A stretch of DNA of 38,885 nt, from contig JAJCXZ010000020.1 of assembly GCA_029263175.1 (NCBI GenBank), positions 1-38,885 of the forward strand, given 5' to 3'. Made by a program: the position numbers and the translations under genes. This DNA comes from Acidimicrobiales bacterium. Its GTDB lineage: Bacteria; Actinomycetota; Acidimicrobiia; Acidimicrobiales; Aldehydirespiratoraceae. Shown in pieces: positions 1 to 38,885 of the stretch. The stretch's first letter is position 1; each line of letters begins with the position of its first letter. The notes under the pieces are model-generated. The model searched no databases, was not told the origin of the DNA, and was given only the letters and a program-made list of their open reading frames with translations.

Positions 1-1
1 G

Positions 2-625
2 GCCGACTGTAAGGGTTTCGTCACTGTCGGTGAATACGACGATGGCCGCCCCGGTGAGATCTTCGTTCGGGTGTCGAAGCAGGGCTCGACCCTTGCCGGC
101 ATTGTGGACGCAATGGCGATTGCGTTGAGCCATGGCCTGCAGTACGGCGTGCCCCTCAGCGCATTCGTCGAGGCCTATGTCGGCATGCGATTCGAGCCGG
201 CCGGCATGACCGACGATCCCGAGATCCGGATCGCCAACAGCCTGATGGACTATCTGTTCCGCAAGCTCGCGATCATGTACATCGAGTTCGATGAGCGTGC
301 TGCGCTCGGCATCCTGTCGACCGATGAGCGCACCGAGCCGACCTTGCCGGGCGTGGTCGAGCAGATAACCGAGACCGTGCAGGGCTCAGACATCCCGGCT
401 GATCCGCCATCGGTCCCGTCGCCGTCCGAACTCGTCGCCCAGCTCGAATTCGGCGCCGACGACGCACCCGAGGAGCCGGCTGCCACCGACCGTGCGACAA
501 CCGACGTTTCACCCCGTGCCCTGAGGTCGGACGCGCCGTTCTGCATGACGTGCGGCGTGCCCATGCACCGGGCCGGATCCTGTTATGTCTGCGGAGATTG
601 CGGCACCACGAGCGGCTGTAGCTGA
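2..625 (+). CDS. nrdJ: Adenosylcobalamin-dependent (class II) ribonucleotide reductase, C-terminal part
   Basis: This is the 3' end of a large gene cut by the left window edge; the frame is open from base 2. The enzyme reduces ribonucleotides to deoxyribonucleotides using coenzyme B12. The visible part (about 207 residues) starts in the end of the catalytic barrel, with the ADCKGF, KQGSTL and GLQYGVPL segments typical of NrdJ. An acidic, proline-rich linker follows. The protein ends in a cysteine tail, CMTCG then CYVCGDCG then TSGCS, which matches the redox-active or zinc-binding tail that re-reduces the active site in this family. The GTG at base 71 is internal and not the start. The next gene lies on the other strand and ends two bases after this stop, so transcription is convergent. 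The identification is firm although the active-site region lies outside the window. Confidence 0.9.
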   Translation, partial: ADCKGFVTVGEYDDGRPGEIFVRVSKQGSTLAGIVDAMAIALSHGLQYGVPLSAFVEAYVGMRFEPAGMTDDPEIRIANSLMDYLFRKLAIMYIEFDERAALGILSTDERTEPTLPGVVEQITETVQGSDIPADPPSVPSPSELVAQLEFGADDAPEEPAATDRATTDVSPRALRSDAPFCMTCGVPMHRAGSCYVCGDCGTTSGCS

Positions 626-627
626 GT

Positions 628-1158
628 TCAGCTGTCGAGAACGGCGAGAATCTTTTTGACGGTTGCGAGGTTCCGTCCGGTTGCCACCGTGTCGAGCTGA
701 CGATCGATCCAGTCGATCGTGAACTTCGATCGGGCCTGACCCTCTCGGTAGCGAACGTGCAATTCGTTGCCGATGAGCGCGATGTCTTCATGGAGCGCTC
801 GCTCGGCGAGACGCTCGTCACCGTCGGGCGGTGGTGGGTCGGCCAAGAACGCGATCTGGTGGAACTTGGCCTCGAATTCACCGGGAGGCCACGGGTGCGC
901 GTCGAGCGCGGCAGCGACCTGATCTCGTGAGCGGACGATCACCGGTGTGTCGACGTCGAAGCGGCGGGTGACGATCTGTCTGATCTCCACTGCGGCTCTC
1001 CCATCATCGAGATCGGACGTGAACACGACGTTTCCGCTCTGAATGAGCGTCGCCACATCGAGGAATCCGGCGGTGACGAGTGCCTGGCGCAACTCGGCCA
1101 TGGGGACCAAGTTGTGGCCACCCACATTGATGCCGCGAAGGAAGCCAACCCGTTTCAC
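628..1158 (-). CDS. DUF1697 family protein
   Basis: This is a 176-residue protein of the DUF1697 family, whose biochemical role is unknown to me. The N-terminus has the family signature FLRGINVGGHN, followed by the LIQSGNVVF segment about 35 residues later. Both are the main conserved blocks, and the length is normal for the family. Translation starts at a GTG at 1158 with the family-typical first residues MKRVGFLRGIN. The gene is convergent with nrdJ and divergent from the alkyl sulfatase gene, whose start lies about 40 bases away, so the two probably share a promoter region. No regulatory site was recognised. The family call is confident; function should be left open. Confidence 0.85.
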   Translation of the reverse strand: MKRVGFLRGINVGGHNLVPMAELRQALVTAGFLDVATLIQSGNVVFTSDLDDGRAAVEIRQIVTRRFDVDTPVIVRSRDQVAAALDAHPWPPGEFEAKFHQIAFLADPPPPDGDERLAERALHEDIALIGNELHVRYREGQARSKFTIDWIDRQLDTVATGRNLATVKKILAVLDS

Positions 1159-1198
1159 GATGGCGACGGTAGTACCCGATCAGCGACATAATGCGCAG

Positions 1199-3106
1199 AT
1201 GTCTGACGATCAGCGACAGCCGAAGCCCGCCAGCGAGCACACGGCGGCGATGAACGCCGCAACCGGCGCGGTGCTCAACCTCGATGACCCAGGAGACTGG
1301 GAGCGAGCATCCCGCGGCCGGATCGCCACGCATGAGACCGGGCGAATAGAGGGCCGCTCGGGTCCGGCATGGAATACCGCGGACTACGACTTCATGCGCG
1401 GGGGCGGCTCTGACGTCGCTCCGCCGAGCGTCAATCCGAGCCTGTGGCGCCAGGGTCGCCTCAACGCCATCCACGGTCTGTTCGAAGTTGCCGACGGCGT
1501 CTGGCAGGCGCGCGGCTACGACATCAGCAACATCACCTTCATTGCCGGTAGGAAGGGCTGGCTGATCGTTGATGTACTGACCAGCGCCGAGACCGCCAAG
1601 GCATGTCTCGAACTCGCCAACAAGACCCTCGGCGAGCGGCCCGTCGAAGCCGTCATCTACACCCACTCCCACGTCGACCATTTCGGCGGCATCCTCGGGG
1701 TCACCGACCAAGCGGCGGTTGACCGAGGCGACATCCGGATCATCGCTCCCGAAGGCTTCCTCCATGAGGCCGTCAGCGAGAATGTGGTGGCGGGACCGGC
1801 GATGTCGCGTCGCGGCGGTTACATGTTCGGCCCGCACCTCACCCCCGGAATCTTCGGGCATGTCGATTCCGGTCTCGGCAAGGTCACACCGAAGGGCGTC
1901 CCTGGTCTGATCGGGCCGACCGAAGAGATCTCGGTCACCGGCACCGAACTCGAGGTCGACGGAATCAAGCTCGTGTTCCAGAACACGCCAGGCAGCGAAG
2001 CCCCGGCCGAGATGAACTTCCTCTTCCCCGATCACCGTTTGCTGTGCATGGCGGAGAACTGCACCCACACATTGCACAACGTGCTCACTCCTCGTGGCGC
2101 TCAAGTGCGCGACAGCCTGCTGTGGAGCAAGTACATCGGCGAGGCGATCGACCTGTTCATCGACCACACCGACACCCTGTTCTCGACCCATCACTGGCCC
2201 CGGTTCGGTCAGCAGGATTCGCTTGAGTTCTTGATCAAGCAGCGTGATGTCTATCGCTGGCTCCACGACCAAACCCTGCGTCTCGCGAACAACGGCTACA
2301 CGCCGTTGGAGATCGCCGAGGAGCTGACCTTGCCCGACTGCTTCGGGAAGCAGGGTCACACCCGCGAGTACTACGGCACGGTCAGCCACAACTCGAAGGC
2401 GATCTATCAGCGCTACTTCGGGTGGTTCGACGGAAACCCCGCCAACCTCAACCCCCATCCGCCCGACGCAGCAGGGCGTCGATACGTCGAAGCCATGGGT
2501 GGCGCCGAGGCCGTGCTCGGCCATGCGCGCACCGCCCTCGACGAGGGCGACTACCGGTGGGCGTCGCAGCTCCTCAACCATCTGGTCTTCGCCGATTCGA
2601 CCAATGAGTCAGCGAAGCTTCTCCAGGCCGACACCTTCGAGCAGATGGGCTATCAGTCGGAATCTGGTCCGTGGCGCAACTTCTACCTCACCGGGGCGAA
2701 GGAGTTGCGCGATCCCACCCGACCGACTGCCGGCGGTGGACGGGCGCTGGCCGGCGCGCTGACAGTGGCGATGTTGTTCGAGGCCATCGGCGTGCGACTG
2801 CGGGCCGACGACGTGATCGACAAGCGAGCCATCCTGAACTGGACCTTCACCGATACCGGAGAGGTCCACGTCCTCGGACTCGAGAACTGCGCAATCCATC
2901 ATCACGATGGCCGTCATGCCGACGACGCCCATGCGCACCTGACACTCACCAGAGCCCTGCTCGGCGAGTTGATGACCGGACGCACGAACTTCATGGACGC
3001 CGTCGAAGCCGGTGATCTGGTGATCGAGGGAGACGGCGACGCCGTGCTGGCAGTCTTCGGCTCGCTCGACCGGTTCACGGGCGACTTCGAGATCGTAGTG
3101 CCCTAG
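1199..3106 (+). CDS. Alkyl/aryl sulfatase, metallo-beta-lactamase fold (SdsA1/Bds1-like)
   Basis: This 635-residue enzyme should hydrolyse primary alkyl sulfates such as SDS, releasing sulfate and an alcohol. Three parts are visible, in the order known for SdsA1: a metallo-beta-lactamase domain with the zinc motif T155-H156-S-H158-V-D160-H161-FGG, a helical dimerisation region from about residue 370 to 500, and an SCP2-like C-terminal domain. The further ligand regions MAENCTHTLHN and FSTHHWPRFG are present, so the site looks intact. The frame is open further upstream, into the DUF1697 gene on the other strand. I chose the ATG at 1199 (MSDDQRQ) because the upstream extension is antisense to DUF1697 and lacks similarity. 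An ATG at 1160 is an alternative. No Sec signal peptide is apparent from this start, so cytoplasmic location is likely. The family is secure; the natural substrate is not known. Confidence 0.88.
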   Translation: MSDDQRQPKPASEHTAAMNAATGAVLNLDDPGDWERASRGRIATHETGRIEGRSGPAWNTADYDFMRGGGSDVAPPSVNPSLWRQGRLNAIHGLFEVADGVWQARGYDISNITFIAGRKGWLIVDVLTSAETAKACLELANKTLGERPVEAVIYTHSHVDHFGGILGVTDQAAVDRGDIRIIAPEGFLHEAVSENVVAGPAMSRRGGYMFGPHLTPGIFGHVDSGLGKVTPKGVPGLIGPTEEISVTGTELEVDGIKLVFQNTPGSEAPAEMNFLFPDHRLLCMAENCTHTLHNVLTPRGAQVRDSLLWSKYIGEAIDLFIDHTDTLFSTHHWPRFGQQDSLEFLIKQRDVYRWLHDQTLRLANNGYTPLEIAEELTLPDCFGKQGHTREYYGTVSHNSKAIYQRYFGWFDGNPANLNPHPPDAAGRRYVEAMGGAEAVLGHARTALDEGDYRWASQLLNHLVFADSTNESAKLLQADTFEQMGYQSESGPWRNFYLTGAKELRDPTRPTAGGGRALAGALTVAMLFEAIGVRLRADDVIDKRAILNWTFTDTGEVHVLGLENCAIHHHDGRHADDAHAHLTLTRALLGELMTGRTNFMDAVEAGDLVIEGDGDAVLAVFGSLDRFTGDFEIVVP

Positions 3107-3112
3107 CAACCC

Positions 3113-4285
3113 TCAGCGCCCACCGGCAGACGCCGTGCCTTGAAGGGCGCGGTCGATCAAGACCATCGGGTGCTCGATGTTGACACCAGCGGCGGCCAGG
3201 TGCATCGAGCAGCCCGGATTGGCGCTGGCGACGACGTCGGGGTCGACATCGTCTATCGCTCGGATCTTGCGATCGCGGATCTCGCCGGCCAGCTCAGGCT
3301 GCATCACGGAGTAGGCGCCACCCGCGCCGCAACAGAGGCCGTCGTCATCGAGTTCGATGATCCGGCGAACGAACGGTTGCAGGACGGTGCGAGTAGCGAG
3401 ATGCACTCGCTGGACGTGGCGTAGATGACACGGATCCTGGACAGCAACGCACATCGGAAGCGGGTCAACGGCGGGCAGTCTGTCGATGCGCTCGGCGAGC
3501 CATTCCTGGATGTCGAACACTCGAGCCGAGAAGGCCTCGGCCTCGGGTGTGGCCAGAAGGTGGCCGTAATCCTTCATGGCGGCGCCGCAGCCGGCTGAGT
3601 CGACCAGGATCGGCCGGTCATCCTCGGAGAGGGCGGCGATGGTAGCGGTGGCCCGGCGGCGGGCATCGTCGGTGAAACCGGCATGAGCCTGGAGTGCTCC
3701 GCAGCACGGGGAAAGGCTCCCGGTCGGCGTCACGCCGAACCCGGCGGCCTCGATGACACGCTGACCAGCCTGGTGAACGTCGCGTTGCCACGCGTCCATG
3801 ACACACCCGGTGAAGAGGTAGACGTCGGTGCCGCTGGTGTGATGGCGTCGTCGCCGGAGGGGAAGATCGCGGGGCACGCCGAACCGTTTCGGCACGAGCC
3901 GCAAGCGACCGGCAACGGCAAGCACCGACGATCCGGCTCGCAGGAGACGGGGATGGGCGAGCGCGAAGAACCCGAGACGGGTCCAACGAGGCGTGAGCTT
4001 GCCGGCACGGGTCAGCGTTTCTCGGGTGGTCTCGATGAGATGGCCATAGTTGACGCCGCTCGGACACGCTGGTTCGCAGCCTCGACACTGCACACACGTG
4101 GCGAACGCGTCGACCACTTCAGCGGTCATGGGGGCGTCGTGTTCATGGACTTCGCGCATGAGCCTGATCCGGCCGCGGGGCGACAGCGTCTCGTCGCCGG
4201 TCACCCGAAAGGTCGGACAGTGAGGCATGCATAGCCCGCATTGAACACAGGCGTTGAGTTCGTCGGCGTCGAGTTTGAGGTCCAT
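3113..4285 (-). CDS. glcF: Glycolate oxidase iron-sulfur subunit GlcF
   Basis: This 390-residue protein is the electron-transfer subunit of a membrane-associated glycolate oxidase or related 2-hydroxy-acid dehydrogenase. It carries two ferredoxin-type 4Fe-4S motifs near the N-terminus: CVQCGLCMPHCP around residue 14 and CVQCRGCEPACP around residue 63. Two cysteine-rich CCG domains follow, seen as SPCCG and LCCGAGG. Length and domain order match GlcF. The ATG at 4285 shares one base with the glcE stop codon, so the two are translationally coupled. It is the last gene of the lldD-like/glcD/glcE/glcF operon. Its stop at 3113 is six bases from the convergent sulfatase stop. Identification is strong from motifs and context together. 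Confidence 0.93.
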   Translation of the reverse strand: MDLKLDADELNACVQCGLCMPHCPTFRVTGDETLSPRGRIRLMREVHEHDAPMTAEVVDAFATCVQCRGCEPACPSGVNYGHLIETTRETLTRAGKLTPRWTRLGFFALAHPRLLRAGSSVLAVAGRLRLVPKRFGVPRDLPLRRRRHHTSGTDVYLFTGCVMDAWQRDVHQAGQRVIEAAGFGVTPTGSLSPCCGALQAHAGFTDDARRRATATIAALSEDDRPILVDSAGCGAAMKDYGHLLATPEAEAFSARVFDIQEWLAERIDRLPAVDPLPMCVAVQDPCHLRHVQRVHLATRTVLQPFVRRIIELDDDGLCCGAGGAYSVMQPELAGEIRDRKIRAIDDVDPDVVASANPGCSMHLAAAGVNIEHPMVLIDRALQGTASAGGR

Positions 4286-5208
4286 CAGGCGTTCGGATTC
4301 CGTCCCGGGTTCAGGCGACCGGTGGGGTCGAACAGGGTCTTCATTCGTTCTGCGACCACGGCGATGCCCGGATCGACTTCTCTCGTGGGCTGAGCCGTAT
4401 CGGCGTGAACAATGCCGACCCCGATGGCGGCGACGAAGTCACCCACCACCTCTCGATGCAAAGCGGCAGCCTCGGCCGGTGGGAGCGACCAGCGGTATGG
4501 CGGTGGCGCCGGGGGTCCCTCGGTCTCGGCGAAGTCGCCGATGGTCGCCAGTGCCGTTATCTCGTGTTCGAGGTCGCGTTCGTGGCCTTCGAGCAGGACC
4601 CAAGTCGATGATCCGTTCCACAGCACCGACGACGGCCGAAGAACGGCATTACGGGCAGCGACAGGGTCGACGCCCGCGGCTCGGAACCATTGGCTCGCGG
4701 GAGGGGTCGGGTTGGTGCGGAGCACGACCTCGGCGATCAGGCCGAGCGTGCCGAGGGATCCAACCATGAGTTTCGGGATGTTGAATCCGCTGACGTTCTT
4801 CACGACGGGCCCGCCACCCGTGATGATGTCGCCCTGGGCCGACACGTAGCGGACCTGCAGAACCGAATCCCGGACGGGGCCTCGGCCGAGAAGATCCAGT
4901 CGATTCTCTCCTACCGCGACCGCGCCACCGACGGTGCCGCCCCGTTCGGGGAGCGCCGAGCGCTGGCCGGTCTCGGCCAGGGCGGTGCAGAGATCGGCTA
5001 CCGGTGTGCCCGCCCGCACGGTGATCACCATCTCCTCGGGGCGGTAGTCGACGATGCCGTCCGGCGCGGACACGAGGCGAGCTGTCTCGTGGAGCACGCC
5101 TCCGGTCTGCCAACGGGAGCCGCCGCCCTCGACAGCGATCGGATCGGCCTCTCCGACGTCTGCCGCGAACGCGTGCAGCGCCTCGTCCGCCGATGTGAGT
5201 GAGCTCAT
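4285..5208 (-). CDS. glcE: Glycolate oxidase FAD-binding subunit GlcE
   Basis: This 307-residue protein has a PCMH-type FAD-binding domain and lacks the long C-terminal oxidase domain of GlcD, as expected for GlcE. Visible features are the GGTVGGAVA segment that binds the FAD pyrophosphate, the GDIITGGGPVVKNVSGFNIPK-like core and a C-terminal FDPTGRLNPGR motif. The start ATG at 5208 overlaps the glcD stop by four bases (ATGA), and the stop overlaps the glcF start by one base. Both point to a single polycistronic message with coupled translation. It should form a complex with GlcD and GlcF that oxidises glycolate, or possibly D-lactate, and passes electrons to the quinone pool. The exact substrate cannot be read from sequence. 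Confidence 0.92.
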   Translation of the reverse strand: MSSLTSADEALHAFAADVGEADPIAVEGGGSRWQTGGVLHETARLVSAPDGIVDYRPEEMVITVRAGTPVADLCTALAETGQRSALPERGGTVGGAVAVGENRLDLLGRGPVRDSVLQVRYVSAQGDIITGGGPVVKNVSGFNIPKLMVGSLGTLGLIAEVVLRTNPTPPASQWFRAAGVDPVAARNAVLRPSSVLWNGSSTWVLLEGHERDLEHEITALATIGDFAETEGPPAPPPYRWSLPPAEAAALHREVVGDFVAAIGVGIVHADTAQPTREVDPGIAVVAERMKTLFDPTGRLNPGRNPNA

Positions 5209-6674
5209 CCCCAGACTCCGGTGGGGACAGCGCGCAGAGCCTGAATGTCAGCGCAGGAATGTCCCATGGGCAAGACCTTGCCCGGATTGGCGCGGCATGT
5301 CGGGTCAAAGGCCTGGCGGAGACGGTTCTGATGGTCGAGATCGGCATCACTGAAGAGTTCGTCCATGTAGCCCTGCTTCTCGACGCCGATGCCGTGTTCA
5401 CCGGAGAGAACGCCGCCGGCATCGAGGGAAGCTCTCACGATCTCCGCTCCGGCGGCGTGCACGCGCTCGAGCGTGCCCTCGACGCGGGCATCGAACACGA
5501 GCAACGGGTGCAGATTCCCGTCGCCGGCGTGGAAAACATTCATGACGATGACGTCGTGGCGTTCACAGATCTCGTAGATCTTCTCGAGCATGTCGGCCAG
5601 GGCCGCTCTGGGCACGACGGTGTCGTGCAGGTAGTAGTCCGGGGCCACTTGGGCAACCGCCCCGAACGCGGTCTTGCGCCCCTTCCACAGCAACGCTCGT
5701 TCTTCGTCGCTGGCAGCCTGGCGCACTCCTGTGGCGTTGTTGGCTCGGCCGATCTCGGCGATCCGATCGGCCTCGATCTCGACCCCTGCAGGAAGTCCTT
5801 CGACCTCGGCGAGAAGCACTGCGGCCGCGTCGGTCGGGTAGCCGGCAGCAACATAGTTCTCGACCGCGACCGTCATCCGCTGATCCATCACTTCGAGGGC
5901 TGCGGGAACGATGCCGGCCGCGATGATGGCGCTCACTGTTTGGGCGGCATCGCGGGTCTCGGCGAAGGAGAGCAGCAAGGTGCGCACCGCCGGAGGGTTC
6001 TTGGTGAGTCGCACCGCGATCCGAGTGGCGATGCCCAGTGTGCCCTCGCTGCCGACAAACGCTCCGCGTAGGTCGTAACCGCCCGGCTCGGGATCGAGAC
6101 CGCCCAGCAGGACGACGTCGCCGTTGGGAAGCACAACCTCGATGGCCAGCACGTGCGCGTCGGTGACGCCGTAGGCCAGACAATGGGGTCCGCCGGAGTT
6201 GTTGGCGATGTTGCCGCCGAGTGTGCAGACCTGCTGACTCGACGGATCAGGAGCGAAATGGAACCCCCTGGGCCGAAGGTGTCGACTCAGATCGAGATTG
6301 ATGACTCCAGGCTGAACCCACGCAACGCGATTCTCGATATCGACCTCCAGAATACGGTTCATCTTCCCGGTGGACACGACGATCGGCGCGCCCAGCGGGA
6401 TAGCGCCTCCGGCGAGCCCGGTGCCGGCGCCGCGGGGCACTATGCCTCGGTCGTGCTCTACGGCGATTCGGGTGATGCGCTGGACCTCGTCCGTGGACGT
6501 GGGGAAGCAGACCGGACCCGAAACGCCGCCCTCGAACACCGACGCATCGTGGCTCGCCAGCGACCGTTCGGCGCCGTCGTTGCGGACTCGATCGGGCGCC
6601 AAGGCGTGTTGGAGTGCGGTGACCAGTGGGTCGGCGACATTCGATGTTCGGCGGAATCGGTCGAGGAGGCTCAT
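5205..6674 (-). CDS. glcD: Glycolate oxidase catalytic FAD subunit GlcD (or D-lactate dehydrogenase-like)
   Basis: This 489-residue flavoprotein has an N-terminal FAD-binding PCMH domain with PRGAGTGLAGGAIP and GGNIANNSGGPHC, and a C-terminal FAD-oxidase domain with VFHAGDGNLHPL and GEHGIGVEK. These blocks define the GlcD/Dld group, and the protein has full length. It would oxidise a 2-hydroxy acid at the flavin and hand electrons to GlcE and GlcF. The ATG at 6674 overlaps the stop of the lldD-like gene as ATGA, and its own stop overlaps glcE in the same way, so all four genes are coupled. Because glcE and glcF follow it, glycolate oxidase is the best call. D-lactate use remains possible because the families overlap. 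Confidence 0.93.
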   Translation of the reverse strand: MSLLDRFRRTSNVADPLVTALQHALAPDRVRNDGAERSLASHDASVFEGGVSGPVCFPTSTDEVQRITRIAVEHDRGIVPRGAGTGLAGGAIPLGAPIVVSTGKMNRILEVDIENRVAWVQPGVINLDLSRHLRPRGFHFAPDPSSQQVCTLGGNIANNSGGPHCLAYGVTDAHVLAIEVVLPNGDVVLLGGLDPEPGGYDLRGAFVGSEGTLGIATRIAVRLTKNPPAVRTLLLSFAETRDAAQTVSAIIAAGIVPAALEVMDQRMTVAVENYVAAGYPTDAAAVLLAEVEGLPAGVEIEADRIAEIGRANNATGVRQAASDEERALLWKGRKTAFGAVAQVAPDYYLHDTVVPRAALADMLEKIYEICERHDVIVMNVFHAGDGNLHPLLVFDARVEGTLERVHAAGAEIVRASLDAGGVLSGEHGIGVEKQGYMDELFSDADLDHQNRLRQAFDPTCRANPGKVLPMGHSCADIQALRAVPTGVWG

Positions 6675-7894
6675 CGGGAAGCCGTCACCATGCCGGAATG
6701 GACGTCGGCGGTCGACGTGACGCCGTTGAGCGCGAGGCAGCGCTCGTACTCGGAGCGAAGGAAGCCGAGAGCGGTGTCGACGCCTCGCTCGCCCGCAGCA
6801 CCCAGACCGTACAGATAGGCGCGGCCGCCCATTGCGGCGGTCGCGCCGAGAGCGACGGCTTTCACGATGTCGCTGCCGCGACGGATCCCGCCATCACAGA
6901 TCAGTTCAACCCGATCGCCGACCGCATCGGCAACCGGGGGGAGGAGCGCGATCGGGGCGGGCGATCCTTCCAGCTGGCGACCACCGTGGTTGGAGAGCGC
7001 CAGCCCGTCCACGCCGAGATCGGCGGCGATCCGAGCATCCTCGACACACTGGATGCCCTTGACCACGATGGGGCCGTGCCATTGATCGCGGAACTGTTCG
7101 AGATCGGTCCAACTGAGCGAGGCATCGAGCTGAGCGGTGGTGAACTCCGCGAGGGAGACAGCTTCGGAACCATCGCCGATGTCGCCGTCAGAGTTGCGGG
7201 TGGCGACGCTGGCAAACCGAATCGGGCCACCGCGGAGAAAGTCGACGGTCCATGACGGCCGACGGGCTGCGTCGACGATCGTGTCGAGGCCGACTTTGGG
7301 AGGCAGGGTGAATCCCCGCCGGACGTCGCGTTCACGGCGCCCGAAAACGGCCAGGTCGACAGTGATGCAAAGGGTCTCGTACCCCGATTCCGCGGCTCGG
7401 TCGATCATCTCGGTGACCAGACCGCGATCCTTCCAGACATAGACCTGGAACCACTTCGAGGCGGAGTTCACCTCGGCTACCTCCTCGATCGACCGCGTGC
7501 CGAGTGTGGAGAGCGTGTAGGGGATACCGGCGCGTTGTGCGGCCCGAGCGACGGCGAGCTCCCCCTGGGAGTGTGCGATCCGCGTGAATCCCGTCGGGGC
7601 GAGCACGAACGGGAACGCGATCTTCTTCCCGAAGAGGATGGTGGTGGAGTCGATCGAGGAAACGTCTCGTAGGACCCGGGGCACGAACTCGTAGTCGGCG
7701 TAGGCGCTGGCATTACGGGCCAACGTCCGCTCGTCTTCGGCGGCGCCGTCGATGTAGTCGAACACGCCTCCGGGAAGACGCCGCTTCGCCATCACTCGAA
7801 GGTCGGCGATGTTGGCGGCGCGCTCGAGTTGACGGGTTGTGCGGCCGAGCCGAAACCGCCGAAAGCGGAGCGAAGACCGCAGCGTCTTGAACAT
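6671..7894 (-). CDS. FMN-dependent alpha-hydroxy-acid dehydrogenase (LldD/L-lactate dehydrogenase-like)
   Basis: This 407-residue TIM-barrel flavoenzyme belongs to the family of L-lactate dehydrogenase, glycolate oxidase and the mycofactocin enzyme MftD. The catalytic SNHGGRQ motif, the FMN-contacting LICDGGIRRGSDIVKA segment and the N-terminal FDYIDGAAEDE block are all intact. It is the first gene of the minus-strand unit and overlaps glcD by four bases. Its association with glcDEF suggests that the operon handles both enantiomers of lactate, or lactate plus glycolate. No mycofactocin genes are in the window, so I do not call it mftD. The start ATG at 7894 faces the L,D-transpeptidase gene across a 134-base divergent region. 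The family is certain and the substrate is inferred. Confidence 0.88.
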   Translation of the reverse strand: MFKTLRSSLRFRRFRLGRTTRQLERAANIADLRVMAKRRLPGGVFDYIDGAAEDERTLARNASAYADYEFVPRVLRDVSSIDSTTILFGKKIAFPFVLAPTGFTRIAHSQGELAVARAAQRAGIPYTLSTLGTRSIEEVAEVNSASKWFQVYVWKDRGLVTEMIDRAAESGYETLCITVDLAVFGRRERDVRRGFTLPPKVGLDTIVDAARRPSWTVDFLRGGPIRFASVATRNSDGDIGDGSEAVSLAEFTTAQLDASLSWTDLEQFRDQWHGPIVVKGIQCVEDARIAADLGVDGLALSNHGGRQLEGSPAPIALLPPVADAVGDRVELICDGGIRRGSDIVKAVALGATAAMGGRAYLYGLGAAGERGVDTALGFLRSEYERCLALNGVTSTADVHSGMVTASR

Positions 7895-8028
7895 TTGGCG
7901 AACGTTACCGCTCGGCTTCGCCGGAAGCCCGATTCAGGTGGACCGGTGTTCCGCCACCGTGATCAGATCGACCGGTTGCCCACGTTTCGGTCACGACGCA
8001 CCGCTGTTGTGCCGACATTGTTCCTACG
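7895..8028. promoter_or_regulatory. Divergent intergenic region between the lldD-like operon and the L,D-transpeptidase gene
   Basis: This 134-base stretch must hold promoters for both directions. It contains an inverted repeat GGTGG (7937-7941) and CCACC (7954-7958), and a direct repeat GACCGGT at 7941-7947 and 7970-7976. GntR-family regulators of lactate and glycolate genes use short dyads of this kind, but no regulator gene is nearby, so the link is only a suggestion. No clear -35/-10 pair was recognised. Confidence 0.3.
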
Positions 8029-8871
8029 ATGTCGTTCATGTTTCCTCGATCCTCCGCTCCCACGCGAACGGCGGCTGTTCTTGTCGGCGTGGCGCTTCTC
8101 GCCGCGGCGTGCGGGGGTGGAGCAAGCGGGGATGCGGCCGATCCGACCACGACCACCACCGCAGTGCCGGTGGTCGCCGAGTCCACGACCAGCACGGTCG
8201 CGTCGACGACAGCGACCACAACAACGACGACGGTTCGGCCCCCGGACCCGTTCGAGACGTTTGTTGCGACGATCAAACCCGACGTCGAGCTTCTCGAACC
8301 CCACCTCGAGGCCGACGGTGACTCGGAATTCGTGGAGCTCGAGTTCGCGGTGACCAATCCGACCTACTTCGACAACCCGCTCGTGTTGATGGTCACGGAC
8401 CGCACTGCCGACGGGGAGTGGCTCAAGGTTCAGATCCCCGTGCGACCGAACGGGACCGAAGGATGGATTCCAGCCGAGCAGGCCGTGCTGTCCTCCCACT
8501 TCGTTCGAGCGACCGTGAACTTGACCGATCGTGTCGTGAAGGTCTGGGACGGAGACGACTTGATTGCCGAGACCGGCGCGGTCATCGGTACTGCCAACAC
8601 GCCGACACCGGTTGGCAGGTTCTTCGTCAACGACCTGGTTCAGAAATGGGACGGCAGCGCTTACGGGCCCTACATCCTCAGCTTGAGCGGTTTCAGCGAA
8701 GCGCTGGACACGTTCGGTGGAGGGGTGCCCGTGATCGCGATCCACGGCACGAACCGTCCGGAACTGGTTGGTGGAGCCCACAGCAACGGGTGCATTCGCG
8801 TTCCGAACGAAGTCGTCACGTTCCTCGCTGAACATGTGCCCATGGGCACCCCCGTCGACATCAGCGCCTAA
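8029..8871 (+). CDS. Lipoprotein L,D-transpeptidase (YkuD family)
   Basis: This 280-residue protein is exported and lipid-anchored. A hydrophobic stretch from residue 15 ends in the lipobox LAAAC with the lipidated Cys28, followed by a long Thr/Val-rich linker. A small SH3-like region (about residues 80-150) precedes the YkuD domain, whose active site is seen as a conserved His in AIHGTNRPEL and the nucleophile Cys255 in HSNGCIRVPN. Such enzymes make 3-3 cross-links in peptidoglycan. The usual SHGC is SNGC here, a variant I believe occurs in the family. ATG at 8029 and ATG at 8038 are both possible starts; the signal peptide is the same for either. A strong inverted repeat lies directly at the stop codon, so the gene is probably monocistronic. 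Confidence 0.9.
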   Translation: MSFMFPRSSAPTRTAAVLVGVALLAAACGGGASGDAADPTTTTTAVPVVAESTTSTVASTTATTTTTTVRPPDPFETFVATIKPDVELLEPHLEADGDSEFVELEFAVTNPTYFDNPLVLMVTDRTADGEWLKVQIPVRPNGTEGWIPAEQAVLSSHFVRATVNLTDRVVKVWDGDDLIAETGAVIGTANTPTPVGRFFVNDLVQKWDGSAYGPYILSLSGFSEALDTFGGGVPVIAIHGTNRPELVGGAHSNGCIRVPNEVVTFLAEHVPMGTPVDISA

Positions 8872-8904
8872 CGCACACTGGGGTCTGTCCCCAGTGTGCG
8901 TTAG
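8868..8904 (+). terminator. Perfect 16-bp inverted repeat at the end of the L,D-transpeptidase gene
   Basis: The arms CTAACGCACACTGGGG (8868-8883) and its exact complement (8889-8904) flank a five-base TCTGT loop. The left arm includes the TAA stop codon. There is no T-tract, so this would be a terminator of the U-less kind described for actinobacteria. The next gene begins only 20 bases later. It could instead be a dispersed palindromic repeat, because the core GGGGTCTGTCCCC looks like an independent unit. Confidence 0.6.
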
Positions 8905-8924
8905 GGATCCGTAGGCTTCCCGCC

Positions 8925-9848
8925 ATGGACTGGGCGAAGCCGATAGTGCGGTGGACGTGGCAATTCATGAAGGACCTCGCCCACGAGTGGAGCAAAGACC
9001 GCGTCGGCGGCATGTCCGCAGAGATCGCCTTCTTTGCGCTGCTCGGGTTCTTCCCGGCGCTGATCGTGCTCGCTGCGGCCCTCGGCTCCGCTGATGGCCT
9101 GCTCGGTGAATCAAACGCAGCCGATATCGAGAACTGGCTGGTCGATCAGATGAACGACGTGTTCGGCGGCGACACGCTCGAGTCGACGGTGAGCGAACTC
9201 TTCGGCGGCGCAAACACCAGCGCTTTCACCGTCGGTGCCCTGCTCGCGGTCTACGCCGCGTCCCGCGGTTTTGTGGCGGTGGTCGGCGCACTGGATGTGG
9301 CGTACGACCACGAGCAGAACCGCGGCTGGCTCTCGACTCGACTCGTGGGCTTCGGCCTGACACTCCTCACCGTGGTCGTCGCCGCGGTGGTGCTGACGCT
9401 TCTGGTTGTCGGTCCCCTGTTCGGCGGCGGCGAGGAGTTGGCCCAGGACCTCGGCGTCGCTGGTTGGTTCACCGTGTTGTGGACCTGGTTCCGCGCCCCG
9501 ATCGTGTTCGGCGTGCTCGTAGCGTGGGCGGCAAGCCTCTATCACATTGCGCCGAACCATCGATCGCCGTGGAAATGGGAACTCCCGGGCGCGGTGCTGG
9601 CCTCGGTCTGGTGGATCGTGGTATCGCTCGGATTCGGACAGTACCTGGAGGCGGCGTCATCCGGCGCGAACGCAGTGTTCGGATTGCTCGGTGGTGCGCT
9701 CAGTTTGCTCTTCTGGCTCTACCTCATGTCGATGGGTTTGCTGCTGGGGGCTGAGGTGAACTCGATCATTGCCCAGCGTCAAGGTGTGCTGATCGAGCCG
9801 GCGCCGCGACGAACGCTCAATGAGATCGCGGGAAGGTGGCGGCGGTAG
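8925..9848 (+). CDS. YihY/BrkB-family integral membrane protein
   Basis: This 307-residue protein belongs to the YihY/virulence factor BrkB family. About six hydrophobic segments are visible, for example ALLGFFPALIVLAAALG near residue 40, the TLLTVVVAAVVLTLLVVG stretch in the middle, and LLGGALSLLFWLYLMSMGLLLGAE near the C-terminus. The start of the domain, GMSAEIAFFALLGFFPAL, and the C-terminal LYLMSMGLLLGAEVNSI block are the conserved parts. The biochemical role is not established; older annotation as ribonuclease BN is known to be wrong. The ATG at 8925 follows the inverted repeat, and the stop is ten bases before the acyl-CoA dehydrogenase start. The two could be cotranscribed but share no obvious function. 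Confidence 0.88.
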   Translation: MDWAKPIVRWTWQFMKDLAHEWSKDRVGGMSAEIAFFALLGFFPALIVLAAALGSADGLLGESNAADIENWLVDQMNDVFGGDTLESTVSELFGGANTSAFTVGALLAVYAASRGFVAVVGALDVAYDHEQNRGWLSTRLVGFGLTLLTVVVAAVVLTLLVVGPLFGGGEELAQDLGVAGWFTVLWTWFRAPIVFGVLVAWAASLYHIAPNHRSPWKWELPGAVLASVWWIVVSLGFGQYLEAASSGANAVFGLLGGALSLLFWLYLMSMGLLLGAEVNSIIAQRQGVLIEPAPRRTLNEIAGRWRR

Positions 9849-9858
9849 CCTCGCCGCC

Positions 9859-11634
9859 ATGACCGAGTACCGCGCTCCTCTCGACGACATCCGGTTCGCC
9901 CTCCGCCACGCTGCCAACATCGATGCGCTGGCGGAGATGGCTGCCTACGCCCATGCCGAGCCGGACCTGGTTGACGGTTTGCTCGACGAGGCCGGCCGCT
10001 TCTTCGAACAGGTGGTGGCTCCGACCAACCGCGACGGCGACACTGTCGGCGCCGTACGCAATGCTGACGGTTCGATCACCACGGCGCCTGGCCACGCCAA
10101 GGCCTACGGGCAGATGTGTGATGCTGGTTGGGGTGGGATCGGCTTCCCCGAAGAGTACGGCGGCGGTGGCCTTCCGTGGCTGCTCGGCATCGCCGTCCAA
10201 GAGATGATGACGTCGGCCAACATGGGCTTTTCGCTATGCCCGCTGTTGACGCAGGGAGCGATCGACGCCCTGCTTCATCACGGCACCGAGGTCCAGAAGG
10301 AGACGTATCTCCGCAAGATGGTGACCGGAGAGTGGACCGGCACCATGAATCTCACCGAGCCCCACGCCGGGTCTGACGTGGGTGCGCTCACGACAAAGGC
10401 TGCACCGGCCGCTGATGGTTCGTGGCTCATCACCGGACAGAAGATCTTCATCACCTACGGCGACCACGACATGGCGGAGAACATCATCCACCTCGTTCTC
10501 GCTCGCACTCCAGGTTCGCCTCCCGGGACGAAGGGCATCAGCTTGTTCATCGTCCCGAAGTTCCTCCTGAACGATGACGGCACGCTTGGTGATGCCAACG
10601 ACTTGAGTTGTGTGTCGATAGAGCACAAGCTCGGCATCCACGCCAGCCCCACCTGCGTCATGTCCTACGGCGACAACGAGGGTGCCATCGGCTACATGCT
10701 CGGCGAAGAGAACCAGGGTATGCACTGCATGTTCACGATGATGAACAACGCCCGTCTCTCGGTTGGGCTCGAGGGAGTGGCGCTGGCCGAACGCGCCTAC
10801 CAGCAGGCGCTGGCCTACTCCCACGAGCGCCTCCAAGGCCGAGCCATCGGGGCCGAGCCGGGCACGAGCTCGCCGATCGTCGACCATCAGGACGTCCAGC
10901 GCATGCTCCTCGACATGCGGTCGAGCATCGCCGCCATCCGGGGCCTCTGCTACCGAAACGCCGAAGCCCTCGACATTGCCGCCGCGTCCACCGACGACGA
11001 CGTCCGTCAGCGCGCCGACGAGCTGGCGGCACTGCTCACCCCGCTGTCGAAGTCATGGGGCACCGATCTCGGCTGCGAGCTCACGAGTATCGGTGTGCAG
11101 GTACACGGCGGCATGGGATTCATCGAGGAGACGGGTGCCGCTCAGCACTTCCGCGATGCCCGGATCGCTCCGATCTACGAGGGCACGAACGGCATCCAGG
11201 CCATCGACCTGGTCGGGCGCAAGCTGGGACTCCGGGGTGGGGGCGTGATAGCTGATCACCTCGGCTCGATTGCAGCCACGGTGGCGTCGATGGACGGCAT
11301 CGCCGAACTGCAGTCCGTCCGGACGATTCTTGCTTCTGCACTCGAGGCGGTGACGGAGGCAACCCAGTGGCTCGCCGAGAACGCGGGCGACATGCCGGCT
11401 GTGCTCGCCGGCGCCATGGCCTATCTCGACATGTTGGCCATCACCACGGGTGGACAAATCCTCGCCGATGGAGCCGTGGCCGCTCGATCGCTCGGAGCTG
11501 ACGCCGCCGCCGAACGGGCTCTGTTGGCCCGGTTCTTCGCCGCCAACCGCCTCGCCGGCGTCCCCGGCAAGGTTCCGGCAGTCACCGCCGGGGCCGCCGA
11601 TCTCGCCCAGGCCCGCGCCACGATTCTCAGCTGA
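9859..11634 (+). CDS. Acyl-CoA dehydrogenase, long (FadE5/AcdA-like)
   Basis: This 591-residue flavoenzyme should introduce the first double bond in fatty acyl-CoA beta-oxidation. It has the extra N-terminal segment of the long ACAD group ([14 protein letters not shown]), the middle domain with [13 protein letters not shown], and a helical C-terminal domain with the [17 protein letters not shown] block holding the catalytic glutamate. A further C-terminal extension of about 130 residues is normal for the roughly 600-residue FadE class. The frame is open further upstream into the YihY gene; I chose the ATG at 9859 because [10 protein letters not shown] is the conserved start of the family. No electron-transfer flavoprotein or other beta-oxidation gene is next to it. 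The chain-length preference cannot be told from sequence. Confidence 0.92.
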
Positions 11635-11680
11635 GTAGCGGCAACTGGAAGACAGCGTGATGTCGTAGGGTTCTCTTCGC

Positions 11681-12541
11681 ATGCTTCAACTGATTGCGTC
11701 GATTCCGAGTCCCGGTAGCGGAGCGCTCGAGCTCGGGCCGCTGACACTTCGCGCGTACGGGATCATGATCGCCCTCGGAGTACTTGCCGGGGTGTGGCTC
11801 GGACAGAAGCGATGGAGCGCCGTTGGTGGCGGCCCCGACGATGTCGCGAACATCGCGATGTGGAGCGTGCCGGCTGGTCTCATCGGCGCCCGCATCTACC
11901 ACGTGCTCACCGACTGGCGCTTCGATGAAGGCTGGGCCGAGCCGTTCAAGATCTGGGAAGGTGGACTCGGCATCCCCGGCGGCGTCATCGCCGGCGTGTT
12001 CGCCGCGATGTGGCTCATGCGGCGCAACGGGTGGCACAAGGCCACGATGCTCGATGCCATCATGCCCGCGCTCCCCCTCGCGCAGGCGATTGGTCGCTGG
12101 GGCAATTGGTTCAATCAGGAGCTCTTCGGCGGGCCCTCTGATCTTCCCTGGGCCGTGCAGATCGACGCTGAGCACGCGGCGGCAGCCGGCCATCCTGGCG
12201 TCGAGACCTTTCACCCCACATTTCTGTACGAATCCTTGTGGAACCTCGGGCTCGTGCTCTTCCTCATCTGGGTGGACCGCACGCAGAAGATCAAACGGGG
12301 CGGGCTCTTCGCCGTCTACGTCGTCGGCTACCTGGTCGCCCGCCTGTGGCTCGAGACGGTCCGGATCGATCACGCCAGTGAGATCGCCGGCGTGCGCGTC
12401 AACATCTGGATGAGTGTCGTCGGCATCACGCTCGCCGGTGGTTGGCTCCTGCTCCGCGGTCGCCGCGGCCCGGAGTCAGGCGACGCCGCTGTTGGCGTCG
12501 AGGAGGTCGAGGTGGCTGTGACCGAGGACGGTGGCGCGTAG
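11681..12541 (+). CDS. lgt: Prolipoprotein diacylglyceryl transferase
   Basis: This 286-residue membrane enzyme transfers diacylglycerol from phosphatidylglycerol to the lipobox cysteine of prolipoproteins, the first step in lipoprotein maturation. The Lgt signature GRWGNWFNQELFGGPSDLPW is clear, as are RIYHVLTDW and HPTFLYESLWNL. Several hydrophobic segments span the protein, and the N-terminal LTLRAYGIMIALGVLAGV helix is typical. Its substrates include the two lipoproteins in this window (at 8,029 and 14,479). The ATG at 11681 is 46 bases after the acyl-CoA dehydrogenase stop. The 3' end overlaps the convergent kinase gene by 66 bases; the last residues are a variable acidic tail. The call is secure. 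Confidence 0.95.
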   Translation: MLQLIASIPSPGSGALELGPLTLRAYGIMIALGVLAGVWLGQKRWSAVGGGPDDVANIAMWSVPAGLIGARIYHVLTDWRFDEGWAEPFKIWEGGLGIPGGVIAGVFAAMWLMRRNGWHKATMLDAIMPALPLAQAIGRWGNWFNQELFGGPSDLPWAVQIDAEHAAAAGHPGVETFHPTFLYESLWNLGLVLFLIWVDRTQKIKRGGLFAVYVVGYLVARLWLETVRIDHASEIAGVRVNIWMSVVGITLAGGWLLLRGRRGPESGDAAVGVEEVEVAVTEDGGA

Positions 12542-13474
12542 CCGATTGATCGAGTGGTGCTCGTTCAGCTGATGAGCAGGTGCCGCCGGTGGGAACATCG
12601 TCAGATCGCGTAGATCGTAGGCGATCGCGTACAGGCGGAGCCGGTCGTACTGACGCGGTACCGCGAACAGTTCGGGGTAGTCCTCCGCCATCCACCAGGG
12701 AATGTCGCGGTAGTCGTCGGGATCCGTGCGATCGAACCACTTGTCGCCCACGTGGAACTGCGGGAGGCAGCACATGCGCAAGAAGACGTCGAGATCCACG
12801 TCCGCGGGTGCGGTTCGGGCCCATTCGAAGTCGAGAAGCGCGGTCAGGTGTGAGCCGTCCCACAGCACGTTCTCGAAGGTCAGATCGCCATGGACGAGAT
12901 ACTTGCTGTCGAACGGTTCGATGGTCGGGGTGAGGGCGTAGACCATCTGCTCGACGTCGTCCATGAGGCCCCGGTCGACGTGAGGAAGCGAACGGGCCTG
13001 ATCGAGGGCCACCAGCAGCGACATCACCGGAGACAAGGTGTCGCCGCGAAGCATCTGCGGTGTATCGATGTCAGGAAGGTTTGTGGGGCCAGGCGTTTGA
13101 TGGAGTCGCTTGAGCTTCGCCGCCAGCTGGCTGATTGCGCTCCGCCGCTTTTCCGGGGTCATCGATGGCCAGCAGTGGGCGAGCGGTTGGCCGGGAATTC
13201 GCCCCACAACGAGGAAGTCGGCACCCATCTGACCGCCGTAGGAGACCACCATCGGGTAGCCGATCTCAGCGGGGAGTGACGGGCCCAGGATGGCTTCGCG
13301 GCGCAGGCGCTGGTTGGGGCGCCGGTTGACACGAATCACGTGGTGTTGCGTCATCCACACCTCGTTGGTGACGCTCGATGCGGCCTCGAGCGGAACGGTC
13401 GAATCCAGGCCGGCCTGAAGAAGGGCGTGACGCGCCCGCGCCATGGCCATTGGATTGCGGCGAGGTTCGCTCAC
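12476..13474 (-). CDS. Aminoglycoside phosphotransferase (APH)-fold kinase
   Basis: This 332-residue protein has the APH/choline-kinase fold. The catalytic loop is LVHGDLTFENVLW (His, Asp and Asn of HGDxxxxN) and the metal-binding motif is LLDFEWA, both near residues 195-225. An N-terminal lobe with a VVGRIPGQPLA-like hinge precedes it. The fold phosphorylates small molecules; resistance to aminoglycosides cannot be inferred, as most chromosomal actinobacterial members have unknown substrates. The start is a GTG at 13474; an ATG ten codons downstream is an alternative. The stop lies inside the lgt coding region, a 66-base tail-to-tail overlap. The upstream hydrolase gene is on the same strand, 134 bases away. 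Confidence 0.82.
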   Translation of the reverse strand: MSEPRRNPMAMARARHALLQAGLDSTVPLEAASSVTNEVWMTQHHVIRVNRRPNQRLRREAILGPSLPAEIGYPMVVSYGGQMGADFLVVGRIPGQPLAHCWPSMTPEKRRSAISQLAAKLKRLHQTPGPTNLPDIDTPQMLRGDTLSPVMSLLVALDQARSLPHVDRGLMDDVEQMVYALTPTIEPFDSKYLVHGDLTFENVLWDGSHLTALLDFEWARTAPADVDLDVFLRMCCLPQFHVGDKWFDRTDPDDYRDIPWWMAEDYPELFAVPRQYDRLRLYAIAYDLRDLTMFPPAAPAHQLNEHHSINRLRATVLGHSHLDLLDANSGVA

Positions 13475-13488
13475 GAGGACTCCTGATC

Positions 13489-13506
13489 GTTCGCCGGCGG
13501 GCGAAC
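13489..13506 (-). terminator. Small hairpin between the hydrolase and kinase genes
   Basis: GTTCGCC (13489-13495) and GGCGAAC (13500-13506) form a 7-bp stem with a four-base loop. It lies after the hydrolase stop and before the kinase start on the minus strand. No T-run follows, so it is a weak terminator candidate or an mRNA hairpin. Confidence 0.35.
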
Positions 13507-13608
13507 TTTCAGATCCATCGGCAGAGGAACAGAGGACCTGAGCGGCCCAGGACCGTTCGAACCAGCGATATAGGTCATACGGCCCAGTCTCGGGACGGTT
13601 TTACGCCA

Positions 13609-14409
13609 TCAGGGGGTCAGAACCGTGTCCGCCAGCGCGGGCCACGCGGCCGCAGCCCACGCGCTGAACGGTTCGTCGCTCAAGGCGATGAGGGTCGCGT
13701 CGGCCAGTGGATCGATCCACACCATCGTGCCGGCCTGCCCAAAATGCCCGAAGGTGGTGGGCGAGTTGCGAAGGCCGGTCCAGTGTGGCGTCTTGTTTCC
13801 GCGGATCTCCGGACCGAGGCCCCATGGGTTCGGCTCTTGGCGACCGAAGCCGGGAAGCACACCGGCAAGCTCTGGCAGGTGAGGTCGCCGGGCCCGACCG
13901 AGTGTGGTTTCGTCGATGAGGATCGGTGATCGCCAGGCCCGCGCGATCGCGGCCAGGTCCGTGACAGAAGCGGCGCCTCCCGCGCCGGCGGAGCCGACGA
14001 GCGGCCGGTGGGCGAGGCCGAGCGGGGCGAAGACGGCCTCGAAGAGGTAGTCGTCGAAGGGCATACGAGCGCTCGCCGAGATGGCGTCCGCGACCAGGTC
14101 GTAGGCGGCCGTTGAGTAGGTTCGTCGCTGGTGCAAGCCGCTGATGCGTACCGGCTCATCGGTTGCCATGCCGGCACTGTGGGCCAGCAGGTCCGCCGTG
14201 GTTGCGCTCTCCCATATCTCGGCGTCGAGATCGAGGGTCCCTTCCTCATGGGCGACCAACGCGGCCAGCGACGTCAACAACTTGGTGACCGATGCCAACG
14301 GGAACAGCTGCTCGGTGTCGCCCCACGTGTCGACGACGCTGTCGCCCCGAATGAAGGCAGCTGCACAATGGGCGACGGGCCATGAGGCGAGCTGGTCGAG
14401 GGCTGACAT
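13609..14409 (-). CDS. Serine hydrolase of the beta-lactamase/penicillin-binding fold (class C-like)
   Basis: This 266-residue protein has the serine hydrolase fold shared by class C beta-lactamases, D-aminopeptidases and esterases. The SxxK motif is S40-V-T-K43 in PLASVTKLL. The second motif is Y98-S-T, lacking the usual Asn of YxN. A candidate third motif is HFGQAGT near the C-terminus. At 266 residues it is shorter than typical class C enzymes (about 360), so it is a compact member. No signal peptide is visible, which argues against a secreted beta-lactamase. The start is the ATG at 14409, divergent from the solute-binding protein gene with 69 bases between the chosen starts. Substrate unknown. 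Confidence 0.8.
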   Translation of the reverse strand: MSALDQLASWPVAHCAAAFIRGDSVVDTWGDTEQLFPLASVTKLLTSLAALVAHEEGTLDLDAEIWESATTADLLAHSAGMATDEPVRISGLHQRRTYSTAAYDLVADAISASARMPFDDYLFEAVFAPLGLAHRPLVGSAGAGGAASVTDLAAIARAWRSPILIDETTLGRARRPHLPELAGVLPGFGRQEPNPWGLGPEIRGNKTPHWTGLRNSPTTFGHFGQAGTMVWIDPLADATLIALSDEPFSAWAAAAWPALADTVLTP

Positions 14410-14478
14410 GAGGCCAGGCTAGGTGGCGAGATGCCCGCGCCTTGGTAACAATGCGTGGGCTCATTGGAGGAGATGGCC

Positions 14479-15936
14479 GTGGTCAACCGCACTTCACTTC
14501 AGCGATGGCTGCTGGCCACGGTGGTTGTTTGCGCGCTGATCGCCGGCTCCTGTTCGGGCGACGGCGGCAGCAGCGCCCCGCCAGACAGCGGGGCCGACGA
14601 AGACTCCGTGATCGAGGAGACCGCTGATGGCACGGCAATGGCGACCGACGATCCGGACGACGCGGCAGTTGAAGCCCCAACATTCGAAGATCCGAAGTAC
14701 GACCTCGGTCACCTCGACGAGCTGACCCGTTGGGCTGCGGAATTCACGAACGGCCCGGGCGTGGAGGCGGTTGGTGACCCCATTCTGGTCGGCTATGTGC
14801 ACGACGCCGAGCTGTCGCCCCGGCACTTTCCTGCGGCCACGGCCGCGGTCGGGTACATCAACGAGCAGCTCGGCGGTGTTGCGGGTCGCCCGGTCGAACT
14901 CGTGGCTTGTGATCCGTCGATCCCGCGTCTCGAGACCGAGATCGATCCGGAGACCGAGGAGGAGATCGAGGTTGAGATCAGCTGCGGAACCGACCTCGGT
15001 GACAACGACGATCTGACGATGGTCGTTGCGCAGACCAGGGTCCGCAACGCTGAGTTGTACGAAGCGCTGGCGGACAAGACGCCCGTGCTCGTGGCCAGTC
15101 CGGGCGATGTCACCGAGCTGACCACGTCGTCCACGAACTCGTACCTCGCCGGCACACTCACGACTGGCGGCATGGGCATCTGGGCGCTCTCGCTGGAGCT
15201 CGAATCAGCAGTTGCCATGCTCACCGACAATGTCGCGGGACGCGACGGATTCACGATGCTGGAGCCGATGTTCGCCGCCGCCGGCGTCGAACTCGTGCCG
15301 GTGTGGATCACCCCGACGACCACTGAGTCTCGAATCGAGTCGGCGCTGACGGTGGCTGAAGCAACGGACGCCGACCTGATCATCCTGGGTTTGGACGAGC
15401 CCGGATGCCTCGCCACCGCAGCCGCGCTGGCTGCACTTGGCATCGATGGCACGGTGAACATAATCATCTCGTCGAGCACATGCTTCAGCCCGAGCGCACG
15501 GGCTTCCCTGGCCGAAACGGCAGGGTTCGAAGTGCCTGCCAACTGGCACTTCGCCACCAACGGGTTCAACCCGTTCGAACCTACGCTCGAATCCGGGTAC
15601 GCCTCCATCGCGGCGATCCTCGACGGTCCGCTCCGGCCCGATCATGTCGGCGACGGCGGTGTCGAGGCGGCTGTCGTCGCGATGCTCTCGGCCACACGAG
15701 CACTGAATCGGGTTGACGGTGACTTCTCGCACGAGACAGTCGACGGTGCGCTCAAGAACCCCGGTGGTCCGGTTCCGACCCAGGCCGGAGATCAGGACTG
15801 CGGTCGATCCCCGGCTTTCGTGCCGGTCTGTGCGGGACGAGTCGGCGTCGTTCAGTTCGCCGGCGATGCGTGGATCGACGTCGCCACCGGAGATGGTGCG
15901 ATCGACCTGACCCAGATCCTCTTCCCTCCCGGCTGA
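14479..15936 (+). CDS. Solute-binding lipoprotein, branched-chain amino acid ABC type (Peripla_BP_6)
   Basis: This is an extracytoplasmic substrate-binding protein of the Leu/Ile/Val or urea type. It begins with a signal peptide (ATVVVCALIAGSC) whose lipobox cysteine is followed by an acidic, disordered linker. The ligand-binding region shows DPILVGYVHDAE near its start, the GGVAGRPVELVACD block and a second lobe with DADLIILGLDEPGCLATAAAL. I chose the GTG at 14479 because a clear GGAGG lies at 14466-14470, eight bases upstream. The in-frame ATG at 14473 would be only two bases from it, and the GTG at 14455 lies before it. No permease or ATPase gene is adjacent, so the protein is an orphan here and its ligand is unknown. 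Confidence 0.85.
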   Translation: MVNRTSLQRWLLATVVVCALIAGSCSGDGGSSAPPDSGADEDSVIEETADGTAMATDDPDDAAVEAPTFEDPKYDLGHLDELTRWAAEFTNGPGVEAVGDPILVGYVHDAELSPRHFPAATAAVGYINEQLGGVAGRPVELVACDPSIPRLETEIDPETEEEIEVEISCGTDLGDNDDLTMVVAQTRVRNAELYEALADKTPVLVASPGDVTELTTSSTNSYLAGTLTTGGMGIWALSLELESAVAMLTDNVAGRDGFTMLEPMFAAAGVELVPVWITPTTTESRIESALTVAEATDADLIILGLDEPGCLATAAALAALGIDGTVNIIISSSTCFSPSARASLAETAGFEVPANWHFATNGFNPFEPTLESGYASIAAILDGPLRPDHVGDGGVEAAVVAMLSATRALNRVDGDFSHETVDGALKNPGGPVPTQAGDQDCGRSPAFVPVCAGRVGVVQFAGDAWIDVATGDGAIDLTQILFPPG

Positions 15937-16030
15937 CCGGCAGCGGACCCGGATGGCTACCGTGGGGCGGTGACCGAGCTGTTTCCCACGCCCACCTCCA
16001 CGCGCGTCGTCCGGCCCCGCTGAGCTCATC

Positions 16031-16348
16031 GTGGATCCGCTCGATCGATCGACCTGGACGGACTTCGAGCGTGCGGCGGCCCGGGTCCTTGATGCGCTCG
16101 AGCCCGGTGATCTCGTGACCTATGGAGAGGTTGCGGCCGAATCGGGATATCCAGGAGCGGCCCGCGCCGTCGGGTCGCTGTTGCGGCGGGGGAGTGGTGC
16201 CGGCTTCCCGTGGTGGCGGGTGATCTCATCGTCGGGCAAGTTGCTCGTGGACCACGAAGCGGAGCAGACGCGACGCCTTCGCGCTGAGGGCGTCGATGTC
16301 CGCAATGGGCGTGTCGGCCCTACGGGCCGGCCTGGCCGGTATCCTTGA
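16031..16348 (+). CDS. Alkyltransferase-like (ATL) DNA-binding protein, MGMT family without the active cysteine
   Basis: This 105-residue protein corresponds to the C-terminal DNA-binding domain of O6-alkylguanine DNA alkyltransferase. The conserved TYGEVA (Tyr31) and the arginine finger in GAARAVG (Arg45) are present. The active-site PCHRV is replaced by P60-W61-W62-R63-V64, so no alkyl transfer is possible. Proteins of this kind bind O6-alkylguanine and hand it to nucleotide excision repair, as shown for the ATL family. Length fits ATLs. The start is a GTG at 16031. It precedes the helicase gene on the same strand by 80 bases. The identification is strong. Confidence 0.88.
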   Translation: MDPLDRSTWTDFERAAARVLDALEPGDLVTYGEVAAESGYPGAARAVGSLLRRGSGAGFPWWRVISSSGKLLVDHEAEQTRRLRAEGVDVRNGRVGPTGRPGRYP

Positions 16349-16428
16349 GGAGTCGATTGGCATGGCCATCGACACCCCCGATCGGTCGGACCCTCCTGCC
16401 GGCACCGACTCATAGACGTTGTTGATAG

Positions 16429-17601
16429 ATGACCACCGCTGTAACACCCACCTTCGCGGACTTGGGCCTGGCCGACGAGATTGTCGCCGCCTTGTCTGCA
16501 CGGGGAATCATTCACCCGTTCCCCGTCCAAGCCCTCACCATTCCTGATGCCCTCGCCGGACGCGATGTCTGCGGCAAAGCCAAGACCGGCTCCGGCAAGA
16601 CCCTCGCCTTCGGACTTCCCGTCCTCCAGAAGATGACGAAGGCCAAACCGAGCGAGCCCACCGGGCTCGTCCTGGTGCCGACCCGTGAGCTGGCCAACCA
16701 GGTCTGCGACGAGCTCGCACCGGCGGCCAAGGCTGTCGGTCGCACTGCGCTCGCCATTTACGGCGGCGCTCCGATCGAAAAGCAGATCGAGATCCTCAAG
16801 AAGGGTGTCGACCTCGTCGTGGCCACCCCGGGACGCATGATCGACCTGATCGACCGCAAAGAGATCTCGGTTGGCCAGGTGGCGCACGTCATCGTCGATG
16901 AGGCTGACCGCATGGCCGACATGGGGTTCCTTCCCCAGGTCGAATGGATCCTTCGCAATGTCGAGGCCGAACATCAGACCCTGCTGTTCTCGGCGACACT
17001 CGATGGCGCGGTGAACTCGCTGATCCGCCGCTACCAGACCGACCCGTCGATGCACGAGGTGGCGGGTGAGGACATCACCATGGAGGAGATGACACACCGC
17101 TTCTTGATGGTCCATCGCATGGACAAGTCGAAGGTGGCGGCCACGATCGCTGAGTCGACTGACCGAACCATCATGTTCACTCGCACCAAGGCCATGGCCG
17201 ACCGGCTCTCCGACGATCTGAGGGACCTGGGCATCAATGCCGCTCCGATCCACGGCGATCTTCGCCAGACCAGCCGTGAGAAGTCGCTGCGTGATTTCAG
17301 CGAGGGCAAGCTCAACACGTTGGTGGCCACCGACGTCGCTGCTCGCGGCATCCACGTCGACGATGTCGATGTCGTCATTCAGTACGACCCGCCCGGCGAT
17401 CACAAGACGTACCTGCATCGCGCCGGCCGTACCGCCCGTGCGGGTGAGAAGGGCCTCGTGGTCACGTTGTCGATGTGGGATGAAGAGCTCGAGATCAAGC
17501 GGCTTCAGAAGCGAATCGACGTGATCATGCCGATCGTCGAGATGTTCTCGAACGACCCTCGTCTCAAGAACCTGGTGGACTGGGATCCCGAGTCCGTCTG
17601 A
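16429..17601 (+). CDS. DEAD-box ATP-dependent RNA helicase
   Basis: This 390-residue protein has all core DEAD-box motifs in order: the Q motif region FPVQALTIP, Walker A AKTGSGKT, PTRELA, the VDEADRMADMGF box, SAT, TRTKAMADRLS, ATDVAARGI, and HRAGRTARAG. It therefore unwinds short RNA duplexes or remodels RNP particles with ATP. It is the minimal helicase core with almost no C-terminal extension, so partner specificity cannot be predicted. It starts at the ATG 16429. The stop at 17601 runs directly into the methyltransferase region, so the two genes are probably cotranscribed. RhlE-like is the closest general description. Confidence 0.93.
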   Translation: MTTAVTPTFADLGLADEIVAALSARGIIHPFPVQALTIPDALAGRDVCGKAKTGSGKTLAFGLPVLQKMTKAKPSEPTGLVLVPTRELANQVCDELAPAAKAVGRTALAIYGGAPIEKQIEILKKGVDLVVATPGRMIDLIDRKEISVGQVAHVIVDEADRMADMGFLPQVEWILRNVEAEHQTLLFSATLDGAVNSLIRRYQTDPSMHEVAGEDITMEEMTHRFLMVHRMDKSKVAATIAESTDRTIMFTRTKAMADRLSDDLRDLGINAAPIHGDLRQTSREKSLRDFSEGKLNTLVATDVAARGIHVDDVDVVIQYDPPGDHKTYLHRAGRTARAGEKGLVVTLSMWDEELEIKRLQKRIDVIMPIVEMFSNDPRLKNLVDWDPESV

Positions 17602-17653
17602 TCCTGCGCTGATCTCGTCCGGCCGATCGGTCGACGGGTATCTGCAACGGGTC

Positions 17654-19342
17654 GTGGAGGCCGCGACCGCTGACCATGCCGCTGCTCTCGCCGCGGTTAC
17701 GGCTCGGGCCGGATCAGCCCGCGGGTTCGTCGTCGACTTCACGGTCGACGGGAACACGATTGTCCCTTCTCCGCAAGTTCTCGGCCTTGAGGTCGACGTC
17801 GGCCTGCTCACCGAGCACGGGCCGTGGCTGATCGGTTTCGCCCGAGAAGCGCTGCTGTCTGCGTCCGAACGACGTCGTGGCGGCGTCCATCACACCGATC
17901 CGACGTTGGCGGCGGAGATCGCCCGTCTTGCCTTCGAGCTCCTCGGACGATCACCGACCGAAGCTGTCGTGGTTGATCCCGCGGTCGGGGGAGGCGTGTT
18001 CCTCCTTGCGGCTGCCGATTGCCTCAGTGGGCAACCGGCCGACATCGTCCGACAGCTCTACGGCTGCGATATCGACCCGCTGGCGGTCGCGGCGACACGA
18101 GCGGCGCTGACTGTCTGGTCCGGAGGGGTCGAACCGCCGGCGGTGAACCTGCGGGTCGCTGACTATCTCGTCCCGGCGACTCTGTTCCCTCGGGCGGACC
18201 TGGTCATCGGCAATCCTCCGTTCTTGTCTCAGCTGAAGGGCTCGACGACTCGAGACGCCGACGACCGTCGAAATCTCTCCGACCGCTGGCCCGGTGTGGG
18301 GCGCTATGTCGACACCGCCGCAGCGTTCATGCTGGCCGCGGTCGATGGGCTTGCCCCCGGCGGGGTCTGGGCGATGATCCAACCTGATTCGGTGCTGGGA
18401 GCGTCCGACGCCGAAGCCGTGCGGGCCCGACTCACCGCCGCGGCTCCGGTTCGGCGGATCTGGGTCGATGACGCCCGCCGCTTCGACGCCGCGATCGACA
18501 CGGTGGCGATCATCGGCCGGCAGGGGAGCAGCGGCGATGTCGCGATGTTCGCCGGCGTGCCCGCGTCCGAAGTCGGTGTCGTCTCGCTGCCGCCGCCGAA
18601 GAGTTGGGCTCCACTTCTCGCCCCTGTTCGTGGTGTGCCCGTGGTCAACGACCTTGCTGTTGCGGGCAAGCCCGGTGCTGTTGCCGGCAAGCCCGGTGCT
18701 TTTGCCTGCACGCTCGGCGATTTCGCCCTGGTAACCGCCGGTTTCCGCGACCAGTTCTACGGGCTGCGGGAGGCTGTCGGCGAGGATCCTGACGCTGAGG
18801 TGAAGCTGATCACGTCCGGGCTGATCGACCCGCTGACCAACCGGTGGGGGACAAGGTCCTGCCGCTACGACAAGAGAGTCTGGAACCACCCCGCAGTGGC
18901 GCTCGACCTCGTCGCTGATGACATCCGCGACTGGGTGCGGGCTCGGCTTCGGCCGAAGGTGCTCGTCGCCAGCCAAACACCAACGATCGAGGCCATCGCG
19001 GACCCGGCAGGGGAACTGGTGCCATGCACACCGGTGGTGACCGTGGAGCCCCACGATCCTGGCGACGTCTGGCGAATCGCGGCCCTGTTGACCTGTCCGG
19101 TCACCACCGCCCTTCTCGCCCACACGGCGAGCGGTACCGCCCTGAGCGCCGACGCACTCCGGGTGAGCGCGTCCCGCCTGGTTGACCTGCCGCTCCCGGC
19201 GAACGCCGATGCATGGACGCGAGCGGCCGCGTCCGCCCGCACCGGCGACGTTGCCGCCACCGGTGACGCCATGCAGGAGGCCTACGGCGTCGATGACCCT
19301 GCTCTGGTCGAGTGGTGGCATTCCCGTCTCCCGAGTCGGTAG
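17654..19342 (+). CDS. N6-adenine DNA methyltransferase (orphan)
   Basis: This protein of about 562 residues has the gamma-type N6-adenine methyltransferase layout. The SAM-binding motif is VVDPAVGGGVFLLAA near residue 105, a variant of DPACGSG. The catalytic motif is N187-P-P-F190 in VIGNPPFLSQL. A target-recognition-like C-terminal half follows. The annotated GTG at 17654 lacks a good ribosome site, and the frame stays open back to the helicase stop with plausible coding sequence (ALISSGRSVDGYLQ), so the true start may lie upstream or overlap the helicase. No restriction endonuclease gene is adjacent. A 21-base direct repeat in the middle encodes AGKPGA twice. It could be a housekeeping or epigenetic methylase, or a degenerate restriction-modification relic. 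Confidence 0.78.
   Translation: MEAATADHAAALAAVTARAGSARGFVVDFTVDGNTIVPSPQVLGLEVDVGLLTEHGPWLIGFAREALLSASERRRGGVHHTDPTLAAEIARLAFELLGRSPTEAVVVDPAVGGGVFLLAAADCLSGQPADIVRQLYGCDIDPLAVAATRAALTVWSGGVEPPAVNLRVADYLVPATLFPRADLVIGNPPFLSQLKGSTTRDADDRRNLSDRWPGVGRYVDTAAAFMLAAVDGLAPGGVWAMIQPDSVLGASDAEAVRARLTAAAPVRRIWVDDARRFDAAIDTVAIIGRQGSSGDVAMFAGVPASEVGVVSLPPPKSWAPLLAPVRGVPVVNDLAVAGKPGAVAGKPGAFACTLGDFALVTAGFRDQFYGLREAVGEDPDAEVKLITSGLIDPLTNRWGTRSCRYDKRVWNHPAVALDLVADDIRDWVRARLRPKVLVASQTPTIEAIADPAGELVPCTPVVTVEPHDPGDVWRIAALLTCPVTTALLAHTASGTALSADALRVSASRLVDLPLPANADAWTRAAASARTGDVAATGDAMQEAYGVDDPALVEWWHSRLPSR
18656..18697 (+). repeat. 21-base tandem duplication inside the methyltransferase gene
   Basis: Two copies of a 21-base unit (18656-18676 and 18677-18697) differ at one base. 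They keep the reading frame and encode a repeated AVAGKPG segment. The start of a third partial copy follows. The repeat lies between the catalytic half and the putative recognition half and is probably a linker expansion. Confidence 0.75.
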
Positions 19343-19350
19343 GGTGTCTT

Positions 19351-19455
19351 CCACATTCAGAGCGGACCGGAACTGCGATCCTCGGATCACGGTGATGGAC
19401 CCGGCAACCTGGGAACGGACACCCAAGGTGCCCTCTCACTTCGGTGAGGATGCGG
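19351..19455 (+). ncRNA. SAM riboswitch aptamer (S-box, SAM-I/SAM-IV clan)
   Basis: The leader of metX carries an S-box-like aptamer. CCACATT (19351-19357) pairs with GATGCGG (19449-19455) as P1, apart from one A-C mismatch. AGAGCGG follows the 5' strand, as in S-box RNAs. The conserved core GATGGACCCGGCAACC is near the centre. P3 forms from ACCTGGG and CCCAAGGT with one bulged base, ending in the conserved GGTGCC. P4 is CTCAC-TTCG-GTGAG. GATC-CTCG-GATC makes a hairpin in the P2 position. Metabolic context (metX and a transsulfuration enzyme) fits SAM sensing. I could not decide between SAM-I and SAM-IV by eye. Confidence 0.82.
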
Positions 19456-19486
19456 CGTCGGCTTCGGCTGGGGCAACGAACTGTCC

Positions 19487-19549
19487 GGCGACTCCCGTCG
19501 CCGTCACAGGTGGGCACTAGGGAACACGGGCCTGAGGAGCACCTGTGAC
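19487..19549 (+). promoter_or_regulatory. Expression platform of the SAM riboswitch: hairpin covering the metX start
   Basis: A GGCGAC-TCCC-GTCGCC hairpin (19487-19502) is followed at once by a second, longer one. GTCACAGGTG (19503-19512) is the exact complement of CACCTGTGAC (19540-19549). The second arm contains the GTG start of metX at 19545, and the loop ends in the ribosome site GAGGAG (19534-19539). When this hairpin forms, the start codon is paired. This points to translational rather than transcriptional control. No T-tract terminator is present. Confidence 0.72.
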
Positions 19550-20750
19550 CGAGCGATCCGACAACCTGCATTTCGACCCCGGTGAGCGGTATCCCCGCGA
19601 TCTGCGGGCTTCGGGTGCATGGAGTCCGAACGGCCACGCGGGGGCGCGACGGTTCGCCACCGTCAACACTCGCCCCTTCGCCCTGGAGAGCGGTGGGGTG
19701 CTCGATGAGGTTGTCATTGCCTACGAGACGTGGGGTGAGCTCAACGCCGATGCCTCCAACGCCGTGCTGGTCTGCCACGCCCTCACCGGCGATTCTCACG
19801 CCGCCGGCGCCATCGAACCCGGCCACGTGGCCGATGGTTGGTGGAACGCACTGATCGGTCCGAGGAAGGCTCTCGACACAGATCGATTCTTCATCGTGTG
19901 TGCCAACGTTCTCGGTGGTTGCCAGGGCTCTACCGGCCCGAGCAGTATCGACCCGGCGACCGGCACACACTACGGTCCGACGTTTCCGCAGGTCACCATG
20001 CGCGACATCGTGCGCTCCCAAAAGCTCCTCACCGACGCTCTCGGCATCGAACGCTGGCTCTCCGTCGTCGGTGGGTCGATGGGAGGAATGCAAGTACTCG
20101 AGTGGGGTGCCATGTACCCCAAGCGGGCTCGTTCGCTGATGCCGATCGCTTCCATCGCCGCCGCCAGCGCGATGCAGATCGCGTGGAGCGCCGTGGAGCG
20201 CCTCGCCATCGTCAACGACCCTGCCTGGCGCGATGGTTGGTACTACGACGCTCCCGAATCCGAGGGTCCGTGGCGCGGGTTGGCGCTGGCACGAGAAATT
20301 TCCCAGATCACATATCGCACCACCCATGTCTTCGATGACCGCTTCGGTCGTGAGGTGCACGATCCGCGGCGAGAGCTCGAGCCGTGGGGCCGCTTCGAGA
20401 TCGAGGCCTACCTCGATCACCACGGTCAGAAGCTGGTTCGGCGATTCGATGCCAACTCCTTTCTGATCCTGAGCAAGGCCATGGATCTCCACGACATCGG
20501 CCGCGGCCGAGGTGGTATTGCCAAGGTGCTCGGCGATATCAGGGTGCCGGTGCTCACGGCCTCGGTTTCTTCCGACATTCTGTATCCGCCCTACCAGCAG
20601 GCCGAGATACACGATCTGATTCTGAAGGGTGGCGGCGAATGCGCGTACGAGGTCGTCAACAGTCCCCAGGGCCATGACGGATTCCTGCTCGAGAGCGAAT
20701 TCCTGGGTCCCCTGATTGCCGCAACCCTGTCCCGAGCAAGGCGCCCATGA
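19545..20750 (+). CDS. metX: Homoserine O-acetyltransferase (MetX)
   Basis: This 401-residue alpha/beta hydrolase-fold enzyme acylates homoserine, the first committed step of methionine synthesis. The family blocks VCHALTGDSH, ANVLGGCQGSTGPSS and the nucleophile elbow GGSMGGMQ (Ser178) are intact, and the C-terminal GHDGFLLE holds the catalytic His. Length is normal for MetX. The GTG at 19545 is chosen because GAGGAG lies six bases upstream and the family N-terminus follows. The start sits within the hairpin downstream of a SAM riboswitch, so expression should fall when SAM is plentiful. The stop overlaps the next gene by four bases (ATGA). Acetyl versus succinyl specificity is not certain from sequence alone. 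Confidence 0.93.
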   Translation: MTERSDNLHFDPGERYPRDLRASGAWSPNGHAGARRFATVNTRPFALESGGVLDEVVIAYETWGELNADASNAVLVCHALTGDSHAAGAIEPGHVADGWWNALIGPRKALDTDRFFIVCANVLGGCQGSTGPSSIDPATGTHYGPTFPQVTMRDIVRSQKLLTDALGIERWLSVVGGSMGGMQVLEWGAMYPKRARSLMPIASIAAASAMQIAWSAVERLAIVNDPAWRDGWYYDAPESEGPWRGLALAREISQITYRTTHVFDDRFGREVHDPRRELEPWGRFEIEAYLDHHGQKLVRRFDANSFLILSKAMDLHDIGRGRGGIAKVLGDIRVPVLTASVSSDILYPPYQQAEIHDLILKGGGECAYEVVNSPQGHDGFLLESEFLGPLIAATLSRARRP

Positions 20751-21919
20751 GCGATCAACCACTCCACCCTCACACCCGAGCCATTCGCGCCGGCAGGGGT
20801 AACAACGACACGGCGTTGGCGCCAGTGCTCTGGTCGAGCAGCACGTTCTTCGTGGACGGGGTCGAGGAGGCGCAGTCGTTCGCCACCGACATCACTGCGC
20901 CGAAGTTCTACGGCCGTCACTCCAATCCGACCGTCGCCGATTTCGAGTCGGCAATCGCATCGCTCGAGGGCGCCGAGTCGGCGCGAGCGTTTGCCTCCGG
21001 TATGGGTGCCATCAGCGCGGTGATCCTGGGCATCTGTTCTGCCGGTGACCACATCGTGACTCAGCGTCAGCTCTACTCGCACACCCAGTTGATCTTCCAG
21101 GCGGTCTGTCCGCGGTTCGGGATCGACGTCACGTTCGTGGATGGCACCGACCCGGGCGCGTGGACGGCTGCGGTGATCCCCGGCAAGACCACATTGGTGT
21201 TTGCGGAGACGCCGGCCAACCCGAAGCTGTCGCTCGTCGATCTCGATGCGCTCGGCGCGATCGCCGGGCCGGTCACGGTTGTCGACTCGACCTTCGCGAC
21301 GCCCCTCGGGCAGCGGCCCCTGGACTATGGCGTCGATCTCGTCATCCATTCCGCCACGAAGGCAATCGCCGGTCACAACGATGCCATCCTCGGCGTCGTG
21401 GCAGGGTCCGAGGAACTGATTGCGTGGATTCGCGGCTTCGCGGTGCTGCACGGTGCGGTGGCCTCGCCCTTCGATGCGCTGAACGGGCTTCGGGGGATGC
21501 GAACCCTTCCGGTACGGCTTCGCCAGCAGACCGAGACGGCCTGCGAGCTGGCGCACATGTTGGAGAACCATCCGCAGGTTGCGCAGGTGTTCTATCCCGG
21601 CCTGCCATCACACCCGCAACACCGGCTTGCCCAGCGGCAACTCAAGCTCCCCGGCGGACTGATCACCTTTGATCTCGTCGGTGGACGCGCCGCGGGGTCG
21701 ACATTGGTCGATGGGGTGCAGTTGGTCCAGCTCGCGACCTCGCTCGGGGGTCCTGAGACGCTCATCACCCATCCGGCGTCGACCACCCATGTCGGGCTCC
21801 TGCCCGAGGAGTTGGAGGCTTCGGGCATCGGTGAGGGCACTGTCCGCTTGTCGTGCGGCCTCGAGCACGTCGATGACTTGGTGGCCGATCTCCAGCAGGC
21901 GATGGACGCGATCGGTTGA
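20747..21919 (+). CDS. PLP-dependent transsulfuration-type enzyme (cystathionine gamma-synthase or O-acylhomoserine sulfhydrylase)
   Basis: This 390-residue protein belongs to the Cys/Met metabolism PLP family. The Schiff-base lysine is K205 in LVIHSATKAIAGHNDA. The substrate and cofactor blocks YGRHSNPTV, FASGMGAIS and FAETPANPKLSLVD are present. It uses the O-acylhomoserine made by MetX, either with cysteine to give cystathionine or with sulfide to give homocysteine directly. Its length fits MetB or MetZ better than the roughly 430-residue MetY. The ATGA overlap with metX means translational coupling and riboswitch control. The exact reaction is not decided, so no symbol is given. Confidence 0.88.
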   Translation: MSDQPLHPHTRAIRAGRGNNDTALAPVLWSSSTFFVDGVEEAQSFATDITAPKFYGRHSNPTVADFESAIASLEGAESARAFASGMGAISAVILGICSAGDHIVTQRQLYSHTQLIFQAVCPRFGIDVTFVDGTDPGAWTAAVIPGKTTLVFAETPANPKLSLVDLDALGAIAGPVTVVDSTFATPLGQRPLDYGVDLVIHSATKAIAGHNDAILGVVAGSEELIAWIRGFAVLHGAVASPFDALNGLRGMRTLPVRLRQQTETACELAHMLENHPQVAQVFYPGLPSHPQHRLAQRQLKLPGGLITFDLVGGRAAGSTLVDGVQLVQLATSLGGPETLITHPASTTHVGLLPEELEASGIGEGTVRLSCGLEHVDDLVADLQQAMDAIG

Positions 21920-21920
21920 C

Positions 21921-22700
21921 ATGCCCGAGCTTCTCGAAATCGAGACCTACCGGAAGGCGGCCGAACCGGTCGTCGGCCGCACCATCGGCGCCGTTGATGC
22001 GCCCGACGACTGGTACCTCAAGGGCGGGCTTGGCCCAGCGGAGGTCACCGGCGTGTTGCCCGGTGTGAGAATCACCGGCACCGGCCGGATCGGGAAGCTC
22101 ATGCTGCTCGAGACCGATGGCCCCACCATCGGCCTTCGGTTCGGTATGACGGGCCGACTGATCGTCAATGGCGATGCCGCCCTCAGCGACCTGGAGTACG
22201 GCAGCAATCGCGACAATCCGGCATGGGATCGTTTCGCCCTGCGGTTCACCGACGGCGGTTCGCTGGTGATGCGCGATCCTCGCCGACTGGGGGGAGTCGA
22301 GCTCGATCCCGACGTTGCCAGGCTCGGCCCGGACGCTGCGGTCGTGACATTGAAACCGTTTGCCCGGATCCTCGCCGGGTCCGGTGCGCCGCTGAAGGCG
22401 CGGCTCATGGACCAGTCCCGAGTTGCCGGCCTCGGCAACCTGCTTGTCGACGAGTCGCTGTTCCGGGCCGGGCTCTCGCCCGAGCGCCCGGCCAGGTCCC
22501 TTCAGGCCGACGAAGTCGCTCGTCTCCACCGGGCGGTGCGCCGGACGCTCAAGACGCTTGGCGGACGCGGCGGCAGCCACACCGGTGATCTCCAGCCTGC
22601 TCGGGTGCGGGGCGGGCTCTGCCCGAAGGACGGTGAAGTGCTACGCCGGACCCAGGTTGGAGGACGCACGACCTACTGGTGCCCGCATCATCAGCGTTGA
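21921..22700 (+). CDS. Formamidopyrimidine-DNA glycosylase family protein (Fpg/Nei)
   Basis: This 259-residue enzyme is a base-excision repair glycosylase and AP lyase. The catalytic Pro2 and Glu3 are present in MPELLEIE, Lys59 sits at the conserved beta-hairpin position, and the helix-two-turn-helix reads GLGNLLVDESLFRAG. The C-terminal zinc finger has canonical spacing but changed ligands: C234, D237, C254 and H257 replace four cysteines. The N-terminus MPELLEIE differs from the usual MPELPEVE of Fpg. It may be a divergent actinobacterial Fpg-like member with altered damage specificity. The start ATG is one base after the previous stop, so it probably shares the methionine transcript. The frame is open further upstream but only antisense-like sequence is found there. 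Confidence 0.85.
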   Translation: MPELLEIETYRKAAEPVVGRTIGAVDAPDDWYLKGGLGPAEVTGVLPGVRITGTGRIGKLMLLETDGPTIGLRFGMTGRLIVNGDAALSDLEYGSNRDNPAWDRFALRFTDGGSLVMRDPRRLGGVELDPDVARLGPDAAVVTLKPFARILAGSGAPLKARLMDQSRVAGLGNLLVDESLFRAGLSPERPARSLQADEVARLHRAVRRTLKTLGGRGGSHTGDLQPARVRGGLCPKDGEVLRRTQVGGRTTYWCPHHQR

Positions 22701-22720
22701 TCCCGCTACGGTCGTCGCCC

Positions 22721-23077
22721 GTGGTGCAGATGTGTGACGGGCGGGTCCGAAAGGGACTGGTGGTGCTGGTGGTGCTCGGCGCGCTCCTGGCTCCGCCACA
22801 CTCGGCTGTGGCCGCGTCACCGAGCCTGGCGCAGGATTCCGCTGATGAGTTCGAGGCCGACGAGGCCCAGGGCACCGTCGACACCGTTCGTCGTGCACTG
22901 ATCGGCATCGCGATCGGCACGGGAGTGATGCTCGTCCTGTACATCTGGCACACCGATCCGCGTCGCCGATTCGAGGTTGCCATGCGGCGCCGGGAACGGC
23001 GCGAAGCAGAGCAAGGTGTCGGAGTCGAGGATGAGTTCGTCCTGCCCGCCGACTTCGACGACGTCGAGCCCGACTGA
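22721..23077 (+). CDS. Small hypothetical protein with signal peptide and one transmembrane segment
   Basis: I do not recognise a family. The product of about 118 residues begins with a signal peptide (GLVVLVVLGALLAPPHSAVAA) and has a predicted cleavage after AVAA. A short acidic region follows, then one hydrophobic helix (ALIGIAIGTGVMLVLYIW), and finally a basic, charged tail (RRRFEVAMRRRERREAE). That would make a type I-like membrane protein with a cytoplasmic C-terminus. The start may be the GTG at 22721 or the ATG at 22730. It lies 20 bases after the glycosylase gene on the same strand. Confidence 0.6.
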   Translation: MVQMCDGRVRKGLVVLVVLGALLAPPHSAVAASPSLAQDSADEFEADEAQGTVDTVRRALIGIAIGTGVMLVLYIWHTDPRRRFEVAMRRRERREAEQGVGVEDEFVLPADFDDVEPD

Positions 23078-23112
23078 ATCTCGCTCCGTCGTTGCCCGAT
23101 ACTGTGTCTGGT

Positions 23113-23337
23113 ATGGCCGATGGATTTGATGCCGATGAAATGCTCGAACGATTCCGCGAGCGCGCGGAAGCCGTGAAACGCCGCAACCTGCCGCCCGTGG
23201 GCGGTGACGAGCGGGCTGCATTCGTGAACCAGGCGAAGACCGACTACCAGGACTTCGCCATGCTCGGCGATGCTGTGCCGTCGCTCGAGGACGGCATTCT
23301 CACGCTTCGCATTGATCTTCGACCCCCGTCGGAGTGA
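23113..23337 (+). CDS. Small hypothetical protein
   Basis: This 74-residue acidic protein has no recognised domain. It is rich in charged helical sequence (DEMLERFRERAEAVKRR near the start) and ends in ILTLRIDLRPPSE. The ATG at 23113 gives MADGFDADEM; the frame is open a little further upstream. It sits between two same-strand genes with gaps of 35 and 60 bases. Coding potential is supported by composition and by its tight packing between neighbours; function is unknown. Confidence 0.55.
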   Translation: MADGFDADEMLERFRERAEAVKRRNLPPVGGDERAAFVNQAKTDYQDFAMLGDAVPSLEDGILTLRIDLRPPSE

Positions 23338-23397
23338 ACCGATGTCGCGAGACCTGGTGACCTACGCTCAACGAGACGCTCGACTGAGGAGAATTCG

Positions 23398-24249
23398 GTG
23401 ACAGACGAAACCGCTGGTGAGGACGTTCCCCCGCCCCCTCCGCCCCCGCCCCCTCCGCCCCCGCCCCCTCCGCCCCCGGCGGCACCCGCTCCATCGGGCG
23501 AGCCGACGCTGAGCGACCTCGGCGGTCTTCCGATGAGTGGCGACCACGCACCGATCGCCGGCGTTGATCCGAGTCCCCCGACGCCGGCCTCACCGACAGG
23601 GATGGCCCCGCCGCCACCTCCCGCGCCGCCGGTCGATGCACCTCCGCCGCCCCCGGCTCCGACCGCGGACGCTCCGCCGCCACCCCCGCCGGCTCCCGCT
23701 GCGCCACCTCCGCCGCCCGCTCCTGCGGCACCCCCCGCTCCGGTTGTGGCGACCCCGCCTCCTTCGCCGGTAGATGCGCCTCCACCAGCCGCGCCTCCGG
23801 CTCCGGCGGCCGTCGCTCCCGTCGCTCCACGTGCGATGCCCAGCGCCGACTCAGGCCCTGGTCTCACCGACACGTTCGGGATCGGTCAGGCCGTCGGCCG
23901 CCTGTCCAACGGCAGCCGCAAGACCGGCAAGGGTGCCTTCCTGGTCCTCTCCGGAACACTGACGGATGGCGAGAGCGTCGAGGTCATCGTGCAATGTCGA
24001 TACCGAGGTGCCGATGGTGCGATGGCCCTCACCAACAAGCGACTGTTGATCGTCAACGCTCGGGAGTGGAATCCCGACATCACGCCGGTGGGCCTCGAAC
24101 CGGGCCTTACCGTGCAGGGATGGCAGGACGAACGCACCGCGGCGTTGGTGTTCGAACGCGACGGTGCCGAACTGATTGTCGACAAGATCGGCGACCGCGA
24201 GGTCGCCCAGGATCTGGTCAGCCGAGTCCGCGCCCGCGTCGACGGCTGA
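23398..24249 (+). CDS. Proline-rich protein with C-terminal PH-like domain
   Basis: This 283-residue protein has two parts. The first 150 residues are a low-complexity region of proline and alanine, beginning with an unbroken run of 17 prolines encoded by tandem repeats. The last 130 residues are a folded domain, with IGQAVGRLSNGSRKTGKG at its start, then ALTNKRLLIVNAREW, which resembles bacterial PH-like (YokE/SHOCT-associated) domains that carry an ALTNKRLL strand. No signal peptide is present, so the protein is cytosolic or membrane-associated. The start is a GTG at 23398, preceded by GAGGAG (23388-23393). Long proline runs usually need EF-P for translation. The role is unknown. Confidence 0.7.
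   Translation: MTDETAGEDVPPPPPPPPPPPPPPPPPAAPAPSGEPTLSDLGGLPMSGDHAPIAGVDPSPPTPASPTGMAPPPPPAPPVDAPPPPPAPTADAPPPPPPAPAAPPPPPAPAAPPAPVVATPPPSPVDAPPPAAPPAPAAVAPVAPRAMPSADSGPGLTDTFGIGQAVGRLSNGSRKTGKGAFLVLSGTLTDGESVEVIVQCRYRGADGAMALTNKRLLIVNAREWNPDITPVGLEPGLTVQGWQDERTAALVFERDGAELIVDKIGDREVAQDLVSRVRARVDG
23431..23475 (+). repeat. Three perfect 15-base tandem repeats encoding polyproline
   Basis: The unit CCGCCCCCTCCGCCC occurs three times without change and codes for five prolines each. Such repeats are prone to copy-number change in frame, which would lengthen or shorten the proline run. Confidence 0.9.
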
Positions 24250-24314
24250 TTTTCTCGCTTCGGCCCTCCTCGGGGTCGGGAATGTGGTCGGACCCGGTAC
24301 ATTTGTCCCCCGCT

Positions 24315-24390
24315 GCGGACGTAGCTCAGTTGGTAGAGCGCAACCTTGCCAAGGTTGAGGTCGCCGGTTCGAACCCGGTCGTCCGCTCCA
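24315..24390 (+). tRNA. tRNA-Gly, anticodon GCC
   Basis: The acceptor arms GCGGACG (24315-24321) and CGTCCGC (24380-24386) pair fully. The anticodon stem CAACC/GGTTG closes the loop TTGCCAA with anticodon GCC. The T-loop is TTCGAAC. The discriminator base is T at 24387 and CCA is encoded at 24388-24390. The gene is intact. It is followed by a terminator and then a tyrosine recombinase gene, so its 3' end is a likely integration site. Confidence 0.97.
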
Positions 24391-24399
24391 AGTAAAACC

Positions 24400-24440
24400 C
24401 CAGGTCCCGCACGGTTTTCCGTGCGGGACCTGGCCGTTTT
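24400..24440 (+). terminator. Strong intrinsic terminator after tRNA-Gly
   Basis: CCAGGTCCCGCACGG (24400-24414) and its exact complement (24419-24433) form a 15-bp stem closed by TTTT, followed by CCGTTTT. It ends the tRNA transcript and insulates the integrase gene. Confidence 0.9.
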
Positions 24441-24487
24441 CAGCCCGAGCATCCCATCCCGCCATCCCATCCCTGACAGGATTCGCG

Positions 24488-24493
24488 TAACAT
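24488..24493 (+). promoter_or_regulatory. Possible -10 element for a leaderless integrase transcript
   Basis: TAACAT lies seven bases before the GTG start of the integrase. It fits the actinobacterial TANNNT pattern for leaderless transcripts. No good -35 element was found. Confidence 0.3.
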
Positions 24494-24500
24494 CGGGTTT

Positions 24501-25628
24501 GTGAAGGGCTCAGTGCGCAAGCGCGATCGTGGAGTGTGGGAGGTGCGGGTGTACCTCGGGCGCGACGCTGATTCGGGTAAGAAGCGGTATCGATCGCGCA
24601 CCGTTCGCGGAGCTCAGCGCGACGCAGAGAGAGTCTGCAGAGAGATCGTTGCCGAGGTTGAGGCGGCAGGGCTGGAGGAGTCAGCCAATGGTTTCCCGTC
24701 GGTTTCGGCTTGGCTCGATGACTGGTGGGAGGCCAAACGAACGACCATTTCGCCGACAACTGCTTCCGCTTGGCAGTCATCCTTGGAGTTGTACTTGAAG
24801 CCAGCGATCGGCGACATGAGTCTGCACGAGGTTCGAGCTCACCATCTCGAGTCGCTTTACCGAGGGCTTGTCGAAGGCGGACTATCGGCAGCACGGGTTC
24901 AGAAGATCCACACGGTTGCTTCGGTCGCGTTCAAGGCGGCAGTTCGCCGTGAACTGATCGCAGCCTCCCCGGCTTCGACGGCACGTCCGCCCTCGGTGGG
25001 TCGCCAAGAGCCGACGGCACCCACACCAGAGGAGGTTGCACTGATACTCCGAGCGGCGCTGGACGATCCCGAGCTGTACGCGTTCTTGATCGTTGCGGCG
25101 AACACCGGAGCGCGACGCTCCGAGGTCTGCGCCCTGCGCTGGTGCGATGTCGATCTGGAGCAGCGTGTCATCACCATCTCGCGCTCGGTAGTGAAGGGCG
25201 CAGGCGGTGGAGCAGCCGTTCGACAGACCAAGACAGGGACAGCGGGCCAGACGGCGATTAGCGAACAGGTCACAGAGACACTGGAACAACTCCGGGTGTT
25301 TCGAACCGACGCTGCCTCCCTGCTAGGCGAACAGCTCCCGTCTACAGCCTTTGTCTGGTCGCAGGATGTGACGGGTGCCCGCCCGGTCTATCCAGACACG
25401 ATGAGCGCCCGGTTTGCGCGTGTGCGCGACGAGGTCGGCCTCGGCCATGTCCAGCTTCGACATTTTCGCCACTTCGCCGCCACCCAGCTGTTGTCGGCAG
25501 GAGTGGATGTGAGAACTGTCGCCGGGCGGCTTCGGCACGCGAGTCCTGCAATGACTCTCAATCGGTATGCGGCATGGGTACCGGCCCGTGACCGAGAAGC
25601 CGCTGATGTTCTCGACAACCTTGGCTGA
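24501..25628 (+). CDS. Phage-type tyrosine recombinase (integrase)
   Basis: This 375-residue integrase has an N-terminal AP2-like arm-binding domain (SVRKRDRGVWEVRVYLG), a core-binding domain (about residues 66-155) and a C-terminal catalytic domain. The first catalytic Arg is in NTGARRSEVCALRW. The second box reads QLRHFRHFAATQL, in which Arg320 stands where the HxxR His normally is, while Arg323 and His324 are in place. GRLRHASPAMTLNRY provides the final His region and nucleophile Tyr356. The gene starts at a GTG (24501) about 110 bases after the tRNA-Gly gene. That is the classic position for an integrase that uses the tRNA as attB. Whether the His change weakens the enzyme is unknown. Confidence 0.9.
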   Translation: MKGSVRKRDRGVWEVRVYLGRDADSGKKRYRSRTVRGAQRDAERVCREIVAEVEAAGLEESANGFPSVSAWLDDWWEAKRTTISPTTASAWQSSLELYLKPAIGDMSLHEVRAHHLESLYRGLVEGGLSAARVQKIHTVASVAFKAAVRRELIAASPASTARPPSVGRQEPTAPTPEEVALILRAALDDPELYAFLIVAANTGARRSEVCALRWCDVDLEQRVITISRSVVKGAGGGAAVRQTKTGTAGQTAISEQVTETLEQLRVFRTDAASLLGEQLPSTAFVWSQDVTGARPVYPDTMSARFARVRDEVGLGHVQLRHFRHFAATQLLSAGVDVRTVAGRLRHASPAMTLNRYAAWVPARDREAADVLDNLG

Positions 25629-25713
25629 CCTGCCGTGGTCGGCCCAGGCCCAGAGTCCGGATACGTCGGGGTCGGATTTGCCTAACCTCGCGTTCAACCA
25701 TGCTCGATCGGTC

Positions 25714-25965
25714 TCATCGATTGTCTTGCGTCACGCTGTCTAGCATGCGATCGAGCGCACGTTTCGGGATGACGAGCCGCCGGCCAAGTCGGAGTACTGG
25801 GAGCTCACCGATGCGAGCGAGCTCGTAGGCCGTCGACCGGGAAATCCCCAGGATGTGGGCTGCCTCGGTGAGCGTGACTGTGGCCCTACGGTCGGAGATT
25901 TGTGGAACAGCCTCGTCGGGGGCTGGGTCTACGAACGGCCCAGCACTCGCTGCGCCGGAACTCAT
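25714..25965 (-). CDS. Excisionase-like helix-turn-helix protein
   Basis: This 83-residue protein has a MerR-like/HTH_17 DNA-binding domain, VTLTEAAHILGISRSTAYELARIGELPVLRLGRR, as found in small recombination directionality factors and antitoxin-type regulators. The C-terminal IPKRALDRML helix is typical of the Xis/HTH_17 group. It is convergent with the integrase, with 85 bases between the stops. The N-terminal 25 residues look unstructured, so a later start may also be used. A cluster of ACCTATCCG motifs lies about 200 bases upstream and may be its binding site. Xis function is inferred from context. Confidence 0.8.
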   Translation of the reverse strand: MSSGAASAGPFVDPAPDEAVPQISDRRATVTLTEAAHILGISRSTAYELARIGELPVLRLGRRLVIPKRALDRMLDSVTQDNR

Positions 25966-26342
25966 GGTTGGCCCAGAGATGGTTCCGCCGCGGATAGACC
26001 GGCGCTCTTGTCGAGTTCCGCTCGGAGTCCTCGAACCAACTTGCGGATCCGACGCTTCGTTCCGCTGAGACCGGATCGGTGGATGGTTGGGTTTTCCGGA
26101 GGTCTATCCATGCACACCTGTGACCCGAACGGATCAGTGATTGGGACACCGGCGAGCGAATTCATCTCGGATAGGTGGCTGGAACGACCTATCCGGCACC
26201 TATCCGTCTACCTATCCGTGGCAGGTCCGCAGGACCTGCAGATGTGTCTCAGGTTTTTCCGTGGTGGAGATGGACGTTGGGTGAAGTCACGACGAGGTTG
26301 ATCGAGCGTCATGGCGGACGGCAGTGCGCCCGTGTCCGGCCG
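25966..26342. other. 377-base non-coding region with repeated GGATAG-type motifs
   Basis: No gene with convincing coding features is visible between the HTH protein start and the end of the broken recombinase. The region contains CGGATAGACC at 25991-26000, GGTCTATCC at 26101-26109, and the ACCTATCCG cluster listed separately. It is probably the regulatory or attachment region of the element. Confidence 0.5.
26168..26218. repeat. Cluster of four ACCTATCCG motifs
   Basis: Three direct copies of ACCTATCCG lie at 26187-26195, 26198-26206 and 26210-26218. An inverted copy, CGGATAGGT, lies at 26168-26176. The direct copies are spaced 11 and 12 bases apart, about one helical turn. The pattern resembles binding sites for a small DNA-binding protein such as an excisionase, or iterons of a replication origin. 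No replication initiator gene is present. Confidence 0.75.
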
Positions 26343-27321
26343 CTACGCCAGCAGTTTGCGAGCGGGGTTGGACATCGCCGCGTCAGCAACGCTGTCGTGT
26401 ATGGCGCTGTCGTAAGCCTGGGTTGCCGCTATGTCTGCATGACCGAGCAGTGCCTGCACGTCAGCCAGCCTGGCGCCACTCTCGATCAGCATCGCTGCGT
26501 ATGTGTGTCGAAGGCTGTGAGCGAGCGCTCCGGGTGGGGGCGTACGCCCGGACCGCTGGAACCATCTGCGAACGGCGTGATCGATCGCCGACCGACTCAT
26601 CGGTCGTCCGTCCGCTTGAACGAGCAGTGGTGCGGTCGGACCCACGGCGAGCCCTCTCTCCTTGCGGGTGGCAAGGAAGCGCTGTATTCGGTCTGCGGCC
26701 TCGGGTGGGATCGGAACAGTCCTCGCATTCCGTGGCGAGTTGACGACGCGGATCTGGGCTGGGTCCGTCAGTAGATTGCACTCGCCGACGCGCAGCTCCA
26801 CGGCCTCCGACTCTCGCAAACCCGCCCCGATCAGAAGAGCAAACAGCGCGCCGTCGCGTTCGGTCCACGGGTCTCGGCCTCTTGTGTCCGGTTCGGCGAT
26901 GACGAGTCCCAGCGCTTCTACGTCGGCGCGGGTTTAGGGGTTTCGGAACCCACGGCTCACGGGCCGGTATCTCGAGGTGATCGAATGGATTCCCGCGCAA
27001 GAACTCGTTGCGAACGAGCCAGAGGCAGAACTGACGCCACGTCGACATCACCCTCCGCGTCGAGTTCACTGAACGCCCAGTCGCGTAGCGTTCGACTGCC
27101 GGGGCCAGTCGCTCCGGAGTGAGATCCGCTGGCGTGAGCGACTCAAGACTTGACAGCTTGCGCGGCTGCTTGCCGCGTCCAGCTAGTGCTTCGCCGATAG
27201 CGGCGAGGTCAGATCTCCGAGCTGAGACCGTGTTCTGTGACAGACGAAGCGAGTCTGCGTCCGCTAGCCAACGGCTGGCAAAGTCGCCAAGGCTAGGCGC
27301 TGCATAATCAGTGTTAATCAC
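26343..27321 (-). pseudogene. XerC/D-like tyrosine recombinase split by a one-base frameshift
   Basis: Two adjoining frames together encode about 325 residues of a XerC/D-type recombinase. The N-terminal core-binding part starts at the GTG 27321 (LGDFASRWLADADSLRLSQNT) and runs to VPKPL. The catalytic part continues in another frame with TRADVEALGLVIAEPD and includes LLIGAGLRESEAVEL, HSLRHTYAAMLI and LLGHADIAATQAYD, so HxxR and the Tyr region are intact. The break is at 26933-26936: removing one A from CCCCTAAACCCGCG on the coding strand restores PLTRADVEAL. It could be a true inactivating mutation, a sequencing error, or a recoded +1 shift. A second recombinase in the island suggests an older or nested element. 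Confidence 0.82.
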
Positions 27322-27385
27322 AGCAGGCTCGTCATGACGGCTCTATAACCCGAAGGTCGCAGCGAGCTAGCGTAGCCTCGCCGTT

Positions 27386-30300
27386 GTGCCGTCGCTGGTT
27401 GGAGCGCATAGGGGTTACCACCACCAAGACATCGTCACCGCTCTCGCGCTCGCCAATCTCTTGGTCGCCCGTGCCGCCCCCCGCGCTGTTCGAGTCGACA
27501 TCAAGCGCTTCGATGACGATGTCTTTGACGACCTAGCCCTCGAGGGTCTCCGATCGACTCGGGTCCAGATCAAGTCCCACACGACTGATGAGCGAGAACT
27601 CACTCTGGCGGACTTGGCGACGACAGCGATCAACTTTCCGCTCGATCGCGCCGTTCAGAGCATTCTCGCCGACCCTGAACCCAGCGACGAGTATCGCCTT
27701 CTGGTCACCTATGACCGGCCCGCCGACGATCTCCAAGAATTCCTCGAACCGGCCGATGATGTTGATGCGATCCTGCCGGGAATACCGACGTCACGGTTCA
27801 GGCTCAGTCTGGATCGGGTCTGGCCGCTCGGTGGTGAAGGGTGGCAACGGATTCGGGGCTTGGATCGCTCGGATGTCAGTCGGTTCCTGCAACGGTTCGT
27901 CGTCGAGACGGGCTGTCCGCTGTCGTCGCGTGATCTACGGAACCCAGGGCCGCTTGATGAGGCCCTGATGACATTGCTGGTGGATCGGGTTGGCGTAGCG
28001 CGACCACCGAATGAGCACATCGAGCCCGCAAGCGCAGCTGCTCACCTGATTGGTCTTGCCCAGCGACTCCGGTCGGAAGAGTTCGACGGACTTGCGACCG
28101 ATGTGACAGCAGCCATCGGGCTGAAGACTGACTACGCGCGCGTCGAGGAGGTGCTCCCACTCGATCCCTCGCATCTCGTGAGTCGATCGACCGAGATTGC
28201 GGCGATCACAGCTCAGGTCGAGGCCGGGGGGCGGCTGGTTATTTCCGGTCCTCCAGGAGCCGGCAAGTCGTGGTTGCTTCACCTTGTTCGGGACGCGCTG
28301 GTCTCCGACGGGTGGATTGTCGCACTCCATTTCTGCTTCATCGACTTGCTGGATCAAGCTCGCGCGCTGCGGACGACAGTCACGACGATCTTCGGGAGCT
28401 TGATCGCGGAGCTGTTGGATGCCGCCCCCGACCTTGCAAGCGACGATGCCCCTAGGTACGCGGCCGGCCCGACGGAGCTCGAGGCTCTGCTTCGCGCCGC
28501 TGTCGACGAAAGCCCCGATCTGCGAATCGCAGTGATTGTCGATGGGCTCGACCACGTCGATAGGGAGTCGTCGAGCTCGGGAGCGGAAATCGCAGAGGAG
28601 CTGGCCTCCCTCGATCTCCCTGACCGGGTAGCACTGATCGTCGGCTCTCAGCCTGGAGATCACCTCGGCCCGCTCACTGGCGCCCTCCCGCAGCACGAAG
28701 TGGCGGAGTGGGATCACGTCGAACTGGGTGCGCTCGTCGACCAGCTCGGCGTCCTACACGCGGTCGAAGCCCTGGAGATTGATCGTCGTCCAGTCATCGA
28801 GGTCATCGCTGACCGGTCCCGTGGAAACCCTCTGTACGCGACCTATCTGAGTCGAGCGGTCGCGGAAGCTCTGGCAACACCGACGGCCCGCTCGTTCGGC
28901 GCAACCGACGTGGTTGAGTTTGTCGAGGAGGCCCCATCCTTCGCTGGCGATCTTGATGACTACTACAGCTGGCTCCTCAAGACGCTGGAAAGCGACGAGG
29001 GCGCACTCCATGTCGCCCGCCTCATGGCCACGCTGGACTTTGCGGTCACAGTGGATGACCTGATCGCGATCTACCCGGCCAGTGGTCCATTGATCGCCCG
29101 GGTCATCGCCAGGCTCGGGCCCGTGCTCTGTAACGAACCGGCTCTGGGAGGTCTACGCATCTACCACGAGAGCTTCCAGCGCTACCTCCGTCAGAACGCA
29201 CTCGATGCTGGAACTGACATCGCCGCCGTGGTCGCCCCTGCCATCGGCTGGCTCGATACTCAGGGTCTCGCTCACGACAAGCGTGCCTTCAGATCGCTGT
29301 TGGTTCTCATGGAGGCGGCCGGACGCCACGCGGAGGTCCTCGAGCGAGTCGACACCGAGTTTGTTGCCAATGCCGTAGCCGAGGGCCAGCCCGGAGATGC
29401 AGTAATGCTGAACCTGCGACTGGCCGCCTCGTCGGCGGTACAGCTCGGCTCGTGGCCCGGTCTTGCGAGGCTGATTGAGATTGCCCGTTCAGCCGATCAC
29501 CTGTACCACTGGCGCCTGAACGACGAATCGCTCGCCGAGGAATACGGCCGGGCGTTCGCCGCAATGCGCGGTGCGCCCGTTCTCGCAGATCGGCTCCTTC
29601 ACGATGGTCGGTGCACCTTCCTCCCCCGACCCGGCCTAGTGCTCTGCGAGCTCTGCGAGGAAATGGGCATTCCCGCACCCTGGAGCCAGTACCTCACTGC
29701 CCACGATCAACTCCTCGAAACCGACAACACCCAGTACGGCAGCGGCGACCAAGCCATCTACCGAGCCCGCGTCCTCGGCGAACTCCGCACAGCGGGACAC
29801 GACGGCGCGATCAACCGCGCCCGAGGATGGCTCGCAGAGCCGACACAAGCGCCAGTGCACAGCCTGGACGTCGCACGACGACTCGCCGACCTCTACGGAG
29901 ATGAAGCTCTCGATCAACTGGTTGCGCAGCTTCACGACACGTCGGCGCGCTCATGGGCACTCCTCGCTCGAGCTGAGCGACAAGACGACGACGCCGATGC
30001 GGCCTCCACGGCGACAGACGCGCTAGAAGCCGGTCTCCCCGCGACGGGCTTTCGGCTTGCGATGAAGCACGGAGCGACGATTCCCGAGGCGGTCCTCGCG
30101 CAAGCCCCCGATCTCCTCGAACTCACTGGTGCGGTAACGGCAACCGGCTTCCACATCAGCGACGGACAGTTCGAGACGTGGCTCGCCGCGGTAGAACTCG
30201 CCGCAGCCCAAGATGACGATGCCATCCTGGCAACGGCTGAACTGGTCGTCCCAGCGAACTCGTGGTTCCACCGGTGGCTCAGGTTCGCGCTGCTCATCCA

Positions 30301-33300
30301 CCGCCGCGACATGGAAGCCCCAGCAGTACTGGCCGCTCTCGACGAACTCAGCCACGACATCCGGATCCTCGAAGGCGGCCCCCGCGTCGTCGATCTTCTG
30401 CGAATCCACGACGACATCCAAGCCTCGTTCCGTTTGGCACTGGAGCGTCTCGACGACGACGACCTGTGGGACGCCGCAGCGGAGTCCCTGGCACGACTCA
30501 GTCGGGACTCAACCGCATGGCTAGGCGGCTCGCGCACGGGTCCGCTGCCGGTCGATGACCTCCTTGAAACGCTGATGGCAACAGCCACAACGGAGCGCCG
30601 TGCCCGTACAACGGTCGAGTACGCCAAAGCGGAGCTGTCTCCGGCAACCCGACCCGGCGAGTACTACGACACACACGCCGCCGACCAAATGCTACTCGCA
30701 CGACTCCTTGCCGGCGCTGGGGATCGTCACGGCGCCGAGCTCGCGTGGGCTGAAGCGGCGCAGTATCTGGCCAGCTACGGCTTCCGCAAAGACATCACCG
30801 TCTTCGAGACAATCGACAACCTTGACGCGCTCGCCCAGGCGTGCCCCGATGAGATCGCGACCGCGCTCGAGCAGCTGCATCCGATCGTCGAAAGAGTGCT
30901 CGTTCACACCGATGGCAAGGAGACACGGTGGGCGATCCACAAGTGGGTGGACGCTGCGGGACTGCACGATCCGGTCAGCACCCTTGCCTTCCTCGGCCGG
31001 CGGGGCCTTGAGCACGCTCCTTCGTTCGGAGATCTCGATCATGGAATGGCGAGCGCGCTCGCGGCTCTTTCGCCCGTAGTCGACGAGGACGCCGCGATCG
31101 CTGGCTGGATCGGCATCGGGTCCGAAGCGCGGGAGGAGTTCGAGCCGGCCATTCTCGCGGCGGAGCCCGAGCCCACACCTGCCTGGGACATCATCATCGG
31201 TTCCCTGGTCGGTGACGGCCCAAGTGCACCGAGCGGCTCGGGCGACCTGATCGCGCGATCAGCAACGCAACTCGGCAAGCCGCCCATCACCACGAGTGAG
31301 CCCGAGCCCGAACCGGCGCCGACGGCGAGAACGCGAAGCGAAGAAGATGCCCACCGGCCAGAGTTCGCCATTCCCCCGGACGCATTCCCCGGCGAGGTGG
31401 CGCGAGCTGTTCGCCGTTGGCGGGACTCCACCCCAGGCGCGTCGACTGAGCGCGTCGTTGGCGAAGTCGCAGCGCACTTACTGCGGCTCCTCGGCGACGA
31501 TCGGGTTCCAGAGGCTGAAGCTCTTCTCGGCCGGCTCGCCCGCGATACTCCACCGTGGGACCGTCGTGGGCTTCTGGACGGTCTCGCTGACACGCTGCTG
31601 GTCGCAGGACCGCCTCGCCTCGCCGCGATCGCCGCTACCTATTCACTCACCCGGACAACCGATGGCTGGCGCCGGTTCGGTGGCGAGCACCAAGAGCACT
31701 TCCGACGGGCTCTCGAATCCGATCACGATGCAGCGATGGCGACGCTCATGGCCGAAGTCGCCGACGCTGTGCGCACCGGCGGTGACATGGGTGTCAACCG
31801 GCGCCTAGTCGAACTCCTCGCCCTGGCAGATCATCCAGACCAGGCCTGGCAGACATGGTCCGAAGTCCGCCGGGTCATCGAGAGCCGCCTGCCGACCGTC
31901 GGGGACGCCGACACGATCGAAACCACCTACGTGGCTACGTCACTCTCTCCCGATGCAGCCCTGTGCTGTGCTCTTCTCGCGAGACTCAACCACGTCAAGG
32001 TTCATGAGCGTCGGGTCGCAATCGTTGCGCTCGGTCGCCTCATCCGCCGGCCCGGCGATGCGTGCGCGGCCGCCATCTCCATAGCAGCGACGCATGCGCC
32101 AGCGTCAGTCCTCACAACCCTGCTTGCGCTTGTCGAGGAGCACGAGCTGGCACCGTACGCCACTACCCACAGCGCACTCGACGCACTCAGGACCATCGCC
32201 TCGGGACCGCTCGTGGTGGCGCGCGACCTCGCCCGAAGCCTCCTCGAGCGCGTGGATGTCGATCGTCCGACAGCGCCATCAACGACGATCGCAGCGACCA
32301 CTTCGGTCACCGAGGAGAGACTTCGCCACCTGGTCGACTCTGTAGGGATTGCCAGGCTCGATCCTGTGCAAGCCGAGTGGGACGACTTCAGAACGATCGT
32401 TAGTGAACGCCTCGATATTGCACTGCGATCAGAGGAACTCAAGAGCCGAGGCGAGATGTTCCACCGCAGGATGGTGGGCGGTCGTGTCGGGCGCCGCGCC
32501 GACCTGTGGGCGCCGATCAATGAAGAGGTCGAGGAGATCCTTCAAACCGTAGGAGCCTCCGCACGAGCCAACAGGGCGGTCACAGGCAGCATCGATCCAT
32601 CCGTCGAAGAGCGAGTCGCGCGAGCGCTTCTCCCCGACACGGCTCTCGGCGAGCGGCTGGCCGCAAGTCGCACGCCGCGGCCCACGCATCTCTCTCCGCT
32701 GTCGGAGCAGAAACCAACTACCGGAGATCCAACGCAGGCCGTTTCGGAACCAGCGTTCGTGCCCAACGGCGAGTACCGAGACTGGTTCATCATCGGCCAC
32801 CACGAGGCCGAGCTGATCGTGGGGGAGGACATGTTCGAACCCGTGAGCGGTACCGCAGAGACATGGTCGTCGCTCCTGTTCACAGACGAGCCACCCGACC
32901 TGCGAGGAGACCTCCCCGTCTCCCGCGGACTCCCGGCTCTATGGACGACCGAAAGCAACATCGCGCCTGACAGGTTCGGCGGGCCGCTGGCTGGGTTCCA
33001 GATCGTGCGGGACGCGTTCGGCGTCGTGAGCCTGCTCACTCCCCACCAGATCCTCGTCTCGGCCGCCAGACTTCGGCCAGCACCGTCGGGGTTCGGACTG
33101 GCCATGGTTGACGCCGCTGGATCAGTCGCTGTGAGACTCCGCATTTGGCGCGAGCGGACGATGGGGGGCGACTACCTCGACGACTGGGAACACCGCACTA
33201 TGGGCATGGAGCTCATCGCCCGACCAGACGTTGTCGAGCAGGCTGCCGGTTTCGCATCCACACAGAAGCTGGTCATGGTGTCCGCCTTGATGACTATTCC

Positions 33301-33313
33301 ACGGTCCACATGA
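27386..33313 (+). CDS. Large STAND-type NTPase with N-terminal Cap4-like nuclease domain (AVAST-like)
   Basis: This 1975-residue protein has three regions. Residues 1-230 resemble the Cap4-type dsDNA endonuclease: G10-Y11-x-x-Q14, an acidic FDDDVFDD stretch (43-49) and Q61-I-K63, the QxK half of a PD-(D/E)xK site. Residues 265-560 form a STAND NTPase with Walker A G288-PPGAGKS295 and Walker B LRIAVIVDGLD (Asp386, Asp389), followed by a region typical of NACHT/STAND helical domains. From about 570 to the end it is helix-rich, with an acidic-proline linker near 1310-1330, probably repeats that sense a target. Avs proteins combine such an effector, a STAND core and a repeat sensor to detect phage proteins. 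The start is a GTG at 27386. Defence function is inferred; no sensor ligand can be named. Confidence 0.75.
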   Translation: MPSLVGAHRGYHHQDIVTALALANLLVARAAPRAVRVDIKRFDDDVFDDLALEGLRSTRVQIKSHTTDERELTLADLATTAINFPLDRAVQSILADPEPSDEYRLLVTYDRPADDLQEFLEPADDVDAILPGIPTSRFRLSLDRVWPLGGEGWQRIRGLDRSDVSRFLQRFVVETGCPLSSRDLRNPGPLDEALMTLLVDRVGVARPPNEHIEPASAAAHLIGLAQRLRSEEFDGLATDVTAAIGLKTDYARVEEVLPLDPSHLVSRSTEIAAITAQVEAGGRLVISGPPGAGKSWLLHLVRDALVSDGWIVALHFCFIDLLDQARALRTTVTTIFGSLIAELLDAAPDLASDDAPRYAAGPTELEALLRAAVDESPDLRIAVIVDGLDHVDRESSSSGAEIAEELASLDLPDRVALIVGSQPGDHLGPLTGALPQHEVAEWDHVELGALVDQLGVLHAVEALEIDRRPVIEVIADRSRGNPLYATYLSRAVAEALATPTARSFGATDVVEFVEEAPSFAGDLDDYYSWLLKTLESDEGALHVARLMATLDFAVTVDDLIAIYPASGPLIARVIARLGPVLCNEPALGGLRIYHESFQRYLRQNALDAGTDIAAVVAPAIGWLDTQGLAHDKRAFRSLLVLMEAAGRHAEVLERVDTEFVANAVAEGQPGDAVMLNLRLAASSAVQLGSWPGLARLIEIARSADHLYHWRLNDESLAEEYGRAFAAMRGAPVLADRLLHDGRCTFLPRPGLVLCELCEEMGIPAPWSQYLTAHDQLLETDNTQYGSGDQAIYRARVLGELRTAGHDGAINRARGWLAEPTQAPVHSLDVARRLADLYGDEALDQLVAQLHDTSARSWALLARAERQDDDADAASTATDALEAGLPATGFRLAMKHGATIPEAVLAQAPDLLELTGAVTATGFHISDGQFETWLAAVELAAAQDDDAILATAELVVPANSWFHRWLRFALLIHRRDMEAPAVLAALDELSHDIRILEGGPRVVDLLRIHDDIQASFRLALERLDDDDLWDAAAESLARLSRDSTAWLGGSRTGPLPVDDLLETLMATATTERRARTTVEYAKAELSPATRPGEYYDTHAADQMLLARLLAGAGDRHGAELAWAEAAQYLASYGFRKDITVFETIDNLDALAQACPDEIATALEQLHPIVERVLVHTDGKETRWAIHKWVDAAGLHDPVSTLAFLGRRGLEHAPSFGDLDHGMASALAALSPVVDEDAAIAGWIGIGSEAREEFEPAILAAEPEPTPAWDIIIGSLVGDGPSAPSGSGDLIARSATQLGKPPITTSEPEPEPAPTARTRSEEDAHRPEFAIPPDAFPGEVARAVRRWRDSTPGASTERVVGEVAAHLLRLLGDDRVPEAEALLGRLARDTPPWDRRGLLDGLADTLLVAGPPRLAAIAATYSLTRTTDGWRRFGGEHQEHFRRALESDHDAAMATLMAEVADAVRTGGDMGVNRRLVELLALADHPDQAWQTWSEVRRVIESRLPTVGDADTIETTYVATSLSPDAALCCALLARLNHVKVHERRVAIVALGRLIRRPGDACAAAISIAATHAPASVLTTLLALVEEHELAPYATTHSALDALRTIASGPLVVARDLARSLLERVDVDRPTAPSTTIAATTSVTEERLRHLVDSVGIARLDPVQAEWDDFRTIVSERLDIALRSEELKSRGEMFHRRMVGGRVGRRADLWAPINEEVEEILQTVGASARANRAVTGSIDPSVEERVARALLPDTALGERLAASRTPRPTHLSPLSEQKPTTGDPTQAVSEPAFVPNGEYRDWFIIGHHEAELIVGEDMFEPVSGTAETWSSLLFTDEPPDLRGDLPVSRGLPALWTTESNIAPDRFGGPLAGFQIVRDAFGVVSLLTPHQILVSAARLRPAPSGFGLAMVDAAGSVAVRLRIWRERTMGGDYLDDWEHRTMGMELIARPDVVEQAAGFASTQKLVMVSALMTIPRST

Positions 33314-33485
33314 TCAAGCTCCGGACCAGCAGCCGGAAATGTAGGTTTATGTCGAGTCATGCTCTTTAACCTCATTCCAATGCACTTCAGCATACACCCG
33401 GCCTGGGGCGGCGTCGATGTCTGGCGAATGACAAGAGGAGGCGCATCGCGTCAAACACGGATCGATCGCCAAGTGAGAGGCTGCC

Positions 33486-33510
33486 GTGCTGGCGCTTCTA
33501 GCACCAGCAC
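33486..33510. terminator. Inverted repeat between the convergent STAND and metalloprotease genes
   Basis: GTGCTGG (33486-33492) pairs with CCAGCAC (33504-33510) across an 11-base loop that includes the protease TAG stop. It is the only hairpin seen between the two convergent genes and may serve as a weak bidirectional terminator. No T-tract is present. Confidence 0.35.
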
Positions 33511-34505
33511 AGGGCTGGTGGGGCGACCTCGATGTAGAAGGGATCGGAGTCGTCTCTGAACGTGAGCCCGATCCCCTTCCAAAACTCGAGAATTGCGGTT
33601 CCAGCAGCCTCGACTAAGGCACGTTCTTGGTCAGCGAACTCATCAACGGCTGGGACAATGGGCTCGGAATGGAAGAGCTCGTGGAGCGTCTTCCAGCAGG
33701 AGTGCATCGGGCCGAAGTCGCTCTCACTGGTGATGGGATCCGCTGCGTTTCTCGGGCCGTCGTGGGCGGCTTGTCCGTGGGCTAAGGCGATCAGGATCTC
33801 TCCGGTCGTTGTTTGAACGTCGAGCCACATCTCAGAGAGCTCTTTCCCGGATACTCGATACTCGTGGATCCTCCCTACGATTCGCCGGAGCGCGGTCGCC
33901 GCCAGTTCACCGAACTCGTTGGCACCGAAGTGAGCGTCCCGCACTGTCATGGGCCTCGAGCCTCCGTCCTCCTCGGTGACCGACGCCGTCGCTCCGAGAA
34001 TGACGTCGGCGATCGAGTCCGCCCGGTACTCCTCGAATGCGTAGCGCGCTAGCCACTTGCAGGTCTCCCAAGGGACCTCGGCGGGTGGTGTCCGCACCCC
34101 TGCTTCGTGTCTCATCTGACCAATGAGCGTGTGGGCAAGTTCGTGGGCGACCAAGAAGGTCGTATGGGCGTGATTGATTGGTGTCGACACATCGATCGAG
34201 CCACGGGACATCACAAGGACCGGTTGTCGATGTTCTTCGTCGCGGTACATCGTCTTGCCCACGACGACTCCCCCGACGCGATCGGTGTGGAAGTTCTCCT
34301 TTGACTCGTCACCGATGACCGCCGAGTCGAACTCTCTCACGGCGCCAGCGAGGTCGTCAGAGACCACGATTTCCAGAGACGTCAACGGCGCTACGCCCTG
34401 ATCGGAGCGCACCCCATCAAAGGCCATGGCGAGGGTCTCAAGAGTCGCGACCAAAGCCTCCGGTAGTTGCTCAGAGCCGTCGGGGTGGAGCTGAATTCGT
34501 AGCAT
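33498..34505 (-). CDS. HExxH zinc metalloprotease-like protein of unknown family
   Basis: I do not recognise a named family. The protein of about 335 residues has a zinc protease motif H121-E122-L-A-H125 in LVAHELAHTLIG. A third-ligand candidate follows about 33 residues later in FEEYRADSIAD (Glu158/Glu159), the layout of gluzincins such as the ImmA/IrrE group. The rest is helical and ends in an unusual CWC tail. I chose the ATG at 34505 because AGGA lies at a suitable distance upstream; a GTG at 34553 would add 16 residues. No signal peptide is present, so it should act in the cytoplasm. It follows the 1202-aa nuclease gene on the same strand with a gap of about 176 bases, so the pair may be one transcription unit. 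It could process or activate its partner, or cleave a repressor. Confidence 0.65.
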   Translation of the reverse strand: MLRIQLHPDGSEQLPEALVATLETLAMAFDGVRSDQGVAPLTSLEIVVSDDLAGAVREFDSAVIGDESKENFHTDRVGGVVVGKTMYRDEEHRQPVLVMSRGSIDVSTPINHAHTTFLVAHELAHTLIGQMRHEAGVRTPPAEVPWETCKWLARYAFEEYRADSIADVILGATASVTEEDGGSRPMTVRDAHFGANEFGELAATALRRIVGRIHEYRVSGKELSEMWLDVQTTTGEILIALAHGQAAHDGPRNAADPITSESDFGPMHSCWKTLHELFHSEPIVPAVDEFADQERALVEAAGTAILEFWKGIGLTFRDDSDPFYIEVAPPALCWC

Positions 34506-34636
34506 TCGGAGTCCTGTCAGTTCGATCCCAACGCTACCTACGAGGTCTGACACGACCCGGTCGGACGGGGAACCAGATGCTGTTTGTCAACAGGTTGCGA
34601 GCGGCCGTTGGCTTGCCGTCGTTCGCGGGACTCGCT

Positions 34637-34657
34637 CGTGGGAGACCCTCGCCCACG
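34637..34657 (-). terminator. Hairpin between the nuclease-like and metalloprotease genes
   Basis: CGTGGG (34637-34642) pairs with CCCACG (34652-34657). It lies just after the nuclease-like stop codon. It may attenuate read-through into the protease gene. Short stem and no T-run. Confidence 0.3.
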
Positions 34658-34681
34658 GCAGGCGCCAGCTCTGTGAGCCCA

Positions 34682-37600
34682 CTACGTACGCATGTGGATC
34701 CCAGGGCCAGCGAGGCGGTCGTCGTCAACGACGGCTGCTAGGTCATCGACTATGCAGAAGGCGACTCTTGGGTCGATAGCGAACGCTGCGGGTTCGAGGT
34801 GTCGGGTGACCATCAGGCCATGGACCTCCCACTGTCGGGCAGGTTCGGTCGCACCGAGGGCTGTAGCGATCGAAGCAGCGCTTGCGTCGACATCCCCGAC
34901 CTTCCGCAACAGCTTGTCGACATACCCGCCTGACCCGAGGAAGTCATTGGTGAGGCCGCGGATCTGGCGGGCGGAGTAGGGGGTATAGGGATCCTTGGCC
35001 TCGATGACCCAAACCCGCGATCGTTGAACGTCGAGGCAGAGCGCATCGATCTCCCCGGCGAGGTCCGTGATTCCGAAGTGATCTGCCTTCTCCGGTTTGA
35101 TCCCTCCCTGGACGATGAGGTTCGGGGCTTCAAGGGCTTCGACGCAGTCCTTCTCGAGCTGGCGGTTCTGGCGTTGCCGATGCTGGTCGAGTGCCTGTGC
35201 CACTTCGCGGGGTAATGCCGTGGCTGGCCAGGGAAGGCGACCGTCGCCGAGGTAGTTGGCGAAGATCTTCAGTGTGCTCTCTGAAGTCCATGGAAGTACC
35301 CAGATTCGGTCGTTCGCGAGCACGAATGGGCTGGTGGCGATTCGCTTTGCGCGTCGCTCGGTCTCCCAGTGTGGGATCACATCGGCCGCCAGGTCTTCTC
35401 CACGCAGGGTGAGCCAGTCGAGGGCTGCAGCAAACTCGTCAGCTGTTGCACCGACGGCTAGATCCATGCACTCCTGGACGAACTCATCGTGCGTGGTGGC
35501 TGTCGCTGGAGCGTCGCTCGTGGCGGCGAACTGAGTAGCCACATTGAGCGCTCCGGTGATGGCGTCGATGCCGAAACTGAGGCTGCCCTTCATCGCTGCG
35601 TCAATAGCGAAGAGATCTGGCATCAACTCCACGACTGCCCTTGGCTCTTCATCCGCGGGGTCCGGCTCCGGCTCCGAGCCAGTCGAGATCGGCACGCCGC
35701 GCGGAAGCATGTGTGTGGACCTCGCGTCGCTGTATGCCCGTGCGTCGGTATCGGTCGGCTCGGTGGATGCGACGACGGTGACCTCGTACAGGCTCGAGAT
35801 CTCGACGCTCGTCCGAGTCAACTGGAAGTGGATCGCGTCGCTGCGGAGGCACGAGTCAATGCAGAGGTGGGCGATCGAGAGCGCCTCGATCCATGAGAGC
35901 TCGTCCGTCGTCGCGTCGCCCGCCGGTGGGTGGGCGAGGACTTCCTCGACAATGAATGAGATCGCGCGTGTTGCCTGGGAGACGCGCTCCCGGCGCTCGC
36001 CATCGTCTTCTCCCTTCCTCACCGGGAAGCCCCGTTCCCACGAAAGCTGCCTGTCGATCATGTGGCGCTGGTGGTTGGCGCGTTCGAGCTGTTCGAGCGC
36101 GAAGGCAAGCAGATCGTCGGCTCGCAGCGGTGCCACGGACTGATGGAAGAGGCGTATCAGCCAAGGGAACACCGTCTGGCTTTCGAACCGAGTGGCGTCG
36201 GCACCATGTAGTTGCGAGGGCTGGATCTGCTCCTCAGCGAGGTGCTCGCCGAGCTTGCGAAGAGCAGCACTCTGGACGGCTTCGTGGACGTCGACCGGCT
36301 CCGGTAGCTGCTGGGCTTGCTGGCGCACCGAGTAGCCATCTGCACGGAGTCCGGGTGGTGCCGACTCCCAGGCCGTCAAGAACGACGCTTGCGCCGAGTC
36401 GGTCAGCACGCTGGCCACGCACTGCCCGCAGAGCGCCTCCACCTCCAGAGAGTTCTCGGCGACAGACGCGAGGAGTCGGTCATCCCACCCGATCGTCAAG
36501 ATCGTCTCGTCGACGTTCGCTGTTGAGAGCGCGGGCCCGGCAACTCGTTCCTGATACTCGAATTCGATCCGCAGTGATCGCAGTCCGGATTCGCTCGCCG
36601 CCACGACGAAGGCGTCGGCGCTGTGTTCGAGCTTCCAGGCCAGACCGACAGCGAGATTCCATAGCGTCGAGAAGTGCTCCGAGGGAGCGTTCGCGTCGAC
36701 TTTGGCGACGGCTACGGGAACGTCCCAAGAGAAGACCTGGTAGACGTGATCCGTGCGCAGGTCTCCAACCTCGGTGCCGTTCCGGTGATCGAGCGCGACG
36801 ATCGGCCAGCTCCGTAACGGGGGCAGGCTGAGCTGATGCAGAGCCCGTTCCACAGGTGAACTTGCCGCCGCTTCTTGCCATTCGGCAACCGCTGCATGCG
36901 GCGAGAACATCATCGAGGTGATCGGAAGGCCCCCTCGATAGAAACTCTTCTGCGGCTTCCATACCTCCCACCGATCGATGAGATCCCACGCGAACATCCG
37001 GTCAATGCCCCCGGCGTATTCGAGATCGCGAACGAAGTACCACAGGTCCTCGCTCGAGCGCTGTGACGAGTAGAGGATCCACTCCAGGTCCTCCACGCTC
37101 ATCATCGGCCCGTGTGCACCAAGCGGCGAGGCATGCATCGGCCCGGCGACGATCTGAACTCGGACGATCTTGGCATCCGGCGCGATTCGCCACGAGGTCG
37201 CCGGGTTCCTGACCTCGACTCCAGGCTGGATCGAAGCCAGTCCCGCTGCTCCCTGATCAAGCCGGCCCTGAATGGCCGCCGGCGTCAGGCCCGCCACGAC
37301 GTCGAGTGCGAGGACGAGCCTCTCGTCGAACGTCGCGAGGGAGTGGATCGGGACTCCGTCGCCAACCCGAACGGGACCAGCGATCCGGTGTCCAGAGCCT
37401 TGCAACAACCGACCGACGTGATTGGCGATCGCGGCCGAGAACGCCGCGCCCGGCTGCTCGCTTCGGTCGGCCGCATACTCCGCGAGATACGCACCGATCG
37501 CTGGCAGCGCCTCGACCAGTATCCCTGCGGGGAGCCACACTGACTGCGACCCCGACCGGACGCCGATTGCGGGGCCGAATGTCGCTGTGGGGTGAGAAGG

Positions 37601-38290
37601 ATCGAACGACAGCTTGTTTGCCGGTCGCACGAACCTCTCGGCGACGGCCTGTGCGCGGGCCGGGTTGGCGCACGCGTCGACCACGTCCGGTAGGCCGGGC
37701 AGCGAGCAGGCAGCGGCGACCTCGGCGGCCGAGACACTCGGGCGCGAGCCGACCTCTGCTGCGGGCGCCTCGCCCCAATGTGGAGCAAGACCCGCGGCAA
37801 CGGCGTCCAGTCTCCGAAGAGTCAGCTCGGCCACATCCCCAATTCCGAATCCAAGCTCGCTGGCCAGGAAGGGGTCGATAGCGAACGCCAGGCGTGCGTG
37901 CTGGTTGACCACCGCTGTCGGGCGTTCCAACGACCCCGGAATCAATCTGAAGAGATCGCGCTCCCAGCGAACCAGTACCTCAGAGCGAGCATCGTACGGC
38001 GCAAAGTCCTCCATCATGGTTAGGGCGTGAGCGTGTTCCTCCGCTGCAGCATCAACGAGCGCCGGCAAGTCTTCCGCCGCTGCCGGTCGTCCTTGCGTGT
38101 GCCGACGCCGAACTGCAGTCCTGAAGAGGGACGAAATTGATGGGCCGCGGTGAGCGGCTCCGGGAGAAACGGACGCCGCCTCAAGCACCGGAAGGACCGT
38201 GTCCGTCGAGAGCTCGTCTAGAACGCGGGAGACGGGACTGCTCGCCTCTCGTTCCCGACGTTCTCGCTTCTCTCGGCTCTTCCTTCCCAT
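34682..38290 (-). CDS. 1202-residue protein of unknown family with C-terminal PD-(D/E)xK nuclease-like domain
   Basis: Most of this protein matches nothing I recognise. The N-terminus is very basic (MGRKSREKRERRERE). The long middle part is mixed alpha/beta without a visible NTPase P-loop. An acidic, low-complexity linker (SEPEPDPADEEPR) lies near residue 910. The end carries a nuclease signature: G-E1080-I-D1082-ALCLD followed by VWVIE1097-A-K1099-D, the core of restriction-like PD-(D/E)xK enzymes. The ATG at 38290 has GGAG five bases upstream, so the start is firm. It precedes the metalloprotease gene on the same strand and converges on the STAND gene. A role in defence against foreign DNA is inferred from the domain, size and island setting. 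Confidence 0.6.
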   Translation of the reverse strand: MGRKSREKRERREREASSPVSRVLDELSTDTVLPVLEAASVSPGAAHRGPSISSLFRTAVRRRHTQGRPAAAEDLPALVDAAAEEHAHALTMMEDFAPYDARSEVLVRWERDLFRLIPGSLERPTAVVNQHARLAFAIDPFLASELGFGIGDVAELTLRRLDAVAAGLAPHWGEAPAAEVGSRPSVSAAEVAAACSLPGLPDVVDACANPARAQAVAERFVRPANKLSFDPSHPTATFGPAIGVRSGSQSVWLPAGILVEALPAIGAYLAEYAADRSEQPGAAFSAAIANHVGRLLQGSGHRIAGPVRVGDGVPIHSLATFDERLVLALDVVAGLTPAAIQGRLDQGAAGLASIQPGVEVRNPATSWRIAPDAKIVRVQIVAGPMHASPLGAHGPMMSVEDLEWILYSSQRSSEDLWYFVRDLEYAGGIDRMFAWDLIDRWEVWKPQKSFYRGGLPITSMMFSPHAAVAEWQEAAASSPVERALHQLSLPPLRSWPIVALDHRNGTEVGDLRTDHVYQVFSWDVPVAVAKVDANAPSEHFSTLWNLAVGLAWKLEHSADAFVVAASESGLRSLRIEFEYQERVAGPALSTANVDETILTIGWDDRLLASVAENSLEVEALCGQCVASVLTDSAQASFLTAWESAPPGLRADGYSVRQQAQQLPEPVDVHEAVQSAALRKLGEHLAEEQIQPSQLHGADATRFESQTVFPWLIRLFHQSVAPLRADDLLAFALEQLERANHQRHMIDRQLSWERGFPVRKGEDDGERRERVSQATRAISFIVEEVLAHPPAGDATTDELSWIEALSIAHLCIDSCLRSDAIHFQLTRTSVEISSLYEVTVVASTEPTDTDARAYSDARSTHMLPRGVPISTGSEPEPDPADEEPRAVVELMPDLFAIDAAMKGSLSFGIDAITGALNVATQFAATSDAPATATTHDEFVQECMDLAVGATADEFAAALDWLTLRGEDLAADVIPHWETERRAKRIATSPFVLANDRIWVLPWTSESTLKIFANYLGDGRLPWPATALPREVAQALDQHRQRQNRQLEKDCVEALEAPNLIVQGGIKPEKADHFGITDLAGEIDALCLDVQRSRVWVIEAKDPYTPYSARQIRGLTNDFLGSGGYVDKLLRKVGDVDASAASIATALGATEPARQWEVHGLMVTRHLEPAAFAIDPRVAFCIVDDLAAVVDDDRLAGPGIHMRT

Positions 38291-38756
38291 GAAATCTCCA
38301 GTGATGTCCTAACTAGTCAACCGCAGTCCCGACGCCGATCGCCATTGGGTTTCGTCGACACGCCGCTTGCTCGAGTGGGACGGCCGATGGTGCCCTCTCA
38401 GGCAGTGTCGCGACGAGCTGTGACAGTGATGCCTCGTTGTTTCACTTTGAACGGTCAACTGCGAGAAGGCCCAGTACCCGCACGACGACAGCAGCAGCTC
38501 ACTGACGCCTCGGCCTTTTCCCGGAACTGTTGTCCCGCGATGCTAGGAATCGCGGTGGGCTTACTAGCTCGATGCGTGGGACCGCGACCTGCCGCTCTGT
38601 CCTAGCGATGTGGCGGCGCTCGTCGCTAGCAACCGGGTCCGGCCGAGGTGGGAACCTTGCGGAACGCATGCTCCTCTCGGGACGGGTGTTCGCCAGTGCG
38701 CGCAGTGGTGGTCCGCTTGTATCTTCACCAGGGCTAACGTGCATAATGATGCGCGT
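38291..38756. other. 466-base stretch without a supported gene
   Basis: Short open frames exist on both strands, but none has a recognisable domain or a good ribosome site. The stretch contains the upstream region of the 1202-residue protein, with a TTGACT on the minus strand at 38315-38320 that could be a -35 element. No tRNA-Gly 3' end, attachment repeat or CRISPR unit is seen. Confidence 0.5.
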
Positions 38757-38885
38757 ATGGATGTCAAGGGCGTCTATGGGGCGGTCGGGCGCGGCGGGGC
38801 GGACAAGACAGAGATGAGCCACGTGGTGTTGGGCAGGCGCGTTTTCGGTCACGCCGGCGGCGCTGGTCGCCGATGGAGATTGAGG
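38757..38885 (+). CDS. Possible start of a gene cut by the right window edge
   Basis: An ATG at 38757 opens a frame that stays open to the window end (43 codons, starting MDVKGVYGAV). CATAAT at 38742-38747 upstream resembles a -10 element, with TTGTAT at 38717-38722 as a poor -35, so a leaderless or short-leader transcript is possible. The visible sequence is too short to recognise a family. Confidence 0.3.
   Translation, partial: MDVKGVYGAVGRGGADKTEMSHVVLGRRVFGHAGGAGRRWRLR

What the first reader, a model, noticed from the sequence alone, without database searches (positions are those of the whole stretch)
33498..38290. Possible new two-gene system: HExxH metalloprotease paired with a 1202-aa PD-(D/E)xK protein
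A large protein with no recognised family except a C-terminal restriction-like nuclease core lies directly upstream of a cytoplasmic zinc protease on the same strand, inside an island. Protease plus nuclease pairs occur in several defence systems where one partner activates the other. I know of no described system with this combination of lengths and domains.
Basis: partly seen in the sequence, partly recalled or inferred. Interest (0 to 1): 0.8.

Follow-up and report, generated by a model that had tools for sequence, protein, structure and literature searches.

The report
Divergent Upx-like nuclease beside an orphan protease
The large gene is a distant relative of a known single-gene phage-defence protein called Upx, carried on mobile DNA; the neighbouring protease gene is rare and was found beside it only here, so this does not look like a new two-gene system.

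Summary
Both genes are real: an HExxH protein (33498-34553, minus) and a 1202-aa protein (34682-38290, minus) with a C-terminal PD-(D/E)xK core, in an element at tRNA-Gly. The proposed pairing fails. A profile of the protease family (three members found) hit nothing in 31 loci of the large protein's relatives, and neither other protease locus holds the large protein. The large protein does have known kin. Its alignment-based model (pLDDT 79) matches solved Upx (9wuf) over nearly its whole length (Foldseek E 4e-25; Z 24.3, 1035 residues). Sequence profiles agree (E 6.6e-9; hhalign 98.9%, 1.9e-17 over 480 columns). Upx is a listed anti-phage defence protein. PADLOC's Upx model misses this clade: 0 of 7 members scanned at E<=5. 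D1082 and K1099 are present in 25 of the 25 rows that reach them. Of the 31 loci, 22 are in Streptomyces and 10 in plasmid records; defence genes are often near. Best reading: a self-contained Upx-like mobile defence nuclease with an unrelated protease next door. Phage defence by this clade is untested.

The parts
34682..38290 (-). Upx-like protein, 1202 aa (P0002); C-terminal PD-(D/E)xK nuclease core
   Evidence: AF2 model matches 9wuf (Upx) over nearly full length; profile homology; catalytic residues conserved
34763..35203 (-). PD-(D/E)xK domain, about residues 1030-1176; D1082, E1097, K1099
   Evidence: VIA-align rows for Cdn1, Can2 and EndoMS at Z 8.1-9.4; D1082 and K1099 in 25 of 25 covering rows, E1097 is E in 24 and D in 1
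33498..34553 (-). HExxH predicted metalloprotease, 351 aa (or 335 aa from ATG at 34505); family of three found
   Evidence: H137, E138, H141, E175 the same in 3 of 3; no Pfam, NCBIfam or PADLOC match; not found near Upx-like genes elsewhere
24315..24390 (+). tRNA-Gly(gcc), probable integration site
   Evidence: 46-nt exact copy of its 3' part at G000:C5:29092-29137
24501..25628 (+). phage-type (tyrosine) integrase of the element
   Evidence: PF00589 E 8.5e-22
25714..25965 (-). HTH_17/AlpA-like DNA-binding protein, excisionase candidate
   Evidence: PF12728 E 7.6e-14

Best explanation
The 1202-aa protein is a divergent relative of Upx: a self-contained, single-gene defence protein carried on mobile DNA. 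Its long N-terminal part would sense infection or foreign DNA and hold the C-terminal PD-(D/E)xK nuclease in check until triggered; the nuclease then cuts DNA using D1082, E1097 and K1099. Shown here: the ORF, the fold match and sequence homology to Upx, conserved catalytic residues, carriage on plasmids and integrase-bearing DNA, defence genes nearby, no constant partner. Inferred: DNA as substrate, the trigger, autoinhibition, phage protection. The HExxH protein next door is an unrelated orphan cargo gene, at most a local accessory.
For: AF2 model of residues 5-1202 from 16 sequences, mean pLDDT 79.4, pTM 0.71. Foldseek against PDB: one match below 0.001, 9wuf 'Cryo-EM structure of Upx', E 4e-25, TM 0.59/0.58; VIA-align Z 24.3 over 1035 residues, next row 10.3. 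Independent of structure: the family profile hits 9wuf_A at 6.6e-9 in two colinear stretches, one of them the nuclease; an HMM of three proteobacterial Upx finds P0002 at 1e-8 (Z set to 1000), and hhalign gives 98.9%, 1.9e-17 over 480 columns. PADLOC's Upx model hits a G408 member of the clade at 1.8e-5. The scan with the clade's alignment returned two proteins that match PADLOC's Upx strongly (L039, L040). D1082 and K1099 in 25 of 25 covering rows, four Upx rows among them. Mobile carriage: 11 Streptomyces plasmid records; an integrase 3 kb from the G173 gene. Defence setting: at least 10 of 92 neighbour proteins match PADLOC at E<=1e-25 against 1 of 92 control proteins (Fisher p 0.005). No constant partner in the loci listed.
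Against: PADLOC's Upx model recognises neither P0002 (none at E<=5) nor 6 relatives, nor anything in the window's genome. Identity to 9wuf is only 12-14% in the structure alignments, so function may have drifted. Single-sequence phmmer searches of P0002 find no Upx chain. Part of the defence enrichment rests on one SNF2-helicase family at 4 Streptomyces loci that may be plasmid housekeeping: without it 6 of 92 against 1 of 92, p 0.06; by loci 5 of 24 against 1 of 20, p 0.14. Controls were chromosomal windows, while 7 of the 24 test loci are plasmid records. No description of the mechanism of Upx turned up in the passages and listings seen.
Confidence: 0.75

Rival explanations
1. Two-gene system: the HExxH protease cleaves and so activates (or degrades) the Upx-like nuclease when infection is sensed.
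For: Same strand, protease directly downstream with a 128-nt gap in which a simple pattern scan saw no promoter or terminator. Proteolytic gating of a nuclease is an established defence principle (PMC12799240: abstract with opening text, and section 4, read).
Against: No protease-family member in 31 loci of the relatives, and no relative of the large protein in 2 of 2 other protease loci. No other called protein with HExxH in four loci of Upx proper (L081, L089, L090, L091). The genes do not overlap. The pairs in that paper use other protease and nuclease folds.
Confidence: 0.07
2. The Upx-like protein serves the mobile element rather than the host: exclusion of competing plasmids or phages, or a maintenance function.
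For: 10 of the 31 loci examined are plasmid records, some near ParA (L012, L013, L017) or primase genes (L009, L012, L015).
Against: Rare among plasmids (11 of 72,556 records); also in the integrase-bearing DNA of the window and G173; defence genes nearby. It overlaps with defence, since exclusion is a form of it.
Confidence: 0.15
3. The large protein works with the neighbouring STAND-type gene (27386-33313) as a joint system.
For: Two relatives, L021 and L032, have a PDC-M54A protein directly downstream on the same strand, the L032 one with a weak LmuA match at its N-terminus and weak NTPase matches; the window has a 1975-aa AAA_16 protein with a partial Avs1b match 1.4 kb away.
Against: The window gene is convergent, separated by the protease gene, and did not match PDC-M54A. 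Of 24 non-redundant loci only two have PDC-M54A within 6 kb at E<=1e-25. Ordinary clustering of defence genes explains it.
Confidence: 0.03

Closest known systems
Upx (PADLOC PDLC02221; PDB 9wuf)
   Same: Length (1202 against 1272 aa), fold over nearly the whole length, C-terminal PD-(D/E)xK with the same D, E and K
   Different: 12-14% identity in the structure alignments; opposite sides of a 100/100 branch; P0002 not detected by PADLOC's Upx model; named members all Actinomycetota except one unnamed bacterium (L020), 22 of 31 loci in Streptomyces
Nuclease-protease pairs of Hachiman/AVAST/Lamassu/DRT and caspase-nuclease loci (PMC12799240)
   Same: A nuclease gene next to a protease gene in defence-type DNA
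   Different: [quoted passage not shown] here PD-(D/E)xK and a free-standing HExxH protein, adjacent in one genome only
M78/IrrE-ImmA and M48 metallopeptidases
   Same: HExxH motif plus a downstream Glu (E175, in EEYRAD); likeness of the second part to these families is recalled
   Different: No Pfam match for P0001 (E<=5) or its homologue in L014 (E<=0.1); three members found; fold not established (single-sequence model pLDDT 38.8)

Membership tests
Upx | Fold of solved Upx (9wuf) | tested here: met
   Foldseek E 4e-25, TM 0.59/0.58; VIA-align Z 24.3, rmsd 7.0, 1035 residues
Upx | Sequence homology to Upx by profile | tested here: met
   9wuf_A 6.6e-9; hhalign 98.9%, 1.9e-17 over 480 columns; Upx HMM to P0002 1e-8 at Z 1000
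Upx | Recognition by the PADLOC Upx model | tested here: not met
   No match at E<=5 for P0002 or 6 relatives; none in G000, one clade member in G408 at 1.8e-5. Hence filed as an Upx-like sister clade, not as Upx
Upx | C-terminal PD-(D/E)xK residues shared with Upx | tested here: met
   D1082 and K1099 in 25 of 25 covering rows of 27, E1097 E in 24 and D in 1
Upx | Acts as a single gene, no constant partner | tested here: inconclusive
   No neighbour is constant in the loci listed; independence not tested experimentally
Upx | Protects against phage | not testable with these tools
   Needs plaque assays
Nuclease-protease pairs (PMC12799240) | Trypsin-like protease fused to a defence enzyme, MBL-fold nuclease upstream | tested here: not met
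   P0001 is a free-standing HExxH protein without Pfam hit; the P0002 nuclease core is PD-(D/E)xK
Nuclease-protease pairs (PMC12799240) | Recurrent co-occurrence of the two genes | tested here: not met
   0 of 31 P0002-type loci and 0 of 2 other P0001-type loci
M78 (IrrE-like) peptidase | HExxH with a downstream acidic ligand | tested here: met
   H137, E138, H141, E175 the same in 3 of 3; the motif is shared by many zincins, and E175 as ligand is inferred
M78 (IrrE-like) peptidase | Match to the Pfam M78 model | tested here: not met
   No Pfam family for P0001 at E<=5

The most novel reading that the evidence does not exclude
In this lineage an HExxH metalloprotease has been recruited next to an Upx-like nuclease and gates it by cleavage, a first metalloprotease-activated PD-(D/E)xK defence pair, so recent that no second copy is in the collections searched.
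Probability: 0.06. Interest if true: 0.75.

Novelty: new member of a known kind. Interest (0 to 1): 0.35.

Why it matters
It extends Upx to a separate clade (31 loci examined here, 22 in Streptomyces) whose scanned members PADLOC does not flag, and gives a catalytic-residue test (D1082, K1099) and diverse homologues with which to study how Upx works. It also shows that adjacency in one genome did not make a system.

Tried and rejected
Pairing of the two genes: rejected. HExxH-bearing ORFs next to relatives in L024 and L027: 63% alike, but they look like antisense shadows of the SNF2-helicase gene that they overlap (my judgement). An M48 peptidase three genes downstream in L010 is annotated as only 101 aa in the closely related L011; an RmrA-type M78 protein in L022 lies two genes upstream on the other strand. 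Neither matches the P0001 profile. Housekeeping family: none in Pfam or NCBIfam. Viral contigs and phages: no relatives of either protein found. P0001 family in 395 other genomes of the phylum and in 249 genomes of another family: none (the latter without a positive control). P0001 could not be searched in the species-level genome collection, whose one scan went to P0002. P0001 in PDB: only insignificant rows. P0001 model: pLDDT 38.8, not used. Weak VIA-align rows for model residues 274-445 (BspD6I and HindIII, Z 8-10) and 510-642 (M1 aminopeptidases, Z 6-7) were not used as evidence; the tool warns that such Z can be a common arrangement. No acidic or lysine column between residues 278 and 449 is invariant in A2, and P0002 has no HExxH. 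Empty-site test for the island: apart from the tRNA repeat itself, the C5 flank is not shared by the relatives' loci compared, so not shown; one search was uninformative (large dehydrogenase family). Protein comparison failed; hhalign was run in the Python box instead.

Papers: 'PDC-M54' none; 'anti-phage'+'HExxH'+'nuclease' two, listing only, neither on this subject; 'Upx'+'phage' seven, listing; 'Gao_Upx' one, listing only; a fifth search listed PMC12799240. Passages of PMC12629846, PMC10855318, PMC12948488 (Upx absent) and PMC12691588 (another Upx, capsule loci) were read; of PMC12799240 the abstract with opening text and section 4. That Upx comes from Gao et al. 2020 is recalled; PMC10855318 lists it under nucleic acid degradation.

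Rows dropped: the partial matches in G007, G289 and G445 and the plasmid record H4 (same query range and scores as H3, not fetched) are not among the 31 loci. The 31 include near-copies (L010/L011, L009/L013, L030/L031/L033/L036), hence 24 non-redundant. L020 and the G408 split ORFs were left out of the tree; L011, L013, L025, L037 and other near-copies or partial rows were never put in. Neighbour scan: 92 test proteins were all that passed the filters; the 92 controls were drawn at random from 201 that passed them, so the per-locus comparison is uneven.

Full report
Observation. The window is one whole contig, C20 of 111, of a genome that is probably actinobacterial (the named relatives found are Actinomycetota). 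Two minus-strand genes are as described: P0002, 34682-38290, 1202 aa, and P0001, 33498-34553, 351 aa from GTG. Neither protein matches any Pfam, NCBIfam or PADLOC model at E<=5 except two insignificant Pfam rows for P0002. They lie after a tRNA-Gly and a phage-type integrase. The last 46 nt of the tRNA recur exactly on contig C5, a candidate for the other end, but continuity of the contigs is not shown and the C5 flank is not shared by the relatives' loci compared.

The pair. Relatives of P0002: 11 Streptomyces plasmid records; 4 of 395 other genomes of the phylum, two of them with substantial matches; and 21 loci in the species-level genome collection, 19 of this clade and two that proved to be Upx proper. 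I examined 31 loci: 10 of the 11 plasmids, those 19, and G173 and G408 with stretches of about 20 kb. With near-copies removed 24 remain. Three of the 31 (L020, L026, L038) have under 1.2 kb downstream. Relatives of P0001: one plasmid found with P0001 itself and a second found with that homologue; none in 395 phylum genomes. A profile of the three P0001-type proteins, run over 3952 ORFs of 61 loci, found only these three (the window's one in overlapping copies), and blastp in the same call found no P0002 relative in the other two protease loci. Adjacency is therefore not conserved in what was searched. P0001 itself looks like a zinc peptidase (H137, E138, H141, E175 the same in 3 of 3), but its fold could not be modelled.

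What the large protein is. An AlphaFold2 model of residues 5-1202 on 16 sequences from the window and the genome collection reached pLDDT 79.4. Against the PDB a single entry stands out, 9wuf, Upx. Sequence supports this without the model: the family profile finds 9wuf_A at 6.6e-9 with the nuclease among two colinear stretches; a profile of three proteobacterial Upx finds P0002 at 1e-8, and profile-profile alignment covers 480 columns at 98.9% probability. L040 and L039, brought in by the scan with the clade's alignment, match PADLOC's Upx model at 1.2e-118 and 1.5e-68; L040 matches 9wuf_A at 1.5e-82. The Upx model fails on P0002 and six relatives. In 376 phylum genomes it rings in 2: G347 (1.1e-19, open frame of 1250 aa) and, at 1.8e-5, the G408 member of the present clade; not in G000. 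Single-sequence searches of P0002 against the PDB find no Upx. A tree of 24 rows puts P0002 with the G173 protein (97/96) in a group of 20, opposite four Upx rows (100/100 on both); several branches are long and the programme warns about their joins. D1082 and K1099 are present in 25 of 25 rows that reach them, of 27; E1097 in 24, with D in one.

Setting. Ten of the 31 loci are plasmid records; the others are contigs of unknown kind. The G173 relative has an integrase 3 kb away and, on its other side, a small ORF that I read as an HTH protein. Neighbour proteins within 6 kb at 24 non-redundant loci (92 proteins of 220 aa or more passing a codon filter) were scanned against PADLOC, with 92 control proteins drawn at random from 201 in 20 chromosomal windows. 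At E<=1e-25 at least 10 of 92 match: four SNF2 helicases (L008 named; L012, L024 and L027 by their clustering with it), two PDC-M54A (L021, L032), type I MTase and REase (L037), RmrA (L022) and PDC-S28 (L025), against 1 of 92 controls. Fisher p 0.005; without the helicases 0.06; by loci 9 of 24 against 1 of 20, p 0.011, or 5 of 24, p 0.14. The defence setting is suggestive, not overwhelming, and plasmid controls were not run.

Mechanism. Most likely an autonomous sensor-effector: the long N-terminal part recognises a phage or foreign-DNA cue and releases a metal-dependent PD-(D/E)xK nuclease. Only the homology, the conserved active site and the setting are shown. Substrate, trigger and outcome are inference, and no description of the mechanism of Upx turned up in the listings and passages seen.

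Verdict. The two-gene hypothesis is not supported. The large gene belongs to a divergent Upx-like clade, and the protease is a rare neighbour of unknown role.

Noticed in passing
window 27386-33313 (+): 1975-aa AAA_16/STAND-type protein (Pfam AAA_16 2.9e-9) with a partial Avs1b match (PADLOC 2.6e-10) and GYHHQD near its N-terminus; probably a separate defence gene of the island.
   Followed up: partly
L021:9308-14253, L032:13875-18614: PDC-M54A candidate defence protein directly downstream of two Upx-like genes; split into two ORFs in L021. A possible recurrent neighbour.
   Followed up: partly
L008, L012, L024, L027: One SNF2-helicase family (ZorD/DpdE-like by PADLOC) recurs near the Upx-like gene in four Streptomyces loci.
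   Followed up: partly
window 26343-26819 (-): C-terminal part of a second phage integrase (PF00589 3.2e-21), seemingly degraded upstream; the island may be composite.
   Followed up: no
G011:C69 (606-651, 3340-3385, 7198-7243): Three more copies (two exact, one 96%) of the tRNA-Gly 3' part within 8 kb of the tRNA in a family-level relative: an integration hotspot.
   Followed up: no
P0002 residues about 514-646 and 278-449 (window 36353-36751 and 36944-37459): Weak fold resemblance of the middle part to M1 aminopeptidases (Z 6-7) and of an earlier part to restriction endonucleases (Z up to 10), without conserved motifs.
   Followed up: partly
L060:7196-11004: In G408 the Upx-like protein is split into a 1008-aa ORF and an overlapping 304-aa ORF with the nuclease; natural split or frameshift not decided.
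   Followed up: no
L089:8297-12028: A 1243-aa protein that matches PADLOC's Upx model (1.1e-19) in a genome of the window's own order, so both clades occur there.
   Followed up: partly
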